From Cyathus striatus (Eukaryota; Basidiomycota; Agaricomycetes; Agaricales; Nidulariaceae): a stretch of 64,000 nucleotides of DNA. Positions within the stretch are counted from its first letter, which is position 1; each line of letters begins with the position of its first letter. The translations under genes and the position numbers were made by a program. The notes under the pieces were generated by a model. The model saw nothing but the letters and a program-made list of their open reading frames with translations, searched no databases and was not told the origin of the DNA. The stretch covers positions 2,914,001-2,978,000 of the forward strand of contig JAOVFP010000007.1 of NCBI GenBank assembly GCA_025738555.1. The letters run 5' to 3'. This document shows, one piece after another, positions 1 to 64,000 of this stretch.

Positions 1-947
1 AGATGGATTTCGATATACTAGGGTTATGAGGTCAAAAATAGACTCAGGGAGAGAACCAGGAACTAGACTCCTGCTCCATTTTACTCGATTCCAGGGTGAT
101 TTTAATTGAATGAGCTTATCCTACAGCGCGGACTCGGAGATGTACGCCTAAAAGGTTACTAGCTAGATTTTCGGGCATATTTTAAGATACTTATACTTAT
201 ATGATAGAATCAAGATAGAATCACGTGAAGGCTGATAGATTATGCCCACCAAGTGTAATACTAGCTACAGAAGGTACATAGGACAAAAATGCAGGAGCCA
301 GGTACTGACAGCGATATTTTACACAAAAGGAACATAACTACCTCTCTTACTGAAAGTTATGATATGTTATTCGTCAATGATTTACACTTGACGTGGAGGT
401 TGACATATCCACCCTGTCCGGGAACAGTATTACAAAACAAACGGTTTTGATTGGCTTAGACAACCCGCAGGAGAACGTAAGTACTATCTCTCGCCATCAC
501 AATACGTCGATCAACGTCTAGTCTGCAGTCTATCATGCCACTCGTCTCCTTCATGTCATTGTCAATCGCACTGCAGTGCCAAGCATACTGTAGCTAGACT
601 AATTTTATGTCCTCCGAATTAAGTCAAGCACATGGAATCATGAATTCAGTTGGGGAGGAGTAAATATAAATAATCCTTTTACTGTAACAGGTATTTGTTA
701 ATGTTGTGCTGTCGCGTCAGATCTCACGGAATGTTTTATTCTGTAACACATCAAGTTCAATCCTTCAGTGAAGACACGGAGTTTCAACTCCTGTAGCGAG
801 TTAGATGAAATATAAACGCGTCAACAATAAGTACTGGAAATATCCGACTCTTGAAGGTTCTACATATATAGTAAACCTTCCGAAGAAAGAGGAATTAAAA
901 TTTTTTAACTTTTGACTCGTTTTGAAAACGATTCAAATTGCCCATAT
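1..947. other. non-coding stretch
   Basis: No convincing reading frame, splice-site pair or RNA gene is visible. The DNA is AT-rich with stops in all frames. Confidence 0.5.
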
Positions 948-1042
948 GACGAGAGTGGGGTTCGAACCCACGCCCCGAAAGACCAGATATACCTTAATGG
1001 TAACGGATTGGACACCACCTTAGACCGCTCGGTCATCTCACC
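948..1042 (-). pseudogene. tRNA-Leu pseudogene lacking the anticodon
   Basis: On the reverse strand this matches the tRNA-Leu(AAG) at 29461-29578. The acceptor stem (GGTGAGA/TCTCGTC), D arm and a perfect T stem (GTGGG/CCCAC) are kept. About 25 nt are missing: the 5' half of the anticodon arm with the AAG anticodon, and the start of the intron. What follows the D arm aligns with the middle of the intron of the intact copy. It cannot give a functional tRNA. Confidence 0.85.
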
Positions 1043-3126
1043 ATAAAGGGGTAGTTTAGCAGCTGAGAGCTAGGGGCACTCCCGGACCTTCGATAGCGTG
1101 GTTTGGAGGCGCATGGTTTAAGTTAGGTTTCATCTTTCGTGTAATAGACCGACTGGTTCACATACATGTCATCTCAGTCACTAATAAATTGATATACATA
1201 CAAATGGCTTTTTGGTCCGGTTGGATTGTTATGTTTACAAGACAGAAGCATGACTTTGCATCGCCCGTATGACTCCAGTCTAGAATCAAAAACAACTCGC
1301 ATGGTCCTTTTGGCTTTCATCAATGGTGCCCTGTGGTGACGGTCAAAGGAAGATAAAAACAAAAGAGTTTCGTTGACATAATCACAACAAATTGTAAAGT
1401 AAAGACAAAGAACCGCATCATATCACACAAAGATCACATGGACCAAAACGGTTCGTTGCAAATATGGACGAGCATGAACAAGGAACAATTATGCTAGGTC
1501 TGTATGTCGGAAAATTTGTAAAAACCATATCAGTTGCTGACCTTCCTGATGGACTTATATGACGTGACCAGCTTCGGCGGCGAGCCATATTAGCCACTTA
1601 TAAGGCCGCATAATCCCTGGTACTTGCCTGGTACATATTATAAATGCTGATTTGTTTTCCAGCGGCAAGCATATCAGTTCACATAAGTTATAATCTTGCT
1701 TGACACGTAACTCCCTAGAATACATATCAGGTCTCATTACTTATGATTATTTCAGACGTGCTTCCCAAAGGCAAGCATATCAGAATATATCCCCTCTGAA
1801 TATCTCTGGTATGACACTCTAGGCAGTAATATCAGGCTATGTCACATATGGTCATTCTGGTAGGTTGCTTCAAGGTATGCATATCAGTTGCATATCAGAT
1901 CATGTTACCTGTGGTCACTTCTATCTACATGATTATACCCAGGACACGTATCAAGTCATATTATCATGTGTTATACTTTGGTTATACTCTGTTATACTGA
2001 ACAAAAGTGGGTATATTGCAGGGCTTCACATAAAAATGTTGCGGGAACTTAGTGTTTGCTTAGTGTTACCAACGTGCTCCTTCATACGGTCTCGGAGTTT
2101 GGATTCAGCGGTGGACATAGACAGACACAGACCTACAGTCTTCTGTTGTAAGCAACACTGTATGACGTTTGACTTAGGGACTCAGACAGGAACGTAACAT
2201 TCGCCGGAACCGATTACGTTTCGTATTTCCATGAAGTTGGATTCCAGACAAATTCCTGCTCCATCGGGTGGAGAGCATGGGTTCAAATGCTCCACAGCGC
2301 CACCTTGCAAATATGCATATAAGGGAGCAGGTTTTGACTTCTTAAGTACCACCCCCGCTCGCTTTCCCCTGCTCTCTGTCCCACTTCGGACTGTCTACTA
2401 TCTAGTACAGTAGTACTAGCTTATTCTAGTGCTACTAGTGTTTTCAACAAGGTGAGTTGATGATTACTTTTCGAGGCTATATCACCTTTCGTGCATTCAC
2501 AGGTTAGGTAAGTTGTAGCACTTATTTTATTTGAGACATGTTTTCTCTTGCTTTGTATGTGAAGTACGTAGTTTGGACGTAGCGGTAGCGTATATCTCAA
2601 TAGCACATAGTTGTAACCACATACCCAGTTTGTATAGTATTCCAGAAATATACATGTTGCTTTTATTGTGTAACAGGAGTGCATATACATCGGTCAATAT
2701 CATGAATATAAAGTGGAATCTTGTGGTCAAGTCTAATAGTAGTGCTGCCTTCACTGACAATGTTGATCATTCTTGATATATGCTTGTCTATAAGAAATAG
2801 CGGATAAGGTGATTATTGAACCATTTCTCCCTGATCAAAAGTACCACGCCATATCGTAACCATCACTGTAATCATTAGATATAATACTGACTATAATGAA
2901 AAGACCGGATAAGTTAATTACTGAACCATATCTACCCCCCAGAATCCTGATGACTTGATATGGCCTGATATATTCATACCTGGACAAATATTGTTTTCTC
3001 GATTTTTCCGACATAACTTAGGCCCCGGCGGTAGGATTAAGTAGTGGATAAGCGGCCTTACAATCAACCACTTTTATATTTAAACGTTGCTATTTTAGGC
3101 TGCAATATCATAGCCTAAATCATTCC
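1043..3126. other. intergenic DNA with CATATCAG repeat cluster
   Basis: No gene is recognised. Between about 1528 and 1900 the motif (C)ATATCAG recurs at least seven times, three times as (G)CA(A/T)GCATATCAG-like words. The final 80 bases before the F-box start contain TTTATATTTAAACG (about 3074-3087), a plausible core promoter. Confidence 0.4.
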
Positions 3127-4973
3127 ATGATGCCTTCTATGCCTCCAGTGCAAAAACTCCCAGTCGAAATCATATCCCAGATATTCTCCTACCTCCCTCT
3201 ATCATCTCTTCCAGCTTGTACACTCACGTCGCGCCTGTATTATCACGTAATGAAAGGAAGCGTCGCCATCCAATATGCCCTAGCAAAGGAGAAAGCGGGT
3301 GTCGAAGATAGCCCCTTAATTGGTAGCATCGGAAAACCCAGCGTCTCCGAAAAGCTTTCTTTACTTGCAGCTAGAGAAGATGCGTGGAAACAATTCAATT
3401 ACAAGTTTGTCAAAAAGATCACAGTTGATGTGCCGCGAAGTAAGCTGTATAACATAATGGCGGATACGCTTATCGTCGGCTGTGATGATCCGCAGATTAC
3501 TACGGGTATAACAAGTGCTCTGAAGTATCTGTGCCTTCCGAGAAATTCAGAAGGAGAGGTGGTATGGTGGACGTTAGACGTGAACAGACCTATCATCTCT
3601 TTTGGAGCTGCACTGGAAGAACACGACCTGATTGCGCTTGCATGCTGGTATGTCTCTGCCATTTTATACGATTGCTCTATGACTTTACTAATCATAGGAA
3701 AAGTACGGATTCTTCCCTAGACGGGCTAGAAATTGTACTTCGACAATTCAGCACACAGTCTAAGCACCCTCACGCTGAGAAAAGTACCATACATGTACTC
3801 GATGGACCATGGCCGAGTGGGCCACCAAAAGTTAGTATCGACATATGCGGCGAGGATCTCGTTCTTTTCATACAGGACGAGCTAAAAGGTTACTATTCTT
3901 TGCACATATTCGACTGGAAGATTGGCGTTCAGAAATTTGTATGTCCTGTATTTAGATCGTTTGTCCCACAACTGATTACAAATAATACAGGAAGTCTCCG
4001 AGTGCAAAGACCCCTACCTAGGTTCAGCTTTCCTTCGTTCTGGCATATTTATCAAGCCATACACATGTGAGAAGGACGAAGAACGCGACTATCATCTTGA
4101 GATAGGAGTATATCATCTCCCTAAAGCGCGCCACATCGGACCGAATGCCGAGCTCTTCCCGTTCTTGGTCCTGTTGCTCCCAGAGCTTGATAACGATGAC
4201 GTATATGTAACTGAGCTATTCTGCCATGGTGGCTCCAGCTTGCAGGATCCATTGTCTCATCCACCCCCTGGACCATATGCTAGCCACTCCCAGAAAAGAC
4301 CGTTTCGCAGCCATTCTCGCGACTCGTTAATAACACTCAACGTCAAAATTCAAATTTATTCCGAGGATTGTTACTGTGATTACGCGTTTTTAATGCATCG
4401 TGATCGGCTTATGGACATCGTGCGACCTTACTTGCCCGCACTCGATGCCCCGTTGGACTCGAACGTCTTCCCGGAAGGGTTGTTGTGGGAGGAATGGGGG
4501 CCTCAAAACACCCGCTTATTTAACTACAATGAGGACATCTTCAAGATCATCATTCCTACCAGTGGTGGGCGTCTCGTCAACCCCTTCCCCATAGACGGCG
4601 CAGTGCAGGTGATCGATTTTGGAAGGAGGAGAGTACGCGATGCTATTGCTCACAGGGACACGAGTATGTCGGTAAAAGATGGTATTAAAGGAAGTTGGGA
4701 TCTCGTAACAGAGCCGAGTATTCACGAGGATGAATTCTATGAAAGTGTCGAGACATGCTTGCCATACATACATATGACCTCGAAGGAGAAATTTGACTTT
4801 TCCACTGGGTTTTTAGACGAGGAGAGTGTGATGTTGTTGACGGTGAGTTTTTGGTTAATTATACGCGTGCTTAGGATGGAGTTTGGCCCTCCATGCACAT
4901 CATTATGTTGACGTATACTAACATAGTTAAACAGGAAAATGACAGCAGCTGTACTATACTGTATTTCGGATAG
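3127..4973 (+). CDS. F-box domain protein, 4 exons
   Basis: Predicted exons are 3127-3647, 3698-3938, 3991-4842 and 4935-4973, giving 550 residues. All three introns (50, 52 and 92 nt) have GTATGT or GTGAGT donors; the first and last have ACTAAC/ACTAAT-like branch sites, and the frame closes across each junction. Residues ~8-50 (LPVEIISQIFSYLPLSSLP...) form an F-box, the Skp1-binding module of SCF ubiquitin ligases. The rest has no motif I can name and resembles the many lineage-specific fungal F-box proteins whose C-terminal half presumably recruits a substrate. The start is the first ATG of a tandem pair; a methionine at residue 5 is an alternative. Substrate and physiological role are unknown. 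Confidence 0.85.
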
Positions 4974-5300
4974 TTTTTTTTTGCTTCAATCAATGTCAGT
5001 TTAAAATTTGAATTTGTGCTTGCAGTCTGAGATTTCTTACTTAGTCCAATTGTACCGATACAATAGGAATTATTATAGGACGATTGCTTATAATGGAATA
5101 ACATGTAAACTACTAAATACTTATTTAGTTTGTACTTCACAGATTCAAACACTCAAACATAAAGTAAAGTTATAGTCGTCGAACTACTTGAACAAAAAGT
5201 AAATTTCACTTCGCATAACCCTACCACCCACCAGCGTGTACAACATATTAAATACTTAACAAAGTAAAATATAAAAAACTAGTACGACATGCTAACGTAT

Positions 5301-5416
5301 GACGAGAGTGGTATTCGAACCCATGCCCCGAAAGACCAGATATACCAACGGTACAGGTTGGACACAAACTGTCCTGGTCCTTAGTCTGGCGCCTGAGACC
5401 GCTCGGCCATCTCGCC
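5301..5416 (-). pseudogene. tRNA-Leu(AAG) copy with damaged T stem
   Basis: The full length is present on the reverse strand: acceptor GGCGAGA/TCTCGTC, D arm, anticodon loop CTAAG(G), an intron of about 37 nt and the 3' half. The T stem reads ATGGG/ACCAC, so two of five pairs are mismatched, whereas the copy at 29461-29578 has a perfect GTGGG/CCCAC. I call it a probable pseudogene, but a weakly functional gene is not excluded. Confidence 0.75.
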
Positions 5417-6520
5417 ATACTAAACGGTTTCAATTTCCCATGTGTCAGATAGTTAACGACGTCTAGCCGCGTCAAAGTTGACTTGCGTTTAAAACGAAGT
5501 GAAAAAGAATTGCACTAGTAGTCACGAAATTGAAGTTACTGCATCTGGGTCATTGATCATTGGTCATAATTGTTAATCGGCTGGTCGTAATCTGGCAAGT
5601 AATAAATGCACCACAGCTGGCCATAGGGACACACCTGAAGTCGGTCAAGACCAATAGGGTAAAGTAAAAATGTGAAGTGGGTACCGGAATCACTAGACCA
5701 TCTCCACCTGACTTACATTATGAAAAAAGTATATAATCAAAAAAACAGTTACGAGCGATATCCAAGTTGAATGATAAACCCCTATGCAATGTGGAGAGTA
5801 GTACAGGTAAGCGATTAATATGTAACAATCAACGTGAACCACCAGAACTTCAATATACCCTTAGACTATAACACTATTACTGCGTAACGTGTCTCAAAGT
5901 GCCTAGTATCACACCTTCACGACATGAATTCGAATCTTTAATGACAGTCGTGTGCATTTAATAGCAAAAGAAATACCATCCAAAAGTAACTATCTAATAC
6001 ACCGTCTCACAGTCTGCACATATTCTGTTCAACTGTTCAAGCTTGATTCCCAGACGAGAGTACATGACGGTCGTTGGGTGAAAGCTTAACATGTACTGAT
6101 AACCATAATGACAAAGAAAAGAACACGAACATAAGATATGGGACTTGGAATGAAGAGGAAAGAGAGGGAAGGAATGGAGGGATGAGAGGCGGAGGAGAAA
6201 TGTATGAGGAGGGAAGTAAGATGCAAGAGAAGGTCACAATACGCCGCACGGTAAAAATAAAACCGGAGGTGTCATTAAGCATTGGATATGATAAAATGCT
6301 TAGTAATTCTTGACGCATGCGGCAATATGAGGTGGTCATCAGATAGAATTAGTGGTCACTGAAACCAACAACCTAAGATAAAAAATACGAAGTGCCTAAT
6401 GATTAAAGATCGACTGGAAAATAAGAAATCGTCCGAACTCTAGCCTTTCTCTAGCCAAAAATAAATTTGGAAACAGGTATGCCGTCAGAAACTGTGGATG
6501 GGATCACCGTGTTCACTACT
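5417..6520. other. intergenic, no gene seen
   Basis: Only short frames occur, including a purine-rich low-complexity stretch at about 6130-6230. Nothing here supports a gene. Confidence 0.4.
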
Positions 6521-6989
6521 TACTATCACTCACCAGTTGATGAGACCACCACTCAATGAGACCACTCATTTTTTCACACCTTCCCTTTGTCTGCTTACTC
6601 TGAAACTTCACATATAGTCTAATAGTATATTCAGCATGCAGAATGTGTATTTTATTCTACAAAAATGAGTGAAGATTTGAAAGTTGAAATTATGAGGGAT
6701 GTCACGCTTGCCGTGCATCGGAACAAGCGGAAGTTGAAGCAGGACCCTGATAATCCCGCCTTAGGTCGGATACTAAAATCGCCTTTTTCCGGCTGTAATA
6801 GGGGGACGAAAAATCGTCAAAAATTTCCGAATTTTAGGGGGATAGCGTATCCAAGCTACAAATTTTCGGGTTTACAGGGGGATTATGTATTTGACCTCTA
6901 AAAATAGTCAAAGTGTTTCTACTCTACTGTATCTTCATTTGAGCATTTCTGGTGTGTCACGAGCCGCTTTACAGCACTCAAAGCAAGTT

Positions 6990-7778
6990 ACTTTTGCCCT
7001 GAAATCCCCACAAAAGTATTTGTGAATGTGTTTGTGTGCATCTCGACAATAGAGTCATTATGAGGAACCAGCTTTATTGATGAAGCTGACAATTCACATA
7101 GAAATGCCACCCCAGCTGGTATGCGGACGAATTGTGGCAAACCAAGATGAGCTGAGGGATCAAAAATATCATGGAAATGTCGATGACCAGGTAGTATCTA
7201 TCTCTAAACTTGCATACTGATGTAAAAGAGCGCACCGATGTTATTTGATGATGACACCCAATTGTGCTTTCCCCCTTTACCAGCACCTCTCTTACATTGT
7301 GATAACTGTAAAATAATATTATTACTTAGTGCAGCTGTTGCTTTTAATAATAAATAGTGCACTTTTTCCAAGCAATACTTGATCTTTAGCAATAACTATA
7401 CCATAAGATTGATTACTCAACAGCACAACAAGACTAACACGAGCTGTTGCAAGTAGTACAAGTAGTACAGAGGGCACCAATAAAGAAAATTCATGTCTTT
7501 GTTGTTGAAGATTTTTTCCAGCACCAGCTTCAGCTGTAAGTTTCACATTTGCTGTATTACTAGTGTTCGAAAGACTTTTAAACTTGTGGAATTGTTATGT
7601 TTGCTAGATCTATGGGTAATAGAGTCGAAGCCAGAACACATGTTGCATTGGAAGCACTAGAAAGCTTTGTATGTTGATTGAGCTCTTCAGAGACATGATC
7701 TGGAATGTTCTTGTACACCTTTCCAGTACCAACCCACCCTACAAGTACTTCATTTGGAGAGAGTGTTAATGTCATCAA
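6990..7778 (-). pseudogene. decayed ORF inside the 4.95 kb element
   Basis: Open segments on the reverse strand fit together only with frame changes. One (7778-7581) starts MTLTLSPNEVLVGWVGTGK. A second, to about 7322, contains LSNQSYGIVIAKDQVLLGK. A third, at about 7200-7290, contains AGKGGKHNWV and NNIGALFYISMQV. A fourth, to about 6990, contains FVRIPAGVAFLCELSA. Together they resemble a transposon-associated protein family common in Agaricomycete genomes, which I recall only loosely and cannot name. Stops and frameshifts separate the blocks, so it is a relic. Confidence 0.45.
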
Positions 7779-7779
7779 A

Positions 7780-10700
7780 AAGTAAATTTGTTTCTGTTCG
7801 GAATAGAATACTGGATCATTTCAACCTATCATTCGCTGATTTTGGGCGTGACTGAAATTTTTGGTTCATTGTTCTGTTCGAGGTCCGATTTATTGCGTGA
7901 CATGGAAGAAATTTGTTCGTCCCTACAATGGCACACTTTCACCATAGTAATTTCTGTAATTGTCGAACACATGGCACTTGCACCGATTTGAATAACAATG
8001 AAACTTTGAAGTGTTATCAGTTTTGGAAAAGAATGCTTTATATTGGTGTCATATATATCGGACTGCAGTATTGAGGCAAGTGCATTACCCTGTATCTATT
8101 TGGACAATAGCATTTCTAACTTAGTTGGATTGATAAGATAGTCTCGATGAAATATGCCTTCAAACTTAGAAATTCTTCCAACTATCAAAAGTGTATTCTA
8201 CGACACTTGGGAGGAACATTGAAAACTGTAATGCTACATCACTGCACTTGCATGTAACTTAAAAATATATGTGTTTTGGCAGAATTTTGGCCTAATATTA
8301 CTTTCCCTGTACCTTTGTTCGATCCTCCTGAGGACGTGTGACATTGCTCAAAATTGTTCTGTTCGAAATCCCTGCGTGACACGTGACCGAACAATAGGTC
8401 AAAATGATCCAGTAGTCAGAATTTCGAGTTGAGATAAAAATAACACAGCGGAGTGAGAAGCAGCAATTCACAATGTGAACACTTTATATCGCAGTGAATG
8501 AAAAAGAACTGAATTTTACAATTGCAAGCACACATTTATTATATATACAAAAACGAGAGAGAAGAGATAGACCAAAGACTGCAGAGCAAATACAGTCCAT
8601 GACAGGCAAAGTCCACCAATTTTATTTCAGTACAAAAACAAGTTTTTTAGGACAAACTAATTACAGATTCAGATTCAGAAAGTCAAAATACATACAAAAA
8701 TGATGTTTTTAAGAAATTCCCACGAGAAAATAGGTTTGCCAAATTTTTTGGCAAAAAAATTGACATGTTACATGACTTATTTTAGGATAAAATAGCTTCA
8801 AGTGCCATTATGGCCTGACTGGAGACTTGATGGTGTTGGTACTGCTTCCTCACAGCCTATCCTGCTGCTTTGCCTGTTAAACAATGCCTATAAGCACTCA
8901 TGAATCACCATGTTCAGTTAATAAAACATCAGGAATCAAAAGGGTAGTAATATAGAGCTATGTAGGCCATATAGCACGAATATCTCTTATCGGAAAGTCC
9001 CCTTTATGTAGATCCATATAGACTCATACCATCTTTTCATAGATCAACGTAGACCAATATAGCTGGGGTAGCGGCTTGGTAACTCCATATAACTCTGCCT
9101 TTGGAAGCGTAGACTACTCGTATATTACTGCTACTGTATGTATGTAGGTAACAAACATGTAGCTTGTTGAATACATTTATTACCGATGCTTCAAAAAAAA
9201 TCACTCGCAGAAATTGGCAGAATAGATAAAACCATATATATTTGATACACTACTATACAGTTGTCTTTAAACTACTCAGTGACAGCCCTCTCATTCAATA
9301 CACATCCTTAGCAATAACCCTTCACATCCATCTCAAACTCCAAAAATCCGAACATTGAATAGGACGATAGGCATACAAGACATGTCATCGATGTGGAATG
9401 TTGCCGGCGTACAGGATATTGAGCACGCATGACACTACAGGGGAATGGGAGTGGTAAGTAAGAGAAGGAGGCAAGGAATACGCAGCTTACCAGAGTAACA
9501 CAACCCAACCACCTCGCTACAATAACTACCAATCTCCCAATGTATGGAAACACATACTCAGCGCTACATCAGAACAATACATGTGAGTCATCAGTGAAAG
9601 AAAGAAAAAGAAAAGGACGTACAATATAAGTCAGTAACATTGATGCAGATAAACATTGGTCACTGAACCTACAGCAGAAAAAAAATCAGAAACATTAACT
9701 TAAGTAACAAAGCAAAAACTTACGACACAGTACACTTAGCAGGGAGCAGGGTAAGCATAGCTATTCATGTAGAGACAAATATGCCATATGAGAACATATC
9801 ATTGAGAAGAGCAAGGTCAGGCAAGGGAAAGGGAAGGGGAGGAAGGGGGAAAGGGGGGGAACGGAGGTGAAGGGAAGGAAGAATGAACAAGGACAAGCGG
9901 AAACGGAAATTTGTTTGCAAGTGAGAACCGGAATTAACCGATGATTTATGTCATGTGACTGTTTCGGCGTGTCGGCAGCCAGCAAATCGCATGCATCATG
10001 ATCTTGCTGTCTTTGTGCCGACCCCTTTCCACAACCACTTCCGATTCTCCTAATCATTTCTTACTACCTTGCTCCTCCTTTCCATTGGTTTGTCTCAGGA
10101 CTATTGTACATATTATGCATAAACATAGTGATGTAGAGCATCATATTAATACTTATGATTAAAAATTTATAATCTATATTGAAGCAAATGTGAAGAACCA
10201 AAAATTTTAAGCATCGTTATTTATGTTATACTGTCAGGTGTAAATATTTTTTTATATTCAAGAGAGATAAAGAGTTGAACTACCTGCACCTGTATAGCCT
10301 ACATCAAAATGTAGGTCATCTATAAAGTAATACATAGATTTTTATCTAATGTATGTAAATCTACATGTCTTGCGCACTACAATCTATAGTCTACTTCTCT
10401 CTATCTAGCACTAGAGCGTGCTATGTACTTCAATATAGCCTATGGAGATCTTCGTGGCTTGGCGGATGATCAATATAGTTTACCGAGCTTGGCACTCGGC
10501 TCAGTACCCGGATCAGTGATTCCTGATGAATGGCAAATAACATCCAAAGAACAAGCATCTAAGTATTTCATAACCACATTTTTTACATCTTGAAATGTTC
10601 TTTTCTCTTTTTCACATTACAAATATTTTACCCACCCCCAGTACTGTTAAAATGTATTGAATAATTTAGACATGGATTATAATAGAAAATATACTCATGC
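7780..10700. other. interior of nested element, no intact gene
   Basis: Only scattered short frames are present. Purine-rich low-complexity DNA lies at 9790-9900. TATAG/GTAGA-rich words cluster at 8950-9140 and 10270-10480 and could be the remains of another insertion, but I could not define ends. Confidence 0.35.
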
Positions 10701-10703
10701 TAC

Positions 10704-11058
10704 ATGATTCCAGTCAAGCTCAAAGCCATTCTCATCTGAGCAGTAAGGGTCTTGAAGTAATTCATGATCCTCACTGATTAGCTGTGGTTTAGACACACTT
10801 ATAGATCCCCCACTGATCACATTTTTAGGACTTGTATTGGGCTCTGGGGAGGATGTATTAGTGACAGGTGGTGGGGGGAGCTTTGAAGATTAGTTCTTGA
10901 CTGATTATTGCAAATTCCACTTGTATTTCAGCTCTTTTTCTTGGGTCAACCTCCAGGCATGGTGGTTAGAAAGATGAATTTTTGGTGCCAATTGAGGCAA
11001 TTCAGGGGCTTATATTTTTGCAGGATCATATCGCAATTGATGAGAGGATGCTAAAAAT
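10704..11058 (-). pseudogene. decayed C-terminal coding exon in nested element
   Basis: One reverse-strand frame reads AFLASSHQLRYDPAKI, then after a TAA APELPQLAPKIHLSNHHAW, and after two more TAA stops SSKLPPPPVTNTSSPEPNTS, ending ...DENGFELDWNHVA before a TGA. The consistent frame, low-bias amino-acid content and acidic C-terminus show a former protein end with at least three in-frame TAA codons. The family is not recognised. Confidence 0.5.
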
Positions 11059-11869
11059 GCATTTTCCGTGAATTTTACTATTTTTTATGGCCGAGTGCCA
11101 AATTTTTGGGTCAAAAAATAAAAAAATCAGAAATCGAAAAATCGGCTCGTGGAATCTTAATTAATACATTGTAACTATGCTATTCCGACGGTTTTCGGAG
11201 TTTAAAACTTATTTGTCATTGCTGAAAAACTCACTTAAGTTCACTCAAAAAATTGGCGGGTTTTGCTTGTCACGGACTGTAGTAAGGCAGTGAAGGTTTG
11301 AAAACTTTGTGTCCGGACATGTTTGTGAGGCATTAAGCCTACCAAATAGGACCTACGTCGATACATGGTTGAGGCAGTGAGTAGCAGGGAATGGCAATGT
11401 GCACGGAAGACAGTGCATAAGGCACTGGAAGAGGGTGTGCTCGCGTGTTCAGCCTTGGTTCGGCCCTTGTTGATGCGATGAAAGGTCGGTGTGGCTGTGT
11501 TGAAACAGGTGGATGCGTATCTGACCTGCCAGCGAAGCCTCGAATATAGGGGGACGCTAAACTTGACATCGTGGTAAAAAATTGACGCCGTAGGGGGACA
11601 CCCGCCAAGTTGTATCTGACATTTCAGAAATTTTTGGCGATTGTAGGGGGATTAGTATCCGACCTAAGGCGGGATTATCAGGGGTCCTGTTGAAGCTCAA
11701 TGAACGAACGTGACGTCATCGTTTACACGTCCACATGACCTTGGATGCAACACGACTCTATTGAGCATTTGAGCTGTCAGGCGGACATTGAATAATTTGA
11801 TCAGACTGACGTGACACAGGTGTGACAGTCTCATTGAGTGGTGGTCTCATCAACTGGTGAGTGATAGTA

Positions 11870-12603
11870 TAGTAATTGAGATGCAAATCATAGATCACAT
11901 TTGGTGAACGTAGTGTCATGTCGGAACTTCATGACGCGTACACTGCCGACTCTGTAACTAAAGGATCGACTGCGATAGTGATATTCATCATAATAAGTAT
12001 GCACATCTCATACCAACTTCATGACGCGTCGAAATGCCGACTGCGGTGATTCAGGGAATTCAAATATGGCTGTTTTCTAGCGTCGATACGGATCAGTCGC
12101 TACAACCCTGCCGAAAAAGTCATTGAAAATTCAAACGGAGCGTTGAAACTTTCACACTCTTCGCATTTTCTTTTTTTTTTACTTACAGATATCACTACAA
12201 TTTAGAGAATTGAGTTGCTATTAAACTACTCATTGTTTATATCTACTATATTTAATTTGTTTTATGGACACGATGAAAGTCTGCGAGTAAGTAGTAAGAA
12301 AGAACTTATGAACTCCGAAATGATCGCCGAGTGTTGTTGCTAGGACGCGTTACGAATCAATTAATCACCTGTATGGTATCGCGTATCTTTTAATTTGAAT
12401 TCCCCTACATCGGCACCATTATCTTCATACCATCGTGACGTGTCCAATGCCGAAACCAGTGGCAACTGACTTTTTATCAATGTACTTTCCGATGTTCACT
12501 GCGTACCACACCTAGGATAATCGAGATCTATGTCACAGTGTAGCCTCAAGCTCAGCAATAAATACAGTATCTTTCTCGTTGTACTCCCATCAACTTGCAT
12601 ATC
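11870..12603. other. 5' flank of monooxygenase 1
   Basis: No gene is seen. The stretch shares words with the DNA before the second paralogue (about 19440-19787), such as ACTTCATGACGCGTC / ACTTCATTACGCGTCC, AATGCCGACT, GATATTCATC and TCGTTG...CCCATCAA. The duplication therefore included the upstream region. Confidence 0.5.
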
Positions 12604-14726
<2,123 letters not shown>

Positions 14727-15213
14727 TTATCTACTGGAGATTTACAATGATTTTTGCTATACCCAGAAATTTGATACATATTCTGTTGTAAACCCCCACT
14801 CACCCTTTATCCATTGATGTAGCTATACCAATTGATTATAGCTTCAAATAGTTATATACCATACTACTATACAACGCTGTCTCTCGAATTTATCTTGATT
14901 ATTATACCAGTTCTGTGGCATGAGAACTTAAATGAGAAGTTAGCAGACATTTATTGTTAAAACATCCATGTCTATTACACACTACTTACTGCTAGATGGA
15001 CTCGGTGTTAGATGGATTGGGCTGGACGAAAATGGCTAGTTGTGGCTGATGAGCACTTCTCAATCCCCAAAGCTAGGAACTGTTGTCATTTATGGATTGA
15101 TAAATATTAATATTTCTCTGGTAGATATTACAGCGGAAGCTGAGTCTGAAATTTCTGCATATATGCGCAATTTGGCCCTCGAGCCTCTTCTCAGCTTTCT
15201 TCCTCGTACCACC
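14727..15213. other. intergenic between monooxygenase 1 and protease
   Basis: No gene is recognised. The distal end carries the protease promoter and a CACCATG start context. Confidence 0.4.
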
Positions 15214-16425
15214 ATGTTCTCAAAACTCCTCGTCACTCTCCTCGTTGCTTCCTCTCTTTTGGCCTCCTTCGCTGAGCCGACCCAGTAAGTATATACACCC
15301 TTATCTTATCCATATACATTCTAACTTCTAGTTGTCAGCCAACTTGAATGCGGTACTTTCATCGGCACAGAAGACCGTCTCGCCGCCGAAGAGAAGTTCC
15401 AAATCGACAAAGCCCTCAAGGAATCCCAACGCGAGGCCTGTCAATCTAGCGTTGCGAATGTGTACTTCCACGTCGTTGCGGAGAACAATACTGTTGCAGG
15501 TGGCTGGCTACCGTACGTCCTTGTTTGCCACTATTCTCGTGACTTGTCTAAAGCTGACACACAATTTTATAGTGATATAGCCATTGAAAACCAGTTTCAC
15601 GTTCTTAACGAAGAGTTCTCCTCCGTTGGTCTACAGTGGACTTTAGCTGGGATCGACAGGACGGTTAATGAAACTTGGTTCAGAGGGATCAATCAGACTA
15701 ATGGGTAAGCGAATGTTCTAGTTACTATCGAGTCAATGGGATAACAATTGTGATGTCTTTGTAGCGTAGTCCAAATGGAGATGAAACAGCGACTCAGAAT
15801 CGGAAACGTATCCGATCTGAATATCTACACCGTTGGGTACGTAGCTGTTATTCTTATTATGAATTTCACTCACTACCTATATGTAGGTTTATTTTTAATG
15901 CCACTGGATACTCGACTTTTCCTTTCAACTACGAATACAATTCCATCGATGACGGCGTCGTTATTAGGCTCTCTTCTCTCCCTGGAGGTACTGGAACAAA
16001 TAACAACATGGGTAAGGTTGCCGTTCACGAAGTTGGTCATTGGGTGGGGTTGTATCACACTTTCGAGGTATGTGTCAGTCATGCATTGTTCTAGTTAGTG
16101 CTTATACTTTTTTCAATAGGGTGGCTGCGATAACGTTGAGGGAGATTTTGTTGCGGATACACCGGCAGAATATCTCATTGACTTTATCCATAACTGCCCT
16201 GTTGGAAGAGATACTTGTCCTGGTCCTGAATTCCCCGGTGAAGATCCCATCCGTAAGTAGTGCCTTGCTCCGTTACCATGATCTAGCTAAAACATGGTGG
16301 AATGATTCGTTGTTGCAGATAACCATATGGACTACACTGAGGACTCTTGTCGCACTGAGTTTACTCCCGATCAAGTTGATCGTATGCGGGACCAGTTGAT
16401 GATCTATCGCAACATTCGAATCTAG
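15214..16425 (+). CDS. secreted M43-family zinc metalloprotease, 7 exons
   Basis: Predicted exons: 15214-15284, 15339-15512, 15573-15704, 15765-15836, 15887-16067, 16120-16252 and 16319-16425, giving 289 residues. Residues 1-20 ([20 protein letters not shown]) are a signal peptide. The zinc site [11 protein letters not shown] (~197-207) fits the extended HExxHxxGxxH motif, followed by GGC and, near the end, [10 protein letters not shown], both typical of pappalysin/cytophagalysin-type fungal extracellular proteases. Six cysteines in the C-terminal half suggest disulfides. The start has a good context (ACCATG). In the first intron the AG nearest the branch site is skipped for TTGTCAG, which is needed to keep the frame. 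It lies on the same strand between the monooxygenase copies, with no evident functional link. Confidence 0.92.
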
Positions 16426-18521
16426 AAAAGATGAACACCACCAAGAACTGTACACGATGGGCTACTAGATAGAATAAATGGACTGTTATTGGCTTTTCGC
16501 TAGAAATGTAGAAGAGATGACATAAGTAGATAGTAGAACTGGGATCGGACCTGAGATGGACTAGCTAGATTACATGGACCAGTATTATTATCGACAGTGA
16601 ATATTCGTATTGTATAAAGCAAACTATTATATAGACTTCGCAGACACCATCTTCTCGCTGAGTTTTCCGACCGTCTGCTGCAGACTGTTTAATTTGAAAT
16701 TGACAATGAAATTGAAAAGAGTTAGACGCGTGACGACGTGACGGTGACGGTCACACGTCCAGACTCCACGATGTGTCGAACTTCGCTTCTTTTCCACAAC
16801 CACCACAACTATCCTCATGTGCCAGATGGTACTTATGCGCCTCGTTAACCACGATGACAGTGGTATCCCCCTCATATATTCTTATATCTCGTTCTCTCCG
16901 CATCATGGATCTACTACTCTTTCATCCAGGGCCCTAGCACCTTACCAACACCCCCAAAACCACGTTGTCAAAAGGCCATAGCCACCGAACCTCCTTAAGA
17001 TTCTCAAAGTTCCCGTGAACACCCCTACATATGCTATTAGGGCTCCGATGTTGAAGATTCCTATGGTCCTGGAGAGATCCTATGCCATTTCAATGGAGAG
17101 GCTCGTAGTGAAGGGGCTATTTGTCGTTCGATTCGCGGACTGCTATATCTCAGGTGCGTATATTCCATCTGTAAGCTTGATTCGTGGCTGATATTGGGGT
17201 TGTAGATTCTGACATAATGTCCTTGTAGCCTACGAATACTATCAGATGTACGAAGACTTTACAATCTATGCGGTTCCTAGCGTTGCTCTCTCATACCCGT
17301 GGTCTGGCTGTTGGCGTACGTCCCCGCGCTTTACTAGCAGGTTGTGTCTATAGACATGTGGATGAACAGCCATGCTCACCTACGTGGATTCGCTGTAGGC
17401 TTGCGGGAAAGTCTATGATCTTGCGACTTCGCGACTCAACGTACACACGCAGGGATTGAGAAGGGTGTGCTCATGGTTTGTACCCTATCGATCCCTTCTC
17501 TGCTATACTAACCAACCAACGAGCATGTAGCTACAGCGACACGGTACCCTCCTTGACGCGTGCCATATTCGCTACCTTGTACTACCCCTGCCAATCCAAC
17601 CTACTAGCTTTCTTACCGATTCCTCTATCTTGTGACAATCCAACCTACCAACTTCATCCCGACTCCCACCCACATAGACTCTTCAAACTTCCACCTGGGC
17701 TCACGCTCAGCGCCCACCCCTCCAGTGACTGACTGAAGCTCGGCCGCAAGTACCCTGCAAATTCTAGACCACCTCCTGCCCGCAGGTCACAGTGGTGGAA
17801 GCGCGAGAGGGGAAAAGGTGGTTAGATTAGGAGTGATGAGGATGTCAAGCTTCAAGAGCTGCGCGAGTTGCTGAGGATTGGGGTTATGTAGTGGAGGAAG
17901 GGGACGAGGGCTAGTACCAGGGTTGCGGATGATGGGATTATGAACAGTGCATAGTCGTATGAGCTGGGGTGGAAGAGAGGATTAGTATGTGGTGTAAAAT
18001 GTGTGTTTTCTGTGTCATTTGTCTGTTCAAAGGCTTTCAATTAATTCGATTTATGGTTAACCGGAACCAGTTAAGCTAAAGCTTGGTTTAAGCGCCCAAG
18101 TACTGTAAGCTTAACATTTGCTTCACAACATTACCCTTTCCTATCTAAGACAGGCATATACATCACGCTGTGGATCTTCGTAATCCGTGGGAGATGGTGA
18201 GCGACGTAGAAGAACAAATGCGAATAACATTTCGTTGCTCATAAGGTCAGATTATCTAACATTACTTATGTTCTGCGTTCATCCTTCCCATCAGGGCGTG
18301 GTGGTATCGGTATCTTCATATCGTATGATTAGAGGTACGCAATTACGTCGCTTAGAATCACATCATCATCCCGTCATGCCTTCAACAAACTACCATTGAA
18401 ATGTGAGTCTAGCCACTGCTGCACGTTTCCAGTCGTCAAAAATCGCTGAAAAAGTTGATGGCTACGTTGATCAGACCGCTAGCCTCTAGGCCATCTCTTC
18501 CCGCCGTTACGGCTGTGGTAC
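16426..18521. other. intergenic, no gene supported
   Basis: Several short frames occur but no family resemblance. 17040-17420 has GTGCGT...TTGTAG-like splice signals around short open segments and might be a degraded gene. 17480-18050 is pyrimidine-rich on one strand. I see nothing else. Confidence 0.35.
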
Positions 18522-18523
18522 TA

Positions 18524-19311
18524 CAGTTGAACCCCTCTTAAGTCATACGCTTCGGTGGACTGGCCAGCGTATGACTTATGAGATATATGACTTTTGGGCG
18601 ACCTTCCAAAAAAAGGAAATTTTTCGGAAAAATAATGATTTTCATGATTCATAAGTGAAGGTTACAGCCTAGGACTATTTACGTTGAAGAGAAATCTAAG
18701 TACCTAAGTAGTAAGGCCTAAAATAGCTTATGATTTTTTGTAAAAGTCAGTTAAAGCCATATCTTTCATATTCTTGAACTTTTCGAGGTGAAGCTGTCTA
18801 TTAAACAAGCCGAAAATGGTGTTGGGTTTGTGGGAAATTGGATCATTCATGTCTTCGGTGTATTTCTTAATAGTTGATACAGCTGCAAGAACATCATGCC
18901 GGGCTGGATGAGGTTCTATTTGAACATCCTGAACATCCTCATCCACAGTCCCGAACATTACCTCCAGACTGGACACTCGGATTGCTCTCGAACACGTAGG
19001 TGGCCCTAGGTTGGACCAGTGGCACTCAAAACACATACTATTCAAAACATTAAGACAAAGTGGTGTGCCAGGGTGGGCAGGGAGTTAGTAAATACAAAAT
19101 TTGACGGTAGGGAATGGTGAATGGGATGATAAGCGCTGGCACGCTTATGTAATATTATGAGGTTTCCTGCACAAAATCACATGAGTTATGGATTATGAAC
19201 TTTATGGATTATGCTCTAAGAATCTCTGCGAACCAAGTCGGTGGACTGAAATATCTATGACTTATTAATTTTATGACTTATGAGGGTTATGACTTAAGAG
19301 GGGTTCAACTG
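18524..19311. mobile_element. pogo/Tigger-type deletion derivative, 788 bp
   Basis: The terminal inverted repeats are CAGTTGAACCCCTCTTAAGT... at 18524 and its mirror ending at 19311, matching over 23 bp. TA dinucleotides flank both ends (18522-18523, 19312-19313). The CAGT start, TA target and transposase fragment inside point to the pogo/Fot1/Tigger branch of Tc1/mariner. Most of the transposase is gone, so the copy is non-autonomous. Confidence 0.85.
18728..19045 (-). pseudogene. pogo-like transposase C-terminal remnant
   Basis: An open frame of up to 105 codons. Its second half (DVLAAVSTIKKYTEDMNDP, then FGLFNRQLHLEKFKNMKDM and LTDFYKKS) resembles the conserved C-terminal tail of pogo/Tigger transposases, which ends with a KxTDFF-like motif. 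No helix-turn-helix or DDE catalytic region remains. It sits within the 788 bp element, consistent with an internal deletion. Confidence 0.6.
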
Positions 19312-19313
19312 TA

Positions 19314-19787
19314 CCGATGAGAGGGATATTAAATCAATTTACTTTTCATGTATGACATTAGCATCGGATTTTACATCTCGGTGAATAATGTCAGACTCTC
19401 GTAGGGCCCAGGCTGCCATGTAGGAACCTCCATGAATGTCGACTCTGTGACTCACTCTTTTTCCTATGTAGTACGAACGACTGCTACCGTCAATCCATCG
19501 CTATATACCGTCCATGACTTCATTACGCGTCCAATGCCGACTTGACAATGATATTCATCTCTGAAAGAATAGTGCAAGTCACTACGTACATACCATTCAG
19601 CCGACTCTAGTGACTCACATCTATTTTTATCGTTAGAAACCAATTCAATCATCAACCGCTTGTTACACCCTGGAAAAACGAGATCTATATCAGTCTATAT
19701 CATATAGTCTCGAGCTCGGCAATGAAGCTCTCATAAGTATATTCTTACTGTATTTTTTTTCGTTGGATTCCCATCAAGTTACGTATC
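19314..19787. other. 5' flank of monooxygenase pseudogene
   Basis: Non-coding; partly homologous to the flank of the first paralogue (see 11870-12603). Confidence 0.45.
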
Positions 19788-21908
<2,121 letters not shown>

Positions 21909-23305
21909 TCATCTTGACTCCCTTTACTATACCGGCTGATATTCGTTATTCGCGCTGTCCTAAACCCCTACTTCGACCCCATTTATTCTAGCTGTACCAA
22001 ATGATTACAGGTGATTGGTTTAAGTCTTATTCTAAATCTATAAATTTGTACGCATTCTCTTCTAAATCCCTACTCACCCATATATCCTAGCTAGTAGCTA
22101 TACCAATTGTTTATAGGCTATTCTATATACCTCACTACCATATAATGAAGTTTTTTGTCATATTTATGTTGGGCATCATATTTTGAGAGAGGTGAAAGTT
22201 AGGCACTTTACAATTGTGCACATATTCTATTCTAAGTTGTGCATTACTGCTGAGGTATCCAGCCATACGTGTAGTACACATTTTAACAATAAGAGATAGA
22301 GGAAGAAATATAAACACCAGATTGAAAACCGAATCATTAATGAATTGGGATCCAGTATGAAGATGTGTAAGAATGGCTTAACGGAGTCCGGTGGCAAGAG
22401 TCCGGACTCGTAGTGTACACGATATGTGTTATCGTTAATTTATCGCTGATGCTACAACGATCACATTCCGCTGGAGTTTGTCGAGTCTTGTGCTGGAGTT
22501 GGGCTGGAGTGGATTTAACTACACCATAAACATCACTTTATATCATGGTTGTAATTCTGTGCTCTCTCAACGGTTCTTATTCGGTACCGTCGTACCGAAG
22601 GTATATAAGTATAATATATTCAATGGAACTATGGCGCCCCTATTTTTACTGTATTTCATTTGATCTTAACCGAGTCGCTCTCCTCCATTCAGTAGTTGAT
22701 TGGGGGAGCTTGCTCCCCCTATTTGTCTGCGTTGGCGAGCGAAAATGCGTAGTGGCTGTGCATGCACGTCTGGATTTTGCCGCCACGCTCGGATTTGTCC
22801 GAAACGCTCGTCAGATTTACCAGCCACGCTCGGATTTATCCGTAAATACTCGGGTTTGTCCGCTTTGTGCTGACAGTGCGTTAGTCAGCACTGCGATGGT
22901 GTACCGAATGCAAAATGTTGTCAAATCTTACAGATAAAGTACACTCATTTCCATTGTAAATACATCCCTGCTCATTGTCAATAATATGATTATTCCCCTC
23001 TTCTGTTTAAACAAAACTCAAGCAGAAATAGTAGTAGTTAAAATATTGTACAACAAGTTAACTTAGTATGTATGTATAAAAAGAATATAACTAAAAACTA
23101 GGATTCGTCAAGCTTGCCCTTTAACGTGCGTCGCGAAGCGACGTACGTTACATTTTAGTTGAGTCAACGATCGATCGACGAGATTAAATATTTTAAACTG
23201 GTTCGCGCACTCGGCACACACGCACCAGTAACATAATTACCACCTCGAGTCCGATTCACTGTACAACTATATACTATCTCCTCACTTGCAGCGTCTCCTG
23301 TTTCC
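21909..23305. other. intergenic with short repeats and hairpins
   Basis: No gene is supported. Around 22780-22860 the phrase ACGCTCGGATTT(G/A)TCCG recurs in imperfect copies. GGGGGAGCTTGCTCCCCC (22701-22718) and CGTCGCGAAGCGACG (about 23128-23142) are strong short hairpins. Confidence 0.4.
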
Positions 23306-23665
23306 ATGAATCCCAATAACGGATGGGAGTGGAATGCATCTCCAGAGGACTTTAATTCCCAGTGGTTAACACCAAGGCCTGTTGACAAAGTTAAAGATAT
23401 GGTACCGTTCTGGCTCGAAGGAATAGAAGCTGCGGAACGAGGTGTTACGATGAAACTCGAACCATTTCTCGAGTCGTTGCAGGATAGGAATTCTATGTGT
23501 CAGAACCGGCTCCCCTACGCAGGTCCTTGGTGTAAACACACATATCTTAAAGATAAGGGTATGAATGGGCCGAATGTAACTGGTGATTGGACCTTGGTCC
23601 AGCGAAACAAATCATCGCCATCAAGAGAAAAGAATAAGCGGTGGACTAAAATGTCTCGATTTTGA
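23306..23665 (+). CDS. hypothetical protein, 119 aa
   Basis: A continuous frame starting MNPNNGWEWNASPEDFNSQW, rich in Trp, Asn, Pro and Lys, with a basic C-terminal tail (SPSREKNKRWTK). A TTGCAG acceptor-like sequence lies just before the ATG (about 23286-23291), so it may be an internal or terminal exon of a larger gene. There is no signal peptide or membrane segment, and no family is recognised. Confidence 0.35.
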   Translation: MNPNNGWEWNASPEDFNSQWLTPRPVDKVKDMVPFWLEGIEAAERGVTMKLEPFLESLQDRNSMCQNRLPYAGPWCKHTYLKDKGMNGPNVTGDWTLVQRNKSSPSREKNKRWTKMSRF

Positions 23666-24037
23666 AACCTTAGGATGGAAGAACCAGCTTTTGGATGGAC
23701 GAAGTCTCAGTTTTGCGTTGGTATGCTTAACTAAACCATTATGCCATCATATCATCTTGCTATCTTTTACTACAAAAGAGTATCGACCTACTGTAATTGT
23801 AGTACAACAATCGGACCGCCACTTATTCACTACGTAGGACACATGTCATATGTTGTTATGATTGAACGTCGATGCTGCTCAAGCTAGTTATGCTTACAAG
23901 TATCGACGTTCTGATATTTTAATACCGAGAGTCTACGCCTCTTTTCTATACAGTGGATGATAACCAATGCATAATCATGTATTCAAATCACAAATTGATC
24001 CTAAAGCGACTATAAAATTTCCAACAGGATCCTTAGA

Positions 24038-24766
24038 CTAGAATCGAGCGCCTGCAACATTGACTACATTCTTGGTCTTTATACTCTTGCTTTTTACGCC
24101 TTTGAACGACTCCGCTACCATACTCCTAGCGCATTCTTCATTAGTAGCCATGATGCTTTGATACACACGCGCCGCTTCTTTGGGAGTCAGATCTAGGCCT
24201 GAAAGGTCTACAGTTGCAACATTTCTCATGTTCTCAGATTGCAAGTCGTCAACTTCTGCTTCTTTAAACATGGTTGCTTCATATCGGGTGGGGGGCAATT
24301 TAGCTTCTGCTGCAGGGGAGTTGTCTACTTCGGATGGTGTAGGATATGGTTCTAGATAGAAAACGTTATCAGTACGCCTGAATAGAACAAATTAAGATGC
24401 ATGGCACTTGCTCAAATCCATCTTCTCGCTGCGTTCACCGTGTACAATGGAAAATTCTCCTCCGGCTACATTTTTAAACGTGCCAGCATTAGAGATTCGT
24501 CCTGTGAAACCTTCGAACGCGCTGACGTTGGTATTTGTACCGTAACGTTCCCTAGTCGCCTTTAACTGGGCCTTAGTTTCCTTGGTCTGCAACGGGTCGA
24601 TGTTCGGACCGTGGTTCCTGATATAGGCCCCGCTGATATTCTGATAGTTTCCACTGCTAATATTTACGTCTTTGGCATTGGTAAACATGTGAGCTGGTTG
24701 TAGTGGTGTTGGAAGCTGGTCATTGGTAGGGTTGGTGCCGGATTGGGTTTGCTTGTCTGAGTTCAT
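24038..24766 (-). CDS. small protein with repeated GxFxNVxG-like segments
   Basis: The frame opens at 24766 (MNSDKQTQSGTNPTNDQLP) and runs to a TAA at 24392-24394. The same frame continues to 24038 as ...TDNVFYLEPYPTPSEVD... and ends NVVNVAGARF. Either a 30 nt intron (24378-24407, GTGCCA...TTCAG) removes the stop or the gene carries a nonsense codon. With the intron the product is 232 residues. Two Gly/Asn-rich segments, DVNISSGNYQNISGAYIRN (~32-50) and GRISNAGTFKNVAGGEFSIV (~88-107), share a hydrophobic-Asn-Gly alternation seen in fungal signalling-amyloid and solenoid motifs. The C-terminal part is acidic then basic (KGVKSKSIKTKN). Function unknown. Confidence 0.5.
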
Positions 24767-26928
24767 GGTGTGTGTGGTGAATGAATGACCCGATTGGAGG
24801 TGTGCAGCAGTTATAAGTAGTCCGGTAAACGTGACTACGCTTGCATAGTTGGAAACCCGCTATCTTCATTGTTCAAAGAAAGAAGTCCTGCAGAGCTTGT
24901 ATAGCATTGTGCAATAAGCACAAGACGCGAGAAGTTCTAGTCCGCCTTCTAGCAACATTAATGCATAGAACAAGGAAAAGACAGGAAGAGCAGTAACTCT
25001 GTTCCGCTGGGGTTGTGTAACCTCGTGTCGATATGCCAACCGTCAGAAAATATGATTCGTGAAAACTCCGATCAGCATCATTGCGAAGAACAAGAAAGAG
25101 AAACACAAAGTAATATGAAGCAGAAGAGGAACAAAAGATGTTCAAGACTTGCTAACAGCAGTTCTTTTATTCCGTATTGAAGCCTAGCATCACAAAAAGT
25201 ATGAACCGACGCAGTGTCCGACCCATGGAAACATTTAAAGGATGATAACGGAACGTCCCATGAACAATAGATGAGAGGTAGTAACACGATGAGAAATGGT
25301 GTCGTGCACATGGTAGAACATAGGGAGACAGATGGTCACATCGGCAGGTCATTGGCTGGAGTGAAATGAAGACTGCCAGTGTACTGACGCACACAAAGAA
25401 AGAGGCAGGAGTCACAGGAGAGCACAGTCACATAGGCGGGTGTGTAGAATTGAAGTGGGTTCTGGAACGTACGTGAGCAAAAGGGTTAGTGTCGAGATGT
25501 ACACAAGGAGCACTGCTTCGCATGTGTGGACAGCCACTTCCCACGGGATGATGGGATTGATTATTTTCGCGAATGGCTCGGAAGACAGCCCCTTGAAGTT
25601 ACCCACTACATACAGTGGTAAATATTGGGTAAATACATCAACACATGCCTGTTGTTTTAGGTTGAGTTCACATAATGGAAGCGACTTGCCTTCATCCGTA
25701 GATCATACGCGACAAGAAATAATTATCACTAAATTCGGGCGTATAGGATGATGCATTGTGATGCAGTGATAAGTCAAGCATGATTATATCTAATTTTTAT
25801 CTTTGTAGTGCATACAGATATGTTCAAGTTCTTGGCTCAGTCACAGTACTCAATACAAGTGCTACCTAAGTCATTTAATAGATTGGGGGTTGCGTTCAAA
25901 CATTGGGATTAATACTCAATCAACATTTAGAGTGCCAGCTTTGTATACAAATCGCATGATTCTTCCGATATTTCGCACAAGGCTGATGGACATTGGAAAC
26001 CAATTCACGGTCAATTCTTTCGTCGTTATCGGCGTGTTATTCTCATTTGTTGCTTCTTAAAACATGCATAGTTCGTTGTTAATCACAATTCAAACGACCT
26101 TAAGGCTTGTGAAGGAATAGAGGATATCGTGATGCTAGCTAAGGCCAAAGTTAGTGCCATTTGAACTTGATGTGTCACACAATAAAACGTTCCGTGAGAT
26201 CTTATGCCTCAACACAACATTTACAGTAAAACAATTATCTACATCTACATACGCCTCCCCATTTTAATTCATTGTTCCATGTGATACACTTATGCTTGGC
26301 ATGGCATGGAGGATGTAAACTCATTCCAGCTGTACTATGATCACTGCAGTACGTCCGAAAATCATATGAAGGAGACGACTCGTGACATGATGGACTGGGA
26401 AACTAGACACGTACATACTGTGGTGGTGAGAGAAAGTATATCATCCCGAGGATTGTCTAAGCCAATAAGAACTGTTTATTCTGTAATATTGTTCCCGAGC
26501 AGGACGAATATGTCAATTTTACATCAAGTGTAAATCACTATTTACGAATGTCATATCATAACTCTCGGTAAGGGACTCGGGCTAAGATATCACTGTCAGT
26601 ACCCACATGGTGGGCCCAATCCATCAACCTTCATCAAAGATGTGATTCCATCATGTAAGTATATCTTAAAATATGCGCGAAAGTCTGAATAGTAACCTTT
26701 TAGGCGTGCATCTCCGCGCATTAAAGGCTCATGGAGCACGAGTCCCATTCCTGGTTCTCTACCTCAGTCTATTTTTTCCCTCACATAGTAAATCGAAATC
26801 CCATACTCAGAAAGGTACGAATGAAATAACAAGATTGAAGTTCCGTTCATTGTTTAACCCTGCAGGCGCTCGGGTCCTTAAAGGGGAGGACGAGGTGCAC
26901 AAAAGGTATCCACATTGCACCTCTCAAC
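24767..26928. other. intergenic, no convincing gene
   Basis: Overlapping short frames on both strands at 24870-25750 are about equally plausible, and none has a motif, splice model or signal worth calling. 25800-26928 also lacks a supported gene and includes the upstream region of the multicopper oxidase. Confidence 0.35.
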
Positions 26929-29131
26929 ATGCGTCTTTTGAATAGCTTGATACTTTTAATATGTCTTGTAGGCCCATCCTGGGCTGGAGTTCATGAAATA
27001 TGGTGGAATATCACCTATGTTCAGAACGCAAACCCAGATGGCCAATTTCCTCGCAGAGTCATTGGAGTCAACGGTACCTGGCCGTAAGTTAACTTTATTC
27101 GCATTGGCATGATGCTGAATATGACTACTTAGACCACCACCTATCGAAATGAACTCCACGGACAGTCTCGTAGTCCATGCATTTAATTCCATCGACCAGC
27201 CAACTACCTTGCATCACCATGGCATGTTCTTTAATTCTACGTCTTGGTTTGATGGCGCCCTAGGCCTCTCCCAGTGGTGAGTTGACGACGACAGATCAAT
27301 TAACTTTGTATGTGCTGAATCTACTTCAGTGGCATTCCTCCTGGACAATCTTTCACATATACAGTTCCTGTAAGCCGCTCGTTAATAATATTGATTTTAC
27401 TTATAAGCCTCACATTCCACTTTCAGGTGGATACGTCAGGACAGTTTGGAACCTACTGGGTGCACTCCCATGCTCATGTACGTACCTTCTGCATCTAATT
27501 TGTAAACTGATGTACAATTATAATCAGGGTCATTACGTGGATGGCCTTCGAGCACCGGTTGTTATTCATCCTACAAAGGAGCACTACAGCTACGACGCTG
27601 AATTTACCGTCGTCCTCGGTGACTGGTATCATCAGCAGCACGATTTTCTTCTCGCGCAATATTTAAGTACTTCCAATCCAGGAGGAGCGGAACCTGTACC
27701 AGGTATAATTAACAACTCTTCGATAACGTAATTACTCACCCTAGCCTGCAGATAACGCACTAATCTACTTTTCCCAGAACGGGACATACCTCCCTCCAAT
27801 CCCAGGGACTCACCCTGACCCAGTCACTTCCGCGGTAGGATTCAATCAAAATGCCACCATAAACTTCCAGCCTGGAAAAACTTATCGTCTTCGGGTTGTT
27901 AACACCGGGGCATTTGCTTCGTTTGCTTTCTGGATCGATGGCCACAATATGACGATTATTGAAGCGGATGGAACTGACGTCCAACCTTCCCCAATTGACA
28001 CGTTAAAGGTGGCTGTTGCTCAGAGATATTCAGTTCTCATCAGGGCCCGTTCGGATACTTCAAATAATTGGGCTATACATGCCAACATGGATACAAGTAC
28101 GTTCTATGTAGAATGCACGATATCGAACATTAATAAAGACTCACAACAGCCATGTTCGACACCATCCCTCCCACGCTCAACCCCAGTATGTTATACATAC
28201 ATATATATAATCTTATCATTTATAAATGTCCTTTGTAGATGTAACGGCGTCGGTAACATACAACGCAAAGGCACCACTCGGCCCCCAAACAACGCGCGAT
28301 TCGTACCCGGAAGTCAACGACATATCCCTTGTCCCAATCAATGTCGTCCCACAACCATTGAGCACAAGAACAATTGTCCTCCTAGCCAACTTCTCTCTAA
28401 TGACAGACGGGACCAATAGGGCAATGTTCAACAACGTTACATACAGTTCCCCCCTTGTCCCGCTAGTACTATCCGAGCTGACAACGGCGAAGAATGCAAC
28501 AGTACAGAGTGAATACGGGCCCTCTACATTCGTAATTAACCCATTCGATGTTGTCGACATTGTGGTTCAGAACGCTGATTCTGGAGGTCATCCGCTGTAA
28601 GTTCAATCCCTTCGATATATTTACAACTTGTCCTCACGCGCACGAATAAAATAGCCACATTCACGGGCACCAAGTCCAACTTGTCCAACGCACATCCAAC
28701 TTTACCTCCACAGGTATAAACCCACCAATCGTCGAAGGACAGAAGAATCCCATGCGGAGGGATACAGTTCAAATTCCTGCTGGAACAGCAGCAACGCTGC
28801 GTTTCGTAGCTGACAATCCAGGTGGTTGGTTCTTCCACTGTAAGTTTATCGCATCTTAGTGTGTTATCATAACTGAAAAGAAGTGAAAGGTCACATCGAA
28901 TGGCATCTCGAAGCAGGGCTGGCTGTCCAATTTGTCGAAGCTCCATTGTTAGTACAGCAGCGAAACAAACCTCCCCCAGAACTCCAGGCTCAATGCACAG
29001 CAGATGGAATGCCGAACTCTGGAAATGCAGCTGGTCATCAGTCCACCACAGATTTGAGCGGTTGGCCACTGGGACCTTGCCCAACTTGGAACGTCAGTTG
29101 TCTTCCAGAAATATTATTGGGTAAAACGTAA
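26929..29131 (+). CDS. multicopper oxidase, ferroxidase (Fet3)-like, 10 exons
   Basis: Predicted exons: 26929-27083, 27133-27276, 27330-27369, 27427-27477, 27528-27702, 27752-28096, 28150-28185, 28239-28596, 28655-28839 and 28890-29131, giving 576 residues. It begins with a signal peptide ([19 protein letters not shown]). All four copper-ligand blocks are visible: HHHGMF (~78), HSHAH (~126), HPLHIHGHQ (~433) and [16 protein letters not shown] (~496). These bind the type 1 copper and the trinuclear cluster used to reduce oxygen to water. Overall similarity is to basidiomycete Fet3-type ferroxidases, which oxidise Fe(II) for an Ftr1 permease; a laccase-like role is possible. No C-terminal membrane anchor is seen: the frame ends ...[20 protein letters not shown]... 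soon after the last copper site, where Fet3 proteins usually continue into a transmembrane helix. The product may be soluble, or a last exon is missed. No permease gene is adjacent. Confidence 0.92.
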
Positions 29132-29460
29132 ATAGACAACGAACATGAAAGTTTGTTTACCAAGATGTTTTTCGCTAAAATCTTTGTCCAACTCTCGTCT
29201 GTAATAGAATGACAGTGTGGTGGTGAGATTTTTTCGGGTACAGCTTGCTGGCCAAGTAGGTAATAGCTAGGAATAGCCTCCTAAATTACTACTGGTAAAT
29301 ATAATATAGAGCAGAGCTGTATCGATAGGTCGCCTCCCGGATCCTAATTTTCGATCTGACTTCGAAGTTCAGTGGCAGCAGCCACTTGAAGTTGAAAGAA
29401 AACTAACCACCAGCAGGAGCCCTCGAATTGATAAAATATAAATATCTTGATTTTAAAGAT
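29132..29460. other. intergenic, nothing seen
   Basis: 3' flank of the oxidase; no feature recognised. Confidence 0.4.
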
Positions 29461-29578
29461 GACGAGAGTGGGATTTGAACCCACGCCCCGAAAGACCAGA
29501 TACACCATGCGGTACGGAGTTGGACAGATGCTGCCCTGGTCCTTAGTCTGGCGCCTTAGACCGCTCGGCCATCTCGCC
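29461..29578 (-). tRNA. tRNA-Leu (anticodon AAG) with intron
   Basis: Read on the reverse strand it folds as acceptor GGCGAGA/TCTCGTC, D stem GCC/GGC, anticodon stem CCAGA/TCTGG with loop CTAAGG...A, and a perfect T stem GTGGG/CCCAC around TTCAAAT. An intron of about 39 nt sits one base 3' of the anticodon, the normal eukaryotic place. The mature length is about 79 nt before CCA. It is the only one of three related copies here with every stem intact. T-runs just downstream could end Pol III transcription. Confidence 0.88.
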
Positions 29579-31386
29579 ATATTGAAAGGTCGACATTGCC
29601 GTGATATGGGCGGAAGTGAGAAGAAATCATGTACATAAAAAGTCCCATGGACATAAATATGACTTGGGTGGTACGTACAGATATAAAAATCACATATTCC
29701 AATGGAGTCTCAACCATGTACATTAGATGCGAGTTAAGTATTCAACTCTACCATCTCGCTGCAATGATGTTTCAATGCAATAATAGACATGATGATGCAA
29801 ACGTTAAACAACTATTATTCAGTATCAGTACAATGCTCGATGCACGTTGTTGAGACTGGTTACCGTAGGTTACACAAGTACCAGTGCCAGATGATTAACA
29901 TTAAGGACTTTGGGTAGTACTGTGATAAATAATCTCATATTCCAATCGACCATGCAAGACGCGAGTTATTCAGCTCTTACAGGAGTCTGATTAGTGGTGA
30001 TATTGTTAACGAATCACGAACCTCTGAAAAATGTGGATTGCGACGGGAGATAAGCTCGAGAACGGAACGTCATGGAAGGTCGACCGGTCAAAGAACACCT
30101 AGCTACGACTGACAACGGTGGTAGGTCCCCTGTTATAACTCGATGAGGATCTGGGGGTCGAAAATTCCCAAAATGGCATTGAACGTGATTGGTTTGCAAA
30201 CCAGTTCTGGGCCTGACACATGGAAGCGCGGATATCTTCTCTCGCGCGCATTTATGTTTTCTACATGGATGGTCGTACGTTGGATTTGGCAATAAGATAT
30301 GTAGCAGACTTACAGGTATTGATACATAAGTAGGTATTAAATCTATTTTTTTCATTGTACTTAATGCGGCTGGAGATATTGAAGGCATAGTAGTACAAAT
30401 ATACTAAGGTCATGTTGCTTTTAAATAAAACACAAAACGAGATTAATAGTGATAGCATTATATGTTACGACTATACAGAGTGAGAAATTATTTATTTATT
30501 TATACACATCAGAAATACAACTGGCTGGGTATTTACTAGCTCGTTACGACGTACATATTGTAACTTTCCGGTGTCATACTAGTACTTATTGTATGTATTG
30601 TCAAGGTAGTAGTGAAAGTACAAATTAACCTATGCCGTGGTCACGGTACAATACAAATTTTATAACTGACCTTTTAAGTAACATGTCTTATGTAGTATAC
30701 TTAACATACAAGCAAGATCCAAGATTATTTTAAGTATATCGTACTGGGTTTCACTTTTACAGATAGGTACAATGGAAATAGAACTCATATAAAGCTACAG
30801 ATCGAAGAAAAACACATTTACTACCTCCTAACATGCGTTACAAGTGAAGAAAATAAATAAAAAGACCTGTACAAGCCTGTCCGTGAGCATCCTATGTAGT
30901 AAGCGCTTGTAAGCGCCTTCTTAGCTGTGCGGACTGGTTTGCTGATGGGCACGTGTTTCAGGGTCAACGCTAAGCGAGTTATAACAGGGGACTATGGACT
31001 CGACTGACAACCACTAAACATATTAGCGCCTTGCACTTTGTGCCTCACTGGGCAATCTACATCCCAGCTCAACTCAGGAGTCAGATCTTCAGATCTCAGA
31101 TCTCAAAGTTGGTGAATGTGTAGTACAAATAAACAAATGACACGCATAAATAAGTTGAAGTCATGTGTCAACGTGATCAGATAGCCTGTACGCGATGTGA
31201 ATTGCGTAAGAAATCAACTATGCTGCGCGTACTTACCATTAAAACGGAATATGAGTGTGCAGCTGAATCAGCCAAGTAGATGGTCGGAAATCCAACAGCG
31301 ACTTACGAATGATTCAGCAAAATGATTGTCAACGGGAGTGATAGACTTAAATACCCTCAAACCATAGCACTACCATCAAACAAACC
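29579..31386. other. intergenic, no gene seen
   Basis: AT-rich with stops in all frames. The distal end is the promoter region of the dehydrogenase. Confidence 0.4.
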
Positions 31387-31636
31387 ATGTCCACGCTCAA
31401 TTCCTCTCACCCGACCTTCACTGGTCAAACTGTTCTCCTAACTGGTGCGACCTCAGGTATAGGATATGCAGCCGCTCTTCACTTCCTTGAACAGGACGTA
31501 GGCACGCTTGTTATCACGGCGCGTACTCAATCCAAAGGCGAAGAAGCGAAGGCCCGTCTTGTACAAGAATCCGGAGTCAACACGAAGAAAGTCGTCGTGT
31601 ACGAACTCAACCTCGAATTGACGGAGTCCGTAGTTT

Positions 31637-32720
31637 TGATATGGAGACTTTTAATTTGATAAGAGAACAGTTCAGTCAGAGATTACAAATCCAGTCAGAA
31701 TAGCACGTACCTCGATGATCTTGGGCTTGAGAGCTGGGGTTAAGTCCCGCACTGCCAGCTAAAAATATGTAAATACATATCTATCAAGGGAATAAAGCAT
31801 CAATACAATATTATAAAGATCAGAGGAGGATACGAAGTATATAACTGACTAAGGACAAGTAATACTAGTACTGGAAGGATTCCTTTGTATAAATAATAAC
31901 TACATCTCTTGCAAGACAGCGAAAGGCGGGCACTGATGCGAGGTTAGAACTAGAGACGATAGCAAGGTGGTGATACTGCACCGACTAGCAAGCATCTATA
32001 GATAGAGAAATCAACTGGGACAATATTAGTTTATGATTAATGAAAGGGTGCGCGTGCACACGGAGATAACGCATATCATCAGCGCGAGAACTGAGCGCTC
32101 GGCACAGTTCACTGGGAATAGTCGTACGCGCCTCGCGCAGTATTGCGCGTGGAACGCATCAGCGGGGACCTGGTATCTACGCATGCTAGAGTCACGGCTT
32201 GTCGCGGGTTATTGAATAAGACAGGCACAGGTTGGATTTTGATATTGTATAATAAATGCATATGTAGTTTATCTAAAATAGATAAGATATGTACGTTACA
32301 GTTTGATTGTGTCACATAGTTATCATATATATAAGTCTCGATGTAGGAATAGAAAAAGCAAGTACCGCATGACAGCAGTATTTCCATTCCCCACAGACAG
32401 GGTAGCGCTACAGACAGACCAGACATCGTTTTGATTAGATAACCGAGATAATCGAGTACAGATAAGACAACGGTTGTGATTAGATAACGAGATAATCGAG
32501 TATGCGAAGTGTATGCAAGCATTTTGAGATAGAAACTGTCCACTGTCCGTTTACTTACACAGAATATATCATATAAATTTGAACCGTTTACACTCTCGAC
32601 CTTTAAAAAGACTATTGCGAGTAACTCAGATAGTATTGATAAGAATAGTAATCATAAACATATATTGTGTAGTAGTACTATTACTAACAAATTACCTGTA
32701 TACACGAAGTAGCATCATCA
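31637..32720 (+). repeat. 5' LTR
   Basis: 1084 bp, TGATATGGAG...GCATCATCA. It differs from the 3' LTR at about three positions (a C/T near 31705, an A/G near 31752 and a one-base indel near 31925). CpG dinucleotides are frequent, for example in 32040-32215, unlike in pol. Confidence 0.95.
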
Positions 32721-32722
32721 TC

Positions 32723-32740
32723 TGGAGCCCACCACGAGGG
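32723..32740 (+). other. primer-binding site
   Basis: TGGAGCCCACC starts two bases after the 5' LTR. It begins with TGG, complementary to a tRNA CCA end, and would pair with a tRNA ending GGTGGGCTCCA. Which tRNA this is was not determined. Confidence 0.6.
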
Positions 32741-32862
32741 GGTGAGGGTTCAAATTAGTTTTAGATATTCAAATGGACAGACAGATGGCGAGAAAACGAG
32801 AACGAACGAAGAGATAAAAATAGATTTTTGACATTTGATATCGATCAGACAGACTTGACAGT

Positions 32863-34833
32863 GTGGCAAGCTCAAATAAATTCAAAGCACAAATGACGCG
32901 CACATCACAGAAAGCAGGGACAGAACAACAGCTTACCCCACCTCGGAAACGAAGGGCAGATAGATTAAATCAGCCAACTTTAGAGGAAAATAATAACACG
33001 GGATCTAGTCAAGTGATATCAGTAACCGAGCCCGTAGATTTGAACGCGCGGAGTTTAGTTGAACAAAACAAGACGACCCTGAACGTACCAGGCGCTTTCT
33101 CCGGTCCATCAGACTCTGATTCCGAAGTCGAAGATCAATTATTGAGTGACTTGTATTACTTGAGAATACATAGTGATGAAAATCTGGCAGAAGAATTACC
33201 AACAAGTGAGCTAGAAACAGTAAGAGAAATTGAAATACCACAGCATAGTCCTAGCCCCTCAGTAGTAGCACCAAAGCCTGTAGAAATAATGACAAGCACA
33301 TTGCCATCACCTACCAGTAGGGATAGTCCAAAGTGGGATGGAGTGGCAAATAACCTAAAACAATGGTTGAGACAACTAAAGATTTTGTACATTCACCATG
33401 GAGAAACAAACAGTAAAAGGAAAATTCAGCATGCACTAGGGTGTATTATGGACTGTGATTTGGCAGATGAAGTAGAAGCTTTCACAGAATCTAAAGAGGA
33501 TGATTGGGAAAAATTTAGGAAGAGATTGCTAATGGAATATGATCCAGAGGGAGGAGAAAAGCATGGGTCTGTAGAAAATTTAGAGAAAATTGTGGCGACC
33601 TACCGGCCAATTCCTGTAGGTGAATACAGAGAATGGAAAAAATTCAAACGGGAGTTCAATGAAGAAGCAGATAGATGTAAAAGTTCCAAAAATGGGGCTT
33701 TAATATCTAACCGTTCTTTAGTGGGACTACTAAGTGAAGTGTTCCATAATTCACTAAGGGAAAAAGTTGATACACAACTTACTATGGTAGATATGATGAA
33801 TACCAATGCTGCAACAGAGAGACCTAGGGAAGATCCATATAAATTAGAGGAAGTGGTGAAAGCTGTAGACAAAATAATGAGTTTAAGTCCATTGGGAGGT
33901 TCTGCACTTATGCAAGCACCTGCTAGGGAAACTAAAAACATAAGTAAGCAAGAGGTGATGGATAGTTCAATTGCAGCAGAGACAAGGCTGGCAACAGCAC
34001 AAATGACAAAGGAATGGGACTCTGTGAAGAAAGAGATTAAAGAACTATTACAGAGTCTGCAGATGACTCAGAATGTGCAACAGACTCCTCAACAGTACTG
34101 ACCTACACCTCCAAATAATTGGCAACAGCCAACAACTTACCAGTTCCGAGGACCACCAGCACAAAGTGGAGGATATGGGGGGTATAATGGAAATAATATC
34201 CGAACAAACTGTTGGTACTGTGGGAATTGTCCTGAGCACATGATGAATTGCAGAGTGCGGGCTAAAGATATTCAGGATGGAGTGGTTCGTGAAGGTCCAA
34301 GTGGTCGATTAGTCATGGGAAGCAGTGGAATGTATATTCCACGAGTTGAAGGCCAGCCAATGAGAAGAGAAATTGAGCGCCTACTAAAAGAATCAGAAGT
34401 GAGTTCTACAGGAGTGGATAAGGGTAAAGCCCCTGCAGTAATGATGCAGAGGACACCAATTGAGAATGGGGTAGATGCAGGAGTAGTGCTTGATAAAATG
34501 TTGGAAGCACCTGTCACATTGTCACAGCATGAGTTATTAGCACTAGCACCAGTACTTAGAGCTGATCTACAAGGACGTTTAGTGACAAAGCGAACAATAA
34601 TGGGAAGAGAAAATCAGCAGATAAAAAAGGTACACTTTGAAAAACCAAGCAAAGCTGTACCAGTACCAAAGCAGGCTGAAGAGCACTTGAAGATGCAGGA
34701 CTTAGCACCAGCAAAGAAGGAGCGAAAAGAGTGGACAAACAAGGAAACTGGCCAGAAGAGAAAAGTTTGGCGGGTAAGTGATCCTGTTAGTTTATATCTT
34801 GAGAGTCTTCCAAAGCATAAGCATGAAGAGTAA
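32863..34833 (+). pseudogene. gag: retrotransposon gag, one in-frame TGA
   Basis: The frame runs 32863-34833 with a single internal TGA at 34099-34101. The upstream part is a charged capsid-like protein with WDGVANNLKQWLRQLKILYI and EYREWKKFKREFNEEADRCK, typical of gypsy Gag. Beyond the TGA a Gln/Pro/Gly/Asn-rich linker leads to a cysteine-histidine cluster (CWYCGNCPEHMMNC) that resembles a CCHC zinc knuckle with altered spacing. The first codon of the open frame is GTG, where an ATG would be expected (GTGGCAAGC), and the first ATG is at 32893, so the original start may be mutated. The frame closes with TAA at 34831-34833 but is in phase with the protease downstream. Confidence 0.8.
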
Positions 34834-35298
34834 GTTCTGGATTATGAGGCAAGAGAGTCAGAACCCTTAAGGTGTATTAGGGGATTAGTAAATGGAACCA
34901 AGGAACAGGAAGCACTTCTTGATAGTGGCTCACAGATAATTTCTATGAGTAAAAAGAAGGCAGTGGAATGTGGTGTTAGTTGGGATCCGAGTATTAAGAT
35001 AAAAATACAAAGTGCAAATGGAGGTTATGAAGCATCGCTAGGACTAGCACGCAATGTACCTTTTAAAATAAACTCAATTACTGTACTTTTACAAATACAC
35101 ATTCTAACTGACCCACCTTATGAATTGTTACTTGGAAGGCCATTTGATGCATTAACTGAAAGTCAGTACAATAATGAGTGTGATGGAGGTCTTTTTGTTA
35201 TTATAAAAGATCCACAGACAGATCAGAAAATTGTCTTATCCACATATGAGCAGGGACAGACACCTATAGGACAAGAAGACAGCCAAAATTTTCATTAA
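34834..35298 (+). pseudogene. retrotransposon aspartic protease region
   Basis: In the same phase as gag, separated only by a TAA. It contains ALLDSGSQIISM, a retropepsin-type D(S/T)G active site, and later ELLLGRPFD, typical of the second half of retropepsins. The enzyme would cleave Gag-Pol. Shortly before the TAA at 35296-35298 the family-like sequence moves to another frame (RRQPKFSLIDDLVEDQGE), so a small indel near 35250-35290 separates it from pol. Confidence 0.75.
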
Positions 35299-35299
35299 T

Positions 35300-38200
35300 C
35301 GATGATTTGGTCGAAGACCAAGGAGAGCTAGCATTAGTATACACATATGAGAAATCAGGGATGGTTATATTGAATGGATATTATACACCAGAAAACAAAA
35401 AGAAATTTAAAGGAGATGAATTGAAGTGTGCATTCCTAGTTGAACAAGCACGAGATGGTCTGATGGAAAATAAAAAAATGGAAAGTTTCTTTATGAGTTT
35501 GTTACCAGATGACTTAGCTACAAAGGCACAAACAGAGTCAGTATATACACAGGAGGAGTCTGATTTAAAGGACACCTGAGATTGTTTTACTGGTAAAAAG
35601 TATAAGCCAGTAGCACTAAAAGTGAGACCTGTGTTGATAGAGTTACCAAAGGAGTTTTACATAAAAAGAAAGATATTAGGTGATCCTTTGAAAGGAATGC
35701 CTGAGTTACCTACAAATCCACCAGAGTGGATACCAAGAAAGAGATATACCCAAGAACATATGGAAGCAATGGACAAAGCACATAAGGAGGATTTCTTGCA
35801 GCCTGAAGAATGGAAACTGATGCACCATATGATTGGAGAACAGGAGGAAGCTTTTGCATGGAATGACACACAAAGAGGAACATTTAAAGAGGAGTTCTTT
35901 CCTCCTGTAAAAATTCCCACTGTGCCACATGTTCCATGGGTAATAAAGAATATTCCTATTCCACCAGCACTGAATGAGGAAGTCTGTAACATAATCAGGT
36001 CAAAGATTGAGAGCGGAGTATATGAGCCTTCAAATGCTTCATATAGATCCAAATGGTTTTGTGTAATAAAGAAAGATGGTAAAAATCTGCGGTTAGTACA
36101 TAGTCTGGAACCATTGAACAAGATAACAATTGCTCACTCAGGTTTACCACCTGCTACTGAGGAGTTGGCCAATCATTTTGCAGGAAGGGCATGTGGAGGA
36201 ATTCTTGACCTATATGTAGGGTATGATGAAAGATCGCTAGCTGAAATGTCAAGAGACCTAACTACGTTTCAGACACCATTTGGGGCATTGCAATTAGTCA
36301 CTTTACCAATGGGCTGGACCAACTCTGTACCTATATTCCATGATGATGTTACATTTATATTGCAAGATGAAGTACCAGAGTATACAAAACCATACATTGA
36401 TGATTGTCCAATTCGTGGCCCAGCAACTAGATATGAGTTATCAGGAGGTGGATATGAGACTATCCCAGACAATAAGGGCATTAGACGATTTGTATGGGAA
36501 CATATGCAGAATGTAAACAGGATCTTACAGCGCATGAAATATAGTGGTGGAACATTTTCTGGCAAGAAGTCAATTATCTGTGCAGATGAGTTTGAGGTGG
36601 TAGGTTATAAATGTTCATATGAAGGACGGAGGCCAACAGCTAAGGCAAGTGATTCAGTACTTACCTGGGTAAAATGTGAGAATCATAGCCAAGTTAGATC
36701 CTTCCTTGGAACAGTTGTACAAGCTAGACATCACATACCTAAGTTTGTTGACTTAGCAGCACCATTGTATAATATGTTACGTAAAAACATGCCATTTAGA
36801 TGGGAATATGCAGAACAGAAGTCAATGGATGTCTTGAAAGAAGCAGTAAAGAATAACTTACCAATTCGAAACCCTGATTACAAGAGTAAACAGCCATTGG
36901 TATTAGCAGTAGACACATCCTACATAGCAGCTGGCTGGGTGATATACCAAAGAGATGAGATTGATCCATCAAAGATTCATTATGTAAAATTTGGATCTAA
37001 GTCATTAACAGAAAGACAATCTAGATATTCACAACCAAAGCGGGAGCTATTAGGACTGTGAATGGTACTTGAGGAGGAACAGTATTTGCTATTTGGTTGT
37101 AGAAATTTAGTAGTAGAAACAGATGCAAAGTATCTATCAGGAATGTTAGATAATGCAGGAAAAATGCCTAATGCAACAATTAATCGCTGGGTAGATTTTA
37201 TATGCACCAATTTCTTCTTCACATTAGTACATAAGGCTGGTAAAACTTTTGGACCAGATGGATTGTCTAGACGACCTCCTGCACCTACTGATCCAACAAA
37301 CTGGAAATTTAATGATGAGTCTGATGATGATGACAAACCTTACCCCATGGAAAAATCAAGCCCAACAGACCCAGATCCACTACCTCTAGAAGAGTTCTTA
37401 GCGGATATTGATACTAGGACAGGTTTTATGATGGCAGAGGTACCAAGTGATTTCACAGATGAGTTAGTAGAAGCCAAGGAGAGTTGGGAACGTGAGTGGG
37501 AGATCAAACAGAGAATAATGGCAGATCCAGCATGTCCTGAAGAAAAACAAGCTTTCCTCAGTCAATTTATAAATATTGCTATAGTACCTGAGAAAATGAC
37601 TTACTGGGCACCCTATCCAGAGGAACACCGAACAACATTGGCTAAAGACAGAGACAATCGAATTGAATTAGTTAAAAACTGGTTTAAAGACACAGCAGTA
37701 CAACCTAAGGAAATGAACAATAGTGAGTGGAAGAACTTTAAGAAATTTGCAAGGCATTATTTTCTAGATGATGGGAAATTATACTTGCATGACTTAGAAG
37801 GTGAACACAAATTATATATTGAAAAACCTTACAGGATGTATATGATGCAAGCATCACATGATGCCCTGGGACACAGAGGTACTTATGCAACCAGTCAATT
37901 AATATTAAATTGATTTTGGTGGCCTCAAGTTGAACAAGATGTTGAGTGGTATGTCCAAACTTGTGATGAATGTCAGAAGCGTCAAAGGGCACTTTTTGAG
38001 ACCCCTCCAGTATTAACTGAGACTCCTTCAATATTCCAAACACTACATGCAGATACTATGAACATGGCGGGAGAAGTGTCAAAAGGCTGTAAATATATTG
38101 TCCATGGACGATGTGCATTATCATCATGGCCAGAAGCGCGAGCATTAACAAAAGAAAATGCTGGTACTATAGGTCAATGGTTATTTGAGGATGTAATATG

Positions 38201-39179
38201 CCGCTGGGGATGTATACAGAAAATTGTAACTGATAATGGTACACCTTTTAAGAAAGCGCTTAAATGGTTGGAAGACAAGTACCATATAACTACAATTACA
38301 ATTTCACCATATAATTCACGGGCTAATGGAATCATTGAACGACCTCATTGGGACATAAGACAAATGCTAATGAAAGCTTCAGCACCTGACTTTAAGAAAT
38401 GGTATTACTTCCTGCACCATGTACTATGGGCAGATTGAATAACTGTGAGAAAATGAATGGGATGTTCACCTTATTTCATGGTGACAGGAGCACATCCAGT
38501 CATGCCTTTAGATCTAAAGGAAGCAACATGGTTAGTTAACCCACCATCAGGTATAATCCCAACTGCAGAGTTAATTGGTCTGCGTGCGAAAGCATTAGCA
38601 AAACATACATACCATGTTGAGGAAATGCAAGCAAGATTGACTGAAGATAAGATTAAGCGATTAGAAAATTTAGAAAAAACCATTGAGCATAAAGTCAAAG
38701 AATGGGTCTTTAACCAAGGTGATCTAGTTTTGATGAGAAGTCCACAGATTGGTAAATTATCAAATCAAAAGAATAAATACTGATATAATGGACCTTATGT
38801 AGTAATTGCACGAGCGGCAGGTGGAAGTTATGTTTTAGCAGAACTGAATGGGGCTACATTACATAAGAAAGTGGCCAGAGTCAGAGTAGTACCATACTAT
38901 GTGCGAGAACACATTGATTTACCTGACAATCTACAAGATATCATAGACTTATCAGAAGATGGGTTAAAAGAATTACTAAGTGAAGCTGAGCCTGAAGATA
39001 GTATGTGTAACGATATAGAGGATTTAATATTCTCTAAAGTACGACTCAATTCAACAAGGGACAATAGTATCAATGAGATAACAGCAATTGATGAACCAGA
39101 TGAACACAATTCAGATCAAGAGGAAGAAGAAACTGGAATTCAATTGCCACATAGGTACAATTTAAGAAAGCAACAGTAA
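35300..39179 (+). pseudogene. pol: retrotransposon pol: RT, RNase H, integrase
   Basis: One reading phase runs from about 35300 to TAA at 39177-39179, broken by TGA codons at 35577, 37059, 37911, 38436, 38454 and 38781. The reverse transcriptase includes YRSKWFCVIKKDGKNLRLV, FQTPFGALQLVTLPMGWTNS and the catalytic YIDD (about 36390). RNase H follows with LAVDTSYIAAGWVIYQ and VVETDAKYLSGML. Integrase shows a zinc-binding HxxxH...CxxC region (AL GHRGTYAT... CDECQKRQ), then HADTM, VTDNGTPFKKAL and ANGIIERPHWD as the D,D,E core, then YFMVTGAHP. The coding DNA is strikingly poor in CpG. Its product would copy and integrate the element; as written it is interrupted six times. Confidence 0.9.
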
Positions 39180-39376
39180 TTGAATAGCGAACAATGATGT
39201 AATAGAAGGCAATTTAAAACTAATACATTGCATCGCTATCTAAAGACAAACAATGGTAAATAATGAATGACAGGTAACATATGATGGGGAAAAAGGAATG
39301 ATGGCTATTGATATCAAAGATGAGCAGGGTAATGGAAAAGGAGAAAAGTGACTCACTGGTAGAGTAACGGGATAGT

Positions 39377-39837
39377 TTAACCTGCAATATGAGTTAGTCA
39401 TAAAGAAATGGAATAAAGAAAAAGAAACGCTTACACATCCAAGGGAACCAATCCTCTTTGAGCCATAGCCACTGGGTCCACAAGGAAGGAAGTGAGGGTC
39501 GGTGGAAGATGTGTGCCTTTTCAATGAGGAGCCACCCTATGCGCTCACCATTCAAGAGAATGGTGTATTGCTGATACTCAACACCTGCTTGACCCTTTGG
39601 TGAGTAGGTCATGGGGGAGCCTGTGTCTTTGAGAGACAGCACTCGCTCATTAGGAAGTGTCACAGTGGGAGTTGGCTCTTCCAGCAGATCCTCTGGACCA
39701 TCCACAATGAAAGTAGGATAGCGTTTTTCAGACTCTAACCGTGCAAGCCGGTCAGGTTCTGGGTTGACAAGGGAAAGTTGGAAAGCGGTGGAGATGAGTG
39801 ACTTGGTAATGACTGGACTAGATGAGGGTGAAGACAT
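39377..39837 (-). CDS. antisense gene D inside the retrotransposon
   Basis: On the strand opposite gag-pol, a frame starts at 39837 (MSSPSSSPVITKSLISTAFQ) and runs to a GTAAGC donor. A predicted intron (39382-39434, GTAAGC...GACTAAC...TTGCAG) joins 39837-39435 to a short exon ending in TAA at 39377-39379, giving 135 residues. Content is acidic with VDGPEDLLEEPTPTVTLP and a Trp-rich end (LWTQWLWLKEDWFPWMC). No known domain, signal peptide or membrane segment is visible. It is the last of four reverse-strand genes downstream of pol. Confidence 0.6.
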
Positions 39838-40022
39838 GATGAGAATAATGGAAAAAGATGCAGGATGACAAATAGGTGAAGTCTGAGAAGTTACGATAAA
39901 GAACTGGAAGTGAGAAAGTACAGCATGTGATCACACTTTAAGGCAAGTAAAAAAGGGCAAACAAGTGCACAAATAATGATAAATAGTTATTTGACTATAT
40001 ATGGTAAAGATAATATGATGAG

Positions 40023-40568
40023 CTAAAAGTATGGTACGGAATCATTCAGTTGGGAATCGTCATTTGGGTCAAATAACCAAGGCGATAGTGCTTCACTTTC
40101 GCTAACTGTTAAAAAAAAAAAAAAAAAAAATTTAATTAGATTAGCATAAGAAAATGAGGATATATGAAAGAAAAGAGGGGACTTACAGTAGGAATTGCGG
40201 AAAAACGACTGCCAGGCACTGGGTTGGCGCCATGGGAATTGCTTGCGATAGCGGGAATTACCCTGTAAAACCCATAACGAACCAACAAAAGACCGGTTCC
40301 AGTAAATGCAAAACTCGGTCCACACTGCATTGTTCTTTGACAGTAGCAAACTGCCACTAGGGTAGAAGAACAATTCGCCCCCCTTGCAGATGGATGTTTG
40401 ACCGGAGTAATGAAAAAGAAATGAGGGATCTTCGGTTCGGAATGAGAGACAAGGAAGAACATGTGGTAATGCAATCTCATTGGGGAGGAATACACAGACT
40501 GGAGTCTTCAAGTAATATGATAAGATGTCGGTGAGAGAGCGAGGGTAACAAACGACAGAGGAGAACAT
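40023..40568 (-). CDS. antisense gene C inside the retrotransposon
   Basis: Predicted exons 40568-40187 and 40105-40023 give 154 residues. The 81 nt intron has GTAAGT, CTAAT branch-like words and an uninterrupted T19-T20 tract before AACAG. The N-terminal part is rich in aromatic residues (VCYPRSLTDILSYYLKTPVC, FHYSGQTSICKGGELFFYPS). The C-terminal exon is acidic (SESEALSPWLFDPNDDSQ). No family is recognised. The splice junction closes the frame exactly at a TAG. Confidence 0.6.
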   Translation of the reverse strand: MFSSVVCYPRSLTDILSYYLKTPVCVFLPNEIALPHVLPCLSFRTEDPSFLFHYSGQTSICKGGELFFYPSGSLLLSKNNAVWTEFCIYWNRSFVGSLWVLQGNSRYRKQFPWRQPSAWQSFFRNSYCKSPLFFHISSFSYANLIKFFFFFFLTVSESEALSPWLFDPNDDSQLNDSVPYF

Positions 40569-41103
40569 GGTGGGACAAACGAAAAGGAAAGGCAGGATGA
40601 AGTGCAAGAACTCAGAGCAGTGTTTAAATAACGGGGAACTTAGTCTGACATCGGCAGCCATCAAGAACCCTGAGTTGGTTCGGATCATATCTAATGTATT
40701 AGGCAGACCCTTATTATTTGGTCTAAAGAAATTTAGACTATGCTATTACTAAAAATGGGTGCTAATCACATTATGTAATACCCAAGGGAATGAATATCCA
40801 TATCAAATATAGTTGGAAGACCCTTATCAACAGATTAACGGGCATTTAGACTATGTTGTCAAGGGGCGAGCATTGATAAACTGGCTACTGATGATTAATA
40901 ATAAAATAATGGTAATTGCATTGGATATAGAAGGCAATGATAAGTTACAAGTGCAGTAGGATATAACTAATCTACTGAGTAAGTGTAACCAAGAACCTCT
41001 ACATCATCAATGTATCGGTTACCCAGGACAGGGACTCTATAGAAAAGGTCATGAGTATGAGAATAAAAAAATAAAAATAAAAAATATGCATAGAAAAACA
41101 TAC

Positions 41104-42373
41104 CTACATAGCACTAGAAGACAAGGAAAGGCGCTCCAAGTCAGCATAGGCACTCTTAGCAGCAAGGACTTGTTGCTCTACATTCGAAACGGCCTCCAAC
41201 AAATGGGCAGACCGTTGAATAATGACAGCATCACAATAGCTGATTGTTTGAGCTGGCTGCTCAGGGTAGCGGCGTCCCTCAATGGTAGCCAAGACATTCA
41301 AGGCCCATTTCCGAAGGTCTGGAAAGTCTATACAAAGTATTAAAATAAGTAAAGGACATAAAAATAAAATAAAAAGGATGAAATATGAATACACACGAGG
41401 AAAAAGTAGCTCCAAACGAGCTTTCTTGCGGCCAGACAACTGCACGAACATTACATAAGCTGGGCTGGTTTTGTCCAATTTAGGTAGTGCCTTGTAGGGC
41501 AGACATACCGTCTCGGGACGAGCTACAGCAGTTTTGCCCTATAATAAAAAGAAGAGAATGAGAAACAGACTTAGAAAAATGTTATAAAATAAGCGCACTT
41601 TGTCAATAGTATGTGAGCCATCATTAGAATCGTCAATAAGCATTGACATATCGAGGTGGGGCTATAATATCATAATAAAAACTTGGTACAAGAAAAGAGG
41701 ATGTAATCAAGGTACTTACCTCGGCACCCTCCCCATCAATAATAGTGGTAATTGATGCGCTGCCTTTGCTAGCTAAAAACTCTTCATCTGATTCGCTAAG
41801 GATGACATTGGCAGACTTGTGAGAACGAGTGGTAGGCTGGGTAAATAAAAATAAAATGAAAAGGGGAGTGAGCAAACGAAACAAAAATAAAAATAAAAAA
41901 GAGAAAGAATTACGACATACACGGGAGCGTTTAGCAGACATGACAACTTCAACAATTGGAGCTTTGCTGTTACAAACACGCTGAACATTGGTACACATCA
42001 GGCAAACACTGTTGTAATAGGGAACGGGCAGCACAAATTGTTTGTTGGATTTTTGCTCAAATATATGATAAAGTTTACAAAAGGAAAACATTAATTCAGT
42101 AAAATCGGTTTCACTGAAGACCTCAGGGTGTGTATCATGGAAGGCCAGGATACGAGCCTATGAACAAATGTAATCAGTTATGAGACAGGTATAAAATAAA
42201 AATAAAAACAGATAATAACGACATACGAGCTCGATGTGCAGAGGATCAAGAGTCAGGGCTTTATAATCAAGCCCATCGTTCAAAATCCGAATAAAGGACC
42301 CAATTTGGTCATGAAGACTGTGGCAGGAGCCTAAGAATACGAGATGACTAGAATAAGTTTCAGTGGAAGACAT
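41104..42373 (-). CDS. antisense gene B inside the retrotransposon, 6 exons
   Basis: Predicted exons 42373-42227, 42157-41921, 41836-41720, 41661-41599, 41538-41397 and 41327-41104 give 309 residues. All five introns (58-78 nt) have GT...AG ends and T-rich bodies, several with TTTTTATTTTTATTTT. The frame stays open throughout, which is strong evidence for a real spliced gene. The start MSSTETYSSHLVFLGSCHSL is followed by a cysteine group (VCLMCTNVQRVC, ~100-111), an acidic patch (SESDEEF), a basic patch (SGRKKARLEL) and a helical C-terminus likely to form a coiled coil (HLLEAVSNVEQQVLAAKSAY). No known domain is recognised. Confidence 0.7.
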
Positions 42374-42832
42374 AGCTCATGAACAAATATTCTGAGACAT
42401 ACCTCTACTATTATCTCCAGTTAAATACTTTTTCAGACTCTGAGTTACATCTGCTATCAGTACAAGATAGGACTACAGTTGAGATGTAGAATTGATAGTA
42501 TACAATGCAGAGTACCATAAGGATAAATTCATTTTATGGAGGCACAGGCACGGACAGCAAGTACGGCCACATGCATTATCAGAAAAGCCGAATTTTATTG
42601 AACTATATCCCCTTCCAACCATTCAATACAATCCCCCTTCAACCGAGGGCGGTTGATATCTATTTGTTGGGGGGAGGGAAATAGCCTAGGGCTACGAAGA
42701 ATTTTATTCTTTTAGAACAAGTTTTAAGGGAAGCCAAAGAAATGCTTATTGCACGTCTTATTTGAACAAATGTATCATAGGAATAAGCAGCGAAAAATAT
42801 GTAACAAAATATGTAATAAACTAGATAACTGT

Positions 42833-43687
42833 TTAGCCTGAAGACGGCATACGTCTGCATCCTGAACCACGAGTAGCACGACGGCCACGAATAGACGAAG
42901 CACGATGAGAGGTGCGTGACGAACGAAGACCTGTGGCATCAAGAGGAGGTGTGAGGTTGTAATCAGACACCGTCTCAAAATAACCAGGAGGGACTTGGGT
43001 ACCACTAACCCCAAACCCCTCCTGAGCAGACAAAATAGCAGGGGAGACACCGATAGCTTGAATATCAGATGTAGTGGCAGCAATAAAAAACTCTTCGAGG
43101 ATCAAGAGTGTCGAAGGGGTCATTACACCTTGACGGACAGTGTCGGCGAGAGTGAACATCCGAGTTAGGTCACCAGCACTAACACCTTCAGCGACAAGAC
43201 CACGAGAACGGAGTCCGGTGATACCGCCGAGTTGCCGAAAAGCTTCTCGAAATGTGTGCACAAGGTCGAGGAGGTAGAATGTATATTTTGCAAGCTGAAG
43301 GTTGCCAAGTACGGTAAATAGCTGTAGCGAGCGCTGAGCTTCAGCTACTACGAGTAATCGTTGAGTGATAACAAAGAGGAATAAAAGAAAAACAAGAAAT
43401 TAGAAAATAAAGAAAAATAAAAATAAAAATGGGTACTCACTTTGACCTAGAATGTCGGTCTGAGGGTGAGGATAAACCGGTACTCGCACATTAGAGGGAT
43501 CATCTAGGGTGAAGTCACATTGAAATGAATCCGGGAGGCGAGAGCATGTAATACACGGTTCTCCAACAATATTCGGGCGGACAATACATGGCCTATCATT
43601 GCGGACACAGCGGTTGCATTGGCGAGCGCTGCGAGTGGGACGAGCATCGAGTTTGAGGAGCTCCTGAATGGTATGACGAACATCCAT
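42833..43687 (-). CDS. antisense gene A: zinc-cluster-like protein in the retrotransposon
   Basis: Predicted exons 43687-43441 and 43347-42833 give 253 residues; the 93 nt intron has GTGAGT...TCGTAG ends and a T-rich body. Residues ~24-57 contain CNRCVRNDRPC and, ten residues on, CITC plus a final C eight residues later. This C-x2-C-x6-C-x10-C-x2-C-x8-C spacing fits the fungal Zn(II)2Cys6 binuclear cluster, although basic residues are fewer than usual. The middle is helical (FREAFRQLGGITGLRSRGL) and the C-terminus strongly basic (RSSRTSHRASSIRGRRATRG). A nucleic-acid-binding regulator encoded by the element is plausible but inferred. It is the first gene of the antisense block, nearest the 3' LTR. 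Confidence 0.7.
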
Positions 43688-43739
43688 GACAGTTGACCTA
43701 GAAAATAAAATAAGGAAGGTCATAATGACCACTCAAAGG

Positions 43740-44147
43740 AAGATTCAACAATGACACTTATGAGGCAAAAAGGGAATAAAATTGAATTGGGGGAAGTGAT
43801 AGAAATGAGGCAAAGTTTCGATATCACAGACTACCAACTTATGAGATAATAAAGAACAAGGTTCGATAAGATTAACTGGCAATGCTTACCTAGGCGAGCA
43901 CCACCATGCCGTCAAGTTACACTGCCCAGTTATGATATTTGAGAAAATGGTGGTGCACCAAATAACGAATCCCAAATGGAGACAGACCGAATATTTGGGA
44001 GCCATTAATCATGGAAATAACACCTAGAGTTGACTATAATTCTCTGGGACAGATGCAGGGGTCAGGTCGAGACAAGCGCAGAATTATCACGAATCGCTAG
44101 TTGCACTAGAAATTAAAACTTCGACTGAGGACAGTCGTTTATTCGCT
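43740..44147. other. non-coding gap before the 3' LTR
   Basis: No reading frame is supported. By position it would hold the promoter of the antisense genes. Confidence 0.35.
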
Positions 44148-44156
44148 GGGGGGAGA
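44148..44156 (+). other. polypurine tract
   Basis: GGGGGGAGA directly abuts the 3' LTR, where the plus-strand primer of an LTR retrotransposon is expected. Confidence 0.7.
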
Positions 44157-45239
44157 TGATATGGAGACTTTTAATTTGATAAGAGAACAGTTCAGTCAGA
44201 GATTACAAATCCAGTCAGAATAGCATGTACCTCGATGATCTTGGGCTTGAGAGCTGGGGTTAAGTCCCGCGCTGCCAGCTAAAAATATGTAAATACATAT
44301 CTATCAAGGGAATAAAGCATCAATACAATATTATAAAGATCAGAGGAGGATACGAAGTATATAACTGACTAAGGACAAGTAATACTAGTACTGGAAGGAT
44401 TCCTTTGTATAAATAATAACTACATCTCTTGCAAGACAGCGAAAGCGGGCACTGATGCGAGGTTAGAACTAGAGACGATAGCAAGGTGGTGATACTGCAC
44501 CGACTAGCAAGCATCTATAGATAGAGAAATCAACTGGGACAATATTAGTTTATGATTAATGAAAGGGTGCGCGTGCACACGGAGATAACGCATATCATCA
44601 GCGCGAGAACTGAGCGCTCGGCACAGTTCACTGGGAATAGTCGTACGCGCCTCGCGCAGTATTGCGCGTGGAACGCATCAGCGGGGACCTGGTATCTACG
44701 CATGCTAGAGTCACGGCTTGTCGCGGGTTATTGAATAAGACAGGCACAGGTTGGATTTTGATATTGTATAATAAATGCATATGTAGTTTATCTAAAATAG
44801 ATAAGATATGTACGTTACAGTTTGATTGTGTCACATAGTTATCATATATATAAGTCTCGATGTAGGAATAGAAAAAGCAAGTACCGCATGACAGCAGTAT
44901 TTCCATTCCCCACAGACAGGGTAGCGCTACAGACAGACCAGACATCGTTTTGATTAGATAACCGAGATAATCGAGTACAGATAAGACAACGGTTGTGATT
45001 AGATAACGAGATAATCGAGTATGCGAAGTGTATGCAAGCATTTTGAGATAGAAACTGTCCACTGTCCGTTTACTTACACAGAATATATCATATAAATTTG
45101 AACCGTTTACACTCTCGACCTTTAAAAAGACTATTGCGAGTAACTCAGATAGTATTGATAAGAATAGTAATCATAAACATATATTGTGTAGTAGTACTAT
45201 TACTAACAAATTACCTGTATACACGAAGTAGCATCATCA
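44157..45239 (+). repeat. 3' LTR
   Basis: 1083 bp, nearly identical to the 5' LTR (about three differences). It is followed at once by GTTT and the second part of the dehydrogenase gene. Confidence 0.95.
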
Positions 45240-45860
45240 GTTTCATTCGTTGACAAACTGGGAAGAGACTACGCAAAGGCATTGGATGCTGTCGTCCTTA
45301 ATGCAGGGATGTTTAGTTTCGCATTTGAGGTAGTCGACTCGGGGAACGAGAAGAACTTACAAGTGAACTATCTTTCTAACGCTCTTCTGCTATTCCTCCT
45401 GCTCCCTCTTCTGCGCCAACCTGGGGAGGAAAAGGGGAACGTACCACATATTACGATTGTGGGCTCGCAGATGCTCGCTAAAGCCCCTCTCATTCCTCTC
45501 CTTCCCCTCTCCGGATCGATCTTCGAGTACCTCAACAACCCCAACGCGCCCAATAAGACAAGCAGCGGACGATATGCAGACACTAAGCTCCTCGTTATGC
45601 TTCTATTTCGACACATATCCACCCTCGTAAACGCAGAACGCGTGGTGATCAACGCTCTCTGCCCAGGTGCGGTAAAAGGAACGAATCTAGCTCGCCGTGT
45701 TCCGTACCTCCTCAAGCCTTTCGTAACCTTATATCAGATGGTAGCGATGAGTCCGCGGGATATAGGAGAAGCGTCGTGGGAGGTTCCGTTTACCGTTAGT
45801 AATAAGGCGGGGAAAGAGACACATGGGGAGTTGTTAGTTAGGTCACAGGCAAAAGAGTGA

Positions 45861-48800
45861 GCTCGATTCCTCAACGGTGTTTTTGATGGTGATGGCTAAT
45901 TGAGGCGATGGAAGGTTACCCTCGTTCATAGATACGGAAGTTGGAAAGAAGACGGTTAGCAAGTTGTGGAAGGAGACTGTAGATTGGTGTGAGGAGATTG
46001 CTCCTGGTTGTGTTCGTGCTGCGGGTGTTGTTTGAGGGTTGTTTTGACTCGTTATTGGTTGATGTACATGTTGACATTGGACAAGATGTACATATTGATT
46101 GTTGCTTTGAAGTTTTAAGTCTTGCTACAAGACATCAGAAAAAAGCGCACGGCTTAATCCTTTTATTATTCATACAATACCATTACAAGGCATTAAAATA
46201 ATGGTGTAACGATAAAATATGCATACAATAGTTTCTGGTCAATGCAATGCCATACAATTATTGAACTTCCATACAATACACATGTAATAATTTCTTCCCA
46301 TTTCAATCTTTTTGCAAGGGATCTTTCAATGAGAGTGAAAGTCATTTTATTGAACTTGAGCCGGTACATGTTCAATTAAATAATTCCTACTCATTATGTA
46401 CCAATGACTATGTAAACTTTGTAAAGCACACGAAAAAAATCATACCAATGTCGTCACCTAATAATTATCTTATCTTATTCCCGCTACCTTTTAAGGTAGT
46501 AGGGTTATGTAGGGTGATGAAAAACCAAACTTTGCAGAGTGAACACCTCCCATCAACCGGAGTTTAAACGAGTTCGAAATATCGGTCATTCCCGTATCCC
46601 AACTGCTCAGAACCGCTTTCTCCTAACTGTCTCCACCGCACCGTTGAAGACAACGAAGATAAGAGTTCCTTTGTAAGTATTTTTTAACTTGCATCATCAC
46701 TTTCACTATGTTCAGTAGTATGTTTCATTATCTTGTATGTCTCAGAACACTTTATGAGATATGCATCAGGACTTAACTGGCGATAGAACCACTCCACAAG
46801 TCCACTGTACTTAAGTAATTTATGTTTGGTTTATGTACGTAGTTGCCCTCATGAATTGCCTTGTGATGCATGCGCATGTGATCCTTGTTTCGACAAGTTT
46901 TTGGCCTTTTGCACTGTTGAGATTTCACACCATGTTCATTGTCGACAAAATGTTTATAGACCAGAGCATGTTGTAGCTTGTGGGCCTTACTCAGCGAATA
47001 GAAGCGAAGCTACTTTGCTAAGCTTGGGTATAATATTCTAAGGATGAGTGGAATTTAACTGGAGTCATTAACAATAACTTTAGGCGACATTTTCATGAAA
47101 ATTGATTTAAACAGGATATACCTTTCAATTAACTTTCACTGATATGCCTACTTACGCACTTTCAACAAATCTAAATACATATATTATACATTTATTCCCA
47201 CTACCTTTTAAGGTAGTTGGGTTTTAAGGGGATGGTGGTTTCCTTTAGAAGGAAATTCCAGATTCCATGCCTTTTCCGGTTCATGATTGGCTGTTGTTGT
47301 ACGTTTTCGAAATGTCACAGAAAGTCACCTACTCTGACCTACTCCATCCCACCATCTATAATACACTGCATTTGTTACCCAAAATGAAGCCCTTTTCCGT
47401 GTGCGTGACATGCCAGTGGTGTTTATAAGTGTACCGAGCGCACAATATGCCGTCGTATACACCAGCTTTCGTTACATTTTCAGTTTCTTTTTGATACTGC
47501 TAAAGAATATTTCCGATAACGGTCATCATTGTCGCTATCCGAGACTTTCACGGTTCTATTCCTTTTCAGCGGCACGGCCCCGGGACATATTGCACGTGGA
47601 ACCGTTTGTTGTCGTTAACCCAATGTTAACTGGTAGTCACAGACTTGGACGTTTCTGTGTCTTCGTTGTTTACTTCGTGTATATTTCTCTGTGTTTTGCT
47701 TATTATTGTCAACCTTACCTTCCATTCGTATCCTTTTCATAGTCCTGTCAGCATGTTATCTACATTTATTAAAATGTTATTAATGCATTTTTATCCTTTT
47801 ACGACGGGTTCCTATCAATGAACGTATCAAGCGAATCCTTGCTCGTCTTGAGGATTCCAACTTGTAGCTACATGTACCACTGAACTAAGTGGCACTGCGT
47901 TACGTTGGCGTTACAGTTATTTAATATTACCCCATACTTATTACTCCTCGGTGAACATGTCATCTGTAGTGAAGGTATCCGATAACAACCTCTTTTTCAC
48001 CTCGGATGGTGATTTTTTACAGGCCAGTACATCCATTGCCAATATCTCGGATACCCTTCTTTCCTTCTGAACCGACATGCCTATGCTTTCCTTCTTGCGA
48101 TATTCAACCGGTACATACATCATTACATTTACTATTTATCATATATGTCCTATAAAAATTGTAATTATCTCGTGTTCATTCCCCTACTCCAACTATATCA
48201 CCATTGTAACTTTAAGGTAGTGGGCTATGCCGCTTGCCGGCCCTACTTCTTTATCTTACACTATCTCAACCTATCTCAGCTTTGAGTGTGAGAACTTAGA
48301 GGCTGGCGGGGTTCGAGTTCAACTTCAAGCTCCGGTATAAAAGATCCAGACCGTCCCGTTTGTAACTTGTCATTGACCGCGTGATGTCCTGTGAATGTTT
48401 TTCATGTCGTCCGACATCGCTTGAGTTGACACTCTCCCTGGAAGTTATACTTATTACACGCAGATTCAACGTGGGGGTTCAGTCTATTTTCAACTACAAT
48501 CGCCAACGTTTATTAATTTATTATTCAAATGCGAGTTGGTCACCTCTCTCTCGAAATTCTATTACTAATACATTCCTCTATACCTGGTAGGTGTACATCC
48601 GGTACTTATTATGAGCATCTTCTTCTACACCTTCTAGTATTTACCGCTGGAAGTTACTTAACTGTATATGAAAAGCCGCAGGGCTTCGCGGTAGAATCTC
48701 CTCTGAAACGTCTCCCGCGATCATAGGTCTCTATTGCGCATGTTCTCTTAGAATGGAGTACTTGCTACGTTATTCTTTGGTTGTTCTTGCGTAACGGAGT

Positions 48801-49170
48801 CTATCTTAGTGCTAACACCGGGAGTTATGACAGAGGGAAGTGCGAAACTGCCATCTTATCATGCTATGTATTTCATTATAAATGACCTTCGCCTTTAATC
48901 ACATGTACAGCCGCCGCCACTTGACATTCAATACTACAATGTATCATCCGATATAATCATGAAAAACAGTACGTTCTACTGTCAGCCGACACTAGAATTC
49001 ATCGAAGATGGTAGACTTACGTTTCTCCTTCCTCAATAAGTATTATATGTGCACGTGAATGCCTCGTCGCGTTGCTTAACTTGTCTTGACGTCAAAAATC
49101 CCCTCGCCTGACCTGTTTCTGTTTCTGAGATGAAAACGCTGATAGACTCAAAGCCCAGAATCTTAAGTTC
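45861..49170. other. intergenic with two hairpin-centred repeats
   Basis: No gene is supported. ATTCCC(G/A)CTACCTTTTAAGG occurs at about 46478 and 47195, each time continuing TAGT.GGGTT; its core CTACCTT-TT-AAGGTAG can form a short hairpin. A weaker relative lies at about 48180-48230. Confidence 0.4.
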
Positions 49171-49838
49171 ATGGGAGTGGGGGTCACCAATCACGCATGT
49201 CACACTAGCGTGACAGCCATCACACGCCCTTTTCCATTGTCCCAGTCGAATATCTCGGGCTACAAACCTCTAATTACCTTCAAATAACTTGCATTATATA
49301 CGGTCGAATAGTATCATTACTATTACTGAATGGATATTTGTGTATTTAGTTATATCATAATAAAATCACAAATTAGTGCAATCTCTCTGCCAAAATAGGC
49401 ATCAAATCAGTATTTCTGTCCCCAGCTGTCAGAATCATAATATTTCAACTTTCTTCAATAACAAATATTGTACAGTAAACATAATAGAACAATGTTGTTG
49501 AGCCATAATTTTGAAAAATAATCTCTGACCATGATATCTGGTATGTCATATGTCATTATTTTGGGGTAACAATCACAAATTAAAAATTCGGGCTCAACAG
49601 TTTTATTCTCCTAATGGAACTGATCACATTTCATCACTAACATGAGTTGTGAAATTGAGTTCCCATTGCACGGCCGCAGTTTCAAGTTTTGCTCTGCCAA
49701 AAAGCGTGGGAAATCGGCCAATGCACTTCAGGTGTGGCGCACATATGGCTTCCAGGTGTTCATTTATTAATCTTTCATCGACTACACACCTCTAGCTCAA
49801 ACCACCACTCCAATAAGTGATTCTAAACACACCAACTA

Positions 49839-51650
49839 TTGATTCAAAGCCATTTCTTCAGCATAATCTTCATTATTGAGCAAGTATTTATGTGTATCAC
49901 TGAATCTATTACTTATTTTAGCAAATTACAGGACATAGTAAAAATGGCAAAAACAAAAGCAATATTAGCTTGTGTAGAAAGTCTTCAAAACTCTAAGAAG
50001 ATTTATAAATCTGATGGGCCCAGCCAGAATCTGGAACTGGAGTCACAAGAACAAGAATTAGTCAATATCAAGAACTTGCTAGCTGTTGCTCAGGGCCAGA
50101 TTGTTACTCTTGAGTCTAAACTTAAAGAACAAATTAAAATATGCAATAGAAAGGATAAAACCATTGAAGAACTGAAAACAGCTAAAGACTCCGCAGCAAA
50201 TAAAGCATCTGAATTGTACAAAAGCCTTAGAAATGAAAGGCATACAAAACAAAGGCTTATTACCACAAGAGAAAAATTGAAAGATAATCTTAAAATCTCA
50301 GAGCTTGCAGAAAAAAAATTGAAAGCTGATATAAAAGTGCTGGTAGCTCGAATTTCTGCAACCATGGATTCAATGATGGTGTTAGAAAATGATAAAAAGA
50401 AATTAGAACAAGAACTGGCAAAATCTCTTAAAGCATTTGAACAAAATGTGTTATTACTCAAGAATAAACTCAATGCTGAAAAACAAACACAGGAGTTAAT
50501 ATCACAATTAAAGACACAAAATAAAGCTCAAGAAATTGCACTTAGGAAGAAATTAACTCATTCACTGTTATATAAAGGGGTGTACACAGAAGATACCTGC
50601 CATTTAATATGTGTACTTGTTAAAGCAGGCTGTAAAAGAGGACATACTATATTAATCAAATCAATTCATCACCCCTCTGAGTGTGTGACACACCAAACCA
50701 TCAAATCAGTTTGTCACTTTGGTAGATCCTGCGTGACACACCAAATTTTTTTGTCACTTTCACTACTTGAACTAGCAAAAGAATTTTTTTTAGGTTAATT
50801 TAAGTCCAAATAGCAAGTTTGACCACTGCAAGAAAAAAATTTGAACCTGCAGCTTTGTGTGACCATTTGAAACCTTCATCATTTTTGAATGTGATGCATG
50901 ACAAGCACCAAATTTCATCTCATCAAAAGGGTGCATGACACGTGACAGACAAATTGATTTGATTGTTACAGTATAGGTGACATTATAAAAGAGGTCTTCA
51001 AAACTGCAGGATTGAAGTAGTTGGAGATGTTAGTGAATCCACAGTATCAAGGATAATTGCAGAAGGATTTCATGCTGCACAAATTCAGCTAGGTTATGAG
51101 CTACTACAAACTCAAAGTAAGCACTTTTGATCCTAAATTCATATGAATAAAATATAGTTATGTATGTGTACAGGCTTTACTATTTCAGCTGATTCAACTG
51201 GACATAAGGGTATTAACTATAATTCAAGACATCTTAACTACAAAGTTGAAGATTAAATTGGAACAAGCTATTATACAGTATTCTGAAAAGAAAAAAGAAG
51301 AAAATATAAGAAAGAAGATAGAAAAAGATATAAATGGTGCTAAGGAGGCTGAAAGAGTTGCTTCTCTTCAACTTATTTTGGATAAAAATAAAATAATGAA
51401 GATGAAGAAAGATGATGTAAAGGATCAAGTGAGAAAGTACAGAAGTTTGAAGGGTAAACATGCACTTGCAGTAAAATTAAGTGCAAATTTGCCTGAACTG
51501 AGAGTTGCCCTTCAAGCAGATATTGATCTTCATACATCAGGAGATTGGAACATCACTATAAACAACACAAATAGTGACCAAGACTCTGGGGAAGAGTTTA
51601 ATAAGTTGTTTGATGAGGATCATCAGGAAAAACCTCACCTACTTAAATAG
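49839..51650 (+). pseudogene. transposase-like gene, interrupted and internally deleted
   Basis: The first block (from an ATG near 49944, MAKTKAILACVESLQNSKK, to 50646) is a long charged coiled coil ending GVYTEDTCHLICVLVKAGCK. A 325 bp MITE then interrupts the frame. Past it come IIKEVFKTAG, a one-base frame change near 51010, VVGDVSESTVSRIIAEGFHA, a 57 nt intron (51117-51173) and SADSTGHKGINYNSRHLNYK, which ends at a TAA. The last block (51246-51650, KIEKDINGAKEAERVASLQL...DLHTSGDW) looks like the C-terminal tail of the same family. Hundreds of residues that would hold the catalytic core seem missing between the last two blocks. The copy cannot make an active enzyme. Confidence 0.65.
50647..50971. 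mobile_element. 325 bp MITE inside the transposase-like gene
   Basis: The ends CTATATTAATCAAATCAATT (50647) and, in reverse complement, CTGTAACAATCAAATCAATT (ending 50971) agree at 17 of 20 positions. TA flanks both (50645-50646, 50972-50973). GTGACACACCAAA(C/T) appears twice inside. Taking out the MITE and one TA joins the flanking coding sequence in frame. Confidence 0.75.
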
Positions 51651-51654
51651 TAAA

Positions 51655-54070
51655 TTTTAGGATATTTAAGTGAATAAAAGCGAAAAAAAGGTCAAAAAAA
51701 GGAAATAAGTACTATTAGTAAAAATAGTAAGGGGTACTCCTTATGCCATCCTTTTTTGACCTTATTTATGAAATTTTAGTTCAGATAAGGACTGAGTAGT
51801 TCATTTAAAGTGTAATAAGCACATATAAACAAAACCTAAATGCTTATAAGCACACTGTTCTTTCACTCAGTGCAGTATAATAGGTGTCAATTAATTATAT
51901 ATTATTATTGTATTACAATAAAGCAGTTGCAGTAACATATACATAACATATCTACTTATAACAATCCACTTAATATATAACATATGCACTCCAAAATATC
52001 CAGTTACACATATCCACCCATATCCCACCCCTCTCCATCATCCAGCAGCACCACTCAATGACGACATGTGCACCCTATAACACCCAGCCCTATAGCACCC
52101 AGCCCCATAACATCCAGCCCCACATCTCCACCCATATCCCCCACTCTCTATCATTCAGCAGCACAACTCAATGAGCACACACTTAAAAAGGAAGACAGCT
52201 CAAATACATACCAGAGAACAAAGACCATCCCGAGTGGAGTATGAGACCAGCAGGTGGAAATCTTGTGAGACCAGTGGCAGATACTTGTACAGCATGCGAG
52301 AGACTGGTGTAAGTAGTGTGTAGAGTGGACGTAGGGGAGCACTGTATGTGAGTTGGATCTTGAAATAGAAAACCTGGATCTTGCTAGATGAATGGGCACA
52401 AGTGACAGGTAGCAGAAGGAGGGAGAGGAAGGAAGGAAAGGTGGGGGAATTGAAAGGAACGTCAGTATGATCAGTGGCATGTCAAGTTCAACATCCACAT
52501 GATGCATACTATCAAAGCCAAACACAGTGAAGCGATCATGTGCTAACTTTCTCGCTTGCCATTTGAAGTTTTGAACTTAAATGTTTAAACCTTCAATGTT
52601 CGTACATTACTATATATATTGCATATTCCCCTACCACTATGGTTCTTAACCACAATTTACACTAGAATTTATTGTACATGTTGAAGAGGTGTAAAGTCCG
52701 CTGGTCATACCTAAACAAAGAACAAATGCGAGTGTGTCGAGACGTCCGTCCAATGTGGGTGTTCTAAGGTGAGAAGGGGGAAGTCAGAGTGATAAAACGA
52801 AGATTTTTATGATGTAACAATAGGGATAAGACTTCAGGATGAAGTCCCAGAGAGAATGAGCGACGGTGTGAACGTAAAATTGAGAAAGTGAACGGTGAGA
52901 GGGCTGAAACGATATTGTAGATGTAAACTTTGAGTATGAAACAGTGCAATAGTTGATTCTTTGAGCTATAGAAATACAGCAGATTATATACAGACAAGAA
53001 TGGCTATACCTAAAGTATGTAAGTTACTTTCAGAACACTGGTAGACAGAGATCTTGGATTAAAGAATAGAAATAAAATAATAAGACCTAGCTAAAACACA
53101 ACAAATAAATTGGAAGTTGTTTGGGGAGTCTGTTATAAGGGATAGCGCTGAGTTTGAGTAGTGTTTCCGATGTCAAGGCTCAGGGTTTGTACTGCGAGTG
53201 GAGGCGGCGAGGTCTTGTTGAGTTGAGATGATCCATTGACTAGGTATAATGTCAGAGCAGTGCACGAAGATGTGCTTTTTGAGGAAAGTGAAGAACAAGG
53301 CGAGCGGGGAGGTGAGGATAGGTTGAGATGAGTGAGATGCATATGGACGCATCATTCCAGCGTGATGCGTGATTATGTAATCGTATTTTGGAACATCTTC
53401 GAATGTGCGAGATATCGTGTTTCGCATCGCAGGCATTTTGCTTGCTCTACACATGTATGTATTGTGTAGAATTATGGAATTGTCATAAATTTGACTTGCT
53501 TTAAGTATAGCTGGTATAGTATGCTAAAATTGCTTAATTCCTGTAAAACTTATCAACACATATCATTCTTATACTAGGCAATATAAGTACAAGTAAGTGT
53601 GCTTCGCCATTGTACCAAACTTATGAACACTTATCATGCCTCACAATAGGCAATATAAGTATAAATAAGTTTACCTTGCCATTGTACTATACTTATGAAC
53701 ACTTATCATGCTTCACAATAGATAATATAAGTACAATTAAGTATGAATTACCTGATATTAGTAATATTTGGACATGGGTAAAGCTTATTTTTACTAATAT
53801 CACTATTTTAGCGGATGGGGATTTTCCTGATGATAACAATAGTGAATGGGATGATGAGCAATGAGCAGTGTATTTCCTAATTAATTTATATGTTGTACCT
53901 ATAATACATAGTTGTATGCATTCTTTAGATGTAATATAGTATCATAGCACAAAAAAAATGATGAAAAACGACCAAGATTTGGGTTTGCTATGTCAATTTC
54001 TACTTGGGACAAGATTTAGGACGCTTTGTGTCACACTGTGTGACGTCACGCTCCGCGCCATATAGGGATT
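51655..54070. other. non-coding 3' half of the 4.9 kb element
   Basis: It contains a long imperfect hairpin (about 51685-51762, AAGGTCAAAAAAAGGA ... TCCTTTTTTGACCTT). Cytosine-rich CCCAGCCCCATA / CCACCCATATCC repeats lie at 51995-52175, and a tandem repeat at 53548-53750. No intact reading frame with known resemblance was found. Confidence 0.45.
53548..53750. repeat. 71-72 bp tandem repeat, about 2.8 copies
   Basis: Units begin ACTTAT(C/G)AACAC at 53548, 53619 and 53691 and share CAATATAAGTA and GCCATTGTAC. Divergence between units is modest. Confidence 0.75.
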
Positions 54071-54088
54071 GGTGACCCCCAATGGGAG

Positions 54089-54698
54089 CTTAACTCGCGT
54101 TATTAGTGTAGTTCATGCATCCGCACCTTCGCTCCTTGCGAATTACCACGATGCTACAGTTAATGGATGATTACCAGACGTGAGGAACTCGTCACGTCTC
54201 ATATATCAATATATCACATTTCAGCGTTCATGAAATTATAAATATTATCTGATATCGCTCGGCGAGGAATATTTATCGGTAATTCTAAGTGATGCGCGTA
54301 ATAGGCGCTGTCAGGGCGCTGTCTTCCTGAATATGATGATCTTGAATCATCCGTATGCATCTAGACCTTACTTATGTACACTCTCAGAAGTTGCTACTAT
54401 TCGCCTCCGCTATATTTGGATAAATAATTAGATGATTCAACTCACAGTAACGCTATCACGATTCGATTCACTTAGGATATGTCATTACTATAACCTAAAT
54501 TCGTTGCATACAAAATACATGTTGCATCGGATTGTTACACGCTTACTACGGAAATTAATGTACATATATTACACGTCGACATCGCTGCCTTTCCTTCCTC
54601 CAATCCGAGTTTTCTTGACTTAACATGAAATTGCATTGTCATTAAAGGTCTAGATATGATGTGTAAGAAGACTTATGACGTTCATTCTCGAAATGTGT
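54089..54698. other. intergenic, no gene seen
   Basis: Nothing recognised between the transposon and the reverse-strand gene. Confidence 0.35.
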
Positions 54699-55281
54699 TT
54701 ACCATAGAAACCGGCGATAGAAACGCTAGAATTTGGTACGGTTTGGGTAGTCACTTATGATCATATGAGCATTTGTTCAAAAATAGATATAGGTCAGCGG
54801 TACATACATTTCTTTCTATCCTCGTTATTAATAGATGCAGTTGATCTGAAATTTCCATGGCCAATTCTCTAAACCTGGCTGGATCCCCTTCGAGGCATGG
54901 CAACTCGAATTGAATTTTTCGGGAAATCCTGTATATGATCCGTTAAGAATGGTGTTATTCACTGTTCTGTGCTTTCACTTACTCGTTTCGTTCTTCCAGA
55001 AATGCGTCGTAATGCTCAGGCAGATATTGCGGCCTGTAAAGCTGCAGAACCTTCTCCAGCGTTGGAGCGAGCTCGTAGATTTGATTGAGGACGTTGTTAA
55101 CGTTTACGATAGGTTCGTAATGCCTGGTGTTACGCCTTATTGTAAACGTGAGCATTTCAGACAACATGATTGGCAATGGAGAGCGAGGATGATGAGAGGA
55201 GTATGAGGTTCTTGAAACGGGAAAAGAGGAGGATGAGGGATGCTCTGAATTCGCACATTCGTACGGATTAAATACACACAT
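54699..55281 (-). CDS. hypothetical small spliced gene
   Basis: The first exon, 55281-54983, starts MCVFNPYECANSEHPSSSS. A GTAAGT...ATACAG intron (54929-54982) leads to EISRKIQFELPCLEGDPARF...EISDQLHLLITRIERN. From there a GTATGT donor at 54807 and TCTAG acceptor at 54726 would give a third exon, RFYRRFLW plus stop at 54699-54701 (about 150 residues). Without that intron the frame continues to TGA at 54751-54753 (157 residues). The N-terminus is Ser/Pro-rich; the rest looks helical (NVLNQIYELAPTLEKVLQLY). No family is recognised. The true start could lie upstream in another exon. Confidence 0.5.
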
Positions 55282-56550
55282 CCTGGGGCCTTCCTTCCAA
55301 GAACGCTGTCGTAGCGCCTTGTGATATGCTCTTTGTTCTGTAAGTTTATCATCAAAATAAAACGTAGGCAGTGTACGCCACTTTGTGATATCACGTATCG
55401 CGAAGCGCTGATCTTGTGATATATTGATATCCCAGCTTTTCTATAGATAGAAACTATTACGGCATGTTAATTGGTGCTAATTGGGTGTTAAAGTATTATA
55501 TCGATTTATTATTTGAGAAGAATAAACGTAATTTACTCGCTTCCTTCATGTTAGGAGGCACTTGTGCCATTGAATTCAGGTCATACAAAGTTCGAACTAT
55601 TTCGGTAAAGCTCTTGGCAGCCCTTACAATGCTACACGTTGCCTCTTAAGAAATTAAGAGAATATCACTTCTAATGGACCAATATATCATGTGCCGAATG
55701 TCTGAGAACAAAATACTACTTAGCGAAAGCGCTCGAACAAAGGCTGCGTCGTGGTGGCTTCCTTACTGAGAGGTTGACTAGGCAACTTTAATTGCGACAA
55801 GCAGATTTAAAAATCAATACATTTAAATGCTCGACTTTGTAACAGTTCAGCTGATTGGATAATACACGCAAGAAGAATGAGGATCATCCGTCGGGCTGTT
55901 ACTGAACTAGGGCGCTTATGCAATAAGTATGCATGTAGCGACTTCAAACTACTTGAACGAGCAGCGAGACAAAAGTGATCCGGTCCGAGTCTATTACAGC
56001 ACCTCCTTACACGTCTCATTTAACGCCATAATACAAGCACATTAGATAAATATCTACATTAGTAATTGCGCTTCTTTATGAGCGTTTATGGTGCTTCAAT
56101 TGACGCTCTCTCTAAATCGAATCATTTATATAAAATTCGTATGGGACGTAAGTACCACTACGCGGTGAATGTGGTGAAATGACTCACAATATAGGTTTAT
56201 CTTTGCATGATGTCTCGTGTACTGATTGAAACCCTGCAGATCAACTGAGGATGGCACACATAATGTAAAACTTAATGGATGACGCGGAAAATGTTCAGTA
56301 CCGCCATGTTTATCGGAGTAAAAACTAGTCCGACCCTCCGAGGCGGCTTTTGAACGTTGAAACGCTGAAGCTAAGGTTTGCCTGTGGAGTAAAGAAGCTT
56401 CTATAGACTGAGGATAGAGATGAATAGAGCTGGGGACGGGGTTCTTCTTTTTGAAGTTCCATCTTGGATTGTCCATTAAAGTCGGATAAGTCGGATGGAG
56501 TTGGATAAGCGCTAATCATACAAGCGCCTGCCAAGTTATCGCTGTAGGCG
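55282..56550. other. intergenic, no gene seen
   Basis: Short overlapping frames only. Confidence 0.35.
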
Positions 56551-57463
56551 CCTATGGTGCAGGGCACTTAGTCACCTCCACTTTTGTATAACTAAAATTA
56601 AGCTGTGGGAAACCTTTTTTTTTCTTATTCCTCTGACCAAAATGATTCTTTTGGTAAGGGGAACAAAATGCTCAGACGAAATTTTGAAATTCCCAAAACT
56701 GACAGAGTTATAATTTTTGTCTGATCTAAATTCCGCCGCTTTATGTAATCATTACCATATATAGTAATACATAACTTAATTTGGTAATATTAGTCATCAA
56801 ATGCAGATGCAACTGTCTCAGGAATCCGACAATGAGAGGTATAATATCTGGATGAAAACTGTTTTACCTTCATCTGTGCTTCTTTTGCCCCAAGACCTTC
56901 ACAATAAGCATCTATCCAACAAATCATGCAATGTTCCCATTTCCATATGAGCTCAACAGGCACCAATTCAAGTGCTTTTGGTAGATTTTCTTGTAGTGAA
57001 GTGAAAGTGCCATCACAGTGTTCTCTGAGATATCACTTTACTGACCCCCAGAAGTACTCAATAAACAATGGAATTTCAGTAAGATGCAAAGATGGCCAGC
57101 ATCCTCAATTACCTCCTGTACAAGTGACTTCTGCTCCTGAAAATCAGGCTGAAGTTCCAATATGTGTCATGCACAACAGTCTGATGTATCAGGTTTGCAC
57201 TTCCCAGATGTCTTGTCACCTTTCTTTTGTGTGCACAATTTCTTAAGACCCTCCCTTGCAAGTCCTTGTTCCTTAAGCTCTAGAGCTTGCACAAGGGGTA
57301 TCTTCTGAGACTTACATGGTCCAGGCATATAGTGTCAGAGGTACAATAGCTGTAGATACATATCTCAAATGATAAATCAATGCCCAGATAATTTCATTTT
57401 TTTTTGACAGCCAATTCCGCCGCTATCCAAAAGTGGAGCTGACTAAGCGCCCTGCACCATAGG
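56551..57463. mobile_element. short TIR element, ~913 bp, non-autonomous
   Basis: CCTATGGTGCAGGGC(A/G)CTTAGTCA(C/G)CTCCACTTTTG at the left is mirrored at the right end (ending 57463), over 38 bp with two mismatches. If the target is TA, the element proper is 56555-57459. The interior has no intact gene; an open stretch at 56926-57246 has no clear resemblance. Confidence 0.7.
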
Positions 57464-57593
57464 TTGTCTGGACTGTCTTATGTAATCTCGGAGTTAATTC
57501 TTAGAGTGAGTGACGTAGAGAAATGATCGATGACGACGCCGAGTTCAAGTTGTCGACAGCTTGACCCAACACCACTTGAAGTTCAAGACCGCC

Positions 57594-59790
57594 ATGAACG
57601 ACCCAGAGCTTGAAGAACCCATTCGCGACCATCTCAATAAAGCTACGCATAATATCAGGAATGACCTTGACGAAACCCCTAGCTTTTGTTCCCATAGATC
57701 TAGCAAATCCATTGTTGAGCACCGCGAGCCTCCTGAGAGTGGGGTAACGAGCAGAAAACGTAGAACGCATCCACAAAGCGCAGAATCAGAAAGCCTAGCA
57801 TCGGCGAAAGAGCATTTGGAAATAGAAGAGGATGACGAAGTTGCGTTTTTTCAGCCTACGTATGTTTTCGTTCGATATATATAACAGACGCCATCGGATT
57901 CTAATGCAGGATATAATCAGTTTATGGTGGTTCACATCGACGGCATTTCCGCTTATAGCAGGAACATTTGGTCCGATTGCAAACTTGTTTTCTGTATGTG
58001 CACTTTCGCAGACGTGGCGTGTAAGAGAGTCAGATGGAGAAAAAGTCCATGATCCTGCATGGTACGCTGCGTTATCTGTCTCGGTTTATATGAGGCTAAA
58101 AGATAGCATAGGATAATAGCGTTAAATACGATATCACTTGCAATGGCTCTTTCCGCCAACATAATCCTTTTGCTCAATTTCGCCAGACGTATAGGGTATA
58201 CCATCGCTCAGTCAGCAACAATAGTCTTGTGGTACTCATCCAGCATCATCCTTGTTCCCCCGCTCATCCTCACACATACGAAATACCTCTCTCCTTCTAC
58301 CTCTCACTTCCCTGAAGACACACTGGAACTCAGTCAATCGTATTACTACGGACTTATAGCTTCCGCATTGTATTTCACAATATCAACTTTACTCCTCTTC
58401 AACCTCGTTGGCGCACATATTTTTCGTGCTTATTCACCTTCCTTTGGAGCACTCACAATGCCACAGAGGACACTCATGCTCCAAACGATAGTATTTAGCT
58501 CGTATCTTGCCCTTGGCGGGGGTGTGTTTGCGAAGTTGGAGACCTGGAGCTTCGTGGATGGGTTATATTGGGCGGAGTACACACTACTTACTATTGGACT
58601 TGGATCAGATTTTTCGTTGAAAACGACTGGAGCGAGGATGTTGCTTATTCCATTTGCGGCGTTTGGGATAGTGTTGGTTGGTATTATTGTCGGTTCTGTC
58701 CGAGGACTTGTTCTCGAAAGGGCCAAAGTAAAGGTCGGACGACGAAGGCTGGAAAAAGAGAGAGAGCGTAAAAGATTAGAGCAGAAAGAGCATGCCGAGC
58801 AAGATCGTGTCGAGAGGAAGAACGTGAATGACCTGGAACATAAGTGGAGAAAAGCGGAATTTGCACTTATGCGAGAAGTTGAGCGAAAGGCGGAGAAGGT
58901 GGAGAGGTATACTGGCTTGGCTGTTGCTACGCTCGTGTATGTAATTGTATGGATTGCTGGGTCGTTGGTGTTTTGGGCTACTGAAGGCGTAAGTTTCCTT
59001 TTCAAACCGTATAATTTGTACTAATATTAAACATTATCGTTAGAAACAATGGACGTACCCTTCAGCACTATATTTCACATACACAACGATAACAACTATC
59101 GGATATGGGGACTTATATCCAACTTCACAGGCAGGAAGACCGTTCTTCGTATTTTGGACGCTTCTTGCTGTTCCAGCTGTGACGATCCTCGTGTCGCATA
59201 TGGGAAGTACTGTGGTACGAGCGGTAAGCAAAGGCGTAGAACTTTTAGGAAGATGGACTGTACTCCCTGAGCCGAAGATATTTGGTCGACATCATGATCA
59301 CCACCAAAACCGGACCAAAGGCAATCACGAAGGTCGGAGTGGAGAGAAAGACAAAAACCACGAAGAACGAGAACATCGAGAAGATGGACTATCCGCGGAC
59401 GTAGAGCACCTCGGGAGCGCTATAACGCACGCGGAAGAAGCAAAAGGTCGAGGGGATTCACTTCCTGCACGTCTGGCGCGCGAGATACGTAATGTATCTC
59501 GAGATATCGACAATCCTAGACAGTATGAGTGGGATGAATGGGTTAGGTGGTTAGAGTTGCTTTGTGAAGATCCTAGAGGAAGAAAGAAGGATCAGAACCG
59601 TCAGCAGGAAGTGGAGAGTGAAATGGAGAGAGAGACGGATGTAGAAGAGAAGTGGATTAAGTGGTCTTGGTTGAGTGGAGATGGGCCACTTATGAGTACT
59701 GAAGGAGAGACGCAGTGGGTTCTCGGGAAACTATGTGAGCGTCTCGAGGAGGTGTTAGAGTTTCAGATTGCCAATTCAGGTAGTAAATAG
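57594..59790 (+). CDS. TOK1: TOK-type outward-rectifying potassium channel, 4 exons
   Basis: Predicted exons 57594-57859, 57921-58061, 58112-58988 and 59044-59790 give 676 residues. Fungal TOK channels have eight membrane segments and two pore loops and release K+ across the plasma membrane on depolarisation. The first pore filter is TIGLGSD (~296) and the second TTIGYGDLYP (~446), the classic K+ selectivity signature. A hydrophilic N-terminus (~88 residues) precedes the first segment (WWFTSTAFPLIAGTFGPIAN). A highly charged Lys/Glu/Arg loop lies between segments 6 and 7, and a long charged His/Glu-rich cytosolic tail follows. In the first intron the acceptor is ATAATCAG (57920), not the AG four bases after the branch site; only this keeps the frame. 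The second intron (50 nt, GTACGC...CATAG) restores IIALNTISLAMALSANIILL. Confidence 0.9.
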
Positions 59791-62201
59791 CTCAATGAAA
59801 TATGAGAACATGAGGTTGCATGAGTCTGGAGTCTAGATATAGAAATGTGGGACTTCAAGAAGTGCACTAGTGCGGGCAGGCAGAAAATTCCCTGCACGCT
59901 CAATTCAGGGTCTGCGCGTGGAATTTCGACCCTGACCGTGAAGAATATATACATGAGCGTGAAGGATATGTAAGTGAGCATGAAGCAAGATATAAGTGAG
60001 TGAGAAGCAATAGGATCTATTATCACTGTAGTATGTCCTTATTATCTATCTTAAAAATGCATGAAATATTGTACTAATGTTCTCTCCCAACCCAACTTGA
60101 ACTGAGTTTGAGCGTGAGCGTGATAGTATTCCTATCACGCTCATATACTTTCAGTAACTTGAGTGTGAGCGTGAATGTAGAATATCTCTCATTTTAAATG
60201 AACAACTCAAATTATTTGAGCATGAGCGTGATATGCACTTTATGATTGCATATATTTTAAATTGGGATAAGCATGAGCGTGAATAGATATATATACACAT
60301 CGCGTTCACGCTCATAATTTGTTATTGAAATTGAAAGAGAGAGTGGTACAACACCCCGATTCCACTCACATATATATTCTTTAACTTGAGCGTGAGCGTG
60401 ATGGATGGTCCTATTTCATGCTCAAGTTTATTTTCTATAATTTCAGGAACACACCAAATGACACATTTATGTAACTCTAGCGTCACAGGACGCCTTTATC
60501 ATAAGTCCTGGTAGGGAGCAGCACGGGAGTGCAGAAGTTGCCCTTGTAAGAGAGCTCGTTTACTCGATGAGAAGCGGCGTTAACTTTGACGATCAATCTA
60601 AACGGTCGATTACGATACTCTATTAGATGTTCGAACGTAGGTTGGTTCACCTCTTCGTTTGGTACCGGATACCGTTACACTTTCATTCTTTGCTATCGAT
60701 TTTTAATTATGCTACGAAGACTCATTTTCGTGCCCAATTCTACTTCCCAGTTTATCGGCTATTTGTATAGGGTCTGTAGAACGGTTGTCGACTTTCGTAT
60801 CCGATGGAAAAGACGTTGTGAAGACTGGGATATGTAGCGTTTGTCATTTTCAGCTAGGGCGTACACTAATTGCTTGTTCTTCTTCTATGAAACGTGTGTG
60901 ATTTCAGACGCACATAATTTTTATGTGTGGAGTACAGTAGAAATTCCGTTTTCACTAAGCAATTATTTGTCCTAATGACATATGTTATGTTCATCCATCC
61001 GCTAGGGTTTTAATGTTGTCCTCTGGTCTAGTTCGCTTTCTACCTCTTAGGTGCAAGATACTTGAGTTAGGGGGATGATGGATTATCGTAATATTACGTT
61101 CGTAGTTCAATATTTATTTCTTAGGAGATAATGTCGAGGATATTTGACCCTCTACATTACTCTTCAATTGGTCGATGAGTCTTCGCATAGCTACGCTATC
61201 ACTGTTCGGATCTTGTCAGTCTTCTCTTGTGCTCGATTTCCTATTTTTTAGTTTGGATGCTCCATCGGTTTGAAGGCGTGTTTGATACACCCAATGCCCC
61301 CCTCGGTTCAATAATATTGCAACCACATTGCTTTACTGTAGTATACTTTCTCTTGGGGTTTAGGTGTGATAGTCACGATATTGTATCTGCTATGAGATTG
61401 ATAAGAACCTAGGAGAAATATGATTTATTGTGGTTTATGAATATCGTTACGAAGGTGGATAATTTATGTAAAGCGTTACTAGGCCATGTCTCACAGTGAC
61501 AGTCGTTTCTGTTTAATAGAAAGGTAAGTTATTTCACAGGATCGCCTGGTGATTCTGTGGATATCCCTGAGGATTCTATCAGTGAGTTGTCGACTTCGAA
61601 GCCCTGAATCACTGATGGAGTTCGGTACTTATTTTAAGTTATATAAAGGGATCGATTGGTTATCAGCGTATTCTCGTATACTCGCTATGCATATCGATTG
61701 CCCGATGGGTTCGGTCAGTTATATTTGGGCTATCGTGTGACACTCAAAGACGTGGCTGCGAATGGTCCCAAGTTTTGGCTCTGGCGCTTGTCAAAGTGTA
61801 TTAAGCTGCTGCGCGCGTACAGACACGTACATAATTGTTATCGATGAGATATTATGCATTTATGGGTAACCTCCGTGGTCGATTCGATAAGTACGTACCG
61901 ATAACAAATAGTAGTTAGTACCAGGTTCTTGGGCGTTTGGGGCGTTTGAGCGTAGCGCTGCTAGTCTCTAGAAATGTGGCAGTTTGTCTTTGTATTGAGC
62001 GTGTACTATGTAGGCGCTTGAATACCATGCGTTCCGAACATCCAACGAGTCCAATCTCTCACGATCATACATACCGGCGGTAATGTCCGACGTCGACCGA
62101 CGACCCTTGAACCAATCCAACGTCGAGCTTAACGCGTAGTGCGTAGAGTCTGGTCTCCACCATTGACTGAACCATCCCGCTCTTACCCCCTCATTATCAA
62201 A
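59791..62201. other. intergenic with TGAGCGTGA hairpin cluster
   Basis: 59955-60430 holds repeated TGAGCGTGA words in both orientations (separate entry). 60430-62201 has only short frames without resemblance to known proteins. Confidence 0.4.
59955..60430. repeat. cluster of TGAGCGTGA direct and inverted repeats
   Basis: About nine TGAGCGTGA-like words occur. At least three pair with inverted copies as stem-loops. 60115-60143 is a perfect 12 bp stem TGAGCGTGATAG/CTATCACGCTCA with a 5 nt loop. 60274-60314 pairs TGAGCGTGAA/TTCACGCTCA. 60383-60428 pairs AACTTGAGC/GCTCAAGTT. Confidence 0.7.
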
Positions 62202-62865
62202 ATGTTACATTTGCAAGCTATCGGTACAGCCAGAGACCTCCATTTTCTCGCTGTCGATCCTCTGTCTAACTGCAGTCAACATTCGGTCAACATCGCAGTA
62301 TTTCGCGGGATTTCGACGGCCTTCGACGGTAACATGACAGGATTGCGCTGGTTGGTTGGTGTGTGGTTGATTAGGGGCTTAGACAGGATAGGTTTTGCAG
62401 GTACGTACGTGTCAATACCCTTAGTAGGTGTCGTTTCGTCTTGCTAACACCTATTTCTTAGGACGCACTGCTCTACTCATAGTACATGGGTTCGTTCTGG
62501 GGCTGCCTGCTATACGACTCATCGTTCTCACTATCGCAAAACATCGAATGATGTATGGGTACGGAATGGGCTGTCTGTGGGGAGTCCGGGACAGGGCAGT
62601 TGAACTTTCACTTCGAAGCCGTAACCAAGAGGCTCGCGCTGAACTGGTCGCATCGTTTCCCCACCTACACAACATCAAAAATCGTGCTCAGCTATCCAAC
62701 CCCGTCTGGGAGTTCAACCACGATCATACAATCAAGGTCTCGATCCCTAGCTCGTCATCATCTTGCTTGTACGGTGCTGCATGCATCGCGCTGGCCTTAG
62801 TATTAGAGGTGGAACGTAGGTGGCTTGAGAGGATGGTGGTCTCGGTGTATATGATAATCTGGTGA
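62202..62865 (+). CDS. tentative spliced ORF, hydrophobic protein
   Basis: A frame from ATG at 62202 (MLHLQAIGTARDLHFLAVDP) runs to a GTACGT donor at 62401. A 61 nt intron with a consensus GCTAAC branch site and TTCTTAG acceptor (62461) leads into 62462-62865. The junction keeps the frame, giving about 200 residues. A later start at 62334 (MTGLRWLVGVWLIRG) is possible. The centre is hydrophobic (ALLIVHGFVLGLPAIRLIVL), perhaps one or two membrane segments. No family is recognised, and a chance ORF cannot be excluded. Confidence 0.35.
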
Positions 62866-64000
62866 GATATTTCATCATTCAAAGTACGGGAAAGACTGCT
62901 AATGTTGCATTGGCATGGCAGAATGGCGTAAGAGTGTACCTCTCGACCAGCATACCGCCTTCCTTATCCTAGATAAGATTTGCCTCTTACGAGTTTGACG
63001 AAGGAGGCGAAGAACACCAGCGCCCATTTTCAACCGGTCTACATACAGGTTCAAGCGGCCGGCAATATGACAGGATTACGCTGGTGGGTTGGTGTGCCTG
63101 TTAAGTCCGTACTGGGGAGCTAGTAGGCTAAGAGGGCATATTGCCCCTACTAGCTGCGTTATGCTGATGAAGCCAGAGTACGGGGTGCAGGTTTCGATCA
63201 CCGACGAGTGTTCGGAAACCTGCGTTCATTCGTGATGTCTTCGTTAACTCTTCCGTTCACCTTGCCGCTTCCTACACCCGCGATGAATCCGTGTAGAAGA
63301 GTTTAAGAAACTTGTTTGGTAGCGCTTGCTATTCTTGGTTCAATGCTGTTTACATCAATGGGATTCTGAGGTTCAAGAAGAGGTGCCGGATCAATACGAA
63401 GTGCATATGGTTAGCCTCTGAGTATTCACGTACACCTGGGAATGCATGTTTATGCACCCACAAGCACAACCACGACCTTCGACTACGGCTATAATGCTGA
63501 TAGTGCCGTACTTATACTTGATCTCTACATCGACGTTACCAAACTTCTTAGCCTTATCCAAATTCGCATACTAACGCGTCATCTCAGGTTCAGCTCAGTA
63601 AAAACAAAAAGTCATGCCTGGCATGCGATGGTCATGCGAGATCATGCAAAAAGTGCTTCTTGTCATGCGCTAGGCATTCATGACATAGTGTATGAATATT
63701 ACTAATGCAACCCAATATTAAGATGAAATTCTTAATTGTAGGACATCTGCAATGCATATACAAGTCATGTATAGGCCATATAGTAAGCATTTGCAGAACA
63801 GAACACAGAGCTTAGTGTATGAACATCATAAAATTCTGCTAAGTCCCATTGATTCCCTTGGCATCCACTAAGGGTTCCATGTACATACATATATGTATGG
63901 CTGCATTAATTTCTTAAGTGCGCACCCCTTGCTTCCAACCCGGTTCCCCTCTTTCCCCCATATCCGTTTGTATTCTGCTTTTCCTGTCTCCCCCTTCCTC
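62866..64000. other. intergenic to window end
   Basis: A segment near 63067 (ATGACAGGATTACGCTGG) nearly repeats 62334 (ATGACAGGATTGCGCTGG), a short duplication. At 63608-63680 the word TCATGC recurs five or more times. No gene is supported. Confidence 0.35.

Follow-up and report, generated by a model that had tools for sequence, protein, structure and literature searches.

Spliced antisense genes, one for a probable zinc-cluster protein, recur in a Ty3/gypsy lineage of Cyathus striatus

A Ty3/gypsy element with four genes on its minus strand

The stretch of DNA analyzed here, referred to as the window (64,000 nucleotides of Cyathus striatus), carries a Ty3/gypsy element of 13.6 kb, whose LTRs were delimited from direct repeats and sequence and differ by two substitutions and one indel over the 1,076 bases compared. 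TG..CA LTR ends, a target-site duplication, and a polypurine tract are all present, as in an LTR retrotransposon of this type, and the pol domains follow the protease-RT-RNaseH-integrase order of Ty3/gypsy elements. In the Pfam search, gag-asp_proteas, RT_RNaseH_2, and Integrase_H2C2 were found in that order above the cut-off, with RVT_1 and rve below it. The target duplication GTTT is found on both sides of the element, while an empty site on the same contig (C7:~973.4k) has a single uninterrupted GTTT and flanks that are 98.7% (right, 1,239 bases) and 92% (left, 636 bases) identical to those of the window. Between pol and the 3' LTR lie four minus-strand genes, designated A, B, C, and D.

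31637..32720, plus strand: 5' LTR (TG...CA), preceded by a GTTT target-site copy at 31633-31636
32839..34833, plus strand: gag region, with two stops in the window copy (ORF list)
34834..39179, plus strand: protease, RT, RNase H, and integrase in Ty3/gypsy order (Pfam), with six in-frame TGA stops
39394..39837, minus strand: gene D, 147 aa unspliced or 135 aa with a candidate 3' intron at 39434-39383 (read from the sequence); no known domain
40023..40568, minus strand: gene C, 154 aa, exons 40568-40187 and 40105-40023; no known domain
41104..42373, minus strand: gene B, 309 aa, six exons (42373-42227, 42157-41921, 41836-41720, 41661-41599, 41538-41397, 41327-41104); no known domain
42641..42654, minus strand: dyad AACCG-CCCT-CGGTT, an everted pair of CGG triplets (CCG-N4-CGG) between A and B, which starts 281 bases ahead of the B ATG
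42833..43687, minus strand: gene A, 252 aa (plus stop), exons 43687-43441 and 43344-42833; Zn2Cys6-spaced cysteines
43698..43889, minus strand: candidate 5' UTR intron of gene A, GTAAGC...TTCTAG, 192 nt
44157..45239, plus strand: 3' LTR, with the polypurine tract GGGGGGAGA before it and GTTT at 45240-45243 after it

An earlier note on this DNA had described genes of 253, 309, 154, and 135 residues with nine introns. The first three lengths match A (252 plus stop), B, and C, while 135 residues applies to D with its candidate 3' intron and 147 otherwise; of the introns, seven are supported as frame-keeping coding introns (one in A, five in B, and one in C). In the copy on C17, none of the seven breaks the frame or departs from GT..AG ends, and gene C has one TGA. 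The C3 copy has an open gene B with five introns, and its gene C keeps the intron and has a frame break near the 3' end. Introns 1, 4, and 5 of B fall at residues 49, 188 (189 in C5), and 236 in all seven frame-clean copies, and introns 2 and 3 shift in position within a poorly alignable stretch. The A intron lies at residues 82-85 in phase 1 in seven of nine copies, the other two being broken copies that were aligned differently. The tail of A is poorly conserved, and there the aligner put extra introns in three copies. The CpG observed/expected ratio was 0.70 in the antisense genes and 0.26-0.38 in gag/pol. The genes were also compared as possible duplicates of one another, which was rejected both for C and D (hhalign probability 0.9%) and for A and B (0.8%).

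Distribution, age, and selection of the antisense module

The module was detected at 44 loci in the genome. At least 29 of these have an integrase match within 4 kb, and at all 29 the module is opposite to and downstream of the integrase; this count took in 96 of 150 integrase matches, and one of those left out, at C10:3910516, is a 30th case with the same arrangement. Among the 20 integrase-linked loci bearing A or B (again from 96 of the 150 matches), 14 have an integrase-to-module gap of 882-973 nt. Elements with 39-46% protein identity share A and B, in antisense orientation and immediately after pol, and LTR matches were found beyond the module in four elements (window, C17, C10, and C3). 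The central claim of the earlier note, a spliced multi-gene antisense module within a Ty3/gypsy element, is borne out.

The distribution is patchy. A module match lies near 11 of the 14 best integrase matches and near 4 of the next 15, counts in which modules that are too diverged may be missed, and many integrase relatives show no module match. At C3:142486-155593 the LTRs are 99.8% alike, yet most of A has been lost and B kept, and a relative on C8 has lost A-D and has an open pol frame. This A-depleted element and the module-less relative indicate that at least some transposition events do not require the module in cis. An intact stand-alone A-D locus, as would be expected of ordinary host genes, was not seen among the loci inspected, since those without integrase were partial or broken. 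There were five A/B loci without an integrase match (among 96 of the 150 integrase matches), of which C7:3423831 and C11:4007333 carry stops and three, C1:7211872 among them, gave one or two exons; a sixth fragment, of A, at C3:1947116, has two stops.

Between diverged copies, dN/dS was mostly 0.1-0.4, for example 0.15 for B (window-C3), 0.12 for A (C4a-C2a), 0.21 for C (window-C3), and 0.23 for D (window-C3old). dN was lower than dS with a Fisher p<0.01 in 34 of 36 pairs for A, 44 of 45 for B, 9 of 10 for C, and 12 of 15 for D, the pairs not being independent. For the closest pair, window-C17, the ratios (2.7, 0.42, 0.90, and 0.26) reveal no clear constraint. The spliced alignments and the excess of dS across copies show that the ORFs are conserved between elements and support the selection on the antisense genes that had been proposed. 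The original argument for it, open antisense frames beside decayed gag and pol, describes the window copy correctly, but the CGA-to-TGA contrast is not significant (CGA/TGA counts of 21/7 in sense and 5/0 in antisense frames; Fisher p=0.56), and we dropped it as proof of selection in favor of the long-term dN/dS. Two of the six pol TGA stops in the window copy are private, and four are each common to one other copy. The companion suggestion of a recent capture is contradicted by the presence of A and B, in the same layout, in the elements with 39-46% identity: the two genes date back at least to the divergence of these elements. The module is best read as a long-lived accessory gene set of one Ty3/gypsy lineage and not as a one-off capture.

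Had one element recently picked up a block of host genes, or had retrotransposons overrun a host locus, this would fit genes that look host-like, being spliced and CpG-richer than gag/pol, and would fit the five A/B loci and the sixth A fragment that lack integrase. However, A and/or B occupy the same place in 20 integrase-linked loci, six of which were read at 39-46% protein identity, and the integrase-less loci carry stops or yield one or two exons. We reject both versions on account of the many diverged elements that share one layout, and give them next to no weight. It is hardly conceivable that the genes are a prediction artefact in which chance ORFs are linked by chance GT-AG sites: fungal introns are short, splice sites are common, and extra introns did appear in the A tail, but spliced alignment returned one and the same exon set across diverged copies, with dN<dS, and annotated Cyathus striatus proteins match. 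Passages of PMC7264820 present antisense transcription of LTR elements as a known regulatory route, and antisense RNA over the region from pol to the 3' LTR could be what matters, through RNA silencing or titration of genomic RNA, with the ORFs as mere passengers. This is quite improbable given the codon-level constraint on four proteins, with dN/dS well below 1, and the conserved introns.

Protein A and the dyad in the A-B spacer

The Zn2Cys6 binuclear cluster follows the pattern C-x2-C-x6-C-x5..12-C-x2-C-x6..8-C, and the cysteines of A are spaced C-x2-C-x6-C-x10-C-x2-C-x8-C. This pattern was found in all nine A copies, in two of which a stop interrupts it, and in both Cyathus proteins retrieved as homologues. 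Zn_clus (Pfam PF00172) gave no match in A at E<=10, in a search where the HMMER filters drop most weak matches, and no sequence match for A was found in the PDB. In several copies the stretch from Cys2 to Cys3 has only a weakly basic character. The structures predicted for D (pLDDT 53) and for the Cyathus homologue (pLDDT 37.8) were too poor to use, for a fold search as well. Zn2Cys6 proteins have a coiled-coil dimer helix downstream of the cluster; the model of the Cyathus homologue contains a helix at 106-144, at a pLDDT too low to weigh either way.

Single-sequence queries with the window A or B found no homologues among 5.8 billion proteins, whereas an A profile run against 5.8 billion proteins found two, both from Cyathus; since the profile found what the single sequence missed, the empty single-sequence results say little. 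P0001 of Cyathus striatus is an annotated protein 70% identical to A of element C4c. P0002 is one annotated model in which an A homologue is fused to the end of B; 385-407 of its 409 residues match that end at 91%. The A profile gave no confirmed match in viral contigs, NCBIfam gave none for P0001, window B, or D of C3old, and TRP28 (PF04195) was not matched in A-D at E<=1 (Pfam). Judged from its sequence, the most likely role for protein A is that of a DNA-binding regulator of the zinc-cluster (Zn2Cys6) type that acts as a dimer.

According to passages of PMC5559640 and PMC5082525, paired CGG triplets, including everted ones, are the typical binding sites of Zn2Cys6 proteins. The dyad that recurs in the A-B spacer has the consensus ARCCG-NCCT-CGGYT and is the best shared 14-mer of five diverged spacers, with a score of 45 that was reached in 0 of 300 Markov resamplings, although narrowly (largest 44). 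The genome contains 14 exact matches compared with 2 for a reversed-pattern control; six of the 14 precede B in the spacers of module elements and eight are away from module loci. Two of the six, at C4:6083715 and C7:3451782, belong to elements outside the discovery set. Both CGG triplets are intact in five of ten spacers, four have one or two changes, and the C10 copy has decayed. The arms covary (AACCG/CGGTT and AGCCG/CGGCT). The LTRs and the 450-base upstream regions of A, C, and D showed no such dyad. The word CCTCGG occurs in six of six spacers, but some word reaches six in 8 of 200 shuffles, which is not decisive; the case is carried by the 14-mer test and the genome count and not by k-mer sharing. 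The dyad has decayed in the C8 relative lacking A-D (4 mismatches) but is intact in C3, where B is retained and most of A is gone, and these two cases do not favor any one role for it.

On balance, we lean toward an old accessory antisense module in which protein A is a zinc-cluster regulator that would act on the A-B dyad. Genes A-D would yield proteins from spliced antisense transcripts. In the genomic RNA their GT-AG introns would read CT-AC and stay unremoved, so that, by established splicing rules, introns should survive retrotransposition because the genes are antisense to that RNA. Protein A would recognize the everted-CGG dyad between A and B, set the expression of the antisense module, and thereby perhaps set the balance of antisense to genomic RNA; for B, C, and D, as selected proteins, the most plausible task would be to aid the cycle of the element itself or to set its dose. 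Stated in full, as a self-regulating antisense cassette long carried by a fungal gypsy lineage with a Zn2Cys6-type regulator and its own everted-CGG operator controlling spliced accessory genes, the proposal is a tentative one.

The module could also be real and selected while A is no transcription factor, the dyad being an RNA stem-loop (in the 5' leader of B, or as a signal for the 3' end or the processing of A) and the cysteines belonging to a different zinc fold, such as one that binds RNA or protein. An RNA hairpin with a 5-bp stem and a 4-nt loop would account for the covarying arms as well as a DNA operator does, and the absent Zn_clus match and the weakly basic Cys2-Cys3 residues point the same way. 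However, the spacing in A is exactly that of Zn2Cys6, the intact dyad consists of exactly paired CGG triplets, and a 5-bp stem is weak; we regard this explanation as unlikely, though worth keeping in mind.

Relation to known antisense genes

Passages on the plant Retand lineage, Grande gene23, and RIRE2 describe antisense ORFs in the interval from pol to the 3' LTR (PMC11963269, PMC7264820). According to the same passages, the Retand genes resemble the module in being antisense, in the same slot, lineage-wide, predicted to bind DNA, and thought to be regulatory (PMC11963269, PMC7264820). They differ in having plant hosts and in sharing TRP28, which A-D do not match, and the word "intron" is absent from the main text of PMC11963269 and PMC7264820. 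The window module further differs from Retand in its gene number of up to four, in its seven coding introns, and in its conserved dyad.

In fungi, the antisense gene brtn of Boty was reportedly described by Zhao et al. 2011. Boty, or BcGypsy1, of Botrytis cinerea is cited for this gene in passages of PMC7264820, PMC8365987, and PMC4227169, and is likewise a fungal Ty3/gypsy element with an additional antisense gene; it is set apart, in these descriptions, by its one gene and, further, by its ascomycete host. The doubt of the earlier note that such a module had been described in a fungal gypsy element agrees with the open-licence PMC literature searched, which yielded no earlier multi-gene spliced antisense module, but the single antisense gene brtn is reported there (passages of PMC7264820 and PMC8365987). 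Compared with known antisense gypsy genes, what may be new is a set that is multi-gene, spliced, and possibly self-regulated. A multi-gene, intron-bearing cargo can persist long in a retroelement if it is antisense, and the conserved introns are a direct record of this. If the regulatory reading is true, the element encodes its own regulator, as complex retroviruses do, which opens a comparison of self-regulation as a possible convergence of antisense accessory genes in plants, fungi, and retroviruses. The action of an element-encoded fungal-type regulator on its own site and the service of three selected proteins to the retrotransposon become testable.

Leu3-like fungal Zn2Cys6 factors, which have everted CGG sites, are similar in the six-cysteine spacing of A and the adjacent CCG-N4-CGG dyad, but A has no family or structure match and presumably lacks the long middle region of typical members. 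In deltaretroviruses (HTLV-1 HBZ, APH-2), too, the antisense strand of a retroelement encodes a regulatory protein; HBZ of HTLV-1 is a spliced, single bZIP-type antisense gene. The difference is a single gene in a vertebrate virus, and the comparison drawn here is one of arrangement. Antisense HTLV genes are also mentioned in passages of PMC11963269. Although the passages of PMC5408684 do not describe antisense gene sets, they report an additional ORF3 and spliced messages in LTR elements of bdelloid rotifers, which are alike in making extra ORFs via spliced messages.

The window element and its insertion site

The window (C7:2914001-2978000), drawn from a 107-Mb genome of 24 contigs, carries a 13.6-kb Ty3/gypsy element at 31637-45239, in which an antisense block of genes A to D (the module) lies between pol and the 3' LTR.

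Features of the element, in window coordinates
31637-32720 and 44157-45239: LTRs
42641-42654: dyad AACCG-CCCT-CGGTT, an inverted repeat in the A-B spacer

The element interrupts a reading frame whose sequence is short-chain-dehydrogenase-like. A partner locus without the element on the same contig (C7:~973.4k) has one GTTT at the junction, showing that GTTT is the target duplication of the window element. Its domains follow the gypsy order (protease, RT/RNase H, integrase). The two LTRs are only 2 substitutions and 1 indel apart (1,076 bases compared), and gag and pol hold 8 internal stops, not counting the end of the protease frame and the final stop. Four of these stops are absent from every other copy covering them, while the remaining four are each common to one other copy. 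The antisense frames A to D contain no internal stops, a contrast with gag/pol that is not significant because these frames have few CGA codons. Near-identical LTRs combined with 8 gag/pol stops look as if a broken copy had recently been mobilised in trans, or as if only the inner part had decayed. The observed/expected CpG ratio within 31637-45239 is highest in the LTRs (1.13), intermediate in the module (0.70), and lowest in gag/pol (0.26-0.38).

At 35250-35298 the protease and RT frames overlap and are offset by a -1 shift, and a canonical slippery heptamer, A AAT TTT (35286-35292), lies shortly before the TAA ending the protease frame. This TAA is also present in C17 and C3 (element copies elsewhere in the genome are named by contig), and together with the heptamer it suggests that programmed -1 frameshifting may join protease to pol. 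Beyond the element, at ~46475-46700, lies a short interspersed repeat of ~225 bases with more than 30 matches of 80-97% identity among the 40 listed.

Layout, exon structure and selection of the antisense module

On the minus strand, the genes run A, B, C, D from the 3' LTR inwards to pol. Protein searches of the species' own genome, in which match counts are lower bounds, placed the module at 44 or more loci, not all independent since some of those on C3 and C10 mirror each other and resemble two haplotypes. Mirror-ordered, very similar locus pairs occur between C3 (~6.2-6.7 Mb) and C10 (~3.4-4.0 Mb) and between ~0.97-1.02 Mb and ~2.87-2.96 Mb of C7, which suggests that the assembly contains both haplotypes, in part joined inside one contig.

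At 29 of these loci an integrase match lies within 4 kb (96 of 150 integrase matches were used in this count), and in all 29 cases the module is downstream of integrase on the opposite strand. Among the other 15, three have their nearest integrase 6.6-8.8 kb away and are arranged differently (same strand in two, upstream in one), and 12 lack integrase within 12 kb. Among these 12, C10:3914213 has an integrase match outside the 96 used, at a distance of 3.2 kb and with the usual layout. A and/or B were found at 25 or more loci, 20 of which adjoin integrase. Four of the five without integrase were inspected (C1:7211872 was left out): pol was not found in 4-kb stretches near C11:4007333, C7:1194782, and C6:2955235, and C7:3423831 has a stop, with neither B nor pol in the stretches examined. 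A search with a Cyathus protein added an A fragment with two stops at C3:1947116. Since a module match lies near 11 of the 14 best integrase matches and 4 of the next 15, the module is either patchy among many integrase relatives or too diverged in them to be seen.

A spliced aligner written for this analysis, with window A and B as queries, recovered both genes in all six diverged elements (C4a, C4b, C17b, C2a, C4c, and C5) at 39-46% protein identity over aligned codons. B has five introns in each of them. In every one of the seven copies with clean frames (window, C17, C3, C4a, C2a, C4c, and C5), introns 1, 4, and 5 fall at residues 49, 188 (189 in C5), and 236, respectively; introns 2 and 3 lie within a variable stretch. 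A has a single phase 1 intron at residue 82-85 in seven of nine copies, the other two being broken; in C4b, C17b, and C5 the aligner added a further intron to the tail of this gene, which is poorly conserved. Frame breaks and stops occur in C4b and C17b, and a single frame break in A of C2a. The intron of C is present in C17, C3, and C1, with a TGA in the C17 copy of the gene and a late frame break in the C3 copy.

Codon comparisons (Nei-Gojobori, own script) covered the module elements whose DNA was sampled, except for the disrupted B and C genes of C10 and for A in C1 and C3, where it is missing or almost so. The share of pairs with dN below dS at Fisher p<0.01 was 34/36 (A), 44/45 (B), 9/10 (C), and 12/15 (D); the pairs have copies in common, which makes them non-independent, and many have saturated dS. 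The closest pair, window-C17, gave no clear constraint.

The dyad and protein A

In nine of the 10 copies examined the dyad precedes the start of B by 233-316 bases, and in C10 it is decayed; both CGG triplets are intact in five copies and carry one or two changes in four. Its arms covary, reading AGCCG-TCCT-CGGCT in C4a. It is the best shared 14-mer among five diverged spacers (score 45 versus a maximum of 44 in 300 Markov resamplings), and was not found in the LTRs or within 450 bases upstream of genes A, C, and D. Genome-wide, the pattern ARCCGNCCTCGGYT has 14 occurrences and its reversed control has 2. Of the 14, six fall in the spacer that precedes B in module elements, including two in elements outside the set that defined the pattern; the other eight lie elsewhere. 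The exact dyad pattern AGCCGGCCTCGGCT is found three times on one contig, at a distance from every module locus (C18:191271, 274569, and 286228), possibly as host targets or another repeat.

The arrangement C-x2-C-x6-C-x10/12-C-x2-C-x8-C is present in all nine spliced A copies, of which two carry a stop within the cluster, and in both annotated Cyathus striatus proteins that a profile of A matched among 5.8 billion proteins. This spacing is that of fungal Zn2Cys6 clusters; because Pfam and PDB gave no supporting match, A is filed as Zn2Cys6-like rather than as a family member. P0001, one of the two annotated proteins, is 70% identical to A of C4c; the other, P0002, is similar, and over residues 385-407 of its 409 it gives a 91% match to the end of B, as if the gene model ran from A into B.

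The observed features of the module are its position and strand, its exon structure, its age as measured against the divergence of the elements, the selection on it, and the dyad. The CCG-N4-CGG of the dyad amounts to two everted CGG triplets, and such sites are bound by Zn2Cys6 proteins, for example Leu3 (PMC5559640, PMC5082525). Our leading hypothesis, which this binding preference favors, is that A may act on its own module via the candidate dyad site; the main rival is that the dyad is an RNA hairpin. In the proposed mechanism, the antisense strand of the element would be transcribed and spliced, the introns would survive since the genomic RNA does not carry them as introns, A would act at the dyad as a putative dimeric regulator, and B to D would serve the element's cycle.

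Antisense genes of this kind are already known. Between pol and the 3' LTR they are established in plant gypsy elements (PMC11963269, PMC7264820), and one fungal element, Boty, is reported to have such a gene, brtn (cited in PMC7264820, PMC8365987, PMC4227169). What appears new is that a fungal element combines as many as four spliced antisense genes, one of them for a zinc-cluster-like protein, with a conserved dyad; our searches of the open-licence PMC literature did not find this combination.

Module content and mosaic elements

Among the window-like elements, C17 and C10 carry A to D, C1 lacks A and the start of B, and C3, whose LTRs are 99.8% alike, retains B to D and lacks most of A. A second group yielded matches to A and B only, and further elements matched C together with D, or just C. 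A C8 relative (C8:1566601-1570600) has none of the four genes, and retains ~170 bases of the A-B spacer, with the dyad decayed, and the stretch upstream of A. The C3 element and this module-less relative weigh against the module being necessary.

The window and C3 (C3:142486-155593) elements, each with a near-identical LTR pair, are 94-97% alike in protease and pol and 70-87% alike where gag, LTR, and module can be aligned, with a dS of 0.92 in gene B. From this sequence comparison, we conclude that pol and the rest of these elements have different histories. Recombination between elements would be the simplest cause, and the mosaics probably arose via template switching.
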